Source: Qaidamihabitans albus (GTDB taxonomy: Bacteria; Actinomycetota; Actinomycetes; Mycobacteriales; Pseudonocardiaceae). Taken from it: a stretch of DNA of 63,177 bases. Below are positions 1 through 63,177 of the stretch, in pieces. Positions within the stretch are counted from its first letter, which is position 1; each line of letters starts with the position of its first letter. Both the position numbers and the translations under genes were made by a program. The notes under the pieces are model-generated. The model was not told the origin of the DNA, did not search any database, and was given only the letters and a program-made list of their open reading frames with translations. The stretch spans positions 1 to 63,177 of the forward strand of contig NZ_JAEHOB010000024.1 in NCBI RefSeq assembly GCF_016464705.1. The letters are read 5' to 3'.

Positions 1-134
1 CCAGCCCGGTCTCCCCGGCGACAAGGAAAAGATTACATGCCACCGGACAGCCGAAAACAGGGGGGTCCCGCCACGGCGAAACGGCTGGTCAGCAACCTTC
101 CGGATGCCGACCGGCCGGCACTCGGGCCGGGTGA

Positions 135-1120
<986 letters not shown>

Positions 1121-1124
<4 letters not shown>

Positions 1125-1513
1125 GCGGTCACCTCCCGCACGGCCGAGGAGTACCCCTGCTCGAGCTGCTCGTAGTTGGTGATCTTGTAGTCGAGGACGT
1201 CGAGACACGACTGCAGCTCGGCGATCCGCTCGGCGACGGAGCCACGCTGCTCGATCAGGATCGTCCTGCGCCTCGCCGCGCTGGCGACGCCGCGCTTGCG
1301 CAGCGAGGCGTACTCCCGCATGCGGCGGATCGGCATGCCGGTGGTGCGCAGCTTGGTCAGGAACTGCAACCAGGTGAGATCGGCCTCGGAGTAGGCGCGC
1401 CTGCCCGCGGCGTCCCGTTCCGGTGGGTCGAGCAGGTGGATCCGCTCGTAGTACCGGAGGGTGTCGATCGACAGACCGCTACGCCGCGCCGCTTCCGCTA
1501 TCGAGTAGCTCAT
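1121..1513 (-). CDS. MerR-family transcriptional regulator
   Basis: 130-residue MerR-type regulator. The N-terminal winged helix-turn-helix starts with [22 protein letters not shown], and a dimerisation helix follows (about residues 75-115). The C-terminal tail is short and lacks the cysteines of metal-sensing MerR proteins, so the effector is probably a small molecule or redox signal. It is first in a two-gene operon with the aldo/keto reductase, overlapping it by 4 bp. Directly upstream is a perfect 22-bp palindrome between -35 and -10 hexamers spaced 19 bp, the typical MerR operator layout, which suggests autoregulation. Confidence 0.92.
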
Positions 1514-1519
1514 GCGGTG

Positions 1520-1550
1520 ACCGTACGACCTGGAGCGCGCTCCAGGTCAA
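1520..1550 (-). promoter_or_regulatory. MerR-type promoter and operator, 19-bp spacer
   Basis: Read on the minus strand, TTGACC (1550-1545) and TACGGT (1525-1520) are separated by 19 bp. A perfect 22-bp palindrome (1527-1548, half-site GACCTGGAGCG) fills the spacer. The start codon at 1513 lies about 7 nt after the -10 hexamer, so the transcript is probably leaderless. MerR proteins are known to activate such over-long spacers by twisting the DNA. Confidence 0.75.
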
Positions 1551-1607
1551 CACTGAGACGCGGCCTCCGGAGCGGGTTTCGTAACACCGTCGGGATACGG
1601 TGTCGGA

Positions 1608-2198
1608 ATGCCACGTCCGCGGACCCACGACGAAGCACTGCGGCTGCGGCTGCTCGACCGCGCGGGCGAGCTGCTCTCCACCGAGGGCGCGAAGGCGCTG
1701 AGCATGCGCCGCCTCGCCGCCGACGCCGGGACGTCGACCACCGCGGTGTACTCGCTGTTCGGCGGCAAGGGCGATCTCGTGAACGCCCTCTACACGGAGG
1801 GCTTCCGGCGGTTCGAGGCCCGGATGCGGGCGGTCGGGCGCACGGGCGACGTCGTGGAGGACCTCGTGCGGTTCGGGCTGGCCTACCGGGACAGCGCGCT
1901 GGCGAGCAGGCATCTCTACTCGATCATGTTCGCGAAGGCGGTGCCCGGGTTCGAGCCGAACGAGGAGGCGGGCGCGCTGGCGATGTCCACGCTGGAGCCG
2001 CTGCTGGAGACCGTGCGGGCCGGGATCGAGGACGGCGTGCTCGGCGGCGCCCCGGCCGAGGTGGTCGCCCACAGCTGCTGGGCCTTCGTCCACGGGCTGG
2101 TCTCGCTCGAACTGAACGGGAACCTGCCCGCGGAGTTCGACAAGGGCGGCTCCTACGAGACGGCCCTGCGCGCGAACGCCACCGGCTGGCTGCGCTGA
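1608..2198 (+). CDS. TetR-family transcriptional regulator
   Basis: 196-residue TetR/AcrR-type repressor. The N-terminal DNA-binding domain (about residues 10-60) has the expected helix-turn-helix, with MRRLAADAGTSTTAVYSLFGG as its core. The C-terminal ligand and dimerisation domain (about 75-190) resembles the TetR_C_33/WHG-type domains of actinobacterial regulators. It is divergent from the MerR operon and convergent with upp, so its target is not evident from the neighbours. Confidence 0.92.
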   Translation: MPRPRTHDEALRLRLLDRAGELLSTEGAKALSMRRLAADAGTSTTAVYSLFGGKGDLVNALYTEGFRRFEARMRAVGRTGDVVEDLVRFGLAYRDSALASRHLYSIMFAKAVPGFEPNEEAGALAMSTLEPLLETVRAGIEDGVLGGAPAEVVAHSCWAFVHGLVSLELNGNLPAEFDKGGSYETALRANATGWLR

Positions 2199-2213
2199 GC
2201 GGCCCGGGCCGCT
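2198..2213. terminator. Short palindrome between convergent genes
   Basis: A 16-bp perfect palindrome (AGCGGCCCGGGCCGCT) occupies nearly the whole gap between the ends of the TetR gene and upp and overlaps the last base of the TetR stop. It may act as a weak bidirectional terminator. There is no T tract. Confidence 0.3.
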
Positions 2214-2835
2214 AGACGGTTCCGTACTGGCGGTCTCCCGCGTCGCCGAGACCGGGCACGATGAAGCCCGAGTCGTTGAGCCGCTCGTCGACGCTGGCCG
2301 TGACGACCCGCACCGGCAGCCCCGAGTCCTCCAGCCGCTTGAGCCCCTCCGGCGCTGCCAGCGCGCAGATCGCCGTGACGTCGGTGGCGCCGCGGCCGGT
2401 CAGCAGGCGGATCGTGTACTCCATCGACCCGCCGGTGGCCAGCATCGGATCGAGCACGAACACCGGTCGCTCGGCGAGCGAGGCCGGCAGCGACTCCATG
2501 TAGGGCGTAGGCCGCAGCGTCTCCTCGTCGCGCGCCAGCCCGACGAAGCCCATCTGGGCGTCCGGAATGAGCTTGTGCGCCTGGTCGGCCATGCCGAGCC
2601 CGGCCCGCAGCACCGGCACCAGCAGCGGCGGGCTGGCCAGGCGGTAGGCGTCGGTGAGCGCCACCGGCGTGTGGATGCGCTCGGTCCGCAGCGGCGCCCC
2701 GCGAGTGGCCTCGTAGATGAGCATGACGGTCAGCTCGTGCAGCGCCGCGCGGAATGCCGCGCTGTCGGTGCGGGCGTCGCGCATCGTGGAGAGGCGGGCC
2801 CTTGCCAGCGGATGATCGACGACGAGCACGTCCAT
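2212..2835 (-). CDS. upp: Uracil phosphoribosyltransferase
   Basis: Salvage enzyme converting uracil and PRPP to UMP. 207 residues, the family's normal length. The PRPP-binding loop is [14 protein letters not shown] at about residues 125-138, and the C-terminal uracil-binding region with [12 protein letters not shown] is intact. The ATG at 2835 gives the usual start [11 protein letters not shown]; a GTG three codons upstream (2844) is an alternative. The gene stands alone between the convergent TetR gene and the divergent DUF1707 gene, but it fits the nucleoside salvage genes elsewhere in the window (cdd, deoA, add, deoC and importer). Confidence 0.97.
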
Positions 2836-2875
2836 GGCGGACACCCTATCCGGGCACTGGCGCTAGGGTTGTCCC

Positions 2876-3526
2876 GTGACCGAACAGCCGGGCAGGCCCG
2901 ACCCGAAACAGCTGCGGGCCTCGGACGCCGACCGCGAACGGATCGCCCAGATCCTGCACTCCGCCCTCGGCGAGGGCCGGATCACGGTGAACGAGCTCGA
3001 GGAACGGCTCGACCAGGTCTACTCGGCGAAGACTCTCGGCGACCTCGAGCCGGTCGTCGAGGACCTGCCCGACGTCTCCACGAGTGCCGCGCTGCTGCCG
3101 GTGACGCCGGCGCAGGTGCACAGGCCGGACCAGCGGATCGGCGGGCAGCCCGGCTCGGCGGTGTCGATCGCGATCATGTCCGGGACCGCTCGCAAGGGCA
3201 ACTGGGTGGTCCCGCCGCAGCACAACAGCTTCGCCTTCTGGGGCGGCGTCGAGATCGACCTGCGCCACGCCCGCTTCGCCGAGCGACACTCGACCATCAC
3301 CGCGGTGGCGATCATGGGCGGGATCGAGATCACCGTGCCCGACGACATCGTCGTCGAGGTGACCGGCATCGGGATCATGGGCGCGTTCGAGACCACGGAC
3401 AAGAAGGGCGCGGCGGACTCCGCCGCCCCGGACGCGCCGGTGGTGCGCATCAACGGCCTCGCCTTCTGGGGCGGCGTCGAGGTCAAGCGCGTCCCACGGG
3501 AACCGCGCAAGGCGGTTGAGGGCTGA
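2876..3526 (+). CDS. DUF1707 domain protein with C-terminal beta domain
   Basis: 216-residue protein common in actinomycetes. Residues about 10-62 (LRASDADRERIAQILHSALGEGRI...) are the DUF1707 SHOCT-like domain. The C-terminal half contains two similar strands, FAFWGGVEI and LAFWGGVEV, around IMGGIEITVPDD, resembling the LiaF/DUF2154-type cell-wall-active domain. No signal peptide or membrane segment is present. The GTG start at 2876 lies 40 bp from the divergent upp start. A membrane-stress role is known for LiaF relatives, but nothing here proves one. Confidence 0.85.
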   Translation: MTEQPGRPDPKQLRASDADRERIAQILHSALGEGRITVNELEERLDQVYSAKTLGDLEPVVEDLPDVSTSAALLPVTPAQVHRPDQRIGGQPGSAVSIAIMSGTARKGNWVVPPQHNSFAFWGGVEIDLRHARFAERHSTITAVAIMGGIEITVPDDIVVEVTGIGIMGAFETTDKKGAADSAAPDAPVVRINGLAFWGGVEVKRVPREPRKAVEG

Positions 3527-3583
3527 GCGGGCCATCCCCTAGCGTGTGCCGGGCCGGTCCGGTACGGATTTCTGGGGGTTTCT

Positions 3584-4801
3584 GTGCGCCATGCCATTCG
3601 CAAGACCGCGACGGTCCTGACCTGCTCCGCGCTGCTCGCGGGCGCGCTCTCCACGGGCACGGCGACGGCCGCCACGCCGGACCGCATCCAGGACGCGATG
3701 GACGCGACGGTGAGCGCCGGGATGCCCGGGGTGCTCGCGGTGACGGCAGACGACGGCCGCGAGTGGAGCGGCACCAGCGGCGTGGGCGACGTCCGCACCG
3801 AGCGGGCGCCGAGGACCGACGGCCGCATCCGGACCGGCAGCGTCTCGAAGACGTTCACCGCCACGCTGGTGCTGCAACTCGCGGACGAGGGCCGGATCGG
3901 GCTCGACGACCGCATCAGTGAGTACCTGCCCGGGCTGCTGCCGTATGCCGAGCCGATCACGGTAAGGCAGCTGCTGCAGCACACCAGCGGCCTGCCAAGG
4001 GATCTGCCACCGGAGGCCACGTGGGCGAGCCTGCCCGAAGTGGACACCGAGCGGTTCACCCACTTCGCCCCCACCAAGGTCGTCGAGCTGAGTACCAGGC
4101 AGCCGCTGCTGTTCGAGCCGGGCACGGACTGGCGGTACTCCAACACCGGCTACACCGTGCTGGCGCTGCTGGTCGAGAAGGTGTCCGGGCAGCGGATGGA
4201 ACGCCTGCTGAAGGAGCGGGTGCTCCGCCCGCTCGGCCTGCACCGCACCGCGCTCGTCCGCGACTTCCCGTTCCTGCCCCACGCGGCGGCCCGCGGCTAC
4301 GAGCAGCTGTACGAGCCGCCGCGCCCGCTCACCGACGTCACGACGTACAACTACTCCCGCTACTTCGGTTCCGGCAGCGTCATCTCCACCGCGGCGGAGC
4401 TGAACCGGTTCTTCGGCGCCCTGCTCGGCGGGGAACTGCTGAGCGAGGGCATGCTCGCGCAGATGAAGCGGACCGTGCCCGCCCGCAATCTCGAGGGCGA
4501 CTACGCGGGCTTCGACTACGGGCTGGGGCTGATGCGCCTGCCGCTCGAGGCGATGTGCCCCGGCGAGCCCGCGGTGTGGGGACACAACGGCTCGCTGCCC
4601 GGCTACGGGACCTGGAGCATGCATTCCGAGGACGGCGACACGCGGATCACCACGGCGGTCAACCAGAACATCACCGCCCCGCCGAGCCCGTGGACCCTGG
4701 TGATGGTCTCGGCCTTCTGCGAGCCGGGTCAGGCACCCGCGGCGGCCGCGCACAGCCTGCCGGACACCAGGATGCTCGCGCTGGGCCCGCTGCCCTCGTG
4801 A
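3584..4801 (+). CDS. Secreted serine hydrolase, beta-lactamase / D-Ala-D-Ala carboxypeptidase fold
   Basis: 405-residue exported penicillin-binding-fold hydrolase (class C beta-lactamase / DD-peptidase family). The signal peptide ends near residue 30 (TATAA-TPD). The three active-site motifs are present: S86-V-S-K89, Y185-S-N187 and H334-N-G336. The GTG at 3584 is used because it places the basic signal-peptide start directly at the N-terminus. The TGA stop (4799-4801) lies inside the left arm of a dispersed hairpin. The substrate may be peptidoglycan peptides, esters or a D-amino peptide; sequence does not decide. Confidence 0.92.
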   Translation: MRHAIRKTATVLTCSALLAGALSTGTATAATPDRIQDAMDATVSAGMPGVLAVTADDGREWSGTSGVGDVRTERAPRTDGRIRTGSVSKTFTATLVLQLADEGRIGLDDRISEYLPGLLPYAEPITVRQLLQHTSGLPRDLPPEATWASLPEVDTERFTHFAPTKVVELSTRQPLLFEPGTDWRYSNTGYTVLALLVEKVSGQRMERLLKERVLRPLGLHRTALVRDFPFLPHAAARGYEQLYEPPRPLTDVTTYNYSRYFGSGSVISTAAELNRFFGALLGGELLSEGMLAQMKRTVPARNLEGDYAGFDYGLGLMRLPLEAMCPGEPAVWGHNGSLPGYGTWSMHSEDGDTRITTAVNQNITAPPSPWTLVMVSAFCEPGQAPAAAAHSLPDTRMLALGPLPS

Positions 4802-4840
4802 GTGCCTACGCGAGTTAGAACTCGCGTGCGCACTCACGAG
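4795..4840. repeat. 46-bp dispersed hairpin, copy 1
   Basis: Inverted repeat with outer arms CTCGTGAGTG / CACTCACGAG and inner arms CGAGTT / AACTCG around a central AG. The six bases between the arms differ on each side (CCTACG and CGTGCG). It contains the stop codon of the serine hydrolase and ends 27 bp before deoC. Probable transcription terminator or structured 3' end. Confidence 0.9.
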
Positions 4841-4867
4841 GGTGGGGTGCGCACTAGGCTCGGCGGC

Positions 4868-5821
4868 ATGGCAACAGCTACTCTGCCGGCCGGGCTCGCC
4901 GACGCCATCCGCGACGACGCGAGCCTGCGCCGGTTCCTGCACGGCCTGCCGGGCGTCGACCAGGTCGGCATCGAGCAACGGGCCGCGAGCCTCGGCACGC
5001 GCAGCATCAAGAAGGCGGCCAAGCTCTGGGCGATCGACACCGCGATCTCCATGGTCGACCTGACCACCCTCGAAGGCGCCGACACGCACGGCAAGGTGCG
5101 GGCACTGGCGGCGAAGGCCCGCCGCCCGGACCCGGAGCGCCCGGACACGCCGCCGGTGGCCGCCGTGTGCGTCTACCCGGACCTGGCCGCGACGGCCGTC
5201 GAAGCCCTGCGCGGCTCGGGGATCGGCGTCGCGAGCGTGGCGACGGCGTTCCCGTCCGGCCGCTCCGGGCGCGATGTCAAGCTCGCCGACGTCGCGCTCG
5301 CGGTGCGCTCGGGGGCAAGCGAGGTGGACATGGTGATCGACCGTGGCGCGTTCCTCGAAGGCCGCTACGGCCAGGTGTTCGAGGAGATCCAGGCGGTGAA
5401 GGCGGCGTGCGGGGACGCGCACCTCAAGGTCATCCTGGAGACCGGGGAGCTGGGCACCTACGACAACGTGCGCCGGGCGGCCTGGCTGGCGCTGCTCGCG
5501 GGCGGCGACTTCGTCAAGACCTCGACCGGCAAGGTCTCCCCCGCCGCGACACTGCCCGGCACGCACGTGCTGCTGCAGGCGGTGCGCGACTGGTACACCG
5601 CCACCGGGGAACTGCGCGGGGTCAAACCGGCGGGCGGGATCCGCACCACGAAGGACGCGATCCGCTACCTGGTGGCCGTGCACGAGGTCGCAGGCCCGGA
5701 GTGGCTGACGCCCGGGCTGTTCCGCTTCGGCGCGTCCAGCCTGCTCAACGACCTGCTGCTGCAGCGCCGCACGCAGCTCGACGGCCACTACAGCGGCCCC
5801 GACTACGTCACCCAGGACTGA
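4868..5821 (+). CDS. deoC: Deoxyribose-phosphate aldolase
   Basis: Class I aldolase splitting 2-deoxyribose-5-phosphate into acetaldehyde and glyceraldehyde-3-phosphate. 317 residues, the long form that resembles mammalian DERA. The Schiff-base lysine is K217 in FVKTSTGK, and the second conserved lysine is in GVKPAGGIRT. The ATG at 4868 starts MATATLPAGL; a longer frame would run into the hairpin upstream. It is followed 2 bp later by an aldehyde dehydrogenase gene that could oxidise the acetaldehyde, so the three genes 4868-8128 form an operon. Confidence 0.96.
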   Translation: MATATLPAGLADAIRDDASLRRFLHGLPGVDQVGIEQRAASLGTRSIKKAAKLWAIDTAISMVDLTTLEGADTHGKVRALAAKARRPDPERPDTPPVAAVCVYPDLAATAVEALRGSGIGVASVATAFPSGRSGRDVKLADVALAVRSGASEVDMVIDRGAFLEGRYGQVFEEIQAVKAACGDAHLKVILETGELGTYDNVRRAAWLALLAGGDFVKTSTGKVSPAATLPGTHVLLQAVRDWYTATGELRGVKPAGGIRTTKDAIRYLVAVHEVAGPEWLTPGLFRFGASSLLNDLLLQRRTQLDGHYSGPDYVTQD

Positions 5822-5823
5822 GC

Positions 5824-7257
5824 ATGAACATGTGGGAGTACGCGCCCGCACCGGAGTCGCGGGACATCGCCAACTTGAAACCGGCCTACCGGCCGTTCAT
5901 CGGCGGCGAGTTCACCGACGGCTCGGGCGAGCCGCTGAAGACGATCAACCCGGCCACCGAGGAGGTGCTCGCCGAGGTGAGCACCGCCTCCGCGTCCGAT
6001 GTGGACAAGGCGGTCCGCGCCGCCCGCCGCGCCTACGACAAGGTGTGGGGCAAGATGCCCGGCGCCGAGCGGGCCAAGTACATCTTCCGCATCGCCCGGC
6101 TGATCCAGGAACGGGCCAGGGAGCTGGCCGTGCTGGAGACGCTGGACAACGGCAAGCCGATCAAGGAGTCCCGCGACGCCGACGTGCCGACGGCCGCGGC
6201 GCACTTCTTCTACCACGCTGGCTGGGCGGACAAGCTCGACTACGCCGGGCTCGGCCCGCACGCGCGGCCGCTGGGCGTGGCCGCGCAGGTGATCCCGTGG
6301 AACTTCCCGCTGCTGATGCTCGCGTGGAAGATCGCACCGGCACTGGCCACCGGAAACACCGTGGTGCTCAAGCCGGCCGAGACCACGCCGCTGACCGCGC
6401 TCGTGTTCGCCGAGATCTGCAGGCAGGCGGAGCTGCCGCCGGGCGTGGTGAACATCCTGCCCGGCGCGGGCGACATCGGCGCCGAGCTGGTGAACCACCC
6501 GGACGTCGACAAGATCGCGTTCACCGGGTCGACCGAGGTGGGCAAGCTCATCCAGCGCTCGGTCGCGGGCACGCACAAGCGGCTCACCCTCGAACTCGGT
6601 GGCAAGGCGGCGAACGTGGTGTTCGACGACGCGCCGCTCGACCAGGCCGTCGACGGCATCGTCAACGGGATCTTCTACAACCAGGGTCACGTGTGCTGCG
6701 CGGGGTCCCGGCTGCTCGCGCAGGAGTCCGTCGTCGACGAGCTGCTGGAGAAGCTGCGTTACCGAGTCTCGACGCTGCGGCTGGGCGACCCGCTGGACAA
6801 GAACACCGACATCGGCGCGATCAACTCCGCCGAGCAGCTCGCGAAGATCCGGGAGCTCACCGAGTCCGGCGAGAGCGAGGGCGCCCGGCGCTGGACCAGC
6901 CCCTGCCCGCTGCCCGACCGCGGGTTCTTCTTCGCGCCCACGGTGTTCTCCGGGGTCGAGCAGTCGATGCGGATCGCCCGCGAGGAGATCTTCGGACCGG
7001 TGCTGTCGGTGCTCACCTTCCGCACGCCGGACGAGGCCGTCGCCAAGGCCAACAACACGCCGTACGGGCTGTCCGCGGGAGTCTGGACCGAGAAGGGTTC
7101 GCGGATCCTCTGGATGGCCGGCAAGCTGCGCGCCGGCGTGGTGTGGGCCAACACGTTCAATCGTTTCGATCCGGCCGCACCGTTCGGTGGGTACCGGGAG
7201 TCGGGTTTCGGCCGCGAGGGCGGCCGGACCGGTCTGGAGGCTTACCTCGATGGCTGA
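5824..7257 (+). CDS. Aldehyde dehydrogenase
   Basis: 477-residue NAD(P)-dependent aldehyde dehydrogenase, complete. Conserved residues: N160 in IPWNFP (oxyanion hole), K183 in VLKPAE (cofactor), E257 in LELGGKAAN (general base) and C291 in NQGHVCCAG (nucleophile). It starts 2 bp after deoC and overlaps the next gene by 8 bp. Operon position suggests oxidation of acetaldehyde or another aldehyde from deoxyribose breakdown. Confidence 0.95.
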   Translation: MNMWEYAPAPESRDIANLKPAYRPFIGGEFTDGSGEPLKTINPATEEVLAEVSTASASDVDKAVRAARRAYDKVWGKMPGAERAKYIFRIARLIQERARELAVLETLDNGKPIKESRDADVPTAAAHFFYHAGWADKLDYAGLGPHARPLGVAAQVIPWNFPLLMLAWKIAPALATGNTVVLKPAETTPLTALVFAEICRQAELPPGVVNILPGAGDIGAELVNHPDVDKIAFTGSTEVGKLIQRSVAGTHKRLTLELGGKAANVVFDDAPLDQAVDGIVNGIFYNQGHVCCAGSRLLAQESVVDELLEKLRYRVSTLRLGDPLDKNTDIGAINSAEQLAKIRELTESGESEGARRWTSPCPLPDRGFFFAPTVFSGVEQSMRIAREEIFGPVLSVLTFRTPDEAVAKANNTPYGLSAGVWTEKGSRILWMAGKLRAGVVWANTFNRFDPAAPFGGYRESGFGREGGRTGLEAYLDG

Positions 7258-8128
7258 GCAGCGACGCGCCAGGGTGCCGGTGGCCAAGACGTACAAGCTC
7301 TACGTCGGCGGGCAGTTCCCGCGCTCGGAGTCCGGGCGCTCGTACCCGGTTTCGGACGCGAAGGGCCGGTTCCTGGCCAACGCCGCGCACGCCTCGCGCA
7401 AGGACGTGCGCGACGCTGTGGTGGCGGCGCGCAAGGCGTTCCCGGGCTGGGCGGGCGCGACGGCGTACAACCGCGGGCAGGTGCTGTACCGGGTCGCCGA
7501 GATGCTGGAGGGGCGGCGGGAGCAGTTCGCCGCGGAGGTGGCCGCCTCCGAGGGCATCTCGGGCGGGAAGGCACAGTCGGTTGTGGACACCGCGGTCGAC
7601 CGGTGGGTGTGGTACGCGGGCTGGACCGACAAGATCGCGACGGTGCTGGGTGCGGCCAACCCGGTTGCCGGGCCGTACTTCTCGTTCACGGTGCCGGAGC
7701 CGACGGGCGTGGTCGGTGTGCTCGCGCCGCAGCGGTCGTCGCTGCTGGGGCTGGTGAGCGTGCTGGCACCGGCGCTCGCGAGCGGCTGCACGGCGGTGGT
7801 CGTGAGCAGCGCGCAGCGTCCACTGCCCGCGATCACGCTGTCGGAGGTCCTGGCGACGTCCGACGTGCCGGCCGGGGTGGTCAACGTGCTCACCGGCCGG
7901 GCCGACGAGCTGGGCCCGTGGCTGGCCTCGCACGGCGACGTCGACGCGCTCGACCCCACCGGGGCGGGCGCCGAGGCGCGCACGGAGCTGGCGCGCGAGG
8001 CCGCGGGCACCGTCAAGCGGGTGCTCACCGTGCCCGCGGGCGAGCCGGACTGGACCGAGCGCCCGGACATCGCGCGGCTGCGCCGCTACCTGGAGCCGAA
8101 GACCGTCTGGCACCCGATGGGCGGCTAG
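7250..8128 (+). CDS. Short aldehyde dehydrogenase-family protein lacking the catalytic domain
   Basis: 292 residues that align with the N-terminal cofactor-binding part of aldehyde dehydrogenases (YVGGQFPRSESGRSYPV near residue 20, GVVGVLAPQRSS near 150, PALASGCTAVVVSSAQRPLP around 170-190). It ends before the general-base glutamate and nucleophilic cysteine regions, which are about 180 residues further on in full-length enzymes. It overlaps the complete enzyme's gene by 8 bp, so co-translation and mixed oligomers are possible. The frame is clean to its TAG, so this looks like a stable short paralogue rather than a fresh truncation. Confidence 0.85.
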   Translation: MAEQRRARVPVAKTYKLYVGGQFPRSESGRSYPVSDAKGRFLANAAHASRKDVRDAVVAARKAFPGWAGATAYNRGQVLYRVAEMLEGRREQFAAEVAASEGISGGKAQSVVDTAVDRWVWYAGWTDKIATVLGAANPVAGPYFSFTVPEPTGVVGVLAPQRSSLLGLVSVLAPALASGCTAVVVSSAQRPLPAITLSEVLATSDVPAGVVNVLTGRADELGPWLASHGDVDALDPTGAGAEARTELAREAAGTVKRVLTVPAGEPDWTERPDIARLRRYLEPKTVWHPMGG

Positions 8129-8133
8129 CGGAC

Positions 8134-8179
8134 GTCGTGAGTGCGTACCCGAGTTCTAACTCGCGTGCGCACTCACGAC
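8134..8179. repeat. 46-bp dispersed hairpin, copy 2
   Basis: Same architecture as copy 1, with outer arms GTCGTGAGTG / CACTCACGAC, inner arms CGAGTT / AACTCG and centre CT. The terminal pair is G:C instead of C:G, a compensated change. It lies between the convergent ends of the short aldehyde dehydrogenase gene and the helicase gene. Confidence 0.9.
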
Positions 8180-8189
8180 CCCGGCAGTG

Positions 8190-8221
8190 TTCGGCTCGTT
8201 CGGCTCGTTCGGCTCGTTCGG
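8190..8221. repeat. Tandem 9-bp repeat, about 3.5 copies
   Basis: The unit TTCGGCTCG is repeated directly three times with a partial fourth, just outside the helicase stop codon. It is non-coding and probably the product of slippage. Confidence 0.8.
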
Positions 8222-8222
8222 G

Positions 8223-10757
8223 CTACAGCTGGTTCACGTCGGTGACCCGGACAACGGCCGCACCGGCCTCGTCGGAGGCGGCGAGGTCGATCTCGGCACT
8301 GATGCCCCAGTCGTGGTCGCCCGCCGGGTCGTCGAAGATCTGCCGCACCCGCCAGACATCCGTCTCCTTCTCGATGATCAGCAGCGCCGGTCCGCGGGCG
8401 TCCGGGCCGGTGCTCAGCTCGCCGTGCTCGGCGAAGTAGCCGTCGAGGGCATCCGCCCACGCGTCGGCGTCCCAGCCCGATCCGGCGTCCAGCTCGCCGA
8501 GCGCCTCGTAGTCCTCCCTGGCCGCCAGCGTCACCCGGCGGAACATCTCGTTGCGCACGAGCACGCGGAACGCCCGCTCGTTGCGGGTGACCGGGGGCGG
8601 ACCCTCGGGCACCTTGGCGACGTCCTCCGCCGACACCTCCTCGGGATGCCGCAGCGCCTCCCACTCGTCCAGCAGGCTCGAGTCGACCTGCCGCACCAGC
8701 TCGCCGAGCCATTCGATGAGATCCTGCAACGGCTCGGTCTTCGCCTCGTCGGGAACGGTCCGGCGCAGCGCGTCGTAGGCGTCGGCGAGGTAGCGCAGCA
8801 GCACACCCTCGGACCGCGCCAGCGAGTAGAACCCCACATACTCCACGAAGTTCAGCGCGCGCTCGTACATGTCCCGCACCACCGACTTCGGCGCCAGCTC
8901 GTAGTCGGCGACCCACGGATGGCCCTCCCGGTAGCGGGAGTACGCCGCCTCCAGCAGCTCCTCAAGCGGCTTCGGGTAGGTGACCTCCTCGAGCTGCTCC
9001 ATCCGCTCGTCGTACTCCATGCCCTCGGCCTTCATGGCGGCCACGGCCTCACCCCGCGCCTTGAACCGCTGCTGGGCCAGCACCGGTTTCGGGTTGTCCA
9101 CAGTGGATTCCACGATGGACACCACGTCGAGGTGGTAGCTCGGCGACTCGGGGTCGAGCAGCTCGATCGCGGCCAGCGCCAGCGGTGACAGCGGCTGGTT
9201 CAGCGCGAAGTCGAACTGCAGGTCCACGGTCAGCCGCGCCCAGCGCCCCTGCGGGTCCGGCTCACCGAGCTGCTCCACCACACCCGCGGCGAGCAGCGCG
9301 CGGTAGATCGCGATCGCCCGCAGGATGTGCCTGCGCTGCGCGGCCCGATCCTCGTGGTTGTCCTCCAGCAGGTGTTTCATGTGCTCGTAGGCGTTGCCCG
9401 GCCGCGAGATCACGTTGAGCAGCATCGAGTGGCTGACCTGGAAGCTCGAGGTCAGCGGCTCCGGCTCGGCGGCGACGAGCCGTTCGAACGTGCTCTCCGT
9501 CCAGTTGACGAAGCCCTCGGGCGCCTTCTTGCGCACGATCTTGCGCTTCTTCTTCGGGTCATCGCCCGCCTTCTCCAGCGCCTTCGCGTTCTCGACGACG
9601 TGGTCGGGCGCCTGCACCACCACGTAGCCGTCGGTGTCATAACCGGCGCGGCCCGCGCGCCCGGCGATCTGGTGGAACTCCCGTGCCTTGAGGTGCCGCT
9701 GGCGCACGCCGTCGAACTTGGTGAGCGCGGAGAGCACCACCGTGCGGATCGGCACGTTGATGCCGACGCCGAGCGTGTCGGTGCCGCAGATCAGTTTCAG
9801 CAGCCCGGCCTGCGCGAGCTGCTCGACGAGCCTTCGGTACTTCGGCAGCATCCCGGCGTGGTGCACGCCGATGCCATGCCGCACCAGGCGGGAGAGCGTC
9901 TTGCCGAAGCCCGCGGAGAACCGGAAACCGCCGATCGCCTCGGCGATCGCGTCCTTCTCCGCGCGGGTGGTGACGTTGATGCTCATCAGCGCCTGCGCGC
10001 GTTCCACGGCGGCGGCCTGGGAGAAATGCACGACGTAGACGGGCGCCTGGCCGCCGAACAGCAGTTCGGAGATCGTCTCGTGCATCGGTGTGGTCGCGTA
10101 GCGGAACGTCAGCGGTACCGGACGCTGCGCGGAGGTCACCGCGGTCGTCGGACGGCCCGTACGGCGGGTGAGGTCCTTCTCGAAGAAGGTGACGTCGCCC
10201 AGGGTGGCCGACATCAGCACGAACTGCGCGCGCGGCAGCTCCAGCAGCGGCACCTGCCAGGCCCAGCCCCGGTCCGGTTCGCTGTAGAAGTGGAACTCGT
10301 CGGCCACCACCTGGCCGACGTCCGCGTCGGCGCCGTCCCGCAAGGCGATGTTCGCCAGGATCTCCGCCGTGCAGCAGATGATCGGCGCGTCCGGGTTCAC
10401 GCTCGAGTCGCCGGTCATCATGCCGACCTTGTCGGCGCCGAAGATGTCGATGAGCGAGAAGAACTTCTCCGAGACCAGCGCCTTGATCGGCGCGGTGTAA
10501 TAGCTCTGCCTGCCCTGGGCGAGCGCGGCGAAGTGCGCGCCGACCGCGACCAGGCTCTTGCCCGAGCCGGTCGGTGTCGAGAGGATGACGTTGGCCCCGG
10601 AGACGACCTCGATCAGCGCCTCCTCCTGTGCCGGGTACAGCTCGAAGCCGCGCCCGGCGGTCCAGGAGGAGAAGGTGTCGAACAGCGTGTCCGGATCGGC
10701 GTCGGTAGGCAGGCGGTCTGCGAGGAAGTCAGTCATCGTGATTGTCGATCGTGCCAT
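8223..10757 (-). CDS. DEAD/DEAH-box helicase with DUF3516 C-terminus
   Basis: 844-residue superfamily 2 helicase. Motif I is STPTGSGKS (residues 60-68), motif II is DEFH (153-156), motif III is the SAT in LMSATLG, and motif VI is HQIAGRAGRAG. The latter half (about residues 440-840) is the DUF3516 region found in actinobacterial homologues. It belongs to the Ski2/Mtr4-like branch, so RNA unwinding or decay is plausible. The ATG at 10757 is preferred because GAGG lies 5 nt before it; an ATG at 10736 (MTDFLADRL) is the alternative. Confidence 0.93.
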   Translation of the reverse strand: MARSTITMTDFLADRLPTDADPDTLFDTFSSWTAGRGFELYPAQEEALIEVVSGANVILSTPTGSGKSLVAVGAHFAALAQGRQSYYTAPIKALVSEKFFSLIDIFGADKVGMMTGDSSVNPDAPIICCTAEILANIALRDGADADVGQVVADEFHFYSEPDRGWAWQVPLLELPRAQFVLMSATLGDVTFFEKDLTRRTGRPTTAVTSAQRPVPLTFRYATTPMHETISELLFGGQAPVYVVHFSQAAAVERAQALMSINVTTRAEKDAIAEAIGGFRFSAGFGKTLSRLVRHGIGVHHAGMLPKYRRLVEQLAQAGLLKLICGTDTLGVGINVPIRTVVLSALTKFDGVRQRHLKAREFHQIAGRAGRAGYDTDGYVVVQAPDHVVENAKALEKAGDDPKKKRKIVRKKAPEGFVNWTESTFERLVAAEPEPLTSSFQVSHSMLLNVISRPGNAYEHMKHLLEDNHEDRAAQRRHILRAIAIYRALLAAGVVEQLGEPDPQGRWARLTVDLQFDFALNQPLSPLALAAIELLDPESPSYHLDVVSIVESTVDNPKPVLAQQRFKARGEAVAAMKAEGMEYDERMEQLEEVTYPKPLEELLEAAYSRYREGHPWVADYELAPKSVVRDMYERALNFVEYVGFYSLARSEGVLLRYLADAYDALRRTVPDEAKTEPLQDLIEWLGELVRQVDSSLLDEWEALRHPEEVSAEDVAKVPEGPPPVTRNERAFRVLVRNEMFRRVTLAAREDYEALGELDAGSGWDADAWADALDGYFAEHGELSTGPDARGPALLIIEKETDVWRVRQIFDDPAGDHDWGISAEIDLAASDEAGAAVVRVTDVNQL

Positions 10758-10884
10758 CCCCGCCTCGGGACATGAGGGGTGATCGCGGCTCGGGCCGGGA
10801 ACCCGTAGGCTGCGCGTATCGCGTCCGGGGTCCAGCGGAATTTCCAGATCGGCACGCGCACAGGCGGTAATCCGGAGGAACGGA

Positions 10885-12174
10885 ATGGCACAGGATATCA
10901 TCCCGATCGAACTCGGGCTGCCCCAGGGTGATCTGGTGACCCTGTGGGCGCCCCGCTGGCGGGAGGACGGCGAGGAGTGGGAGGCCTTCCTCGGCGACGA
11001 GGACGACCTGTACGCGTTTCCGGACGCCGCCCACCTCGCGGCCTACGTACGCACGGCCGAGCAGCACGACCTGATCGACCATCCCGCCTGGGACGCGGTG
11101 CCCGCGCTGAACGTGCCCGAGCTGATTCCCGACGACGACCACTCCTACGACCTGGTCGGCGTGCCGGAGATGGTGGCCGAGGAGCCCGATTCGTGGACGA
11201 TCAGCGAGCTCGCCGAGATCGTGAACATCGTGCGCTCCCTCGCCGACGTGTGCGAGCTCGACGAGGTGCACGAGGTACTCGACGGCTGCGAGGGCTTCTC
11301 GCTGCTCGACCAGGGGCAGCTGCCGTTCAGCGGCCGTGAGGGCACCCGCCTGTGGAACGAGCTCTCCGGGGTGGTGTCCGAGAAGTGGGACACGGTGCTG
11401 GACACGATCGACCAGCTCATCACGGTTCCCGCCGTGGACGCCGCGACGCTGGAGGAGACCACCGAGGAGCTCGCCGCCTTCCACGAGGAGTCCGCCGAGG
11501 CCGAGGCCGGGGTCGACTCCAGGGACGACGACCTGGACGCCGAGGACACCGAGGAGAGCGAGTCCGGCACGTACACCGGGGACACCGGCGAGGCCGAGGA
11601 CAGCGAGGACGAACCCGTCGGCTTCTGGGGCGAGGTCGGCATCGACCCGATCAAGATCGTCACTTCCGCCGGGGAGTACTACACGCTGCGGTGCTACCTG
11701 GACGACGACCCGATCTTCCTCGGCGCGGACGGCCGGATCGAGGTCTTCGGTTCCGAGCGGGCCCTCGCGCGCAAGCTCGCCGACGCCAAGGAGATGGCCG
11801 AAACCGACCTGGCCGAGGTGTCCACTTGGGACGACGTGCTGGTCAAGGCGACAGCGGGTGAGCTGGAGGTCGAGGTCGACCCGGACAACACTTACGTGCT
11901 CACCGGTCTCGACGAGGACATCGGCGAGGGCGTTGACGCGATCGACCCGACACAGCTCGAGCTCGCGGTGGAGCTGCTCACCGACGCCGCCGACTGGGCC
12001 GACGACGACAGCGTGGCGGCCGCGCTGGCCAGCTCGGAGAGCCTGGGCTGGCTGGTGTCCTTCGTGCTGCGGCCGGACCCCACCCGGCTGGCGCCGAGCC
12101 CGCCGTTCGACGCCGAGCAGAAGGCGTGGCGGGAGCTGGTGGAGTCCTTCGAGGACCGCCTGCACGTGAACTGA
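10885..12174 (+). CDS. Conserved acidic actinobacterial protein (often called primosomal protein)
   Basis: 429 residues, strongly acidic, with an Asp/Glu-rich low-complexity stretch at about residues 195-240. There is no signal peptide, membrane segment or nucleotide-binding motif. It resembles an actinobacterial protein often annotated as a primosomal protein, for which I see no motif-based support. A good ribosome site (GGAGGAA) precedes the ATG at 10885. It is divergent from the helicase (127 bp) and ends 9 bp from the convergent MFS gene. Function unknown. Confidence 0.8.
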   Translation: MAQDIIPIELGLPQGDLVTLWAPRWREDGEEWEAFLGDEDDLYAFPDAAHLAAYVRTAEQHDLIDHPAWDAVPALNVPELIPDDDHSYDLVGVPEMVAEEPDSWTISELAEIVNIVRSLADVCELDEVHEVLDGCEGFSLLDQGQLPFSGREGTRLWNELSGVVSEKWDTVLDTIDQLITVPAVDAATLEETTEELAAFHEESAEAEAGVDSRDDDLDAEDTEESESGTYTGDTGEAEDSEDEPVGFWGEVGIDPIKIVTSAGEYYTLRCYLDDDPIFLGADGRIEVFGSERALARKLADAKEMAETDLAEVSTWDDVLVKATAGELEVEVDPDNTYVLTGLDEDIGEGVDAIDPTQLELAVELLTDAADWADDDSVAAALASSESLGWLVSFVLRPDPTRLAPSPPFDAEQKAWRELVESFEDRLHVN

Positions 12175-12183
12175 GGTCGCCCC

Positions 12184-13374
12184 TCACCGGCGTTCCGCGC
12201 GGACCGGCGTGAGCCAGACGGCGAGCACCGGGAACGCGGCGGCCAGGCCGAAGGCGAGCGCGTAACGCGTGTCGCCGATGACCAGGCCCAGTAGCGGCGG
12301 CGTCAGCGCCGCAGCCACGTTCTGCGCGGTGTTCTGCGCCCCCATCGCGCGGCCGGCCCACGCGATGCCCGCGAGCTCGGCCGACGCGGTGAAGCCAAGG
12401 CCGTTGTCGCTCACGGTGACCACGGCCGCCAGCACGAGCGCGAGCACCGCCAGCCACGGCAGGCTCGCGTCGCCGAGCGCCACCAGCAGCATCACCGCCG
12501 CGCTGGCCACGGCGAGCACCCGCATCGGCCGCAGGCGGCTGGCCACGCGGTCGGACCAGTAACCGGCGGCGAGCCTGCCGAGCGCGCCGAGCCCTTGCAC
12601 GGCCGCGAGGAACCAGCCCGCGGCAAGCGGGCTCCACGCCTGGACCGCGACCAGGTAGACCGGCGCGAACGCGGACACCGCGAACTGCGGCACGACGAGC
12701 AGCGCGCTGGCACCGTGCAGCCGCCACAGCGTGGGCTCCCGGTAGGGCGAGGCGGGTTTCGGTGCCGCCGGGGCGGCCCGCGGGCGGGGCGGGTCGACGA
12801 CCAGCCGGCCGACGAGCAAGGCGGCCAGCAGCGCGAGACCGGCCGGGAACAGCAGTGCCGCGCGGAATCCCGCCTGTTCGGCGAGCGGCGGCAGGGCGAG
12901 CGCGGCGATGCCGACGCCGAGTGGCTGTGCGGTCTGCCGGATGCCCATCGCGAGGCCGCGTTCGCTCGCGCCGAACCAGCCCATCACGACGCGCCCGCTG
13001 GAGGCGTTGACCGACGCGGTGCTGGCACCGGCGAGCAGGAACAGCCCGAACAGTGTGCTCAGCGCGTGCGTGCCGAGTCCGGCGACCATCAGCAGCAGCC
13101 CGGAGCCGCCGAGACCCAGCGCCATGACCCGCCGCTCGCCGTAGCGGTCGGCCACCGCGCCCCAGGCGATCAGGGTCAGCAGCAGCCCGATACTCGGCGC
13201 AGCCACCACGGCGCCGGCTTCACCCAATGTGAGGTTCTCGGCCTCCCGCATCGAGGGAACGAGGAACGGGATGCCGTAGAGGAACGCGCAGCTCGCCGTC
13301 TGGGCGCCGTGACCGAGCGCGAGCACCAGCCAGCGGCGGCGGCCCACCGCGCTCGCCCGCTCGATCCGCACCAT
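12184..13374 (-). CDS. MFS transporter
   Basis: 396-residue inner-membrane permease of the major facilitator superfamily, with about 12 hydrophobic segments. The loop 2-3 signature appears as WGAVADRYGERRVMALG, and its repeat in the second half as RLAAGYWSDRVASRLRPMR. It lacks specific substrate motifs. An imperfect palindrome (13388-13411) just upstream could be its operator. Exporter or uptake of a small organic molecule are both possible. Confidence 0.9.
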   Translation of the reverse strand: MVRIERASAVGRRRWLVLALGHGAQTASCAFLYGIPFLVPSMREAENLTLGEAGAVVAAPSIGLLLTLIAWGAVADRYGERRVMALGLGGSGLLLMVAGLGTHALSTLFGLFLLAGASTASVNASSGRVVMGWFGASERGLAMGIRQTAQPLGVGIAALALPPLAEQAGFRAALLFPAGLALLAALLVGRLVVDPPRPRAAPAAPKPASPYREPTLWRLHGASALLVVPQFAVSAFAPVYLVAVQAWSPLAAGWFLAAVQGLGALGRLAAGYWSDRVASRLRPMRVLAVASAAVMLLVALGDASLPWLAVLALVLAAVVTVSDNGLGFTASAELAGIAWAGRAMGAQNTAQNVAAALTPPLLGLVIGDTRYALAFGLAAAFPVLAVWLTPVRAERR

Positions 13375-13387
13375 GACGCCATCCCAT

Positions 13388-13411
13388 AATGTGAGAACAA
13401 TCTCCTACATT
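13388..13411 (-). promoter_or_regulatory. Possible GntR-like operator upstream of MFS gene
   Basis: The half-sites AATGT and ACATT flank 14 bp, giving a TGT-n14-ACA arrangement, 13 bp upstream of the MFS start. FadR/GntR-type regulators bind sites of this kind, but no GntR gene is in the window. Confidence 0.3.
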
Positions 13412-13466
13412 CTGGACCTTACTTCGCATGGCTAAATACAGCAAGGAGTGTGGTAATGTGCTCAGC

Positions 13467-14558
13467 TCAGGTCCGCTGCGCGTACCAGGGCTTGATCACG
13501 TTGTTGATGAGATCGAGCCGTTCGTCGAAATCGATGAAGGCGGACTTCATCGCGTTGATCGTGAACCACTGCACCTCGGGCCAGCCGAAACCGAATGCCT
13601 CGGCCAGCGCGGCGAACTCCGACGAGAGGGTGCATCCGCTCATCAGCCGGTTGTCCGTGTTCACCGTCACCCGGAAGCGCAGATTCGCGAGCAGCCCGAT
13701 GGGATGCTCCGCGATCGACCGCGCCGCACCGGTCTGCACGTTCGACGAGGGGCACACCTCCAGCGGGATCCGGCGGTCGCGGACGTAGGCGGCGAGACGG
13801 CCGAGCTGCACCTGCCCGTCGGCCGCGCTCTTCACGTCGTCGACGATCCGTACGCCGTGCCCGAGCCTTTCCGCGCCGCAATGCTGAATGGCCTCCCAGA
13901 TCGAGGCCAGGCCGAATGCCTCTCCCGCGTGAATGGTGAAATGCGCATTGCTCGTACGAAGGTATTCGAATGCGTCGAGATTCCGGGTCGGCGGGAAGCC
14001 GGCCTCGGGCCCCGCGATGTCGAAACCGACCACACCCGCATCGCGGTAGCGCACCGCGAGCTCGGCGATCTCCAGCGCCCTGGCGTGCTGGCGCATCGCG
14101 CACAGCAGCGTGCCCGTCCGGATCCGCTGCCCGCGCGCGGCCACCCGCCGCTCACCCTCGGTAAAACCGGCCTGAACAGCCTGAATCACCGTATCGAGTG
14201 AGAGGTCGCCCTCCGTGAAGAGCTCCGGCGCGTACCGGACCTCCGCGTACACCACCCCGTCGGCCGCCAGGTCCTCCGCGCACTCGGCGGCGACCCGCAT
14301 CAGGGCCTCCTCGGTCTGCATGACGCCACAGGTGTGGGCGAACGTCTGGAGGTAGGACTCCAGCGATCCGGAGTCCGCGGCGTCGCGGAACCAGTGCGCG
14401 AGCTCGTCCACGTCGGTGGTGGGTAAGCCCTGGTAGCCGGTGCTCTCGGCGAGCTCGACGACCGTGCGCGGGCGCAGGCCGCCGTCGAGGTGGTCGTGGA
14501 GCAGCACCTTGGGTGCGGGCCGCAGGGACTCGAGGGTCGGAACGGTTCGCGTCGACAT
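13467..14558 (-). CDS. add: Adenosine deaminase
   Basis: 363-residue zinc enzyme deaminating adenosine and deoxyadenosine to inosine forms. The metal-binding H21-x-H23 (LLHDHLDGG), the HAGE motif ([10 protein letters not shown]), the following histidine in RLGHGVRI and the metal aspartate in [12 protein letters not shown] are all present. Length and motifs are those of a functional enzyme. It is transcribed in the same direction as the cdd-deoA operon but separated from it by a coiled-coil gene on the other strand, so it has its own promoter. Confidence 0.97.
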
Positions 14559-14847
14559 GGGTAAACGGTAGTCCGCGGCCGCCTGGCCGACATCCGGCGC
14601 ACCGGGAGCCGCGTCGCCGCTGCTCCGGATGCCCGCCGCCCGGCTGGGCCGGTCGGTCGACCGGCGTCACCTACGCGGACGCAAGCCTCAGCCTCGACCT
14701 AACCGTCAGCTTGTTGACCTTTTCGTTATTCGGCCATCGGAGTTGCACGTCATTAGCAATTTCCCGGGGGCGATACTCACAGCAATTGGGCGATCGATAG
14801 GCTGCCGCCCACGTCCCATCTTTTCCCCGCCGATGAAGGACACCGCA

Positions 14848-15936
14848 GTGACCACTGACAACCACCTTGCAGCCCCGTCCTTCGACCGCATGCGCAACAT
14901 GCTGGTGCGCGCGGCCGAGGTCCGAGAGAGCGAACAGCAGCAGATCTTCGACGCACTCGACGACATCTACGCCCGGCTCGCGCCGGTGGACTCGCTCGGC
15001 GCGGTGCGCAAGCGGCTGTCCGAACTGCCCGACCGCACCGAGGTCAGCGTCCTCGCGGAGCGCCTCGACGAGACGATGTCCCGGCTCGAGGCCCAGGACA
15101 ACGCGATCGCCGACCTCGGCAGGGCCGTCGAGGCGATCGTCGACAAGCTGGCCAAGCCCTTCGCGCAGCTCGACGGCAGGCTCGACGGGGTCGCCGCGCG
15201 GTTCGAGGGCGTTGCGGGCCGGATGGACGGCCTCGAGGACAAGCTCCAGAACATCCACCGCAGGCTGGACGAGCTGAACGGCCACCTGGACAAGCAGGAC
15301 GACCGGCTCGAGGCGCTGCCCGCGGCCGTGCACGGTCCGGTGCGCGAGCGCATCGACACCTCCGAGAGCAACCTTCGCGAGCGCATCGAGTCGGTGGAGT
15401 CCGACCTCAAGGAACGCGTCGAGCGGCTCGACGCCGACACCAAGGAGCGCATCGGCGCGGGCACCGACTCGCTGCGCACCGCGCTCACCGAGACGGCCGA
15501 GATGGTCGACTCCTCCGACCGGCTCGACGGCATCGGCGAGCGGATCGAGAAGGTCACCGCGCGCCTCGACGAGCTCGGCGGACGGCTGGACAAGGTCGAG
15601 GACGGCGTCTCCGCGCGGCTCGGCGACCTGGACGGCTCGCTCAAGTCCGGGCTGTCGAAGGTCGAGGGCACGCTGTCGCAGCAGCCGGACAACGAGCACT
15701 TCAGCTCCGTCGTGCGCAAGAGCAACGAGGAGTCCGAGCGCCGCATCGGCGGCCAGCTCGACGAGGCGATGGCGACGTTCGCCGAGCTGATGCTCGGTGG
15801 TGGCCCCGCTCCGCAGCAGGTCGTCACCGCGCCGCCCGCGCCCCGGCAACCGCGCAGGCGCAACGGCCGCTCCCCGAAGAGCGCGGACTCCAAGTCGAAG
15901 TCCGGCGCGGCCGACTCCGACGAGTCCACCGAGTGA
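14848..15936 (+). CDS. Coiled-coil protein
   Basis: 362 residues made almost wholly of alpha-helical heptads (about 15-320), with repeated R-L-D-x-L and RLDGV units. A Pro/Ala/Lys/Ser-rich basic-acidic tail (about 325-362) resembles a DNA- or nucleoid-interacting tail. There is no signal peptide or membrane helix. The GTG at 14848 follows AAGGA by 7 nt, which is better than the ATG at 14833. It splits add from deoA and is convergent with deoA. Function unknown; the family looks like apolipoprotein- or PspA-style coiled coils only in composition. Confidence 0.8.
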   Translation: MTTDNHLAAPSFDRMRNMLVRAAEVRESEQQQIFDALDDIYARLAPVDSLGAVRKRLSELPDRTEVSVLAERLDETMSRLEAQDNAIADLGRAVEAIVDKLAKPFAQLDGRLDGVAARFEGVAGRMDGLEDKLQNIHRRLDELNGHLDKQDDRLEALPAAVHGPVRERIDTSESNLRERIESVESDLKERVERLDADTKERIGAGTDSLRTALTETAEMVDSSDRLDGIGERIEKVTARLDELGGRLDKVEDGVSARLGDLDGSLKSGLSKVEGTLSQQPDNEHFSSVVRKSNEESERRIGGQLDEAMATFAELMLGGGPAPQQVVTAPPAPRQPRRRNGRSPKSADSKSKSGAADSDESTE

Positions 15937-15939
15937 CCG

Positions 15940-15985
15940 CTCGTGAGTGCGCACACGAGTTCTAACTCGGGTACGCACTCACGAG
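15940..15985. repeat. 46-bp dispersed hairpin, copy 3
   Basis: Outer arms CTCGTGAGTG / CACTCACGAG, inner arms CGAGTT / AACTCG, centre CT. It fills the space between the convergent coiled-coil gene and deoA, ending at the base next to the deoA stop codon. Confidence 0.9.
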
Positions 15986-17317
15986 TCAGTTGGACCGGAG
16001 CACGTCAAGCACGATGCCCTCGCCCGTTGTGGCGGGGGCATCGTCGCGTTCGGCGAAGGTCCACGCGCCGCGAAGCGTCTCCAGCGCGCCGGGAACGGCG
16101 GCCGGTGTGTCCGTGTGCAGCTCCAGCAGCGGCTGCCCGCGCTCGACCCGCTCGCCCGGCTTGGCCAGGCAGCGGATGCCCGCGGCCGCCTGCACCGGGT
16201 CCTCGCGGCGCGCCCGGCCCGCGCCCAGCCGCCACGCGGCGACGCCGACCGCGTAGGCGTCGAGGGCGGTGAGCATCCCGGTGCCGTCGGCCTCGACGAC
16301 GTGCGTGTGCCGTGGCCGCGGCAGCGCGGCACCGGGATCACCGCCCTGGGCCCGGATCATCCGGCACCACGTCTCGTGGGCCTCGCCCGAGGCGAGCACG
16401 GCGGCCGGGTCCACCTCGGGCAGGCCGGCGAGCGCGAGCATCTCGCCGGCCAGCGCGACGGTCAGCTCGACGACGTCGGCCGGGCCACCGCCGCGCAGCA
16501 CGTCCACCGCCTCCGCGACCTCCACCGCGTTGCCGACGGCGCTCCCCAGCGGAGCGCTCATGTCGGTGAGCACTGCGGTCGTGGCGACCCCGTGCGCGGC
16601 ACCGATGTCCACCAGCGCCCCGGCGAGCTCCCGCGCCTGCGCGGCGGTCTTCATGAACGCCCCGGAGCCGACCTTGACGTCCAGCACGAGACCGCCGGCT
16701 CCCTCGGCGATCTTCTTGCTCATGATCGAGCTCGCGATCAGCGGGACCGACTCCACCGTCGCGGTGACGTCGCGCAGCGCGTAGAGCTTGCGGTCGGCAG
16801 GCGCGAGCGTCGGGGTCGCCGCGCAGACGACGGCGCCGACGTCGTCGAGCTGCCGGGCGATCTCGTCCGCCGACAGCTCCGCCCGCCAGCCGGGGATCGC
16901 CTCCAGCTTGTCGAGGGTGCCGCCGGTGTGCCCGAGCCCGCGGCCGGAAAGCTGCGGCACCGCCGCACCACAGGTGGCGACGAGTGGCGCCAGCGGCAGC
17001 GTGATCTTGTCGCCGACGCCGCCCGTCGAGTGCTTGTCCACGGTCGGCCGGGCGACGCGCAGCGACAGCCGCTCGCCGGAGTCGATCATGGCGCCGGTCC
17101 ACCGGGCCGTCTCGGCGGCGTCCATCCCGCGCAACAGGATCGCCATCGCCAGCGCGGCCATCTGCTCCTCGGCGACGGCTCCGCGCGTGTAGGCGTCGAC
17201 GACCCAGGCGATCTGCTCGTCGGTGAGCCGCGCCCCGTCCCGCTTCGCCCGGATGACGTCGACGGCGGCGAACGGCTCCTGCGTGCTGGCCAGTGTTCTC
17301 ACGTCCTCGGGGTTCAC
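15986..17317 (-). CDS. deoA: Thymidine phosphorylase
   Basis: 443-residue pyrimidine-nucleoside phosphorylase releasing the base and (deoxy)ribose-1-phosphate. The glycosyltransferase family 3 signature is present (SGRGLGHTGGTLDKLEAIPG), as is the phosphate-binding KHSTGGVGDK. The C-terminal domain with TGEGIVLDV is complete. The GTG at 17317 starts MNPEDVRTL. It is last in the operon bmpA-ATPase-permease-permease-cdd-deoA and ends at a dispersed hairpin that probably terminates transcription. Confidence 0.97.
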   Translation of the reverse strand: MNPEDVRTLASTQEPFAAVDVIRAKRDGARLTDEQIAWVVDAYTRGAVAEEQMAALAMAILLRGMDAAETARWTGAMIDSGERLSLRVARPTVDKHSTGGVGDKITLPLAPLVATCGAAVPQLSGRGLGHTGGTLDKLEAIPGWRAELSADEIARQLDDVGAVVCAATPTLAPADRKLYALRDVTATVESVPLIASSIMSKKIAEGAGGLVLDVKVGSGAFMKTAAQARELAGALVDIGAAHGVATTAVLTDMSAPLGSAVGNAVEVAEAVDVLRGGGPADVVELTVALAGEMLALAGLPEVDPAAVLASGEAHETWCRMIRAQGGDPGAALPRPRHTHVVEADGTGMLTALDAYAVGVAAWRLGAGRARREDPVQAAAGIRCLAKPGERVERGQPLLELHTDTPAAVPGALETLRGAWTFAERDDAPATTGEGIVLDVLRSN

Positions 17318-17342
17318 GGCTGTGGGTTCACGGCGGCGGCGT

Positions 17343-17738
17343 TCACGGCGGCGGCGGCAGGTCCGCCGGGCCGAAGGCGTCGGGCAGGACCTCGGTCAGT
17401 GGCAGCGGGCCGCGCGGGGTGTCCACGAGGCACGCGCCACCGCCGAGCTCGAACAGGATCTGCCTGCACCTCCCGCACGGCATCAGCAGCTCCCCGCCGC
17501 CACCGCGGCAGGCGACGGCGACCAGCCGCCCACCACCGGTGAGCCGCAACTGGCCCGCCATCGTGCACTCGGCGCACAGGGCCAGGCCGTAGGAGGCGTT
17601 CTCCACGTTGCACCCGGTCACCAGCCGCCCGTCGTCGGTCAGCCCGGCGGCACCGACGTGCAGGCCGGAGTACGGTGCGTACGCGCTGCTCGCCGCCCGC
17701 ACCGCGGCGGCCCGTAGCGCCTCCCAGTCGGGGCTCAT
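17343..17738 (-). CDS. cdd: Cytidine deaminase
   Basis: 131-residue zinc-dependent deaminase of cytidine and deoxycytidine. Zinc ligands are C55 (in CAE, with E57 as proton shuttle), C88 and C91 (PCGRC). It is the short tetrameric form. The start overlaps the stop of the upstream ABC permease by 4 bp (ATGA), and deoA begins 25 bp downstream, so uptake, deamination and phosphorolysis are encoded together. The Gly-rich insert near residue 80 is unremarkable. Confidence 0.97.
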   Translation of the reverse strand: MSPDWEALRAAAVRAASSAYAPYSGLHVGAAGLTDDGRLVTGCNVENASYGLALCAECTMAGQLRLTGGGRLVAVACRGGGGELLMPCGRCRQILFELGGGACLVDTPRGPLPLTEVLPDAFGPADLPPPP

Positions 17739-18997
17739 CCGCCCTGGCCCCGCCGGTAGGTCTGGCCGATCCACTTCGGTACCCGCAACCGTTGCGCGGC
17801 CAGCGAGAGCACCAGCAGCGTCACCACGTACGGGGTCGCGCCGACCAGCTCGGGCGGCACCTGGTCGCTGGCGACGAACCAGAGGATGAACGCGGCACCG
17901 AGCACCGTGGCCACACCGGCGACCGCGTAGCGCTTCGCGCGGACCTGGACCACGGCGAGCACCAGCAGGCCGATCCCGAGCAGCAGGAGCAGCGCGTGCA
18001 CGGCGTCCTCCCCGCGCAGCTGCATCGCGTCGGTGTAGCCGAACAGCCCGGCACCGGCCGCGACACCTCCGGGCCGCCAGTTGCCGAAGATCATCGACGC
18101 TAGCCCGATGTAGCCGCGGCCGCCGGTCTGCCCGTCGCGGAACTGGCTCGACGCCACCGCGAGGATCGCACCACCGAGCCCGGCCAGCGCCCCGGACATC
18201 GTGATCGCCGCGTACTTGTACTTGTAGACGTTCACGCCGAGCGACTCGGCGGCGGGCGGCGACTCGCCGCACGAGCGCAGCCGGAGCCCGAACGGCGTCC
18301 GCCACAGCACGTATCCCGTCACCACGAACAGCACGGCCGCGAGCAGCGTCAGCAGGGACACGTCCGTCGTGAGGCCGCGCAGCAGCCCGGCGAGGTCGCT
18401 GACGAAGAACCAGCCCTTGTCCTCGATGCCGCCGAGCAGCGACGACAGGCCCGGCACGGACACGTGCGCGACGTCGTCGATCGGTGGCGACTGCTTCTGC
18501 CCGCCGCCGGGGGCGTCGGTGAAGTACAGCTTCGCCAGGAACAGCGTCGCCCCCGGCGCCACCAGGGTGATCGCGACACCGGAGATGATGTGGTCGACGC
18601 CGAAGGTCACCGTCGCGACCGCGTGGATGAGCCCGCCGACGGCGCCGAGCGCGACGCCGAGCAGGACGCCTGCCCACGGGCCCCACTGGTAGCCGGCGAA
18701 ACCGGCGCCCCAGGTGCCGAGCACCATCATGCCCTCTAGACCGATGTTGATGACGCCGGCGCGCTCCGACCACAGCCCGCCGAGGCCGGCCAGGGCGATC
18801 GGCACCGCCGCGGTGAGCGCGGCGGCGACCGTGCCGCTGGAGGTCAGGTTGCCCGCGCCGGTCAGCAGCCGCACCAGTGACACCACCAGTACCGCCGCGA
18901 TCGCGATGTAGAAGTAGACCATCGGCGACAGCCGCCGCTTGCGCCGCGCCGGTACGGCGATCTCGTCGACCCCGACGCTCAGCCCGCTCGCGCTCAC
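17735..18997 (-). CDS. Nucleoside ABC transporter permease (second)
   Basis: 420-residue membrane protein of the BPD_transp_2 (RbsC/YufQ-like) family, with roughly 9-10 hydrophobic segments from residue 28 on and a hydrophilic N-terminal tail of about 25 residues. It pairs with the permease gene upstream, which it overlaps by 4 bp (GTGA). Features such as GVINIGLEGMMVLG are typical of nucleoside permeases of the BmpA class. It acts with the ATPase at 20106 and the lipoprotein at 21711. Confidence 0.94.
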   Translation of the reverse strand: MSASGLSVGVDEIAVPARRKRRLSPMVYFYIAIAAVLVVSLVRLLTGAGNLTSSGTVAAALTAAVPIALAGLGGLWSERAGVINIGLEGMMVLGTWGAGFAGYQWGPWAGVLLGVALGAVGGLIHAVATVTFGVDHIISGVAITLVAPGATLFLAKLYFTDAPGGGQKQSPPIDDVAHVSVPGLSSLLGGIEDKGWFFVSDLAGLLRGLTTDVSLLTLLAAVLFVVTGYVLWRTPFGLRLRSCGESPPAAESLGVNVYKYKYAAITMSGALAGLGGAILAVASSQFRDGQTGGRGYIGLASMIFGNWRPGGVAAGAGLFGYTDAMQLRGEDAVHALLLLLGIGLLVLAVVQVRAKRYAVAGVATVLGAAFILWFVASDQVPPELVGATPYVVTLLVLSLAAQRLRVPKWIGQTYRRGQGG

Positions 18998-20106
18998 TGG
19001 TGCACCTCCTCACGCGCCGTGCCGAGCGCGCGGCCGACGTCCCGCTGCTCCAGCCGCAGCCGGTAGCGCCGCATCAGCTCGTAGGCGATCACGACGGACA
19101 GCACGATCACGCCCTGCATGATGATGACGATCTCCTTGGGCACCCCGGAGAGATCGAGCACGTTCGAGGTCTGGTCGAGCGTTCCCCACAGCAGCGCGGC
19201 GAACGCCATGCCCACCGGGTGGTTCCTGCCGAGCAGGGCGATCGCGATCCCGGTGAAGCCGATTCCCGCGGGGAAGTCCAGCGCGTAGGAGTAGGACGCG
19301 CCGAGCAGCTGCGGCATGCCGACCAGGCCGGCGGCCGCGCCGGAGAGCAGCATGCTGGCCAGGACCATCTTCTTGACGTTTACGCCGCTGGCCACCGCGG
19401 CCGACTCGGACTGGCCGGTCGCCTTGAGGTCGAAACCGAACCGGGTGCGGTTGAGCATGAACCAGTAGACGACACCGACCAGCGCGGCGAGCACGATCAG
19501 CCCGAAGACGTCCGAGGACGAGCCCGGATAGCCGAAGCCGGGCACCCGGCCGCCCTCGCTGATCGTGGGCGTGCCGATGTTGTTGCTGCCGGCCACGGTC
19601 ACGGCCAGCCGGTCCGGATTGAGCAGGAAGGCCACCAGTGCGGTCGCCACGGCGTTCAGCATGATCGTGGAGATGACCTCGCTGACCCCGCGGGTGACCT
19701 TGAGGAAGCCGGCGATACCGGCCCAGACCGCGCCGACCAGCATCGCGGCGGCGATCGTCATCGCGATCCGGAGGAACGAGGGCAGCGCGTCCATGAAGGA
19801 CGTTCCGGCGAGCGCGGCGGCCAGCATCGCGGCGAGCCGGTACTGCCCGTCCACGCCGATGTTGAACAGCCGCATCTTGAAGCCGATCGCCACCGCGACC
19901 GCCGAGAGGTAGTAAGTCGTCGCGCTGTTCAGCGAGTTCGCCGCGGTACGCGGCCGTTCCAGGGAGCCCACCATCGCCTCGGCGACCTCCAGCGGCGGGT
20001 GCCCGGTGACCGACAGGATCAGCGCGCACACCAGCAACGCGAACACGAGCGCGCCGGCCGGTGCCGCGAGGCCGAGGTAGATCGCCCGTGGCGACAACCG
20101 TCCCAT
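18994..20106 (-). CDS. Nucleoside ABC transporter permease (first)
   Basis: 370-residue membrane protein of the same BPD_transp_2 family, beginning MGRLSPRAIYLGL. The conserved RLFNIGVDGQYRLAA loop near residue 75 marks the YufP-like partner. Its ATG overlaps the ATPase stop by one base (TGATG). Together with the second permease it forms the channel of the importer. Confidence 0.94.
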   Translation of the reverse strand: MGRLSPRAIYLGLAAPAGALVFALLVCALILSVTGHPPLEVAEAMVGSLERPRTAANSLNSATTYYLSAVAVAIGFKMRLFNIGVDGQYRLAAMLAAALAGTSFMDALPSFLRIAMTIAAAMLVGAVWAGIAGFLKVTRGVSEVISTIMLNAVATALVAFLLNPDRLAVTVAGSNNIGTPTISEGGRVPGFGYPGSSSDVFGLIVLAALVGVVYWFMLNRTRFGFDLKATGQSESAAVASGVNVKKMVLASMLLSGAAAGLVGMPQLLGASYSYALDFPAGIGFTGIAIALLGRNHPVGMAFAALLWGTLDQTSNVLDLSGVPKEIVIIMQGVIVLSVVIAYELMRRYRLRLEQRDVGRALGTAREEVHQ

Positions 20107-21665
20107 CAGGACACCTCCCCGGCGGCGCCCGTCATCGCGGAGCCCAGCTGCTCCGGCGTGACCGCGCCGGGGTCGTACTCGGCGACGAGCCTGCCGCGCA
20201 GGATCACGCTGAGGCTGTCGGACATGCCGATCAGCTCGTCGAGGTCGGCGGAGATGAGCAGCACCGCGAGGTGCTCGGCGCGCGCCTTGCGGATCTGCTC
20301 CCAGATGGCGGCCTGCGCGCCGACGTCGACGCCGCGCGTCGGGTGGGAGGCGATGAGCAGCACGGGCCGCCCGCTCATCTCCCTGCCGACGATCAGCTTC
20401 TGCTGGTTGCCGCCGGACAGCGCGCCTGCGACCACGTCGATGCCCGGGGTGCGCACGTCGTACTCCTCGACGATCCGTTCGGTGTCGGCCCGCGCACCCG
20501 CCCGGTCCAGCAGCGGCCCGCGCACCGACGGCCTGCTGGTCTGGTGCCCGAGAATCCGGTTCTCCCACAGGGTCGACTCCAGCAGCACGCCCTGGCGGTG
20601 CCGGTCCTCCGGGATGTAGCCGACACCCGCGGAGCGGCGCCTGCGGGTGGAGAGCTTCGTGATGTCCTTGCCGAGCAGGGAGATCCGTCCCGACGCGGGC
20701 GTCCGGATGCCCATCAGGGCCTCGACCAGCTCCGCCTGCCCGTTGCCCTCGACGCCCGCGACGCCGAGCACCTCGCCCGCGTGGATGGTGAACGACATCT
20801 CCGCCAGCACCGTGCGGCCGTCCGGGGCCTGCACGGTCAGTCCCGCCACCTCGAGCACCGGTGTGTCGGTGACCGTGGAGTCGCGCAGCTCGGGCACCGG
20901 CAGCGCGCTGCCCACCATAAGCTCGGCGAGCTGGCGCGCGGTGACCTCGCCGGGCGCCACGCTGCGGACCGTGGTGCCGCGCCGCATGACGGTGATGTCG
21001 TCGGCGACGGAGAGCACCTCGTCGAGCTTGTGCGAGATGAACAGCAGCGTCAGCCCCTCGGCCTTGAGCTCGCGCAGGTTGCCGAACAGCTCGTCGACCT
21101 CCTGCGGCACCAGGACCGCGGTGGGCTCGTCGAGGATGAGGATGCGCGCGCCGCGGTAGAGCACCTTGAGGATCTCGACGCGCTGCCGCTCGCCGACCCC
21201 GAGCTCGTCGACCAGCCGGTCGGGATCGACGCCGAGCCCGTAGCGCGCGGAGATGTCCCTGATCTTCGACCTGGCGGCGGAGAAGTCGAGGCCGAGCCCG
21301 GCACGGGGCTCGTTGCCGAGCACGACGTTCTCGAGCACCGTCAGGTTGTCGGCGAGCATGAAATGCTGGTGCACCATGCCGATGCCCGCGTCGATGGCGT
21401 CCGCGGGGCTGTGCAGCTCGACCGGTTCACCGTTGATGAGGATCGTGCCCTCGTCGGGCCGCTGCATCCCGTAGAGGATCTTCATCAGGGTGGACTTGCC
21501 CGCGCCGTTCTCCCCCACGAGCGCGTGGACGGTCCCGCCGCGCACGCCCACGTTGACGTCGGAGTTCGCGACGACACCGGGAAAACGCTTGGTGATGCCC
21601 CGGAGCTCGACCGCGAACGCTGATTGGGATTCGGTACTGATGTCACACGCTCCTTGCGCGAACAC
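20106..21665 (-). CDS. Nucleoside ABC transporter ATP-binding protein, tandem NBDs
   Basis: 519-residue ATPase with two fused nucleotide-binding domains, as in RbsA and YufO. The first domain has GENGAGKST and the signature VGERQRVEI. The second has a degenerate Walker A (GVEGNGQAE) and a clean LSGGNQQK. The first standard start codon is GTG 21665, but AAGGAG (21655-21650) lies 8 nt before an ATC codon at 21641, from which the protein would begin with the usual-looking STESQSAF. Either start leaves both domains whole. Confidence 0.94.
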   Translation of the reverse strand: MFAQGACDISTESQSAFAVELRGITKRFPGVVANSDVNVGVRGGTVHALVGENGAGKSTLMKILYGMQRPDEGTILINGEPVELHSPADAIDAGIGMVHQHFMLADNLTVLENVVLGNEPRAGLGLDFSAARSKIRDISARYGLGVDPDRLVDELGVGERQRVEILKVLYRGARILILDEPTAVLVPQEVDELFGNLRELKAEGLTLLFISHKLDEVLSVADDITVMRRGTTVRSVAPGEVTARQLAELMVGSALPVPELRDSTVTDTPVLEVAGLTVQAPDGRTVLAEMSFTIHAGEVLGVAGVEGNGQAELVEALMGIRTPASGRISLLGKDITKLSTRRRRSAGVGYIPEDRHRQGVLLESTLWENRILGHQTSRPSVRGPLLDRAGARADTERIVEEYDVRTPGIDVVAGALSGGNQQKLIVGREMSGRPVLLIASHPTRGVDVGAQAAIWEQIRKARAEHLAVLLISADLDELIGMSDSLSVILRGRLVAEYDPGAVTPEQLGSAMTGAAGEVS

Positions 21666-21666
21666 C

Positions 21667-21697
21667 GGCGGGCCCGAGGGATCGCCCCGGGCCCGCC
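21667..21697 (-). terminator. Hairpin between bmpA and the ATPase gene
   Basis: A perfect 10-bp stem GGCGGGCCCG / CGGGCCCGCC with an 11-nt loop lies 13 nt after the bmpA stop. It probably acts as a partial terminator or mRNA stabiliser, giving more binding protein than membrane components, as in many ABC importer operons. Confidence 0.65.
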
Positions 21698-21710
21698 GAC
21701 TGATCCTCGA

Positions 21711-22775
21711 TCAGGTCGTCGAGGGAACCTCGATCTCCCCGGAGATGATCTGCTGCTTGTACTCCTCCAGCTGCGGCGTGATGTCGTCGATCATGCCACC
21801 GCTCGTCGAGTACTCGACGCCACCGGACTCGAGGTCGTAGACCTGCTGCCCGGCCTGGAAATTGCCCTCGCTGACCGACTTGATGAAGTCGTACACCGCG
21901 GTGTCGACGTTCTTCACCATCGACGTCATGATGACGTCCTTGACGTCGGCGAGCGCGGGCTGGTTGTACTGGTCGGAGTCGACGCCGATGCCCTTCGCGC
22001 CCTTGTCCTTGGCCGCCCGGAAGACCCCGCTGCCGGAGCCGCCCGCCGCCGCGTAGACGACGTCGGCGCCCGCGTCGAGCATGCCGTTCGCGGCGGTCTC
22101 GCCCTTCGCGGGATCGTTGAAGCCACCGAAGTCCGGCGGCTGCGTGAGGTACTTCACCTGCACGGTGGCATCCGGCTTGACGGCCTTGACGCCCGCCTTG
22201 TAGCCCGCCTCGAACTTCTGGATCAGCGGCGTGTTCACGCCGCCGACGAAGCCGACGTTGCCCGACTCGCTCTTCAGCGCGGCGGCGGCACCGACCAGGA
22301 ACGAACCCTCGTGCTCGGCGAAGGTCAGGTTCGCGATGTTCGGGCCGGTGTCCGTGCCCTCGGTGAAGTCGTCGACGATCGCGAACTTCACGTCGGGGTA
22401 GTCGGCGGCAACGGCGCCCAGCGGGGCCGCGTAGGCGAAGCCGACCGCGATGACCGTGTTGTAACCGCCCTCGGCGAGCTGGCGCAGCCGGTCCTCCTTC
22501 TGCGCATCGGTCTCGCCCTGGGTGGCCTCCAGCTCGGTCGCCTCGACCCCGAACTCCCCCTTGGCCTTGTCCAGGCCGCGAGCCGCGGAGTCGTTGAAGG
22601 ACTGGTCACCGCGGCCACCGATGTCGTAGGCCAGGCCGATCTTGAGCGCCTCCGAGCCCGAGCCCTCGCCGGAGCCGGTGTCGCCGCCCTCCCCGCCGTC
22701 GGACCCGCAGCCGGCCAGCGCCAGCACGCCGGCCATGGCGATTGCCGCCAGCGTTCCACCACGCATATGCCGCAC
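21711..22775 (-). CDS. Nucleoside-binding lipoprotein, BmpA/PnrA family
   Basis: 354-residue extracytoplasmic solute-binding lipoprotein. The lipobox is LALAGC with C23. An acidic Gly/Ser linker follows, then the BmpA fold (KIGLAYDIGGRGDQSFND near the start, VDSDQY in the second lobe). The GTG at 22775 is chosen because GGGAG lies 8-9 nt before it; an ATG at 22766 is further from the site. It is first in the importer-cdd-deoA operon. Ligand by family: purine or pyrimidine nucleosides. Confidence 0.94.
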   Translation of the reverse strand: MRHMRGGTLAAIAMAGVLALAGCGSDGGEGGDTGSGEGSGSEALKIGLAYDIGGRGDQSFNDSAARGLDKAKGEFGVEATELEATQGETDAQKEDRLRQLAEGGYNTVIAVGFAYAAPLGAVAADYPDVKFAIVDDFTEGTDTGPNIANLTFAEHEGSFLVGAAAALKSESGNVGFVGGVNTPLIQKFEAGYKAGVKAVKPDATVQVKYLTQPPDFGGFNDPAKGETAANGMLDAGADVVYAAAGGSGSGVFRAAKDKGAKGIGVDSDQYNQPALADVKDVIMTSMVKNVDTAVYDFIKSVSEGNFQAGQQVYDLESGGVEYSTSGGMIDDITPQLEEYKQQIISGEIEVPSTT

Positions 22776-23166
22776 GGTGTATCTCCCTCCCCGCTGTTCC
22801 AGCGGACGAACTGAGAACGGCCCGGCTCTCCTGCCGGACCGATCCAGGAACCGTACCGCTCTGTGAGATGGCGGGCACACGCTTGGCGTCCCTGCGTAAC
22901 CTAAATGTTCACTCCGGAGTCGGAGCCGCGATCAGTCACGCACACAGCGTGACGTTCACGCCTTCGAGTGAAGGGCGCGAGAGACGTGCGCCACGTCCCG
23001 CGCGGACCCGATTGTCTGGTCGGTCACAGACGGCAACCCGAGGTTGAGCCGGGCGTATCGCGCAGGTCTAGCATCCCTCGTATCCACGCTCGAGGGCCTT
23101 GACGAGCCAGCCGAAGTCGCGGTCACCCGGGCTTGATCCATCAGCGACGTTGGAGGCCGTACACCG
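22776..23166. other. Divergent intergenic region, bmpA / sdhC
   Basis: 391 bp without a gene. It must hold the promoters of both the nucleoside importer operon and sdhCDAB. The visible structures are CGTGA-CGT-TCACG near 22948 and nearby TTCACTC and GAGTGAA motifs that could be operator half-sites. No convincing -35/-10 pair or RNA element was identified. Confidence 0.6.
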
Positions 23167-23613
23167 ATGTCCACCACTGCGAGCACCGCCGGGGAGGCGG
23201 GGGCAAGCGATCGGGCGGGCGCCTCACGCCGGACCGGGACGTTCTATCGCGGCGACCCCGGAATGTGGTCCTGGGTGCTGCACCGCATCACCGGCGTGCT
23301 CACGTTCTTCTTCCTGTTCGTCCACGTTCTCGACACCGCGCTGGTGCGAGTGTCGCCGAACGCCTACGACGAGGTCATCGAGACCTACAAGAACCCGGTG
23401 GTCAACCTCCTCGAGGTCGCCCTCGTCGGCGCCGTGCTCTACCACGCGCTCAACGGCATCCGGGTACTGCTGGTCGACTTCTGGTCCAGGGGCACGCAGT
23501 TCCAGCGCCCCATGCTGTGGACGATCATCGGCGTCTGGGTACTCGTGATGGTCCCCGGCACCTACTTCATGCTGGAACGCACCGTGAGCGAGTTGTTCGG
23601 AGGCGGCAACTGA
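23167..23613 (+). CDS. sdhC: Succinate dehydrogenase cytochrome b556 subunit
   Basis: 148-residue membrane anchor subunit of complex II. Three transmembrane segments follow a hydrophilic N-terminus of about 30 residues. The HRITGV motif near residue 39 and the heme-ligand histidine in YHALNGIR are present. First gene of sdhCDAB; its stop overlaps sdhD (TGATG). Confidence 0.95.
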   Translation: MSTTASTAGEAGASDRAGASRRTGTFYRGDPGMWSWVLHRITGVLTFFFLFVHVLDTALVRVSPNAYDEVIETYKNPVVNLLEVALVGAVLYHALNGIRVLLVDFWSRGTQFQRPMLWTIIGVWVLVMVPGTYFMLERTVSELFGGGN

Positions 23614-24038
23614 TGACTGCGCAGTCCGAGACGCTGGCCCTGGACAAACCGCGCTCACCGCGCAGGCCGGCCGCGCGCCGCAGCAACTTCGAGCTCTACA
23701 GCTGGGTCTTCATGCGCATCTCCGGCCTCGCGCTGGTGGTGCTGGTGCTCGGCCACCTGTTCATCATGAACATCCTCGACGGCGGGGTGCACCGGCTGAA
23801 CTTCGCCTTCGTCGCAGGCCGCTGGGCCTCCCCGTTCTGGCAGTTCTGGGACCTGGCCATGCTCTGGCTCGCCCAGCTGCACGGCGGCAACGGCCTGCGC
23901 ACGATCATCGACGACTATGCCCGCAGGGACAGCACCCGGTTCTGGCTGAAGATGCTGCTCTACGTCTCGATGGTGCTCATCCTCTTCGTCGGCACCCTCG
24001 TGATCTTCACGTTCGATCCGGACATCCCGGCCAGCTGA
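23613..24038 (+). CDS. sdhD: Succinate dehydrogenase hydrophobic anchor subunit
   Basis: 141-residue second membrane anchor, with three hydrophobic segments. It contains FMRISGLALVVLVLGH near residue 33 and QLHGGNGLRTIIDDY, typical of SdhD in Gram-positive high-GC bacteria. The ATG overlaps the sdhC stop by one base. With SdhC it binds heme and quinone. Confidence 0.95.
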   Translation: MTAQSETLALDKPRSPRRPAARRSNFELYSWVFMRISGLALVVLVLGHLFIMNILDGGVHRLNFAFVAGRWASPFWQFWDLAMLWLAQLHGGNGLRTIIDDYARRDSTRFWLKMLLYVSMVLILFVGTLVIFTFDPDIPAS

Positions 24039-24064
24039 CCACCACCACAGGGAGCGGACTTTCC

Positions 24065-25852
<1,788 letters not shown>

Positions 25853-25853
25853 A

Positions 25854-26642
25854 ATGACTGCCACAGTTTCCGAGGGTGCGCACGACACCTCACAGATCCC
25901 CGCGCCGGAAGGCTCCGTCACCATCACGGTGAAGCTGCTGCGGTTCAACCCGGAGCAGGACTCCGAACCGCACTGGGAGTCCTACGACGTTCCGGCGCTG
26001 CCCACCGACCGGGTGCTGAACCTGCTGTTCAACATCAAGAACTACGTGGACGGCACGCTCGCGTTCCGGCGCTCGTGCGCGCATGGCATCTGCGGGTCCG
26101 ACGCCATGCAGATCAACGGGATAAACCGGCTGGCGTGCAAGGTGCTGGTGAAGGACCTGCTTGGGAAGAAGGACACCGCGGGCAAGCCCCCGGTGGTCAC
26201 CGTCGCCCCGATCAAGGGGCTGCCGACGATGAAGGACCTCTATGTCGACATGGAGCCCTTCTTCGAGGCCTACCGCGCGGTGAAGCCCTACCTCATCGCC
26301 TACGGCAACGAGCCGACCCGGGAGCGGGTGCAGTCGCAGGCCGACCGCGAGCGCTTCGACGACACCACCAAGTGCATCCTCTGCGCGGCCTGCACGTCCT
26401 CCTGCCCGGTGTACTGGGCCGACGGTTCGTACTTCGGGCCCGCCGCGATCGTCAACGCGCACCGGTTCATCTTCGACTCGCGCGACGAGGGCTCCGAGGA
26501 GCGGCTGGACATCCTCAACGACGCCGAGGGCGTGTGGCGCTGCCGCACCACCTTCAACTGCACCGACGCGTGCCCGCGCGGCATCCAGGTGACCAAGGCG
26601 ATCCAGGAGGTCAAGCGCGCCCTGCTCTTCAAGCGCGTCTGA
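25854..26642 (+). CDS. sdhB: Succinate dehydrogenase iron-sulfur subunit
   Basis: 262-residue electron-transfer subunit. The [2Fe-2S] ligands are C75, C80, D83 (aspartate, as in many SdhB) and C95. The later CILCAACTSSCP and CRTTFNCTDACP segments ligate the [4Fe-4S] and [3Fe-4S] clusters. The start is one base beyond the sdhA stop. Two dispersed hairpin elements lie downstream. Confidence 0.98.
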   Translation: MTATVSEGAHDTSQIPAPEGSVTITVKLLRFNPEQDSEPHWESYDVPALPTDRVLNLLFNIKNYVDGTLAFRRSCAHGICGSDAMQINGINRLACKVLVKDLLGKKDTAGKPPVVTVAPIKGLPTMKDLYVDMEPFFEAYRAVKPYLIAYGNEPTRERVQSQADRERFDDTTKCILCAACTSSCPVYWADGSYFGPAAIVNAHRFIFDSRDEGSEERLDILNDAEGVWRCRTTFNCTDACPRGIQVTKAIQEVKRALLFKRV

Positions 26643-26668
26643 GCGGCTGCCATTTCCGCAGGTCACCG

Positions 26669-26714
26669 GTCGTGAGTGCGGAGCCGAGTTCTAACTCGCG
26701 TGCGCACTCACGAC
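26669..26714. repeat. 46-bp dispersed hairpin, copy 4
   Basis: Outer arms GTCGTGAGTG / CACTCACGAC, inner arms CGAGTT / AACTCG, centre CT. It lies 26 bp after the sdhB stop, in the gap to the convergent xylanase gene. The terminal G:C pair is the swapped form also seen in copy 2. Confidence 0.9.
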
Positions 26715-26769
26715 AGGTGACCAGGCACAACGCCGCACCTGCATGGGATCAAGGGCAGGCTCTGACACC

Positions 26770-26854
26770 CGTGAGTGTTCAGCCTCGTCCGGCCGCGGGT
26801 GTCCCGCGGGACCGGGTTGTCCCGTGGACGCCGGAGTTCGGCTGAACACTCACG
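26770..26854. repeat. 85-bp relative of the dispersed hairpin
   Basis: Perfect 15-bp arms CGTGAGTGTTCAGCC (26770-26784) and GGCTGAACACTCACG (26840-26854) enclose 55 bp of GC-rich sequence with its own short inverted repeats. It shares the CGTGAGTG / CACTCACG core with the 46-bp family and lies 6 bp from the xylanase stop. Probable terminator for that gene. Confidence 0.8.
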
Positions 26855-26860
26855 AGCCGC

Positions 26861-28306
<1,446 letters not shown>

Positions 28307-28374
28307 TCAACCGATGACGAAGGGCAACAACCGGAGAGCAGTATGCCGGTGAGACGCAGGTCACGTCAACGGCA

Positions 28375-28386
28375 AGTTTCGAAACT
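28375..28386. promoter_or_regulatory. Xylanase upstream palindrome 1
   Basis: The perfect 12-bp palindrome AGTTTCGAAACT lies 126 bp upstream of the xylanase start. It shares the TTTCG/CGAAA core with the second pair. Palindromes of the CGAAA-TTTCG type have been described upstream of Streptomyces xylanase genes. Confidence 0.55.
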
Positions 28387-28480
28387 ATTTCGGCAGCCTC
28401 GCGAAGCAGAAGTGCGGTCTCGCCAGGAGAGATACCTGCCTGACTCTTCGCTACTCCAGCAGCAGAAAAGGTCGTAGTTC

Positions 28481-28501
28481 CGAAAGTTTCGAAAGCTTTC
28501 G
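28481..28501. promoter_or_regulatory. Xylanase upstream palindromes 2 and 3
   Basis: Two overlapping palindromes, CGAAAGTTTCG (28481-28491) and CGAAAGCTTTCG (28490-28501), lie between the xylanase promoter region and the end of the SCO4848-like gene. Probably operator sites for a sugar-responsive repressor, which is not encoded nearby. Confidence 0.55.
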
Positions 28502-28509
28502 ACCGCCCA

Positions 28510-28752
28510 CTACCTCGCGTCGCCGCGCTTGTGGGCCCGGAGGCCACGCCAGCCGATCACGCCGATGACGGTGCCGAGCGCGAGGGAAACCACGGCGAGG
28601 ATCGCGTGCACGACGAAGAACGAGGTCGGCGACCCGTCGGGGTTCCAGGCGTTGTCGCCGGTCCAGAGGTTGCGGGCGAAGGTGACCCAGATGATCCACG
28701 ACCACACGCCGAAGGCCAGCAGAAAGAGTGACGTAGGGCGAGACATCCGCAT
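28510..28752 (-). CDS. SCO4848-family small membrane protein
   Basis: 80-residue protein with two hydrophobic segments (about 8-24 and 45-66) and a basic C-terminus (RGLRAHKRGDAR). It contains FLLAFGVWSWIIWVTFARN, the recognisable block of the SCO4848 family. In Streptomyces the homologue also lies beside a D-Ala-D-Ala carboxypeptidase gene, as here, where it is divergent by 42 bp. ATG 28752 or 28746 could start. Function unknown. Confidence 0.8.
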   Translation of the reverse strand: MRMSRPTSLFLLAFGVWSWIIWVTFARNLWTGDNAWNPDGSPTSFFVVHAILAVVSLALGTVIGVIGWRGLRAHKRGDAR

Positions 28753-28794
28753 ACCGGGCAGTATCCCCGGACCGGTTCCGGTTAGCCTGCACGG

Positions 28795-30024
28795 GTGCGC
28801 CACGCTCCTGCCCTCCGCTTTCTCCTCGTCACGCTGCTGACCGCCCTGCTCGCGGCGCCGGCTCTGCCCGCGGCCGCGCAGGAGCTCACCGAGCCGCCCG
28901 CGAGCGAGTGCGCGAACCGGCAGCTTCCCCCGCCACCGGTCGACACCTCCGAGGAGCCACCGCCCGGCCAGGCCTCGCCCTCGCCGCTGCCGGTGCCGCA
29001 GACCCCGGCGGGTGGTGAGCGGATGGCCGACTGCGGGACGGTGTTGCCCGCGGGCGCTCCGGCCCCGCCCGAGCCGACCACCGCCCACGCCTGGCTGATC
29101 CAGGACCTGGACACCGGTGAGGTGCTCGCGGCCAAGGATCCGCACGGCAGGTTCCGGCCGGCGTCACTGATCAAGACGCTGCTCGCACTCGTCGTGCTCG
29201 ACGAGCTCTCCCCCGACGAGGTGGTCGTCCCCACCGAGGAGGACGCCAACCAGGAGTGCACCTGCGTCGGGATCGTCGCCGGCGGCCGGTACAGAGTGGA
29301 CCAGCTGCTGCACGGGCTGCTCATGCGCTCGGGCAACGACATCGCGCACGCGCTCGCCACCGCGGTCGGCGGTGTGCCGGTGGCGCTGCGGAAGATGAAC
29401 GACCTCGCCGCCCGGCTCGGTGCCGCCGACACCCGCGCGGCCTCACCGTCCGGCCTGGACGGTCCGGGCATGATGACCTCGGCCTACGACATGAGCCTGG
29501 TCTTCAGCCATGCGATGGACCAGCCGCGGTACGCGGAGGCGGTCGGCACCCGCAAGATGCGCTTCCCCGGCGGAGACGAGCCGGACTTCCCGATCTACAA
29601 CGACAACAAGCTCTTCGGCACCTACCCCGGGTTCCTCGGCGGGAAGACCGGGTTCACCGACGACGCGCGGCACACCTATGCGGGCGCCGCCGAACGGGAC
29701 GGCACGCGGCTGGCCGTGGTCCTGCTGCGCGGCGAGCAGCGGCCGATCCGGCTCTCCGAGCAGGCGGCGCGGCTGCTCGACTACGGTTTCTCCCTCGCCG
29801 CGCTGGACACCGCGGCGGTCGGCCGGATCGCGGTGGAACAGCAGCCGCAGGAGGAGGCCGGTACCGACTCCACCGAGGACAGCACGGAGGTCGCCGCGAC
29901 GACCACCACCGACGATCCCTTCGGTACCACCGGCTGGATCGTCACGCTGGTCGTGACGCTGATCGTGATCGGCGGCTTCGTCGTCGGGCACCGGCGCGGC
30001 CTGCTCGGCCAGCACCCCTCGTAG
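28795..30024 (+). CDS. D-alanyl-D-alanine carboxypeptidase (S11 family)
   Basis: 409-residue exported peptidoglycan carboxypeptidase trimming the terminal D-Ala of stem peptides. The signal peptide ends near residue 28, and a Pro-rich stalk runs about 45-95. Active-site motifs are S124-L-I-K127, S179-G-N181 and K284-T-G286. A C-terminal transmembrane anchor (WIVTLVVTLIVIGGFVVG) precedes a short basic tail, so it is held on the outer face of the membrane. GTG start at 28795. Confidence 0.95.
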   Translation: MRHAPALRFLLVTLLTALLAAPALPAAAQELTEPPASECANRQLPPPPVDTSEEPPPGQASPSPLPVPQTPAGGERMADCGTVLPAGAPAPPEPTTAHAWLIQDLDTGEVLAAKDPHGRFRPASLIKTLLALVVLDELSPDEVVVPTEEDANQECTCVGIVAGGRYRVDQLLHGLLMRSGNDIAHALATAVGGVPVALRKMNDLAARLGAADTRAASPSGLDGPGMMTSAYDMSLVFSHAMDQPRYAEAVGTRKMRFPGGDEPDFPIYNDNKLFGTYPGFLGGKTGFTDDARHTYAGAAERDGTRLAVVLLRGEQRPIRLSEQAARLLDYGFSLAALDTAAVGRIAVEQQPQEEAGTDSTEDSTEVAATTTTDDPFGTTGWIVTLVVTLIVIGGFVVGHRRGLLGQHPS

Positions 30025-30043
30025 CCACGGCCACGCCGGCCCC

Positions 30044-31250
30044 TCAGGAGGGGGCGCGGGGCAACGTCTCCTTCGCCAGCAGCCAGAACAGCAGGGCGAT
30101 CCCGGACACCGCCCCGGTGACCACGAACGCGGCTGAGTAGGACCACTGCTCGGCGATCGCCCCGGCGGCCAGTGGCCCCACGACGGCGCCCACGTCGGCG
30201 GCCATCTGAAACCCGGCGAGCACGGAACCACCGCGGGCCTTGGCACCGAGCACGTCGGCGACCGCGGCGTTCTGCGCCGGATTGAGCGCCCCTGAGCCGA
30301 CCCCCGCGACGAACGAGGCCGCGAGGAAGATCCACGGATCGCTCGTGACGCCGAGCAGTACGGTCCCCACGGCCAGCAGCGCGAGCCCGCCGCGGGCGGG
30401 CGGTGTGCGGCCGCGGCGGTCGGCGAACCGCCCGGCGAGCAGCATCACCGCCGCGTTGGCGGCGGCGAACACGGCGAGCGCGATGCCGGTGAACGCCTCG
30501 TCCTTGAGCAGCACAGCGGTGACGAACAGCGGCATCAGCGACATGCGGACGCCGAGGACCACCCAGCCGTTGGCGAGGTTCGACGCGAGCGCGGCCCGGT
30601 AGGTCGGGTGCCGCAGCGCCTGCCGGAAGGTCATGGCCGGCTCGGTCTCGTCGGGCGGGCGCGACGCCAGCTCGGAATGCCGCAACTGCCACCACACCAG
30701 CACGGTGGTGAGCACGAGGGCGAGACCGTAGGCCAGGAACGGCGCGCGCAGCGAGACCGTGACCAGCGCGCTGCCCGCGACCGGCCCCGCGATGCCGCCG
30801 AGCAGGAAGCTGGTGCCCCACAGGCCGGACGCCCGCCCGCGCAGCTGCGGCGGCGAGATACGGATCAGCAGCCCGATCGCCGACACCGTGAACATCGTGG
30901 AGCCGACCCCGCTCGCCGAGCGGAACACCAGCAGCTGCCAGTAGTCCGCCGCGAAACGCGCAGGCGAGCGTGCCCACCGCGACGATCGACAGCCCCCACA
31001 GGTAGATCGGCCGCTCCCCGAAGCGCGTCACCAGCCGCCCGCTGACCGGCGCGAACGCCAGCCGCACGAACGCGAACGCGCTCACCACCACCGATGCGGC
31101 GGTGACCCCGACGTCGAAGCTGGTCGCGAAGTTCGGCAGCGCGGGCCCGATCAGCCCGTAGCCGATGGCGATGAGAAAACTCGCTCCGACGAGTACCCAG
31201 ATCTCGCGGGGCAGCCGGACGCTCTGCTCCGCCGTTGCCGTGTCGCTCAC
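30044..31250 (-). pseudogene. MFS transporter with a one-base frameshift
   Basis: The coding sequence of a 12-segment MFS permease is split between two frames. The first part (GTG 31250 after GGAGG, MSDTATAEQ...) reads normally to VGTLACAF near 30957. The rest (YWQLLVFRSASGVGSTMF to KETLPRAPS) continues one frame away to the stop at 30044. Removing one A from the AAA at 30954-30956 restores a continuous protein (about 401 residues) through LACAFAADYWQLL. Everything else is intact, so this is either a very recent mutation or a sequencing error. Substrate unknown. Confidence 0.85.
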
Positions 31251-31295
31251 CCTCACCCCTCCGTGTTACCCCGGCGAGTCTAGGCAAGCACACCG

Positions 31296-32309
31296 TCAAC
31301 GACGTCTTCCGCCCAGCCAGCCGAGCAGCGCTCCCACACCGAACGCGCCCGCGGCCGCCCCCGCACCGAGGCCGCGGTGCACAGGCACGGTCGGCCGGAT
31401 CACAGCGGGCGGCGGCGGTTCGACCACCCGTACCGCATTCTCCTGCGCCGTGGCGGTCCAGGCTGTGACGAACAGCAGGAACCGGGAAACCAGGTTGGCG
31501 AAGACCAGCAGACCGATGATCGGCCCGAAGATCGCGCCGCTCGGCGAGCTGGTGACGCCCTCGAGGTAGAACCGCGCCACCTGCTTGAGCAACTCGAAGC
31601 CGATCGCGGCCAGCGCGGCGCCCTTGACCGCGCTGCGCACGCTGACCCGTTCCCGCGGCAGCTGCGAGATGACCCAGAGGAACACGAGCACGTTGGCGGC
31701 CAGCGACAGCACCACGGTGCCCAGCGTCAGCACGAACTGCGCCCATGCCTCGTCCGCCAGCCCGACGAGGTCGAGCAGCGAGTTGCCGATCCCGCCGCCG
31801 ATCGCGGTGAGCCCGAAGGAGATCCCCAGCGCGAGACCAAGGCCGACCAGCGCGAGGAGGTCCCGGATCTTCGCGGAGACGAACGGCCGCTTCTTCTTCT
31901 CCTGCCCCCACTGGGCGGTGAGCGCGTCCCGCAAGTTGGTCATCCACCCGATCCCGGAGTACAGCGCGAGGAGGAGGCCGAGCACCCCAACCCCGGCCCG
32001 CGACTTCAGCGCCGAGTCGACGATCTGGGTCAGCAGTTCGCCGAGCCCCTGCGGGGCGGACTCCAGGATGCCCTCGCGGAGCTGGTCAAGAGCCGCCTGG
32101 TTGCCCGCGAGGACGAAGCCGGCCACCGAGAAGCCGACCATCAGCAACGGAAAGAGCGAGAGCACGGAGAAGTAGGTGATCGCGGCCGCGTAGTGGTTGC
32201 CGTAGCGCTCGGTGAACGCCTCGTTGGCTCTGATCAGGTGGTCGAGCCAGGGATACTTCCGGCGCAGCCGCGGCAGCAGCTTCTCTTTTTCGCTCTTCTG
32301 CTCCGTCAC
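31296..32309 (-). CDS. YihY/BrkB-family membrane protein
   Basis: 337-residue integral membrane protein of the YihY/virulence factor BrkB family. The conserved block NHYAAAITYFSVLSLFPLL is near residue 38. About six transmembrane segments are followed by a Pro-rich patch and a last hydrophobic Ala/Gly segment. Once mistaken for RNase BN, the family has no settled function. GTG start at 32309; fbiC ends 20 bp upstream in the same direction. Confidence 0.92.
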   Translation of the reverse strand: MTEQKSEKEKLLPRLRRKYPWLDHLIRANEAFTERYGNHYAAAITYFSVLSLFPLLMVGFSVAGFVLAGNQAALDQLREGILESAPQGLGELLTQIVDSALKSRAGVGVLGLLLALYSGIGWMTNLRDALTAQWGQEKKKRPFVSAKIRDLLALVGLGLALGISFGLTAIGGGIGNSLLDLVGLADEAWAQFVLTLGTVVLSLAANVLVFLWVISQLPRERVSVRSAVKGAALAAIGFELLKQVARFYLEGVTSSPSGAIFGPIIGLLVFANLVSRFLLFVTAWTATAQENAVRVVEPPPPAVIRPTVPVHRGLGAGAAAGAFGVGALLGWLGGRRR

Positions 32310-32329
32310 GTGTGGACGTTAACCAGGGC

Positions 32330-34873
<2,544 letters not shown>

Positions 34874-34921
34874 GCGCCCGAGACTACGGCCGCGCCGGGG
34901 AACCCGTTAAGAGCTTTCGCT

Positions 34922-34976
34922 GTGAGGCATTACTCGTCCGCGGCCGGCATTCGCGGGAATAAACGCGAGGCCTCAC
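34922..34976. terminator. Possible hairpin at the end of the small exported-protein gene
   Basis: Arms GTGAGGC (34922-34928) and GCCTCAC (34970-34976) flank a 41-bp loop containing a further CGCG-n8-CGCG pair. The right arm covers the stop codon at 34973. It is a weak candidate for a terminator. Confidence 0.35.
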
Positions 34977-35308
34977 GCGGGCGTGCGACGGGCGGGCTCC
35001 TCGGCGAGCACCGCCTCGGCCATCGCGGCCATCTCGGCACCAGCAGGTTCGGCGGCCCTCGCCCTGCGGCGCTGGCGGGCGACGCCCGCGGCCATGCCCA
35101 GGACGCCGAGAACCACGGCGGCGAGCCCGACCGGTCCGAGCAGCCCGAAGGTCATCGCGTTGGGCTCGGCCTGGACGGACCGCCCCGGCTGCGCCGCCTG
35201 TGCGGCACCCGCCCCGAGCAACAGGAAAGCCGGAACGACCCCGAAGGCCGCGGCCGCGCGCAGCGCCCGGGTGAACGAGCGAGCGAGCGCACTGACGTGG
35301 TTGTGCAC
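34973..35308 (-). CDS. Small exported/membrane protein, unknown
   Basis: 111 residues starting VHNHVSALARSF. A hydrophobic signal-like segment (about residues 18-37, ending AGAAQAA) and a second transmembrane helix (about 53-75) precede a basic and then Ala/Glu-rich C-terminus. The GTG at 35308 follows GGAGG by 7 nt. No recognised family. It lies between fbiC and the divergent Rrf2 gene. Confidence 0.65.
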   Translation of the reverse strand: MHNHVSALARSFTRALRAAAAFGVVPAFLLLGAGAAQAAQPGRSVQAEPNAMTFGLLGPVGLAAVVLGVLGMAAGVARQRRRARAAEPAGAEMAAMAEAVLAEEPARRTPA

Positions 35309-35526
35309 CGGAGTGCCTCCCGACACCGAGACCGCCAATCGGACTTGTCTCACCCAATCGAGTGAGTGTTTCCGTGGTGAAAGCTACCGACCGTGTCAAG
35401 CTCGGCAGCTTCCGGCCAACCTTGGGGGCAGAGGTTAGCGGTCCGGCCCGGGGCAACCCGTGCGGGGGGGGGCACGCCACACCTGCCACCCGCGGAAACG
35501 CCGGGCACGAGCTTGCGGGCACTTTT

Positions 35527-35545
35527 CTGGATTTTTAACATCCAG
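35527..35545 (+). promoter_or_regulatory. Palindromic operator before the Rrf2 gene
   Basis: CTGGAT and ATCCAG arms flank TTTTAAC-like AT-rich sequence of 7 bp. The element ends 2 bp before the ATG at 35548. Its position over the start region suggests autorepression by the Rrf2 protein. Confidence 0.5.
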
Positions 35546-35547
35546 GT

Positions 35548-36033
35548 ATGCGGATGAGCGAGGGCGTCGAGTGGGCTGTCCACTGCTGCCTGAACCTGGC
35601 GTGGGCCGATGCGGGCCGGGGTGTGCCGGCGGCCCGGCTGGCGGCGCTTTACCAGTTGCCCGCCGCCTATCTCAACAAGCAACTCCAGGCGCTGGTACGC
35701 GACGGCATCCTCATGTCCACCTCGGGCCCCCGGGGCGGCTTCCGGCTCGGACGGCGCCCCGCCGACATCACGTTGCTGGACATCGTGACGGCGATCGAGG
35801 GAGCGGACGAGGCGTTTCGCTGCACCGAGATCCGCAGGCGGACGCCGTGGCCGCACACCCAAGGCGACTTCCGCGACCCGTGCCTGATCCACCAGGCGAT
35901 GGGCCGGGCCGACCTCGCCTGGCGCCGGGAGCTGGCCGCGCAGACACTCGCCGAAGTCAAGGCGACCGTGGAACGCTCGGCGCCCGGCCTGCCAGGGCGG
36001 ACCCGGGAATGGCTGGCCGCGACACCACACTGA
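35548..36033 (+). CDS. Rrf2-family transcriptional regulator
   Basis: 161-residue regulator with an N-terminal winged helix (about 1-72; QLPAAYLNKQLQALVRDGI and SGPRGGFRLGR are the recognition helix and wing). In the sensor region only C92 and C112 are present; IscR/NsrR-type proteins carry three clustered cysteines, so cluster binding of the usual kind is doubtful. C13 and C14 sit in the first helix. The palindrome immediately upstream suggests self-control. Targets unknown. Confidence 0.88.
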   Translation: MRMSEGVEWAVHCCLNLAWADAGRGVPAARLAALYQLPAAYLNKQLQALVRDGILMSTSGPRGGFRLGRRPADITLLDIVTAIEGADEAFRCTEIRRRTPWPHTQGDFRDPCLIHQAMGRADLAWRRELAAQTLAEVKATVERSAPGLPGRTREWLAATPH

Positions 36034-36060
36034 GCGTCACGGAGCCGCTCGGGGGCCCGG

Positions 36061-36870
36061 TCAGCCGGGCAGGCTCCAGTCGAACGTGACCGTGAGCGGG
36101 GCGTGGTCGGACCAGCGGGCGTCGTAGCTCGGCGCCCGCTCCACCACCGCCGAAACCGCCCGCTCCGCCAGCGACGGCGTGGCGACGGCGTAGTCGATGC
36201 GCCAGCCCGAGTCGTTGTCGAACGCCTTGCCCCGGTAGGACCACCACGTGTAGGGCCCCGGCCCCTCCGGTTCGAGCCTGCGGTGCACGTCGACGTAGCC
36301 GAACTCGTCGAACACGCGGCCCAGCCAGGCCCTCTCCTCAGGAAGAAAGCCGGAGTTCCTCCGGTTCCCCTTCCAGTTCTTCAGGTCGATCTCGGCGTGG
36401 GCGATGTTCCAGTCGCCGAGTACGAGCACCTCGTTCCCGGCCGCCTCCGCCTTGCCGCGCAGCTCGCCGAGGTAGGGCAGGAACGCCGCCATGAACCGTT
36501 CCTTCTCCTCCTGCCGCGCGGTGCCGACGTCGCCGCTCGGCAGGTAGAGGCTCGCGACGACCAGGCCGGGCAGGTGCACCTCGACGTAGCGGCCGCTCTC
36601 GGCGAACTCGGCCTCGCCGAAGCCGACCTGCGACCACTCGGGCTCGAACCTGCTGTAGACACAGACTCCGTTGCGGCCCTTGACGGCACAGTCGGCGTGC
36701 ACGGCGTGCCAGCCTTCGGGCTCGCGCAGGTGCGCAGGCAGCTTGCTCACCTCCCCGCGCACCTCCTGGCAGGCCACGACGTCGGCGCCGGTGGCGGCGA
36801 GCCACTCGACGAACCCCTTCTTGGCGGCCGCGCGCAGGCCGTTGACGTTGACGGTGGAGACGGTAAGCAC
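36061..36870 (-). CDS. xthA: Exodeoxyribonuclease III / AP endonuclease
   Basis: 269-residue DNA repair nuclease cutting at abasic sites. The exonuclease-endonuclease-phosphatase fold motifs are present: STVNVNGLRAA at the start, ACQEVRG with the metal-binding glutamate, LGDWNIAHAEIDLKN in the middle, and WRIDYAVAT and SDHAPLTV at the end. The GTG at 36870 gives the standard beginning VLTVSTVNVNG; a longer frame is unlikely because it would overlap the divergent gene's start. Confidence 0.95.
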   Translation of the reverse strand: MLTVSTVNVNGLRAAAKKGFVEWLAATGADVVACQEVRGEVSKLPAHLREPEGWHAVHADCAVKGRNGVCVYSRFEPEWSQVGFGEAEFAESGRYVEVHLPGLVVASLYLPSGDVGTARQEEKERFMAAFLPYLGELRGKAEAAGNEVLVLGDWNIAHAEIDLKNWKGNRRNSGFLPEERAWLGRVFDEFGYVDVHRRLEPEGPGPYTWWSYRGKAFDNDSGWRIDYAVATPSLAERAVSAVVERAPSYDARWSDHAPLTVTFDWSLPG

Positions 36871-36923
36871 GCCCGGCAGGCTACCCGGCACCACCGACGG
36901 CCGATCGGTGCGAGACTGCCTGC

Positions 36924-37700
36924 GTGGCCGATCTGACGGTGCTGGGCAGTTGCGGGGCATGGCCGGAGCCGGACCGTGCGTGCAGCGGCCTCCTGCTGAT
37001 GCACAACGAGTTCCGAGTCGTGCTGGACCTCGGCTACGGAACCGTCGCCCCGCTGTTACGGCACTGCCCCGGCGGCGCGGTCGACGCGGTCGTGATCACC
37101 CACGAGCATCCGGATCACTGCGTGGACCTCAGCGCCCTGGCCCGGTTGCGGTTCTTCCACGGCGCCGACCGGCCGAGGCTGCCGCTGTACTGCCCGCCGG
37201 GCGTCGTCCGGGTCCTGGAGAGCCTGGAGCCGCGCCCCGCGCCGCACGAGGTGTTCGACATCCATGAGCTCAGCGGCACGCACCGCGCCGGGCCGTTCCG
37301 TCTGGACGCCTTCCCGCTGCCGCACCACGTACCCGCCTTCGGCGTCCGGCTCACCACCCGCGAGTACGCGTTCGCCTACACCGGGGACGGCGGCCCCTCC
37401 CCCGAACTGGCGGAACTGGGCGCGGGCACCGACCTTTTCGTCATGGAGGCAACGCTGCAGGGGCCCGCACCGGTGACGGGGCCGCGCTACCTGACGACGG
37501 CGCGGGAGGCGGGCGAGTGGGCGGCACGCGCGGGCGCTCGGCGCCTGCTGCTGACCCATTTCTGGCCCGGGGCCGACCGGGCCGTCTCGGTGGCCGAAGC
37601 CGGAGAGGCCTTCACCGGTGAGGTGCTCGCCGCGGAGGAGGACATGGTGGTCCACCTCGGCAGGGCCCGCACTGACCAAGGCGCCGGTCAAGCCTCGTGA
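36924..37700 (+). CDS. Metallo-beta-lactamase-fold hydrolase, RNase Z-like
   Basis: 258-residue MBL-fold protein. The metal-binding motif THEHPDHCVD is near residues 53-62, and further ligands are in YTGDGGPS and LLLTHFWPG. The layout (short N-terminus, LTVLGSCGAWPEP) matches the RNase Z / phosphodiesterase branch rather than lactamases; the actinobacterial group is often a cyclic-nucleotide phosphodiesterase. The stop codon lies in the left arm of dispersed hairpin copy 6. Confidence 0.9.
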   Translation: MADLTVLGSCGAWPEPDRACSGLLLMHNEFRVVLDLGYGTVAPLLRHCPGGAVDAVVITHEHPDHCVDLSALARLRFFHGADRPRLPLYCPPGVVRVLESLEPRPAPHEVFDIHELSGTHRAGPFRLDAFPLPHHVPAFGVRLTTREYAFAYTGDGGPSPELAELGAGTDLFVMEATLQGPAPVTGPRYLTTAREAGEWAARAGARRLLLTHFWPGADRAVSVAEAGEAFTGEVLAAEEDMVVHLGRARTDQGAGQAS

Positions 37701-37739
37701 GTGCGCACGCGAGTTAGAACTCGTCTCAACACTCACGAG
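37694..37739. repeat. 46-bp dispersed hairpin, copy 6
   Basis: Outer arms CTCGTGAGTG / CACTCACGAG, inner arms CGAGTT / AACTCG, centre AG. It contains the stop codons of both flanking convergent genes (37698-37700 on the plus strand, 37726-37728 on the minus strand). The right variable segment TCTCAA is the least paired of all copies. Confidence 0.9.
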
Positions 37740-38052
37740 TCGACCCGCCGACCGGCTTCAGGAACTCGTCGGCCGCCCACCGGTTCTCCGCGAGCCTGCG
37801 GAAACCGTTCCGCACGACGGCATCCGCGTCGGTCTCCGCGTCCTGTTTGTACTTGCCGACGATCTCGGCATCCATGCCCGGCGCGGCGCGCACGTTGAGC
37901 ACGTCCGCGGTGACCGCGACGCGGCAGCCGGCAGGCCCGGAGCCGGACTCGGCCTCGGACGCCTGCCGGTCGGAACCCATCACGTAGAGGACCACGATCC
38001 CGGCCAGGATCGCGACCAGCATCAGCGTCTTCTTCGGTATGCCCAGTACCAC
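37726..38052 (-). CDS. Membrane-anchored SH3-like domain protein
   Basis: 108 residues. An N-terminal transmembrane helix (about 9-25, LMLVAILAGIVVLYVMG) is followed by a bacterial SH3-like domain (about 45-103) with the typical LNVRAAPGMDAEIVG. It is probably exported and may bind the cell wall. The GTG at 38052 follows GAGGAG by 6 nt. The C-terminus (GGSTREC) and its stop are encoded within the dispersed hairpin, so the reading frame appears to end where the element was inserted. Confidence 0.82.
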   Translation of the reverse strand: MVLGIPKKTLMLVAILAGIVVLYVMGSDRQASEAESGSGPAGCRVAVTADVLNVRAAPGMDAEIVGKYKQDAETDADAVVRNGFRRLAENRWAADEFLKPVGGSTREC

Positions 38053-38199
38053 CCGCGCTCCTCGTGTACCGAAACAGGCACTCCGAGGAAGGGTAGGGCG
38101 AGATCCGGCCCCCTGGACAGGGCCTGACGGCGCAACCACCCGCAGGCGCCAATGTCGTGACCGCCCGGTGACCCTCCGTCACCCGGTAGCCGTGGTGCC

Positions 38200-38245
38200 C
38201 TCGTGAGTGCGCAGCCGAGTTCTAACTCGCGCCGCCACTCACGAG
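38200..38245. repeat. 46-bp dispersed hairpin, copy 7
   Basis: Outer arms CTCGTGAGTG / CACTCACGAG, inner arms CGAGTT / AACTCG, centre CT. Pairing extends outward through GTGCC / GGCAC to 38195-38250. It is 13 bp from the icd stop and probably terminates icd transcription. Confidence 0.9.
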
Positions 38246-38258
38246 GGCACGCCGGCCG

Positions 38259-39482
38259 TCAGCTCTGGCCGATCTTCCTGGCCAGGTTCGCGTCGAGCGT
38301 GGCAAGGAACTCCTCGGTGCTCTGGAACGCCTGGTCCTTGCCGACCAGCAGCGCGAGGTCCTTGGTCATCTTGCCGCTCTCCACGGTCTCGACGACGACC
38401 TGCTCCAGCTTGTTGGCGAATCCGACGAGCTCGGAGTTGCCGTCGAGCCGGCCGCGGTGCTCCAGCCCGCGGGTCCACGCGAAGATGGACGCGATCGGGT
38501 TGGTCGAGGTCGGCTTGCCCTGCTGGTGCTGCCGGTAGTGCCGGGTGACCGTGCCGTGCGCGGCCTCGGCCTCGACGGTCTTGCCGTCCGGCGTGCGCAG
38601 CACGGACGTCATCAGGCCGAGCGAGCCGAAGCCCTGCGCCACCGTGTCGGACTGCACGTCGCCGTCGTAGTTCTTGCACGCCCAGACGTAGCCGCCCTCC
38701 CACTTGAGGGAGGCCGCGACCATGTCGTCGATGAGCCGGTGCTCGTAGGTCAGGCCCTTGGCGTCGAAGTCGGCCTTGAACTCGTTCTCGAAGATCTCGG
38801 CGAACACGTCCTTGAACATGCCGTCGTAGGCCTTGAGGATCGTGTTCTTCGTCGACATGTAGACCGGCAGGCCCCGGTCGAGGCCGTACTGCAGCGAGGC
38901 CCGCGCGAAGTCCTCGATGGACCGGCGGTAGTTGTACATCCCCATCGCGACGCCACCGCCCTCGGGGAACTTCGCGACCTCGAACTCCATCGGCTCGGAG
39001 CCGTCCTCGGGCTGGTAGGTCATCGTCACCGTGCCGGGGCCGGGCACCTTGAAGTCGGTGGCCTTGTACTGGTCGCCGTGCGCGTGCCTGCCGACGATGA
39101 TCGGCTTCGTCCAGCCGGGCACCAGCCGCGGGATGTTGGAGATGACGATCGGCTCGCGGAAGATCACTCCGCCGAGGATGTTGCGGATCGTGCCGTTCGG
39201 GCTGCGCCACATCTTCTTGAGGCCGAACTCCTCGACGCGCGCCTCGTCCGGGGTGATGGTCGCGCACTTCACGCCCACCCCGTGCTTCTTGACGGCGTGC
39301 GCGGCGTCGACGGTGACCTGGTCGTCCGTCCGGTCCCGCTCCTCGATGCCCAGGTCGTAGTACTCGAGATTGATATCCAGGTACGGGTGGATCAGCTTGT
39401 CCTTGATGAACTGCCAGATGATGCGGGTCATCTCATCGCCGTCGAGTTCGACGACGGTGCCCTCGACCTTGATCTTGGCCAT
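38259..39482 (-). CDS. icd: NADP-dependent isocitrate dehydrogenase
   Basis: 407-residue TCA-cycle enzyme, oxidative decarboxylation of isocitrate to 2-oxoglutarate. It is of the homodimeric eukaryote-like type (about 400 residues) rather than the 740-residue monomeric form found in many actinomycetes. The substrate-binding [12 protein letters not shown] and metal/cofactor regions ([30 protein letters not shown]) are intact. It stands alone. Confidence 0.97.
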
Positions 39483-39810
39483 GAGCAGCGGGGCTCCTCT
39501 CCGCGGATCTGTCGCGTCACGTCGTAGCGGTACAAGCGTACTGGTAAACGTGCGGCAGGTGTCCGCCGCACCCGGTTACCCAGCGGTAATGCCGGGCCGC
39601 CGCCGCGTGGCCACCTCGCACCTCCTGCTTACCCGCCATCCTTCGTCCCGCAACCACCGGCCGCGCCCTGCCCCGGCGTCACTGGCGGGCTGGTCTGAGG
39701 CGCGCCGGCCCCGGTGGCGGGTACCGGAAACCGGGTGAATTCTCGCCACGCGCTCCGCACGACCCGTAGGTTCGTGCCCGACAGCAGCGGCGACGGCAGG
39801 AGGCAGCGAC
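39483..39810. other. Intergenic region between icd and the LLM oxidoreductase
   Basis: 328 bp between two divergently transcribed genes. No reading frame with coding character, RNA gene or strong hairpin is seen. It must contain the icd promoter and that of the oxidoreductase. An AGGAGG ribosome site for the latter is at its right end. Confidence 0.7.
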
Positions 39811-40650
39811 GTGCGCTTCGCCATCAAGACCAGGCCCGAACACACGACCTGGCAGGAGATCCTCGACGTGTGGGTGGCCGCCGACGAGATGGAAATCTTC
39901 GAGTCGGCGTGGAACTGGGACCACTTCTATCCACTCTCCGGCGACCTGGCCGGGCCGAACCTGGAGGGCTGGACGATGCTGGCCGCGCTGGCCACCGGCA
40001 CCCGCCGCATCCGGCTCGGCTGCCAGGTCACCGGCATGATCTACCGGCATCCGGCGGTACTCGCGAACATGGCCGCGACCGTCGACATCATCTCCGGCGG
40101 CAGGCTCGAACTGGGCCTCGGCGCAGGCTGGAACCAGCAGGAGTGCGACGCCTACGGCATCGAGCTACCCCCGCTGAAAGAGCGGTTCGACCTGTTCGAC
40201 GAGGGTGTGCAGGCCATCATCGGCCTGCTCGGGGAACCGACCACGACGTTGCGGGGCCGCCATATCCAGCTCACCGACGCCCGCTGCGAGCCCAAGCCGG
40301 TGCAGCGGCCCTACCCGCCGATCACGATCGGAGGCCGTGGGCCGAAGCGGACACTGCGTTCCGTCGCGCGCTGGGCGCAGCAGTGGAACGTGATCACCGA
40401 CGACCCCGCACACTGGCGGGAGCTCAGGGAGATCCTGCTCGCCCACTGCGCCGATGTCGGCCGCGACCCGGCCGAGATCACCTGCTCGACCAATGTGCGC
40501 ATCGACCCGGACAAGGATCTGGCACACGCCGTCGAGGAGGCCGCGGGCTACGCCGAGGCCGGCGTCGACCTCGTCGTGTTCAACCTTCCGCACCGGGCCA
40601 AGCCGGAAATCCTCGACCGGCTCGCGGGCGCGCTGACGGCGCTGACCTGA
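39811..40650 (+). CDS. LLM-class F420-dependent oxidoreductase
   Basis: 279-residue luciferase-like TIM-barrel oxidoreductase. The family blocks are ATGTRRIRLGCQVTGMIYRHP, DIISGGRLELGLGAGW and PPITIGGRGPKRTLRSVA. The GTG start follows AGGAGG by 6 nt. The fbiC gene in the same window makes F420 the likely cofactor, although an FMN-using relative cannot be ruled out. Substrate unknown. Confidence 0.9.
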   Translation: MRFAIKTRPEHTTWQEILDVWVAADEMEIFESAWNWDHFYPLSGDLAGPNLEGWTMLAALATGTRRIRLGCQVTGMIYRHPAVLANMAATVDIISGGRLELGLGAGWNQQECDAYGIELPPLKERFDLFDEGVQAIIGLLGEPTTTLRGRHIQLTDARCEPKPVQRPYPPITIGGRGPKRTLRSVARWAQQWNVITDDPAHWRELREILLAHCADVGRDPAEITCSTNVRIDPDKDLAHAVEEAAGYAEAGVDLVVFNLPHRAKPEILDRLAGALTALT

Positions 40651-40775
40651 CCCGTCCCGCCGCTGCCGTGTCGAGCACGCCACTGGTGCTTGCTCCGGTC
40701 CCGCATCGGCGTGCACAGTGCGCTCGACTGCACCATGTGCCGCTTCTACCCTGGAAAGTACGGAGGTGGTCAACG

Positions 40776-40964
40776 ATGCGAGCATCCGTGGGAGACCAGA
40801 TTCGCGTGCACGGCCGCGTGGTCGGCGCGGGCGAGCAGCACGGAGAGATCATGGAGGTACGCGGCGAGGACGGCAGGCCGCCCTACCTCGTCCGGTTCTC
40901 CGACGGGCACGAGGGCCTGATGTTCCCCGGCCCCGACTGCGAGGTGCTGGAGCGGACTCGCTGA
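40776..40964 (+). CDS. DUF1918 domain protein
   Basis: 62-residue complete protein, all DUF1918: MRASVGDQIRVHG at the start and PYLVRFSDGHEGLMFPGPD at the end, a small beta-barrel (SH3-like) fold by family. GGAGGTG lies 7 nt before the ATG. A strong terminator follows. Function unknown; it is common in actinomycetes. Confidence 0.92.
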   Translation: MRASVGDQIRVHGRVVGAGEQHGEIMEVRGEDGRPPYLVRFSDGHEGLMFPGPDCEVLERTR

Positions 40965-40969
40965 TCCGC

Positions 40970-41002
40970 CGGGCCTGGCGGGCGCACCGCCCGCCAGGCC
41001 CG
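40970..41002 (+). terminator. Strong terminator after the DUF1918 gene
   Basis: A perfect 15-bp stem CGGGCCTGGCGGGCG / CGCCCGCCAGGCCCG with a 3-nt loop, starting 6 nt after the stop codon. It lacks a T tract, as is usual in high-GC actinomycetes. Confidence 0.8.
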
Positions 41003-41185
41003 CCACGACGCGGCGCCGCTGACCGGCCGGACGTGGGCGTCCTCACGTCCCACCGGGGATGACACGGCGGCCGAATTCGGTTGGACTGGACGTAGGCAGT
41101 CCGGCGACATCGGGGTCAGACGCTGGCCTGTCTATTTTTATGCCCCTTTACTTTATCGATCCAGAACGTTTACGAAGGGAGAGCT

Positions 41186-42376
41186 GTGCCCGTCGCGCTG
41201 CTCGCGCTCGCCGTCGGTGCCTTCGGCATCGGCACCACCGAATTCGTCATGATGGGCGTACTGCCCGAGGCGGCCGCCGACTTCGGCGTCTCCATCCCCG
41301 CGGCCGGCTATCTGATCTCCGGCTACGCACTGGGTGTGGTGGTCGGCGCGCCGCTGCTCACGGCCGTCGCGATGCGGCTGCCCCGCAAGACCATGCTGCT
41401 GTCGATGATGGGGCTGTTCACCGCGGGCAACGTCCTGTTCGCCCTGTCCCCGAACCACGAGCTCGGCGTGGTGTTCCGCTTCCTCGCCGGGCTGCCGCAC
41501 GGCGCGTTCTTCGGGGCCGGGGCCGTCGTCGCGTCCAGCCTGGTCGCCAAGGGCGACCGCGCCAAGGCGGTCTCGATGATGTTCATGGGCCTGACGCTGG
41601 CCAACGTGGTCGGCGTGCCGCTGGGCACCCTGCTCGGCCAGCAGGTCGGCTGGCGTGCCACGTTCGGCGTGGTCGCCGTGATCGGCCTCGCCGCGCTGGC
41701 CAGCATCGCCAAGCTGGTCCCGCACCAGGGCCGACCCGAGGTGACGTCCCTGCGCGTGGAGCTCGGCGCGTTCCGCCGCCCGCAGGTCTGGCTCGCGCTG
41801 GCGATCGTCACCTTCGGCCTCGGCGGGGTGTTCGCGTGCCTGAGCTACGTGACGCCGATGCTGACCGGCATCACCGGGTACGCGCCCGCCAACGTGACCC
41901 TGCTGCTGGCACTGGCCGGGCTCGGCATGACGCTGGGCAACTTCCTCGGCGGCAGGCTCGCCGACCGGGCGCTGATGCCCGGCCTGTACGGCGCGATGCT
42001 GGCGCTGGGGACGATCCTCGCCGTGTTCACGGTGACGGCACAGAGCAAGGTCGGCGCCGCGGTCACGATCTTCCTGGTCGGCGTGGCCGGCTTCATGATC
42101 GCCCCGATGATGCAGGCACGGATCATGGAGAAGGCGGGCGGCGCGCCGTCGATGGTCTCGGCGGCCGTGCAGTCCGCGTTCAACATCGCCAACTCGATCG
42201 GCGCCTACCTCGGCGGCCTGGTGATCGCGGGAGGGCTCGGCCTGGTGTCGCCCAACTGGGTCGGCGCCATGCTCGCCGTGCTGGGACTGAGCCTGGCCGC
42301 GGTGTCCGGCGGCCTGGACCGCCGCGAGGCCGCGGGCACGCCGGAACCGGCCCCCGCGCTGGCGACCGCCGGCTGA
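41186..42376 (+). CDS. MFS drug exporter, Cmx/AraJ-like
   Basis: 396-residue MFS permease of the DHA1 group with 12 hydrophobic segments. The opening GAFGIGTTEFVMMGVLPEAA is the hallmark of the AraJ/Cmx/YdhP branch, which includes chloramphenicol exporters. The GTG at 41186 follows GAAGGGAG. A relatively AT-rich stretch (41130-41170, TATTTTTATGCCCC and TTTACTTTATC) lies upstream, unlike the surrounding DNA, and may hold the promoter. Confidence 0.92.
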   Translation: MPVALLALAVGAFGIGTTEFVMMGVLPEAAADFGVSIPAAGYLISGYALGVVVGAPLLTAVAMRLPRKTMLLSMMGLFTAGNVLFALSPNHELGVVFRFLAGLPHGAFFGAGAVVASSLVAKGDRAKAVSMMFMGLTLANVVGVPLGTLLGQQVGWRATFGVVAVIGLAALASIAKLVPHQGRPEVTSLRVELGAFRRPQVWLALAIVTFGLGGVFACLSYVTPMLTGITGYAPANVTLLLALAGLGMTLGNFLGGRLADRALMPGLYGAMLALGTILAVFTVTAQSKVGAAVTIFLVGVAGFMIAPMMQARIMEKAGGAPSMVSAAVQSAFNIANSIGAYLGGLVIAGGLGLVSPNWVGAMLAVLGLSLAAVSGGLDRREAAGTPEPAPALATAG

Positions 42377-42388
42377 GCCGCGGTCAGG

Positions 42389-42700
42389 TCAGCCGAGCGG
42401 ACCGCCGGTGATCGTCAGCGCCACGAACAGGATGAGCAGGCCGAAGCCCGCATAACTGAGCACGTCGACGAATCGGCTCCGGATCGTCAGCAGGCCGGCC
42501 TGCTCATCCGGCAGCGCGGCCCGCAGCACGGCGGCCACCAGCAGCGCACCGCCGATCAGCGCCGCGCCCTGCCGCCAGTGGTACTGCCAGATACGCAGTG
42601 CCGCGACGGCGACGAGCAGCATGACCACCGAGAACGGCAGGTGGACAAGGGCCCGGCGACGGTCCCAGCGGGGCTTGCCGGTCCGCACGGTCGCCGTCAC
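42389..42700 (-). CDS. DUF3017 membrane protein
   Basis: 103-residue small membrane protein with three hydrophobic segments (about 23-40, 45-62, 80-98). This family usually lies directly after folD in actinomycetes, and here its GTG overlaps the folD stop by 4 bp. Function unknown. Confidence 0.9.
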
Positions 42701-43551
42701 CGCGCCGCGGCCCGCTCGGCGGCCTCGACCACGTTGGCGATCAGCATGGCCCGCGTCATCGGGCCGACCCCGCCGGGGTTCGGCGACAGGTAGCCTGCGA
42801 CCTCCTCGGCGCCCGGCGCCACGTCACCGGCCGGCCTGCCGTCCACCCGCGAGACACCGACGTCCAGCACGGCCGCTCCCGGCTTGATCATGTCGGGGGT
42901 GACGAGGCCGGGCGAGCCCGCTGCCGCCACCACGATGTCGGCGCGGCGTACCTCGGCGGCGAGGTCACGGGTGCCCGTGTGGCACAGCGTGACGGTGGCG
43001 TTCTCGCTGCGGCGGGTCAGCAGCAGGCCGATCGTCCTGCCGACGGTGATACCCCGGCCGACCACGGTGACGCGCGCGCCGTTCAACGGAACGTCGTAGC
43101 GGCGCAGCAGCTCGACGATGCCCAGCGGCGTGCATGGCAGCGGGCCGGGCTGGCCGAGCACGAGCCTGCCGAGGCTCACCGGGGCCAGCCCGTCGGCGTC
43201 CTTCTCGGGGTGAATGCGCTCGAGTACCGCATTGGTGTCCAGATGCCCCGGCAGCGGCAGCTGCACGATGTAGCCGGTGCACGCCGGGTCGGCGTTCAGT
43301 TCGTCGACGACCGCCTCGAGTTTGGCCTGGGAGACGTCGGCGGGCAGCTCGCGCCGGATCGAGTTCACCCCCACCTTTCCGCTGTCCGCGTGCTTCATCC
43401 GCACGTAGGCGTGGGAACCGGGGTCGTCGCCGACCAGGACCGTCGCCAGGCCGGGCGTGATGCCCCGCTCGGCGAGCGCGGCCACCCGGGGAGCGAGCTC
43501 CCCGAAAATGGCGTCCTTGGTGGCCTTGCCGTCGAGAACAGTCGCCGTCAC
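42697..43551 (-). CDS. folD: Methylenetetrahydrofolate dehydrogenase / cyclohydrolase
   Basis: 284-residue bifunctional one-carbon enzyme interconverting 5,10-methylene- and 10-formyl-THF. The catalytic region [13 protein letters not shown] is near residue 50, a position where FolD enzymes usually read YVRxKx[10 protein letters not shown] and the NADP-binding [13 protein letters not shown] are standard. The GTG at 43551 gives the usual VTATVLDGK start. It supplies the formyl-THF used by purN and purH, also in this window. Confidence 0.95.
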
Positions 43552-43826
43552 GTGGCCGATTGTTCCAAAGCGGCACGGTGGCGCCCGCCCCGCCCGTGCC
43601 GTTCGCCGGGCGTCCTGTCCGCGGCGGCTCCCGGACCAGGCCGGTACGGGCGGTAGCGGCGCCGGGTCACCGCCGGACACGACCACTGACGCCGGTCGCC
43701 CGGTAGAGTGAGATGTGACACGGCACACCGCGTATGGGTGGTCGAGCGGCACCCTATACCAGCCCACCGGGCGGCAATGCGCACATGTGCCGTGCATTGA
43801 AGCCATCTATTAGCCAAGATGTTCTC

Positions 43827-46100
43827 GTGGCTCAACCGACCCAGCTGAACGCGACCGAGCAGGACACCCTGGTCAAGCAGATCGGCCTCGCCTTGCTGCG
43901 GGCCGCCCCGCGCGACTGGCGGCGGGTGATCGCGGAGTACCGCGCGGTAGGGAGGTACCACGAACTGACCGGGGAGATCGTCACCGCCGACGGCTCGACC
44001 CAGGAGTGGGTGGCGACGCACGACATCGCGACCCTCTTCGGCAGGCTCCGCGCCGGGATGTACCGCGAGGGCCGGGGCACCTGGTTCAACGCCCGTTACC
44101 AGCTGGATCACCCGTCCAGCTACAACCTCGAGTACGACCGTGAGGAGCCGCGGTGGGACCTCATGCCGCCGCCGCAGGCCTACGCGGACGAGCTGCGCAT
44201 GTTCCCGCGCAGCGAGGACAACGTGCCCGACTGGCTGATGCGCCGGATGTCCGGCCTCGGTCCGGAGCGGCCGGGACCACGGTTCCGGATGGCCCGGATC
44301 TTCGACGGCGCCGGGCCGAACGGCCGCCCGGTCATCAACCGGCCGGAACTCGACGCCGAGGAGCAGGACCGGCTGCTCGACTACCTCGACGGCGCGCCCG
44401 TGGTGCTGCCGGGCCGCGGTTACGACCTCGACCGGCTGGCGAGCACCACGGAGAGCACCGTCCCGATCGCCTTCCACAGCGACGGCGTGTGGATCTGGCC
44501 CGCGGCCGTCAACTACTACCTGCGGGAGTACGGCGTCGCACCGGAGCCGGACCTCGTCCAGCACATCCGCGCCGCCGGGTTCAGCATCCCGGACGTGCCG
44601 GAGCCGGTGCGGCAGGCCGCGTCGGCGCACATCACCAGGGGCGGGCCGCCGCAGCAGCGTCCCGGCCCGCCGGCGATGGCCGAGCCGGAGCCGCCGCCTG
44701 AGGAGCCGCAGGCGCGGGAGGAGGAGCCGCCGTTCGAGGAGGAGTTCGCGCAGACCGACGCGGAGCTCACCCAGTTCGCTGCACCGCCGCAGTACGACGA
44801 GCCCTACCCCGGTGAGCTGGAGGACGCCGGTGAGCACACCGACGTCGAGGACACCGGGCCGGTGGAGCAGGCCACCACGTACACGCCCGTTCCCGACCTT
44901 GCCGGTGGGCCGCCGACGACCATCACCTCGCCGCCGCCACCGCCGGTCACCCAGCATGCCGTGCAGGACCCACCGGCAGGGGACGAGGAGCCGGACGAGC
45001 CGCCGGTGGCCGAGCAGGAGACCGACCAGCGGCCCATTCCCGGCCGCGACCAGCTCGACCTCGACGAAAGTAGCCCGCCGACCCCGCCGACCCCGCCGAC
45101 GCAGTACTCGCCAGGACCGCACTCGCCAGGACCGCCCCCCGCGCCCGACGAGCCGGTACTCGACCGGCTGGAGGACCGGCTCGCGGAGCTGGGGGTGCCG
45201 GAGTCGGCCTACCGGATCGGTGAGCCCGCCGATCGCGGCTGGAGCATCGAGGAGGTCGCGGAGGGCTGGCGGGTCGGCTGGTACGACGGTGAGCTGACCA
45301 GCACGGCAGTGTTCGGCGACGCCGAGGACGCCGCCGCGTTCATGCTGGGCAAGGTGCTGCTGATGCCGGAGGGCGCCCGCGACCCGCAGCAGCCGCGGCC
45401 CGCCCCGGCCGGGAGCCGCGCGGACCCGGCTGCGGCACCGCCCGCACCCCCGGCGCAACCGGCCCAGTCGCCCCCGCTACCCCCGGTGCCGCAGCGCCCG
45501 GTGACGGCGACGCTGTCGCCGGAGATGGCGACGGGCGTCCGGCCACCGGCCCGGGAGTCCGCCCCGGCGGAGCCGCCCGCGCGGCCCGCCGCCGCACGCG
45601 AGGAGCAGGCCGGTGCCGGCGCGCCCCGCGGTGCACCGATGGCCGCGCCCGCGGCCCCGCGCCCGGCACCACAGGCTCCCCCGCGCCGGGGCGAGGGCGG
45701 GCGGCCCGGTCAGGACAACCAGGAGCAGCGGCAGCCGGGCGGACAGCAGTGGCCGATCCAGCCGATGGCCGGTGAGCCGCCGCTCACGCTGTTCCGCGGC
45801 AAGGAGCTGCGCGAACTGCCCGCGGGGAGCGAGCTGGACCGCTTCGGTGGGCCGAACGGCAATCTCACCTACGCGGCGGGCACGCCGTTCGAGGAGCGGT
45901 CACTGGTCCCGGAATGGGTGAGCAGGCCGTATCACGTCTACCGCGTGCAGCGTCCGCTGGAGGCGCTGGCCGGGGTCGCGATCCCCTGGTTCAACCAGCC
46001 CGGCGGCGGTGCCGCCTACCTGCTGCCCGCGTCGATCGAGGAGCTCCTCGCCGAAGGTGACCTGATCGAGCTGGAACCGGGCGAGCCGCCCATCGACTGA
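43827..46100 (+). CDS. TNT-domain NAD glycohydrolase-like protein with N-terminal YezG-like domain
   Basis: 757-residue multidomain protein without signal peptide. Residues about 5-110 (QIGLALLRAAPRDWRRV ... GKGTWF-like segment RGTWFNARY) resemble YezG-type immunity domains. A second globular region covers about 110-250. A Pro/Glu-rich linker (about 265-420) leads to a small domain (about 430-510). After another Pro-rich linker comes a C-terminal domain (about 660-750) similar to the tuberculosis necrotizing toxin, with AGTPFEERSLVPEW and PWFNQPGGGAAY, where Q724 matches the NAD-site glutamine of TNT. The GTG at 43827 is chosen because it opens the conserved region; no good ribosome site is visible. 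It is convergent with the pentapeptide gene. Confidence 0.85.
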   Translation: MAQPTQLNATEQDTLVKQIGLALLRAAPRDWRRVIAEYRAVGRYHELTGEIVTADGSTQEWVATHDIATLFGRLRAGMYREGRGTWFNARYQLDHPSSYNLEYDREEPRWDLMPPPQAYADELRMFPRSEDNVPDWLMRRMSGLGPERPGPRFRMARIFDGAGPNGRPVINRPELDAEEQDRLLDYLDGAPVVLPGRGYDLDRLASTTESTVPIAFHSDGVWIWPAAVNYYLREYGVAPEPDLVQHIRAAGFSIPDVPEPVRQAASAHITRGGPPQQRPGPPAMAEPEPPPEEPQAREEEPPFEEEFAQTDAELTQFAAPPQYDEPYPGELEDAGEHTDVEDTGPVEQATTYTPVPDLAGGPPTTITSPPPPPVTQHAVQDPPAGDEEPDEPPVAEQETDQRPIPGRDQLDLDESSPPTPPTPPTQYSPGPHSPGPPPAPDEPVLDRLEDRLAELGVPESAYRIGEPADRGWSIEEVAEGWRVGWYDGELTSTAVFGDAEDAAAFMLGKVLLMPEGARDPQQPRPAPAGSRADPAAAPPAPPAQPAQSPPLPPVPQRPVTATLSPEMATGVRPPARESAPAEPPARPAAAREEQAGAGAPRGAPMAAPAAPRPAPQAPPRRGEGGRPGQDNQEQRQPGGQQWPIQPMAGEPPLTLFRGKELRELPAGSELDRFGGPNGNLTYAAGTPFEERSLVPEWVSRPYHVYRVQRPLEALAGVAIPWFNQPGGGAAYLLPASIEELLAEGDLIELEPGEPPID

Positions 46101-46125
46101 CGGGCACTGACCGGCACTGACTGGC

Positions 46126-46719
46126 TCAGTGCACGACGAGGCCGTGCGCGGCGGCATAGGCGACCGCCGTGTCCAGGTCGACGTGTGCACCGGTGAACTC
46201 GGCGTGCCGGAGCCCGTCGGCGTCCAGCCGGGCGCCACGCAGGTCGGCGCCGAGGAGTTTCGTGCCGCGCAGCCGCGCCGCGGTCAGGTCGGCGCCGCGC
46301 AGATCGGCGTCGGTGAGGTCGGCATCGGTGAGGTTGGCCTCGGCGAAACGCAGCCCGGAGAGATCGCATTTCTTGAGGACGGCGCCGCCGAGCGAGGCGA
46401 GGGAGAGGTCGCAGTCCCGCAGCGTGATGGGGCGCATCCGGCAACCCACGAACGACGTGCCGAGCAGTGAGCAGCCGGTCCACTCGGTGTCGCCGAGAAC
46501 GGTCCTGTTGAACCTGCACGACCGGAACGCCGACGCGCGGTGCCGCGACTCCCCGAGGTCGGCGCGGGTGAAGTCGCACTCGTCGAACGTGCAGCCCGCG
46601 GTGACCAGGCCCCGCAGATCGGCCTCGGTGAAGTCGCAGCGCACGAACTGGCGTTTCTCCCACCGCGCCCCGGGCAGCACGGCGTCGCGGTAGTCCTCGT
46701 TCACCTCCGGCTCGGTCAT
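46126..46719 (-). CDS. Pentapeptide-repeat protein
   Basis: 197-residue protein built mainly of A(D/N)Lxx repeats (FTEADLRG, FTRADLGE, ANLTDADLTDADLRGADLTAARL and so on, spanning about residues 25-180) that form a right-handed quadrilateral beta-helix. Family members include gyrase-protecting proteins such as MfpA and Qnr, but also many unrelated ones. It starts 34 bp after the reverse transcriptase stop on the same strand and is probably co-transcribed with the retron. There is no transmembrane segment. Confidence 0.93.
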   Translation of the reverse strand: MTEPEVNEDYRDAVLPGARWEKRQFVRCDFTEADLRGLVTAGCTFDECDFTRADLGESRHRASAFRSCRFNRTVLGDTEWTGCSLLGTSFVGCRMRPITLRDCDLSLASLGGAVLKKCDLSGLRFAEANLTDADLTDADLRGADLTAARLRGTKLLGADLRGARLDADGLRHAEFTGAHVDLDTAVAYAAAHGLVVH

Positions 46720-46753
46720 CGGTCGAGCCTGGCACAACGCGGGACCGGCCGGA

Positions 46754-48216
46754 TCACCAGGCGATGCGGTAGAACATGGCCCGCAGCCGCGCGGCCCGTA
46801 CCGGGTGGGTGGCACCGATCCAGGCGATCCTGCCGAGCAGGTGGGCCCGGTAGTCCGGGTGTCCGTGCCGGTTCTGGGTCTCGGGCCCGGCGCGCAGGCA
46901 GTTGTGCAGCGTGGCGCGCAGCGCGTCGTACTCCTCGCGTGGCGCGGCGGGCGAGGAGTTGACGACGAGGCCCGCGACGCGCTGGCGCTGGTGCGCCCCG
47001 GCGATCGACGTCTTCGACTCGCGTACGCGGAATCCCTCCCCCCCCCCCCGGCGATCCGGCGGACCCCGGGCAGCAGCCGGTGCAGCGGCAGGCTCGCGGC
47101 CCCGGAGAAGGCCAGGTCATCCGCGTAGCGCGTGTAGGAGGCGCCGAGCGACCTGGCCAGTCCGGCGAGCCGCACGTCCACGTGGTGCGCCACGGCGTTG
47201 GCGACCGCGGGCGAGGACGGCGCGCCCTGCGGCAGGTGCGCGCCGGCGAGCCGGTGCAGCAGCCTGCGATGCGCCGGATCACCGTGCCCCGCCGGGGCCC
47301 GGCCGAGCACGTCGACCGGAGCGGCGGTGGTGAGCAGTCCGGCGAGTGCGGCCGCCACGGCGGGCGGGTAACCGGCGAGGCGTAGCAGGCCGCGGACCCG
47401 GGCAGCCGACACGGCAGCGAAGAATCCCTCCAGGTCCATGCGGACGACGAGCGCCCGCCCGGCGTGCGGTGCGGCACAGGTGGCCGCCGAACGCCCCGGC
47501 CGGAAGCCGTGGGCCACGTCGTGCACCGGCAGCGCCGCGAGGACGTGCCGGGCGACTCTGCGCTGCAGCTCGGCCAGCCGCGGTTTCGGCTGTTCCAGCA
47601 ACCGCACGCCGCCGGCGCGGGTGGGCACCCAGCGATGGCGGTAGTGCCGCAACGGCGTGCCGGCCCGCCGGTTCCACCCGCCGGTGTCGGCGAACCAGTC
47701 CAGCTCGCCGGGGGTCAGGTCCAGCGCGAGCGCGCACTCCGCGGCCGTCCGCCAGCGCGGCACGTCCCACCGCCACACCGGCATCGGTGGCAGCAGGGGC
47801 ATCGGGGAGCGGCCCGCACCGGGCAGGGTGCGCACGGGCAGCGGCGGTGCCAGCCGGATCGACGAGGCGACCCGGCCGATGTCGTCGGGAGGCCCGCTCG
47901 GGTACCTGTGCACGAGCCGGGCGGCGAGCTCGTCCGCGTCATCGGCGTCCAGCAGGGTGCGCCGGGTGAGCCGCGCGGCGAGCTCGCGACGGTCCCACGG
48001 TCCCGGCAGCGCGACCGTGGCCAGGTCGAGTGCCTGGTGGTCGCGCTGTTCCACCCGCCGGCGGCGCCGTCGGCGCGCACGGCCCCGCCAGTCGAGCGGC
48101 TGGTTCTCGTCGCCGCTCCCGGCACCCGTGTCGGCGCTGCCGGCACTGTCAGCACTGCCAGCACTACCGGCACGATCACCGTTGTCGTCGCAGCGGTCGC
48201 CGCCACCGGGATTCAC
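46754..48216 (-). pseudogene. Retron-type reverse transcriptase, frame broken at a C tract
   Basis: The protein is 487 residues once one base is added to the C tract at 47038-47049; as written the frame shifts after LLPGVRRIAGG. It has an N-terminal region of about 155 residues, then the reverse transcriptase domain: HGFRPGRS (about 236), motif 3 MDLEGFF (D261), LPQGAPSSP (328-336) and the catalytic YADD (364-367). After the tract the correct frame reads EGFRVRESKTSIAG, RQRVAGLVVNSSP and a normal C-terminus ending FYRIAW. Retron hallmarks appear as CAAPH (for NAxxH) and VAG (for VTG). The GTG at 48216 follows GAGGT by 8 nt. Length resembles the Myxococcus Mx162 enzyme. It is probably functional if the tract is misread; otherwise it is phase-variable or inactive. 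Confidence 0.88.
47038..47049. repeat. 12-base homopolymer C tract inside the reverse transcriptase gene
   Basis: Twelve consecutive C on the plus strand. With 13 or 10 bases the reverse transcriptase frame is continuous (RIAGGG-EGFRVRES). It may be a slippage site for phase variation, or a base-calling error. Confidence 0.9.
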
Positions 48217-48245
48217 CGGGCGGACCTCGTGACGTGGCCGAGGTG

Positions 48246-48400
48246 GGCGATGGGGAGGTGACCTCTTCTCCGTTCTTCCGCGCGCTCGGGCCACGCGAAG
48301 CATGCCGCCGCGCGTGGGGCGCCGTGCCTGTCCGATGTCGAGCTCCCCGGGGTTGCCCCGGAGTGGGTGGGTCCTCCCACCGGCTCACTTCCCCATCGCC
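48246..48400 (-). ncRNA. Candidate retron msr-msd RNA
   Basis: 155-nt region directly upstream of the reverse transcriptase gene. The a1 arm GGCGATGGGGAAGTGA (48400-48385) pairs with the a2 arm TCACCTCCCCATCGCC (48261-48246), 15 of 16 positions. Immediately after a1 comes GC, giving the AGC context in which the branching guanosine (48384) is expected. The msr part holds two hairpins, GGTGGG-AGGA-CCCACC (48381-48366) and CCGGGG-CAA-CCCCGG (48361-48347). The msd part holds CCACGCG-n13-CGCGTGG (48317-48291). a2 ends 29 nt before the GTG start. This order matches experimentally known retrons. Confidence 0.82.
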
Positions 48401-48435
48401 GCACGACACCGACCGTAACCGGTACTCCGGCGAAC

Positions 48436-51400
48436 TCACTGGAAATCCCGGGATTTCGACGTGATCCGCATGGGCAGATGCTGCAACCGGTCGGCGCGCA
48501 CGTTCACGACCCCGTCGGCACGCTCGACGACACCGCGGACCAGCAACGCCGGGCTGGATCGGGCGACGCGGTGGTACCGGCGCCACAGCCCCGCGGAGCA
48601 CACGACGTTGACCATGCCCGTCTCATCCTCGATGTTGAGGAACGTGATGCCGCCCGCGGTGGCGGGCCGTTGCCGGTGGGTCACGGCCCCGCCGACGAGC
48701 ACCCGGCTGCCGTTCTCGGCCTCGTGCAGTCCTTCCGCGGTGACCACGCCCAGCCGGTCGAGCCGCTCTCGGATGAACTCGGTGGGGAAGCTGTCCGGGG
48801 AGACGCCGGTGGCCCACACGTCCGCCGCGGCGAGGTCGAGGTCGTCCATCCCGGGCAGGGTGGGCGCCACCCAGCCGACGGTGCTGCCCGGCAGCTTCTC
48901 GGGACGTTCCCCGGCGAGCGCGCCCGCCGCCCAGAGCGCCTTGCGCCGGTCCGGCTCGAAGCGGCCGAAGGCGCCCGCGGTGGCCAGCGCCTCGATCTGC
49001 GGTTTGGTCAGCCTCACCCGCCTGGCCACGTCCCCCATGCCCCGGAAGGGACCGCCGCTGTCCCGTTCGGCGACCAGCTCGTCCGCGAGCCGCCGGCCGA
49101 TCGTCCGCACCCCGGCGAGTCCGAGGCGTACCGCGAGCCCGGGGCCGGTTTCACCGAGCGGCTCCAGCGTCGGATACGAGAGGCTGACGTCGACGTCGGG
49201 GCCGCGGACGGTGACGCCGTGCCTGCGGGCGTCGGCCACCAGTGACTGTGGCGAGTAGAACCCCATGGGCTGGGCCCGCAGCAGCCCGGCGCAGAACGCC
49301 TCGGGGTGGTACCGCTTGAAGTACGCGCTGGCGAACACCAGGTAGGCGAAGCTCAGCGCGTGGCTCTCCGGGAAGCCGAAGTTGGCGAACGCCCGCATCT
49401 TCTCGAAGATGTGCGCGGCCATCGGCTCCTCGACGCCCTTGCGTGCGGCTCCGTCGTAGAACCGTTGCCGCAGGCGCTCCATCCGCCGTCCCGAGCGCTT
49501 GGATCCCATGGCGTGGCGCAGCTCGTCGGCCTCGGCGGCGGTGAAATCGGCGACGTCGAGGGCGATCTGCATCATCTGCTCCTGGAACAGCGGAACGCCC
49601 ATCGTCTTGCCGAGCGCGTTTTCCAGCAGCGGGTGGTCGAAGTTCCATTCCTCCCGGCCGGTGTAGCGCCGGATGTACGGGTGCACCGAGCCACCCTGGA
49701 TCGGCCCCGGCCGGATCAGCGCCACCTCGATCGCCAGGTCGTAGAACTTCTTGGGGGCCAGCCGGGGCAGGGTCGCGAGCTGCGCGCGGCTCTCCACCTG
49801 GAACACGCCGATCGCGTCCGCTCGCCGCAGCATCGCGTAGACCTCGTCGTCTTCGAGGTCCAGTCTTCCGAGGTCGATCTCCGTTCCCTTGTGCTCCCGC
49901 ACGAGGTCGAGCATGTAGTGCAGCGCGGAGAGCATGCCGAGCCCGAGCAGGTCGAACTTGACCAGCCCGACGGAAGCGCAGTCCTCCTTCTCCCACTGCA
50001 CGACGCTGCGGCCTCCCATCCGGGCCCACTCGACGGGGCAGACCTCGCTCACCGGGCGGTCGCAGATCACCATTCCGCCGGAGTGGATACCGAGGTGGCG
50101 CGGGAAGTCCTCCAGCGCGGCGGACAGTTCGAGGACCGGCTCCGGGATGTCGTGGTCGTGGTCGTGCTGGGTCTCGCGCAGCGGCCCCCACCGGTCGATC
50201 TGCTTGCTCCAGGCGTCCTGCTGCCCCGGCGAGTGGCCGAGCGCGCGGGCGGCGTCGCGCACGGCCGAACGCGCCCGGTAGGTGATCACGTTCGCCACCT
50301 GGGCCGCGCACAGCCTGCCGTGCTTGCGGTAGACGTACTGGATGGCCTCCTCCCTGCGATCGGACTCGATGTCCAGGTCGATGTCCGGGTAGCCGTCGCG
50401 GTCGGGGGCGAGGAAGCGCTCGAAGAGCAGTTTCCACCGCACCGAGTCGACCTTGGTGATTCCCAGCGCGTAGCAGACCGCGGAGTTGGCGGCCGATCCC
50501 CGGCCCTGGCAGAGGATGTCGCTGGTGCGGCAGAACTCCACGATGTCCCACACGATCAGGAAGTAGCCGGGGAACCCGAGCCGCTCGATGATGCCGAGCT
50601 CGTGCTCGATCTGGCGGTACGCCTCGGGGTTGTGTTCCTCGGGGCCGTACCGGGCCGCCGCGCCCAGGTAGGTCTGTTCCCGCAGGTAGCTCGCTTCCGT
50701 GTGACCTTCCGGTACGTCGAAGGGAGGCAGGTCCGGTGCGACGAGGTGCAGCTCGAACGCGCATTCCGTGCCGAGCAGCGCCGCCCGCTGCACCGCGCCG
50801 GGGTAGTGGGCGAACCGTTCGGCCATCTCCCGGCCCGAGCGCAGGTGCGCGGCACCGCTCGCGGGCAGCCAGCCCTCCATGTCGTCCAGCCCCCGGCGCG
50901 CCCTGATCGCCGCCAGTCCCGCCGCGAGCCGCCCGCGCCGCGGGGTCGCGTAGTGCGCCGCGCTGGTGGCGACGGTGGGCAGCCCCAGTTCGGCGGCGAG
51001 TGCGGCGAGCGCGTCGTTGTCCGTGCTGTCGGTGGGCCCGCCGTGGTCGGTCAGTTCGACGTACACGTTGTGCTCACCGAACCGCTCGGTCAGTTCCCGC
51101 ATCCGGACGGCCGCCGCCTCGGGCCCCCGCTCGGCGAGCGCGCGCCGGACGGCTCCCTTGCGGCAGCCGGTGAGCACGGCGCAGCTGCCCGCGACCTCGT
51201 CCGCGACGGCGTCCAGGTCGTACACCGGGCGCCCTTTCTCGGCGTGCCGCCCTGGCGCCGCCTTGCCGTCGTGCCCGGCCAGCTGCCCGGCCGTGATGGC
51301 CCGGCAGAGATTGGCGTACCCCTGCCGGCCCCGCGCGAGCAGCAGCAGATGCTCGCCCTCGGGGTCGGCGACCCCGTTCTGCGGGCCGGAGAGCCCCAGG

Positions 51401-51783
51401 CTGAGTTCCGTGCCCAGCACCGTGCGCACGCCGAGCTCACGGGCGGCCTCCGCGAAGCGCACCACCCCGTACATGCCGTCGTGGTCGGTGAGCGCGACCG
51501 CGTCCAGTTCGAGCCGGGCCGCCTCCTCGATCAGCTCCTCCGGATGGCTGGCCCCGTCCAGGAAGCTGAAGTTCGAGTGGCAGTGCAGCTCGGCGTAGGG
51601 CACCCGCGTCCCGGCACCGGCGTGATCGTCACCGCGCAGCTCGCGCAGGTCGCCGGGCCGGGCGTAGTTCTCGCGCCGGCGGGTCCACGCCGGACTGTCG
51701 TTGCCGTCGCCGGCCGTTCCAGGGTGACCGGACAACGTGCGTTCGAGCTCCCGCCACCGCACCGGTGGGTTGTTCCAGCCCAT
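48436..51783 (-). CDS. dnaE2: Error-prone DNA polymerase III alpha subunit (DnaE2)
   Basis: 1115-residue translesion polymerase of the mutasome. The PHP domain begins with AELHCHSNFSFLDG (H67, H69), and a catalytic palm with PDIDLDIESDRR and GRGSAANS is present. The C-terminal OB-fold region is short. It is distinguished from replicative DnaE1 by its size and by its imuA'-imuB partners. The ATG at 51783 starts MGWNNPPVRWRELER, which fits homologues. It is expected to be induced with imuA'-imuB after DNA damage, although its gene is 160 bp from the imuB stop. A 16-bp palindrome (48442-48457) lies at its very 3' end. Confidence 0.96.
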   Translation of the reverse strand: MGWNNPPVRWRELERTLSGHPGTAGDGNDSPAWTRRRENYARPGDLRELRGDDHAGAGTRVPYAELHCHSNFSFLDGASHPEELIEEAARLELDAVALTDHDGMYGVVRFAEAARELGVRTVLGTELSLGLSGPQNGVADPEGEHLLLLARGRQGYANLCRAITAGQLAGHDGKAAPGRHAEKGRPVYDLDAVADEVAGSCAVLTGCRKGAVRRALAERGPEAAAVRMRELTERFGEHNVYVELTDHGGPTDSTDNDALAALAAELGLPTVATSAAHYATPRRGRLAAGLAAIRARRGLDDMEGWLPASGAAHLRSGREMAERFAHYPGAVQRAALLGTECAFELHLVAPDLPPFDVPEGHTEASYLREQTYLGAAARYGPEEHNPEAYRQIEHELGIIERLGFPGYFLIVWDIVEFCRTSDILCQGRGSAANSAVCYALGITKVDSVRWKLLFERFLAPDRDGYPDIDLDIESDRREEAIQYVYRKHGRLCAAQVANVITYRARSAVRDAARALGHSPGQQDAWSKQIDRWGPLRETQHDHDHDIPEPVLELSAALEDFPRHLGIHSGGMVICDRPVSEVCPVEWARMGGRSVVQWEKEDCASVGLVKFDLLGLGMLSALHYMLDLVREHKGTEIDLGRLDLEDDEVYAMLRRADAIGVFQVESRAQLATLPRLAPKKFYDLAIEVALIRPGPIQGGSVHPYIRRYTGREEWNFDHPLLENALGKTMGVPLFQEQMMQIALDVADFTAAEADELRHAMGSKRSGRRMERLRQRFYDGAARKGVEEPMAAHIFEKMRAFANFGFPESHALSFAYLVFASAYFKRYHPEAFCAGLLRAQPMGFYSPQSLVADARRHGVTVRGPDVDVSLSYPTLEPLGETGPGLAVRLGLAGVRTIGRRLADELVAERDSGGPFRGMGDVARRVRLTKPQIEALATAGAFGRFEPDRRKALWAAGALAGERPEKLPGSTVGWVAPTLPGMDDLDLAAADVWATGVSPDSFPTEFIRERLDRLGVVTAEGLHEAENGSRVLVGGAVTHRQRPATAGGITFLNIEDETGMVNVVCSAGLWRRYHRVARSSPALLVRGVVERADGVVNVRADRLQHLPMRITSKSRDFQ
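48442..48457. repeat. 16-bp palindrome at the 3' end of dnaE2
   Basis: The perfect palindrome GAAATCCCGGGATTTC covers codons near the end of dnaE2, 42 bp from the start of the msr-msd region. It could be part of a terminator or an operator for the retron. Nothing else supports a function. Confidence 0.4.
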
Positions 51784-51943
51784 CGCGCCTACTCGTGGTT
51801 CTCCGGCGACGATCGCGGCACCGGGATCGATGGGCCGTACTCCGGCACCTCGGCGGACGACGGCACCGAGCCTTCGGTGCGCCCGGCCACCCGGATCTCG
51901 GGCCAGGTCCATCCGGCACCACCGGTAAAGGACTCTCCGTTCA

Positions 51944-53551
51944 CTATTCGTACACCCCTTCCACTGTCCACAACGGACGTCGGTTTCCCTGCCACACCAG
52001 GAGCAGTGCGGTACCTGGCTGCTCCGGAGCCACGCCTTCGAGCACGACCTGCAGGCGGGCGCGCGGGCCGACGCCCTCCGGCGCCCACCAGCGGCCCGCG
52101 ACCGGCCACGGCCCGGCCCAATCGGCCACCCGGCGCGCGGGGCCTCCTTCGATCGCCACGCTGTCCGGCGGGCCGGTGATCCGCTGCCGATCGGTGATGT
52201 CCACGTCCGCCCCCGCCGGATCGGCAACGGTGGCCGGAACCGGCTTCTCGAACACCGTGGCCGGAGAAGGAGCCGGCAGCCGCCCCGGCCAGGGCGCGTC
52301 CTGGCCGCCCGCCGGTGCGTACCGGTCGCCCCACGGCACCAGGCGCACCCGCTCGGCAGGCCCGCGCCCGCCGCCGAGGACGGCAGTGAAGACGCTCTCC
52401 GGGCCGAGCAGGCCCTGTACGTGGATCAGGGCTCGCCCCGCCCGCTCCGCCTCCGGCGTGTGCTCGCCGCCGGAGCCACCCGGCCAGAGGCCGAGTTGCA
52501 GCGAGTGCCCCTCGACCACCTCCTCCGGCTCCAGTCGCAGCGTGCTGACACCCGCCGTGGGCCGGATCCCCGCGCCGGTGCGCAACCAGCTCTCGAACTG
52601 CCAGCGCACGCGATCGGCGATGCCCTGCGGGGTGAGCGGTTCCGCGCATCGCCAGGCCCTGCTGAGCTCCTCACCCCGCTCGGTGGTGGCATAGATCCCC
52701 AGCCGGGTGCAGGCCAGCCCGCGCGCGGCGAGCCCGGCATGGAACCGCCCGGCCAGGGCTTTCGCCATGAAGGCCGCGGCGTCCACCCGCTCCAGCCCGG
52801 GGTCGAACGTCTCGGTGACGGACAGTTCCGGTGGTGGACGTCGCCGGTAGGGCGGGCGCTCGTCGCACCCGCGTGCGAGCCGGTGCGCACGGAGCCCGCT
52901 GCCGCCGAAGCGGGAGAGCACGTCCCGTTCGGGCAGCGCCGCGAACGCGCCGAGCGTCCGCAACCCGAGGCGGTGCAGCAGGCCCACCAGTTCCGTCCGG
53001 TCGGAATCGGGCTGGTCGAGCTCGCCGATCGCCAGCGGCGCGAGGAAACCGGGACCGGCTCCCGGTTCCACCAGCATCGAACGGTGCGCGGCCAGTGTCG
53101 CGGCGAACAACCCCTCGGCCACGCCGACCTGGCACTCCACTCCTGTGCTGCCGGAGACCTGGTCGACCAGCAACTCGGCGAGCCGGGCCTCGCCACCGAA
53201 GTAACCCGCCGCACCGGCCGACGGGACCGCGACCACCCCTGGCCGGACGACCTCCACCCCGACGACCAGCTCCTCCACCGCTTCCGCGACGGGTTCGAAC
53301 AACCGCGCGTCCCGGCCGGGATCATCGGCGAACACCGCGACCTCGGGGCAGCGGGACTGCGCCTCCCTGCGCCGCATACCCCGGCGAACGCCGGCGGCCC
53401 TGGCGACCGCGGAGCACGCCACCACCCGGTTGGCGGAGAACACCGCGGCCGGCAGGTGCGCGGGCAGGCCCGCCGCCATGCCCGCGGCGACGACCGGCCA
53501 GTCCGGGCACCAGAGCACGAGCATCCGGACCGGCGCCGAGTTCGCGGTCAT
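51944..53551 (-). CDS. imuB: ImuB, Y-family polymerase-like mutasome protein
   Basis: 535-residue protein of the Y-family fold that acts as hub of the ImuA'-ImuB-DnaE2 mutasome by linking DnaE2 to the beta clamp. The N-terminal palm-like part (LVLWCPDWPVVAAG) lacks the catalytic carboxylates of active Y-family polymerases, as expected for ImuB. The start at 53551 overlaps the imuA' stop by 4 bp and follows GGAGGAGGTG. Confidence 0.94.
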   Translation of the reverse strand: MTANSAPVRMLVLWCPDWPVVAAGMAAGLPAHLPAAVFSANRVVACSAVARAAGVRRGMRRREAQSRCPEVAVFADDPGRDARLFEPVAEAVEELVVGVEVVRPGVVAVPSAGAAGYFGGEARLAELLVDQVSGSTGVECQVGVAEGLFAATLAAHRSMLVEPGAGPGFLAPLAIGELDQPDSDRTELVGLLHRLGLRTLGAFAALPERDVLSRFGGSGLRAHRLARGCDERPPYRRRPPPELSVTETFDPGLERVDAAAFMAKALAGRFHAGLAARGLACTRLGIYATTERGEELSRAWRCAEPLTPQGIADRVRWQFESWLRTGAGIRPTAGVSTLRLEPEEVVEGHSLQLGLWPGGSGGEHTPEAERAGRALIHVQGLLGPESVFTAVLGGGRGPAERVRLVPWGDRYAPAGGQDAPWPGRLPAPSPATVFEKPVPATVADPAGADVDITDRQRITGPPDSVAIEGGPARRVADWAGPWPVAGRWWAPEGVGPRARLQVVLEGVAPEQPGTALLLVWQGNRRPLWTVEGVYE

Positions 53552-54354
53552 CCCACCCGCACCTCCTCCCGGGCAGCAGGGGTGAGCAATCCGCTGCGGC
53601 CCGGCCGCGCGCTCCGTGCCGGGGCCACCGACCCACCCGGCCCGGGCAGCAGCACGGCCGCCCGGACGGGACGGGCGGCCGCTCCCCTGCCCGTGGCTTC
53701 CACCACGACCTCGCGCTCGCGCAGGTAGCCGTAGCCGCCCTCGAGTCCGGACCACCGGGTGGGAATGCAGCGCAACTCCACCTCGGCACCCGGCCAGGGA
53801 CCGAGGGACAGCAGCACCGCTCCGCGATGCCGGGCTCGGCCGGAGAGGCGCTGGGCGGTCCTGGCGCCGACGGACTGGCCCGGTGAGCCGGCGGCCACCA
53901 GGTCCAGCCCGTCGAGGAGGGCGGCGGTCACCGCGGCGAAATCCGCGCCCGGCCGGGGAACCAGCGCGAGCCGGTTGACCTCGACCCCGAGTTCGCTCGC
54001 GGCGGCCACACCCAGGTGCGGTACACCCACCACCCCTGCCCATGAGCCGTCCGCCGTGGCCGCGGCCAGCAGCGCGAGGAGCAAGGACGGCGACCCGTGC
54101 ACCGCGATCGTGCTACCGCGGCGCAGCCCTCCCCAGGGCAGCAGGCCGGCGAGTGCGGGCAGCACCGGCAGGACCTGTCCCGTGGTCCGCCCGTGCTCGG
54201 CCGTGGTCGCCACCCCGGTGGCCGTGCTCACCCCGGGCAAGGAAGCCAGCCGCGCGACGGCCGCTCCCGGCTCCCCCGGGTCCGCGGTGTCCCCTGTACC
54301 CGCTGTACCCGCAGGCCGCGCGGCCTGGATCTCGGTCACCACTCCGCCCGGCAC
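53548..54354 (-). CDS. imuA': ImuA', RecA-like mutasome protein
   Basis: 268-residue accessory protein of the mutasome, weakly similar to RecA/SulA-like folds. It has LLPWGGLRRGSTIAVHGSPSLLL in the position of a Walker A region, but without a canonical GKT, typical of actinobacterial ImuA'. It is first in the imuA'-imuB pair. GTG 54354 is likely, with GAGGGGG 9 nt upstream. A perfect SOS box lies about 100 bp upstream, so LexA should control it. Confidence 0.88.
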   Translation of the reverse strand: MPGGVVTEIQAARPAGTAGTGDTADPGEPGAAVARLASLPGVSTATGVATTAEHGRTTGQVLPVLPALAGLLPWGGLRRGSTIAVHGSPSLLLALLAAATADGSWAGVVGVPHLGVAAASELGVEVNRLALVPRPGADFAAVTAALLDGLDLVAAGSPGQSVGARTAQRLSGRARHRGAVLLSLGPWPGAEVELRCIPTRWSGLEGGYGYLREREVVVEATGRGAAARPVRAAVLLPGPGGSVAPARSARPGRSGLLTPAAREEVRVG

Positions 54355-54449
54355 CGGCAGTCACCCCCTCATGGCAGCACGAGTACCGCTCACACCGGCC
54401 GGCGTGAGCCGCGTTCCTCATCGCTCGCCGCGGGGAAGACGGCTGGCTC

Positions 54450-54465
54450 TCGAACGTATGTTCGA
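54450..54465. promoter_or_regulatory. SOS box (LexA operator)
   Basis: TCGAACGTATGTTCGA is an exact match to the mycobacterial/Gram-positive SOS consensus TCGAAC-N4-GTTCGA, with 6-bp perfect half-sites. It is 96 bp upstream of imuA'. Expected to repress the mutasome until RecA triggers LexA cleavage. Confidence 0.9.
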
Positions 54466-54590
54466 TATCGCCAGTGAACACCGCCCGGGGCTCGGTGTCA
54501 AGAACCTGTGGCCAACCCCCGCTATCTCTCCCCCGCGCCGCACACGAGAATCACTACGGTCGGCAATGAGTCGCACTGACCAGGAAAAAC

Positions 54591-54654
54591 GCCACAATGG
54601 CGACGAACGGCGCCATTGTGGCTTGCCGTAGCGCCATACATGTGCCATAGTGGC
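54591..54654. promoter_or_regulatory. Three phased operator sites GCCA-N3-TGGC
   Basis: 11-bp palindromes GCCACAATGGC (54591-54601), GCCATTGTGGC (54612-54622) and GCCATAGTGGC (54644-54654) are spaced 21 and 32 bp start to start, close to two and three helical turns. The first two also form a 12-bp perfect inverted repeat. The last site ends 3 bp before the ATG at 54658. Likely bound by the ribbon-helix-helix protein encoded there. Confidence 0.75.
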
Positions 54655-54657
54655 GCC

Positions 54658-55176
54658 ATGGACTTGACATCGTATGTGGATTTCCTCGGCCGGGAGCTGG
54701 TGACCGCCGCCGAGGCCGGGGGCGAGGAGGCCCGTGCGCTGGCTGAGCGGCTGGCCGGGCAGGTCGAGTCGGCGGTCCGCCTCACCCTGCTGGAGGCGCT
54801 GTCGGCCGCCGCCGACGAGATCACTCGTGACCTCGCGCCCGGTTCGGTGGAGGTCCGGCTGCGCGGTCGCGACCCGAACTTCGTGGTGACGCCGCCGCCG
54901 TCCGAGCCCGCATACGCCACGGCCGCGCCGGAGCCCGAGCCGGTACCGGATACCGCTCCGGCGGGCACCGACGAAGCCGCCACCGCGCGGATCAACTTCC
55001 GGCTCTCGGAACATCTCAAGGCCTCCATCGAGGAGGCTGCCGCGAAGGAGGGCCGCTCGGTCAACGCGTGGCTCGGCCGGGTCGCCTCGGCCGCGTTGCG
55101 GCAACCCACCGAGGAGCAGGCCCCGGCGCGGCGCGGCGGCCGGGGCAAGCAGCGCTACACCGGCTGGGTCAGCTAG
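54658..55176 (+). CDS. Ribbon-helix-helix (HicB/Arc-like) regulator
   Basis: 172-residue protein. The N-terminal helical domain (about 1-75) is followed by a Pro-rich linker. A C-terminal ribbon-helix-helix domain (about 104-142, INFRLSEHLKASIEEAAAKEGRSVNAW) and a basic Gly/Arg tail follow. No HicA toxin is next to it; instead it heads a DUF4097 and DrrAB-type operon, so it is better seen as an autoregulator than as an antitoxin. ATG 54658 overlaps the operator array. Confidence 0.85.
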   Translation: MDLTSYVDFLGRELVTAAEAGGEEARALAERLAGQVESAVRLTLLEALSAAADEITRDLAPGSVEVRLRGRDPNFVVTPPPSEPAYATAAPEPEPVPDTAPAGTDEAATARINFRLSEHLKASIEEAAAKEGRSVNAWLGRVASAALRQPTEEQAPARRGGRGKQRYTGWVS

Positions 55177-55262
55177 CCGCGCGGGCGGCCGGCTGACCCA
55201 GCCGCATCTCTGAAGCTCTCACCAGCGAGAACGTCGATCTCATCACTGAGAAGGGGACAGCT

Positions 55263-56111
55263 ATGCCCACATTCGATACGCCGGAACCGATCATCGTGAC
55301 CCTCGATATGAGCGCCGCCAACGTGCGGTTCGCCGCGAGCGAGCGCACCGACACCGTGGTCGAGGTGCGCCCGACCGATGAGAACGAACCATCGGATGTC
55401 AAGGCGGCCAAGCAGGTCCGCGTCGAGTACTCGGGCGGCACGCTGCTGATCAAGGGCAAGAAACCGCGCCCGCACGAGTACCTCTTCACCAAGAGCTGGT
55501 CGGTCGACGTGACCGTCGAGCTGCCCGAGGGCTCGCAGGTGCAGGCAGACGCGGTCGGCGACTTCCAGTCGACCGGCCGGCTCGGCGAGTGCCGGTTCAA
55601 GTCCTCCGCCGGGCACGCACGGCTGGACCGGACCGGGCCGCTGCGGTTGAACACGTCCGCCGGGCACATCTCGGTCGAGGCCGTCGCGGGCGACGCCGAG
55701 GTGACCACCGGGACCGGCCGGATCCGGATCGGTGAGATCGACGGCAGCGCCACGATCAAGAACTCCAACGGCAACACCGACATCGGCGCGATCGGCGGCG
55801 AGGTGCGGGTGCGCTCGGCGAACGGTGACATCGCGGTGGACCGGGCAGGCGGCGGAGTGGACGCGAAGACCGCCAACGGCGCCATCCGGGTCGGCGAGGT
55901 GGCTCGCGGTTCCGTCGTGCTGGAGACCTCGAACGGCGACCTGGAAATCGGCATCGGAGCGGGCACGTCGGCCTGGCTCGATGTGAAGACCAACTTCGGA
56001 CAGGTGCGCAACGCGCTCGACGAAACGGCGGAGGCGCCGGAGAAGACCGGCGAGACGGTCGAAGTACGCGCGCACACCGGATTCGGCGACATCACGATCC
56101 ACCGGGCCTGA
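55263..56111 (+). CDS. DUF4097 beta-repeat protein
   Basis: 282-residue protein of mostly beta-strand with repeating G-x-I/V-x-V units (SAGHISVEAVAGDAEVTTGT, NGNTDIGAIGG, NGDIAVDRAGG, NGAIRVGEV, NGDLEIGIG), the DUF4097/DUF2807-like beta-helix. There is no signal peptide or transmembrane segment. GAAGGGGA precedes the ATG. It lies between the regulator and the ABC exporter genes; the function of this conserved trio is unknown. Confidence 0.87.
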   Translation: MPTFDTPEPIIVTLDMSAANVRFAASERTDTVVEVRPTDENEPSDVKAAKQVRVEYSGGTLLIKGKKPRPHEYLFTKSWSVDVTVELPEGSQVQADAVGDFQSTGRLGECRFKSSAGHARLDRTGPLRLNTSAGHISVEAVAGDAEVTTGTGRIRIGEIDGSATIKNSNGNTDIGAIGGEVRVRSANGDIAVDRAGGGVDAKTANGAIRVGEVARGSVVLETSNGDLEIGIGAGTSAWLDVKTNFGQVRNALDETAEAPEKTGETVEVRAHTGFGDITIHRA

Positions 56112-56140
56112 CCGATTTCTTCTACTGAAGGGAATTGACG

Positions 56141-57103
56141 ATGACGAACAATGCGGCACCACCGGTGATCGTGGTGAGCGAGCTGCGGAAATCGTTCGGC
56201 GACAAGGTGGTGCTGGACGGAATCGACCTGAACGTTCCGCAGGGCACGATCTTCTCGTTGCTCGGCGCGAACGGCGCCGGCAAGACGACGGCGGTCAAGA
56301 TTCTGTCCACGCTGATCGCCGCGAGCGGCGGCCGGGCCGAGGTCGCGGGGCACGATGTGGCGTCCGATCCGGATTCGGTGCGGGCGGCGATCGGGGTCAC
56401 CGGCCAGTTCTCCGCGGTGGACAACCTGCTCACCGGTGAGGAGAACCTGCGGCTGATGGCGGACCTGAACCATTTGTCCAAAAAGGATGGCAAGCGAGCA
56501 GCGACCGATCTGCTGGAGCGGTTCGATCTGACCGAGGCGGCGCGGAAACCGGCGTCCACGTACTCCGGTGGAATGCGGCGGCGGCTGGATCTGGCGATGA
56601 CGCTGGTGGGGAGCCCCCGGGTGATCTTCCTGGACGAGCCGACCACGGGGCTGGATCCGCGCAGCAGGCGCGAGATGTGGCAGATCGTGCGCGAGCTGAC
56701 GGCCGGTGGCGTGACCATCTTCCTGACCACGCAGTACCTGGACGAGGCCGACGAACTGGCCGACCGGATCGCGGTGCTGGAGGGCGGCAGGCTCGTCGCC
56801 GAGGGCACCGCGGATGAACTGAAACGCCGGATTCCCGGTGGCCACGTCCGGCTCCAGTTCACCGAGCCCAGTGAATTCCGGACCGCGCAACGGGTTCTCG
56901 GCCGGGCCGCGCACTCCGACGGTGACGCGCTGGCCCTGCGGGTGCCGAACGACGGCAGCCTGCGCTCACTGAAGGCACTGCTGGACCAGCTCGACCACGA
57001 GTCGATCGAGGTGGACGGCCTTTCCGTGCACACCCCCGACCTGGATGACGTTTTCCTAGCCCTCACCGGCGATTCCGACAACAAGAAGGTGACGAACCGA
57101 TGA
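56141..57103 (+). CDS. ABC exporter ATP-binding protein, DrrA-like
   Basis: 320-residue ATPase of the DrrA/daunorubicin-resistance subfamily. Walker A is GANGAGKTT, signature YSGGMRRRLDLA, Walker B VIFLDEPTTGLD, and the C-terminal extension (about 225-320) is typical of drug exporters. The ATG at 56141 follows GAAGGGAA; a TTG at 56135 is an alternative. It overlaps the permease gene by 4 bp. Confidence 0.94.
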   Translation: MTNNAAPPVIVVSELRKSFGDKVVLDGIDLNVPQGTIFSLLGANGAGKTTAVKILSTLIAASGGRAEVAGHDVASDPDSVRAAIGVTGQFSAVDNLLTGEENLRLMADLNHLSKKDGKRAATDLLERFDLTEAARKPASTYSGGMRRRLDLAMTLVGSPRVIFLDEPTTGLDPRSRREMWQIVRELTAGGVTIFLTTQYLDEADELADRIAVLEGGRLVAEGTADELKRRIPGGHVRLQFTEPSEFRTAQRVLGRAAHSDGDALALRVPNDGSLRSLKALLDQLDHESIEVDGLSVHTPDLDDVFLALTGDSDNKKVTNR

Positions 57104-57891
57104 CCACCGCAGTTGCGAGCCACCCGCTGCGCGATTCGACGACGATGGTGCGTCGAAACCTGAAACGCATGGTGCGATACCCGTCGATGACCGTGCAACT
57201 GATCGCCATGCCGGTCCTGCTGCTGCTGTTGTTCGTGTACGTGTTCGGCGGCACGCTCGGCGCCGGGATCGGCGGGCCTTCCGGCGGCCGTGCCGAGTAC
57301 GTCAACTACGTGGTGCCCGCGATTCTGATCATCACCATCGCGACCATCGTCCAGGGCACCGCGGTATCCGTGGCCATGGACATGACCGAAGGGATCATCG
57401 CCCGCTTCCGCACCATGAACATCGCCAGGGTCTCGGTCCTGACCGGCCACGTGGTCGGCAGTGTCATCCAGGCGTTCCTGAGTGTCGCCGTGGTGGTCGG
57501 GGTCGCCCTGGCGATCGGCTTTCGCCCGCAAGCGGGCTTCGGCGACTGGCTGGCGCTGGTCGGCCTGGTCGCCGCGGTGAGCTTCGCGCTGGTCTGGCTC
57601 ACCGTGGCGATCGGCCAGTCTTCGCAGACCGTCGAGGGGGCCAGCAGCCTGCCGATGCCGCTGATGTTCCTGCCGTTCCTCGGCAGCGGGTTCGTGCCGA
57701 CCGACACGATGCCCGAGGGTGTGCGCTGGTTCGCCGAGCACCAGCCGTTCACGCCGATCATGGAATCCATCCGGGCGCTGCTGATGGACACGCCGGTCGG
57801 CAACGACGTGTGGATCGCGCTGGCCTGGTGCGCGGGCATCGCGCTGGTCGGCTACGTGTGGGCGAAGAAGCTCTACAACCGCAAGGTGTGA
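57100..57891 (+). CDS. ABC exporter permease, DrrB-like
   Basis: 263-residue ABC-2 type membrane protein with six hydrophobic segments and the family loop FLPFLGSGFVPTDTMPEGVRWF. It pairs with the DrrA-like ATPase. The substrate is unknown; the genes are not next to a biosynthetic cluster here. A strong terminator follows. Confidence 0.94.
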   Translation: MTTAVASHPLRDSTTMVRRNLKRMVRYPSMTVQLIAMPVLLLLLFVYVFGGTLGAGIGGPSGGRAEYVNYVVPAILIITIATIVQGTAVSVAMDMTEGIIARFRTMNIARVSVLTGHVVGSVIQAFLSVAVVVGVALAIGFRPQAGFGDWLALVGLVAAVSFALVWLTVAIGQSSQTVEGASSLPMPLMFLPFLGSGFVPTDTMPEGVRWFAEHQPFTPIMESIRALLMDTPVGNDVWIALAWCAGIALVGYVWAKKLYNRKV

Positions 57892-57903
57892 CCTGCCGTC
57901 ATG

Positions 57904-57936
57904 GCCGGCGGCTCGACCCGGGGTCGAGCCGCCGGC
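57904..57936 (+). terminator. Terminator after the DrrAB operon
   Basis: A perfect 15-bp stem GCCGGCGGCTCGACC / GGTCGAGCCGCCGGC with a 3-nt loop, followed by TTCCCC, 12 nt after the permease stop. Confidence 0.85.
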
Positions 57937-58006
57937 TTCCCCTGTGTCCCGGCGGATCGAGGACCCGCTCGACCAGCGCGGTGACCCAGCGTTCGACGGC
58001 CCCGGA

Positions 58007-58074
58007 GCTGCATTTAGCCCGCTAAAGGCAGCGTGCGGGCGCCATCCGGGCGCCTTTTGCGGGCAGAATGCAGC
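58007..58074. repeat. Long imperfect inverted repeat before the purH 3' end
   Basis: Nested arms GCTGCATT (58007-58014) / AATGCAGC (58067-58074), GCCCGC (58017-58022) / GCGGGC (58059-58064) and AAAGGC (58024-58029) / GCCTTT (58052-58057), with small symmetric mismatches and a loop of about 22 nt. TTTAGC-CC-GCTAAA forms a competing local hairpin. It is 4 bp from the purH stop and probably terminates the purNH transcript. Confidence 0.7.
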
Positions 58075-58078
58075 CGGC

Positions 58079-59650
58079 TCAGTGCGCGAAGTGGCGGGTG
58101 CCGGTGAGGTAGAGCGTGGCGCCGACGGCCTCGGCCGCGGCGATCACCTCGGCGTCCCGCACGGAGCCGCCGGGCTGCACCACGGCACGCACCCCGGCGT
58201 CGAGCAGCACCTGCAGGCCGTCCGGGAACGGGAAGAACGCGTCCGAGGCCGCCACCGACCCCTTCGCGCGGTCACCGGCACGCTGCACCGCCAGCCGGGA
58301 GGAGTCGACCCGGTTCACCTGACCCATGCCGACACCGACCGTGGCCAGGCCGTCGGCGAGCAGGATCGCGTTCGACTTCACCGCGCGGATGGCGCGCCAC
58401 GCGAACGCCAGGTCGGCGAGGGTGTCCTCGTCGGCGGGCTCGCCCGCCGCCAGGGTCCAGCTCGCCGGGTCGTCGCCGGGGGCGTCGATCCTGTCCACGG
58501 TCTGCACGAGCATGCCGCCCGAGATCGGGCGGAGCTCGACCGGATCCGGCTCGGCCACCTCGGGCAGCCGCAGCAGCCGCACGTTCTTCTTGCGGGTCAG
58601 CACGTCGAGGGCGTCGGCGTCGAAGTCCGGTGCCAGCACCACCTCGGTGAACACGTCCGCGATCTGTTCCGCGGTCTCCATGTTCACCGGCCGGTTCGTG
58701 GCGATCACGCCGCCGTAGGCGGACACCGGGTCACACGCGTGCGCCTTGCGATGCGCCTCGGCCAGATCGGCGCCCACCGCGATCCCGCACGGGTTGGCGT
58801 GCTTGATGATCGCCACCGCCGGACCGGCGAAGTCGTAGGCAGCCCGCCGCGCGGCATCGGTGTCGACGTAGTTGTTGTACGACATCGCCTTGCCGTGCAG
58901 CTGCTCCGCGTGCGCGAGCCCGCCGCTCGAGTGCCGGTAGACGGCCGCATTCTGATGCGGGTTCTCGCCGTAGCGCAGCACCTCACCACGCTCCCACGTC
59001 GCGCCGGTGAAGTCGGGGAAACCCGAGTCGTCGGCGGGCGCGTACGCCTCGGCGAACCAGGAAGCCACCGCCGTGTCGTAGGCGGCGGTGTGCGCGAACG
59101 CCCGCGCGGCGAGCCGCCTCCGCTCGGCCTGGTCGAACCCGCCCGCGCGCACCCGCTCCAGCACCTGGCCGTACCGGTCCGGATCCACGACCACCGCCAC
59201 CGAACCGTGGTTCTTCGCGGCCGCACGCACCATCGCGGGCCCGCCGATGTCGATGTTCTCCACGCACTCCGCGGCGTCCGCGCCGGAGGACACCGTCTTC
59301 GTGAACGGGTACAGGTTCACCACGAGCAGGTCGAACGGCACGATGTCCAGCTTGCGCAGCTGCTCGACATGCTCGGGCCGGTCCGTGTCCGCGAGCAGGC
59401 CGGCGTGCACCCGGGGGTGCAGCGTCTTGACCCGCCCGTCGAAGGACTCGGGAAAACCGGTCACCTCCTCCACCGACGTCACCGGAACTCCCGCGTCGGC
59501 GATCACCCGCGCGGTACCGCCGGTCGACACGATCTCCACTCCCGCGGCGTGCAGGCCCGTCGCGAGTTCGAGCAGGCCGGACTTGTCCGACACCCCGATC
59601 AACGCGCGCCGGATGGGCCGCTGCCCGGTACCAGGGGACTGCTCGCTCAC
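58079..59650 (-). CDS. purH: AICAR transformylase / IMP cyclohydrolase
   Basis: 523-residue bifunctional enzyme for the last two steps of IMP synthesis. The N-terminal cyclohydrolase domain opens with [13 protein letters not shown]; the transformylase domain carries [13 protein letters not shown]. The GTG at 59650 overlaps the purN stop by 4 bp and follows AAGGTGA. It uses 10-formyl-THF. Confidence 0.97.
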
Positions 59651-60303
59651 GAGAAACTCACCTTTCGTCCGTCCACCGTGCAGCCGGCACGGCCCAGTTC
59701 CGCGATCACGTCCACGAGCAGCCGGCGCTCCACCGCCTTGATCCGCTCGTGCAGGCTCGCCTCGTCGTCGTCCTGCCACACGGTCACCGCCTCCTGGGCG
59801 ATGATCGGGCCGGTGTCCACACCGGCGTCCACGAAATGCACGGTGCATCCGGTGATCTTGACCCCGAGCTCGAGTGCGTCGGCGACGGCACGGATGCCGG
59901 AGAACGCGGGCAGCAGCGCGGGATGGGTGTTGATCACCCGGTTCGGGAAGCGGTCGAGGAACCGCGGGCCGAGGATCTTCAGGAACCCCGCGGAGACGAC
60001 GAGGTCCGGCCGGTGGGCGGCGACCGCTTCCGTCAGCGCCTTGTCCCAGGCCGCCCGGTCGGGATGGTCGCTCATCCGGACCGTGAAATGCGGGAGCCCG
60101 GCCCGCTCGGCCCTGACGGGAGCCTCGATGCCCTCCCGGTCCATTCCCACCGCCACGACGGCGGCGGGATACCCGGCCCGGTCGGTCGCGTCCAGCAGCG
60201 CCTGTAGCAGGGTCCCCGAGCCCGACGCGAGTACGACGAGCTTCGCCGGGGTGGGCAGCTCCAACCTGCTAGCCAGAAGGGTCTCCTCGGGAGGGCGGTG
60301 CAC
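59647..60303 (-). CDS. purN: Phosphoribosylglycinamide formyltransferase
   Basis: Third step of purine synthesis, formylating GAR with 10-formyl-THF. Residues: [16 protein letters not shown] at the start, catalytic N and H in [12 protein letters not shown], and aspartate in [11 protein letters not shown]. The start is uncertain: GTG 60303 (218 residues) is used; GTG 60339 and a TTG at about 60264 are alternatives. It overlaps purH. Confidence 0.94.
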
Positions 60304-60381
60304 GCTCGGGCGCACGGCGCTTGACCTGGTCAACCCCACCCTAAACGGCGAGAAGTCGATCTTGAAGTGAGGTGGAGCGGC

Positions 60382-61920
60382 TCAGCGGTCCTCGTCGGGC
60401 TCGCCCTCGGCCGTGGCCGCAGGCTCCGGTTCTTCCCGGTCTTCCGAAGGCTCGGCGCGCTCCCCGGTGTCGGCGATCGCCGGGTCCTGCTCGGCTTCGG
60501 CTTCCGGGGCGTCCTCGAAGTCGTCGTCCTCCGGCTCCCCCGAGTCGCCGGAGTCCCCCGTGTCCCCCGTGTCCTCTGTGTCCTCCGGGGCCTCTGTGTC
60601 CTCCGGGGCCCCCGTGTCCTCCGGGGTCTCCACTTTCCCTGCTTCCTCCGGCTCGACGGTGTCCTCGGTCTCCACCTGTTCCGCCGGGCCCTCCCCGGTC
60701 GCCGGCCCGGCATCCGGTTCCGGTGCCTGCTCCGGACGGCGGCGCTGGTGCGGCCCCGCGAACCAGGCCACGAGCCCGCCCGGCACCGCGATCCAGCAGA
60801 AGGCGGCGATCGAGGCCAGCCCGACCGGTACCGCGACCGGATCGAGCAGTCCGGTGCCCAGCCGCCCGCCTGCCAGGGTGCCGAGGACGACAACACCGAA
60901 CCCGATCAGCGCACCGGCCACCCCGACCGTGCGCAGCCGGGCGGCCGGAGCGTCGTGGCAGCGGCGCAACGACCAGCCGACCAGCACTCCGGCCGCGGCC
61001 GGCAGCAGCAGGAAGACCGGCCACCACGCGGCCTGCTCCTCCGGCAGCGCGGCGAACAGCGGCAGCCCCGGCAGCGAGCCGCCGGAGAAGGAGAACGGGC
61101 CCACCGACAGCGCCCCGAGCTGGAACCCCGGCCCGGCCACGAAACCGGCGGCCAGCACGACCGCGTTGGGCACGTAGCCCACCGTCAGCAACAGCATGCC
61201 GAAACCGCTGCCTGCGCCGGGAGCGTTGTCCGTGAACAACTGCTGCACCGTGGGCACGGACAGGGCCGTCGCGATCGTGAGGGTCAGCGAGCCCGCGGCG
61301 AGCAGCGCGGCCAGGCCGAGCGCGCCCGCCCGTAGCCCGTACAGCGCCAGTGGATCGAGATAGTCGCGGGCGACGGTGGCAAGGCCGCAGCGGCGCGCGC
61401 ACCCGGCAGCCGCCGCGGTACCCGCCACGAGCGCCGGGACCAGCAACGCCGGAAATGGCCGTACGGTGAGCCCACCATCCGACACCATCGAGATCACGAA
61501 CCCCGCCGCGGCGTGCACCCCGGCGAACACCCCGACCAGCACGCCGGCCCTGGCCGGTTCCGAGTACCGCAGTCGGCGCGCCGCCGCGGCCGCGGTACGC
61601 GCCACGAGCAGCCACGCGGCGATCGTCGGCAGCAGCGGCAGCGCCCCCAGCGGTTCCCCGCCGATCTCGACCGGGACCTGGTAGGCGGCGAGCCAGCCGG
61701 GGCCCGCGGTCAGCAGCACCCCGGCCGCGGAGAACCTCGCCTGCGGCGCCGCGGCGGTGACCAGCGCGAAGATCGTCGCCACCACGGCGTACCCGGTGAC
61801 GACCGGTCCGCACGCGGCGGTGAGCAGCACCCGCGCCCGCACCCCGCGAGACGGTTGCTCACCAGCCTCGGCACCGTTGCGGTGCGAAGACGTGGAGAGC
61901 AGGTCCATGCTGGGCACCAT
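60382..61920 (-). CDS. PerM-like membrane protein (DUF6350)
   Basis: 512 residues with about 9-11 transmembrane segments in the first 385 residues, then a long acidic tail rich in ED-T-G repeats (about 400-512). The neighbours sucD / DUF5336 / this gene / purN / purH match the Mycobacterium tuberculosis order Rv0952-Rv0957, where this position is perM (Rv0955), linked to cell division. The ATG at 61920 or 61908 starts it. Confidence 0.85.
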   Translation of the reverse strand: MVPSMDLLSTSSHRNGAEAGEQPSRGVRARVLLTAACGPVVTGYAVVATIFALVTAAAPQARFSAAGVLLTAGPGWLAAYQVPVEIGGEPLGALPLLPTIAAWLLVARTAAAAARRLRYSEPARAGVLVGVFAGVHAAAGFVISMVSDGGLTVRPFPALLVPALVAGTAAAAGCARRCGLATVARDYLDPLALYGLRAGALGLAALLAAGSLTLTIATALSVPTVQQLFTDNAPGAGSGFGMLLLTVGYVPNAVVLAAGFVAGPGFQLGALSVGPFSFSGGSLPGLPLFAALPEEQAAWWPVFLLLPAAAGVLVGWSLRRCHDAPAARLRTVGVAGALIGFGVVVLGTLAGGRLGTGLLDPVAVPVGLASIAAFCWIAVPGGLVAWFAGPHQRRRPEQAPEPDAGPATGEGPAEQVETEDTVEPEEAGKVETPEDTGAPEDTEAPEDTEDTGDTGDSGDSGEPEDDDFEDAPEAEAEQDPAIADTGERAEPSEDREEPEPAATAEGEPDEDR

Positions 61921-62053
61921 CGCACCCACGTTGGGCCGTCCGGGTGAGCCACGCCGCCGAAATCGGATGACGAGAGCCACACCCCACCCGGTCGGGGCAG
62001 GTCACGCGCGCCGGGACGCCCACGCCGTCGCGGATGTCCCGGCGCGCGGCGCG

Positions 62054-62818
62054 TCAGCTGCCCGGCTGGCCGAAGCCTCCCGGCGGAGTGCCCGGCTTCT
62101 GCTGCTGCCCACCCTCGGGCGACTGCTGCTGGTAGAACTGCCCCTGCTGCGACGCGTACGTCGTCGGCTGCTGACCGGGCTGGTTGACCGGCTGCGCGAA
62201 CTTCGTCGGGTCGGAGCCGGACTGCTGGGGCTGTTGAGGCTGTTGGGGCTGCTGCGGGGGGTGGCCGTACTGCTGCTGGCCGTACTGGCCGGGCTGGCCG
62301 AAGGGCTGCTGACCGTACGGACCGGGCTGGCCGTACGGCGAGGCCTGCGGAGAGGGCGCCTTGAGGATGCCCGCGTCGAACAGGTAGGCCGCGACGGCCG
62401 CGAGCATCTGGACGATGCCGAAGATCAGGATGAGGATCCCGCCGGCCTGCAGGTCACCGCTGGCCTGGAACACGCTGAACAGGTACGGCAGCACCGCGCC
62501 CAGCGCGAAGACCGCGGGCCACGCACCTGGCTTGTGCTCGCCGGGCAGCACGTTGAACGCCGCTGTCAGACCGCTGACCAGCAGTAGTCCGGGAACCCAG
62601 CCGAGCCTGGTCTCGAAGAAGCTCTCGCCGCCACCGAGGTTCGCGAATCCGAGGAAGAGGTTCAGCACGCCAAGACCCGCGATCGCCAGGAAGAGGATCT
62701 CGGGGAGGCCGATCTTGACACCGCCGGGCGAGGACGGCGCCGCGCCCCCGTACGGCTGCTGCGGCTGCTGCGGGCCCTGGCCCGGGAATCCACCCGGCGC
62801 GCCGCTCGGGAAGGTCAT
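62054..62818 (-). CDS. DUF5336 membrane protein (Rv0954-like)
   Basis: 254-residue membrane protein. A Pro/Gln/Gly-rich head (1-33), four hydrophobic segments (about 36-150), and a Gln/Pro/Gly/Tyr-rich disordered tail (about 155-254, with many GQPGPYGQQ units) are visible. The same organisation occurs in mycobacterial Rv0954. AGGAGAA lies 5 nt before the ATG. Function unknown; linked to cell envelope by neighbourhood. Confidence 0.87.
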   Translation of the reverse strand: MTFPSGAPGGFPGQGPQQPQQPYGGAAPSSPGGVKIGLPEILFLAIAGLGVLNLFLGFANLGGGESFFETRLGWVPGLLLVSGLTAAFNVLPGEHKPGAWPAVFALGAVLPYLFSVFQASGDLQAGGILILIFGIVQMLAAVAAYLFDAGILKAPSPQASPYGQPGPYGQQPFGQPGQYGQQQYGHPPQQPQQPQQPQQSGSDPTKFAQPVNQPGQQPTTYASQQGQFYQQQSPEGGQQQKPGTPPGGFGQPGS

Positions 62819-63047
62819 CCGTGTTCTCCTGTCGTGTTCATGCTGGAACGCACCGTAGGTCCTGGTCAGTCAACCGGGCAGTCGAGGCTCGCGCCACCTG
62901 ACCGTGGGTGGCCGCGGTAACGGAACGTTAGCGCAGCGGAGACCACGGCCGACCCTGGGTCTAGGACGTCGCACACATCCGGTTGGTTTCCTTCCCCCCG
63001 CCATCCACTGGAACGCACGGCCGGGTGACGACGCAAACCCACAGCAA

Positions 63048-63093
63048 ACGCACAGGGGCCGGGCACCGCATCCGGTACCCGGCCCCTGTGCGT
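63048..63093 (-). terminator. Terminator of the sucD transcript
   Basis: A 16-bp perfect stem ACGCACAGGGGCCGGG / CCCGGCCCCTGTGCGT with a 14-nt loop, 14 bp after the sucD stop. It separates sucD from the DUF5336 gene. Confidence 0.85.
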
Positions 63094-63107
63094 CTCGGCT
63101 CCGGCCG

Positions 63108-63177
63108 CTACTGCGCCTTGTAAAGCTCGCGCGCGTGTTCGGCGGTTTCGGTGGGTGTTTTGCCGACTTTGACGCCG
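63108..63177 (-). CDS. sucD: Succinyl-CoA synthetase alpha subunit, 3' end only
   Basis: Last 22 residues plus TAG of a gene running off the right edge. GVKVGKTPTETAEHARELY matches the C-terminal GKTPSETA block of SucD, and the downstream gene order (DUF5336, perM-like, purN, purH) is that seen next to sucD in mycobacteria. The assignment rests on this short tail and context. Confidence 0.75.
   Translation of the reverse strand, partial: GVKVGKTPTETAEHARELYKAQ

Follow-up and report, generated by a model that had tools for sequence, protein, structure and literature searches.

The locus examined here raises the question of whether Qaidamihabitans albus, a member of the Pseudonocardiaceae, carries a retron and, if so, whether its copy is whole. 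The 63,177-nucleotide stretch of DNA that was analysed (hereafter the window) had been predicted to hold a retron, with a complete candidate msr-msd RNA lying upstream of a reverse transcriptase (RT) gene. With a probability of about 0.9, we conclude that the locus is a retron residing on the chromosome, one of a single-protein subfamily that occurs in Pseudonocardiaceae and, here and there, in other Actinomycetota, and that its RT would make branched msDNA. Retron identity is supported by covariation and by the co-occurrence of RNA and RT. The RNA is complete, as claimed, but the reading frame of the RT is interrupted in the assembly of the window's copy (Table 1).

The proposed RNA occupies a 155-nt region (48246-48400, minus strand), for which all of the originally predicted coordinates proved right. 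Its 16-bp a1/a2 inverted repeat pairs at 15 of 16 positions, as predicted (48400-48385 with 48261-48246), the single exception in the window's stem being an A.C mismatch. The AGC that had been placed directly after a1 corresponds to 48385-48383; A 48385 is the last paired base of a1, and G 48384 is therefore the first unpaired base. Two msr hairpins and one msd hairpin are present, as described in the prediction, and covariation supports this fold. The distance of 29 nt from the end of a2 to the GTG at 48216 was likewise correct. The region folds at -84.1 kcal/mol, compared with a shuffled mean of -69.1 (z -3.5), and none of 200 dinucleotide shuffles folds as well. An Rfam scan of the whole window gave no family at gathering level, and a scan of 48150-48500 gave no retron family at E ≤ 1; the lone Rfam match, to mir-140, scores 16.8 bits against a threshold of 70 and was taken as chance.

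Table 1. Coordinates of the retron features and adjacent genes in the window, with the basis for each.
Feature	Position	Strand	Basis
DnaE2-type polymerase gene	ends 48436	-	Pfam PHP, DNA_pol3_alpha, finger, HHH_6
-10-like TAnnnT box (TACGGT), likely RNA promoter by inference	48412-48417	-	TAnnnT conservation before GAG
a1 arm, msr-msd RNA	48385-48400	-	15/16 Watson-Crick pairs with a2; covariation in 33 and 21 sequences
Predicted branching G	48384	-	GAG invariant in 33/33 aligned rows; role inferred from known retrons
msr hairpin 1 (GGUGGG/CCCACC)	48366-48381	-	Fold; helix 2 of covariation tests
msr hairpin 2 (CUCCGGGGCAACCCCGGGG)	48345-48363	-	Most conserved helix; helix 3 of covariation tests
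msd hairpin (apical hairpin 48294-48302)	48278-48317	-	Helices 4 and 5 of covariation tests
a2 arm, msr-msd RNA	48246-48261	-	Pairing with a1; covariation in both sequence sets
Retron RT, first part, in frame from GTG	47050-48216	-	CAAPH, MDLEGFF, LPQGAPSSP, YADD; PADLOC RT_other E 1.7e-118, RT_outgroup E 1.7e-109; Pfam RVT_1 E 7.2e-11
G12 run, RT reading frame lost	47038-47049	-	Sequence; relatives' alignment; assembly-wide G-run count
Retron RT, C-terminal part (region Y, VAGLVVN), other frame, with stop	46754-47041	-	PADLOC RT_other E 2.2e-47
Pentapeptide-repeat protein gene, downstream of RT	46126-46719	-	Pfam Pentapeptide E 5.7e-28
Long proline-rich protein with C-terminal TNT domain, facing the pentapeptide gene	43734-46100	+	Pfam E 5.4e-31

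Relatives of the locus are numerous, and the RNA structure was therefore open to a test by covariation, which it passed. The loci examined number 50, comprising 48 from a sample of the window's taxonomic family (the window's own included) together with L007 and L008. In 34 of these, credible arms emerged from an automatic a1/a2 scan, and in the other 16, by judgement, none did; 33 sequences were aligned, L051 being omitted by hand. In this 33-sequence set, picked by the a1/a2 scan, 13 of the 16 a1/a2 pairs are changed on both sides, and RNAalifold finds 33 pairs, 19 of which show compensatory change. With msr hairpin 1 added, both-side changes occur in 21 of 38 pairs, compared with 9.4 upon shuffling (0/500) and no more than 7 in slid controls, and the covariation score is 0.270, compared with 0.123 for shuffled and at most 0.069 for slid alignments.

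Because selection by the a1/a2 scan favours pairing in helix 1, a covariance model was built, and 21 matches outside its training set were taken as a separate set. The model recovers the RNA in 15 of the 16 scan-negative loci as well as in L051, and finds no match in L067, the locus of a distant RT. The 21-sequence alignment, which takes in the partial L035 match and the remnants of G121 and G182, was fitted to the covariance model and hence leans towards it; here, 15 of the 16 a1/a2 pairs are changed on both sides. Over the whole structure, both-side changes affect 28 of 38 pairs (14.8 when shuffled, at most 13 when slid), with a covariation score of 0.378 (0.154 shuffled, at most 0.083 slid). 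Helix 3 (msr hairpin 2) is paired in 99.6% and 100% of cells in the 33 and 21 sequences, respectively; the weakest is helix 2 (msr hairpin 1), with 75.6% and 75.8% of cells paired and a register that is offset by one column from group to group. The check named for the original prediction was whether a1/a2 covaries among homologous loci; with that check now run, the retron reading survives.

Immediately upstream of the RNA there is a conserved promoter-like box. In 45 of 48 loci (all but L035 and L067 being considered), the invariant GAG is preceded by a TAnnnT motif that begins 24-38 nt ahead of it, as against approximately 0.5% of slid control windows. The box holds in loci both with and without dnaE2 nearby; thus, transcription of the RNA is probably driven by a promoter of its own and would start near the 5' end of a1.

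The RNA is also linked to the RT across genomes. Among 297 genomes of the Pseudonocardiaceae (own included; RT threshold E ≤ 1e-20), the RT is present in 48, the RNA in 49, and both in 47, the RNA lying at the RT in 47 of the 48 RT genomes, 32 of these 47 being in the model's training set. The RNA occurs without a counted RT in G121 and G182 only. A phylum-wide sample (396 genomes, own included) has the RT in five genomes and the RNA in four of the same five; in the four RT-bearing genomes other than that of the window, the RNA lies at the RT in three. An RT without an RNA match was seen in G131 of the family sample, the RT of which is distant (37% identity), and in G677 of the phylum-wide sample. 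At L067, the RT is retron-like but distant (37% identity), and a candidate inverted repeat of its own lies upstream. In genomes that lack the RT, six pentapeptide-gene loci were searched and none matched the RNA at E ≤ 1. Neither the RT, the RNA, nor the pentapeptide protein has a match in G020, which alone in the sample shares the window's genus. In the RT tree, rows are mostly grouped by genus, with g16 split, and the rows nearest to the window come from g15 and g41 (best identity 80%).

The protein itself belongs with retron RTs. Untyped RT_other and RT_outgroup are the top PADLOC models, followed by RT_XIII (E 9.9e-64), and all of the best 25 of 43 PADLOC matches bear retron RT names. The top solved chains are retron RTs, such as that of Ec86 (E 1.4e-18). 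No NCBIfam model exceeds its curated cut-off, the best being retron_St85 at 130.1 bits against 235 (E 9.7e-38), and Pfam identifies no domain besides RVT_1 in the window's RT parts. The C-terminal part shows at most 81% identity to relatives. Among 49 aligned relatives, YADD is present in 47; the NAxxH position reads xAxxH in all 49 (CAAPH in the window), with Asn in none; and the VTG position (VAG in the window) reads [VLI]AG in 35 and xTG in seven, with Gly in all 49. According to passages of a 2019 review, 2 of 16 validated retrons (Mx65 and Ec48) also lack the Asn of NAxxH, and 2 of the 16 also depart from VTG (PMC6868368).

Of 34 loci, 30 have an in-frame start codon no more than 50 nt past a2, the exceptions being L043, L049, L060, and L068. 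The start follows a2 by 7-10 nt, and the N-terminal extension is absent, in six loci of g16 and g26. A gap of ~600 nt inside one open frame divides the RT match of L062 (G009, Amycolatopsis arida), as if ~200 residues had been inserted between query residues 303 and 310.

These features would be combined as follows. A promoter just before a1 would drive a transcript comprising the msr-msd RNA and the downstream RT, and the RT would bind its own RNA via the msr hairpins and region Y. The a1/a2 stem would hold G 48384 in place, with cDNA starting at its 2'-OH, and the msd hairpin would be copied to give a branched RNA-DNA molecule; for the priming from G 48384 and the copying of the msd, the model draws on analogy with characterised retrons.

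In the window, the RT is in frame from 48216 as far as the G12 run, and continues in another frame to the stop at 46754. The motifs CAAPH, VAG, and YADD of the original prediction are all present; CAAPH and YADD precede the break, but VAG follows it in a different reading frame, because the frame is lost at G12, and thus the RT is not one open frame here. By contrast with this copy, the YxDD and VTG columns share one open frame in 49 of 49 aligned relatives. Those relatives for which the alignment was printed have no G run at this position, and the longest homopolymer in the relatives' RT frames is 6. G runs of at least 11 occur at three places in the whole assembly; the other two (C9:1105-1124 and C13:1293-1303) both lie no more than 1.3 kb from the first base of their contig, which hints, weakly, at assembly trouble. 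Omega, calculated against five relatives by the Nei-Gojobori method using our own script, is 0.15-0.28 for the RT N core, which precedes the break, and 0.17-0.29 for the C part that follows it. Both parts show purifying selection, and therefore the break is either recent or an assembly error; such selection on the RT gene either persists today or ceased only very recently. The unshifted RT frame meets no stop and enters the pentapeptide gene, creating a 725-aa ORF (46126-48303, minus strand) that a gene finder could report as a false RT-pentapeptide fusion.

Decayed copies were identified in four relatives. G083 (L149) retains scraps of the RT C-terminus in a 244-nt dnaE2-pentapeptide spacer; its genus, g15, has intact copies in two other genomes. 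In G182 (L148:6032-6154), which has no RT match, a solo partial RNA remnant is flanked by dnaE2 and the pentapeptide gene. G121 has kept the RNA, but of the RT it has three pieces, all from the first half, and G175 (L035:2391-2553, minus strand) has kept the msd and a2, its a1 and msr being unrecognisable. Thus, decay recurs in the family.

The neighbouring genes were surveyed as ORF clusters around the 50 loci, leaving out ORFs without a homologue in another locus. The polymerase gene upstream of the RNA is presumably dnaE2, and the core genes of this site (polymerase, pentapeptide, TNT-domain protein, UspA-like, and transporters; names partly by eye) were rejected as partners, as were genus-specific neighbour genes. 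Clusters c13 (ABC ATPases) and c11 occur in several genera at changing distances and were read as broad families; apart from these two, no neighbour was found to accompany the RT across contexts in the 50 loci. The linked or fused effector that characterises the typed tripartite retrons (I-XIII) was not found. A match to the TNT-domain protein lies beside the pentapeptide gene in 29 of 30 loci.

The downstream pentapeptide gene seemed a candidate. A match on the same strand starts less than 60 nt from the RT stop in 17 of 50 RT loci (34 nt in the window) and at 339-493 nt from the RT in a further 3; in 30 of 50 loci, with flanks searched that were partly short, a downstream copy was not found. 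One of the 17 (L039) has a weak pentapeptide match, and its genome, G041, has none at E ≤ 1e-25. In the g17 loci L049, L059, L060, and L061, the pentapeptide match overlaps the RT stop or starts right at it, and the 2.9-6.9 kb examined upstream gave no match to dnaE2; L059 has a LacI-like gene upstream (named by eye). The gene is, however, far commoner than the RT (212 of 297 family genomes, compared with 48). When 30 loci around the gene were retrieved, the RT was present in 11; another 15 carry dnaE2 upstream but no RT match, one combines dnaE2 with the remnant of an RT, and in the last 3 the flank examined contains neither. The dnaE2-pentapeptide spacers of five RT-lacking loci measure 56, 74, 74, 115, and 712 nt, and positions in the other RT-lacking dnaE2 loci of the 15 imply spacers of up to ~1.2 kb. 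In G016 (g17), a LacI-like gene directly precedes the pentapeptide gene, with no RT match. Because the gene is so much commoner than the RT and is present without it, we regard it as a host gene beside which the retron often sits.

Several other explanations of the locus have to be weighed. A stable hairpin array ahead of any gene could serve as a regulatory leader or attenuator of that gene instead of as a retron RNA; here, however, the a1/a2 stem, which encloses 123 nt, covaries strongly, GAG is invariant in 33 of 33 sequences, and the RNA stays with the RT as the genomic context changes, and we consider the leader explanation very remote. That the RT is of another class (group II intron, DGR, or DRT) is scarcely credible: although weak group II (E 6.6e-9) and Drt2 (E 2.2e-5) matches exist and no NCBIfam model is over its cut-off, retron_St85 is matched far better in the same scan, and both the best 25 of 43 PADLOC matches and the best solved chains are retron RTs. 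It is a much more serious possibility, at somewhat below even odds, that the window's copy alone is a dead retron, the frame break having put its RT out of action recently, within a family prone to decay. The loss of frame at G12, the decayed copies in G083, G182, G121, and G175, and the mismatch in the window's a1/a2 stem are all consistent with inactivation. Set against these are the purifying selection on both RT parts relative to five relatives, the short branch of the window in the RT tree (0.13), the printed relatives without a G run here and with no RT homopolymer longer than 6, and, weakly, the hint of assembly trouble from the two other long G runs near the starts of C9 and C13.

The remaining alternatives concern partners and function. 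The pentapeptide-repeat protein of the window (46126-46719) is improbable as the retron's effector; the short same-strand spacing in 17 of 50 RT loci and the pairing with the RT in a second context without dnaE2 (L049 and L059-L061) speak for such a role, but the excess of pentapeptide genomes over RT genomes, the 15 of 30 loci with dnaE2 and no RT match, the G016 copy behind a LacI-like gene, and the 30 RT loci in which no downstream copy was found (some flanks being short) all argue against it. As an effector in general, the protein was rejected, since its gene is far commoner and follows dnaE2 or a LacI-like gene without the RT. With no effector gene tied to the family, either no toxin is needed, the toxin is unlinked, or the RT's own N-terminal extension, where present, takes this part. 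For the retron of a single-protein subfamily, the likeliest guess is that the msDNA would act against phages, either by way of the RT complex or together with a partner encoded elsewhere; the one pointer to the alternative, a role in DNA damage, is the neighbouring polymerase gene in part of the family. A fuller version of this alternative is a toxin-less retron subfamily that is maintained by selection across an actinobacterial family, in many lineages directly ahead of a pentapeptide gene and often next to a DnaE2-type polymerase gene, with msDNA acting in DNA damage tolerance and the pentapeptide protein (a possible DNA mimic) recruited in some lineages; we judge it unlikely, though less so than the effector role of the pentapeptide protein in the window.

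Retrons of this kind are not without precedent. PADLOC has RTs of this type, and putative actinobacterial retrons are already recorded in surveys, as noted in passages of the 2019 review, according to which validated retron RTs came at that time from Gamma- and Deltaproteobacteria only (PMC6868368). Ported retrons are reported, in an excerpt of a further source, to work in Mycobacterium smegmatis (PMC12262390). Our literature search, confined to one library, returned nothing on retrons of Streptomyces together with Amycolatopsis, nothing joining a retron with dnaE2, and, judged from titles, no retron system with a pentapeptide protein. What is new here is therefore at most the RNA family and the host group, as viewed apart from published retron ncRNA sets. 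The actinobacterial family (48 of 297 genomes) offers an RNA backed by covariation, a model with which to search for it, and numerous relatives with intact copies for testing; because no effector was found, it bears on what retrons without a linked toxin do. Furthermore, an actinobacterial RT-RNA pair could serve DNA production in high-GC hosts.

Among known systems, the best PADLOC models for both RT parts (RT_other and RT_outgroup) are models of the RT only. The type XIII retron RT (RT_XIII) ranks third with a far lower score, and no companion gene was recognised here. Retron-Ec86 (Retron-Eco1), the top solved chain, has a similar RT core and the same a1/a2 and msr-msd order; unlike the present family, in which none was found, it has an effector and an accessory gene. 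Two further comparators are retrons covered in passages of the 2019 review (PMC6868368): Mx65 (Retron-Mxa2) branches at a GAGC and has another residue in place of the Asn of NAxxH, the RTs of both Mx65 and Mx162 (Retron-Mxa1) are extended at the N-terminus, and vertical inheritance is assumed for Mx162. The present family may be compared with Mx65 in the GAG site and the missing Asn, with both in the N-terminal extension, and with Mx162 in the grouping of RT rows mostly by genus, a likeness drawn from those descriptions and not from RT sequence; it differs from the two in that they are myxobacterial, and thus of a different phylum, and in that some members here have no N-terminal extension.
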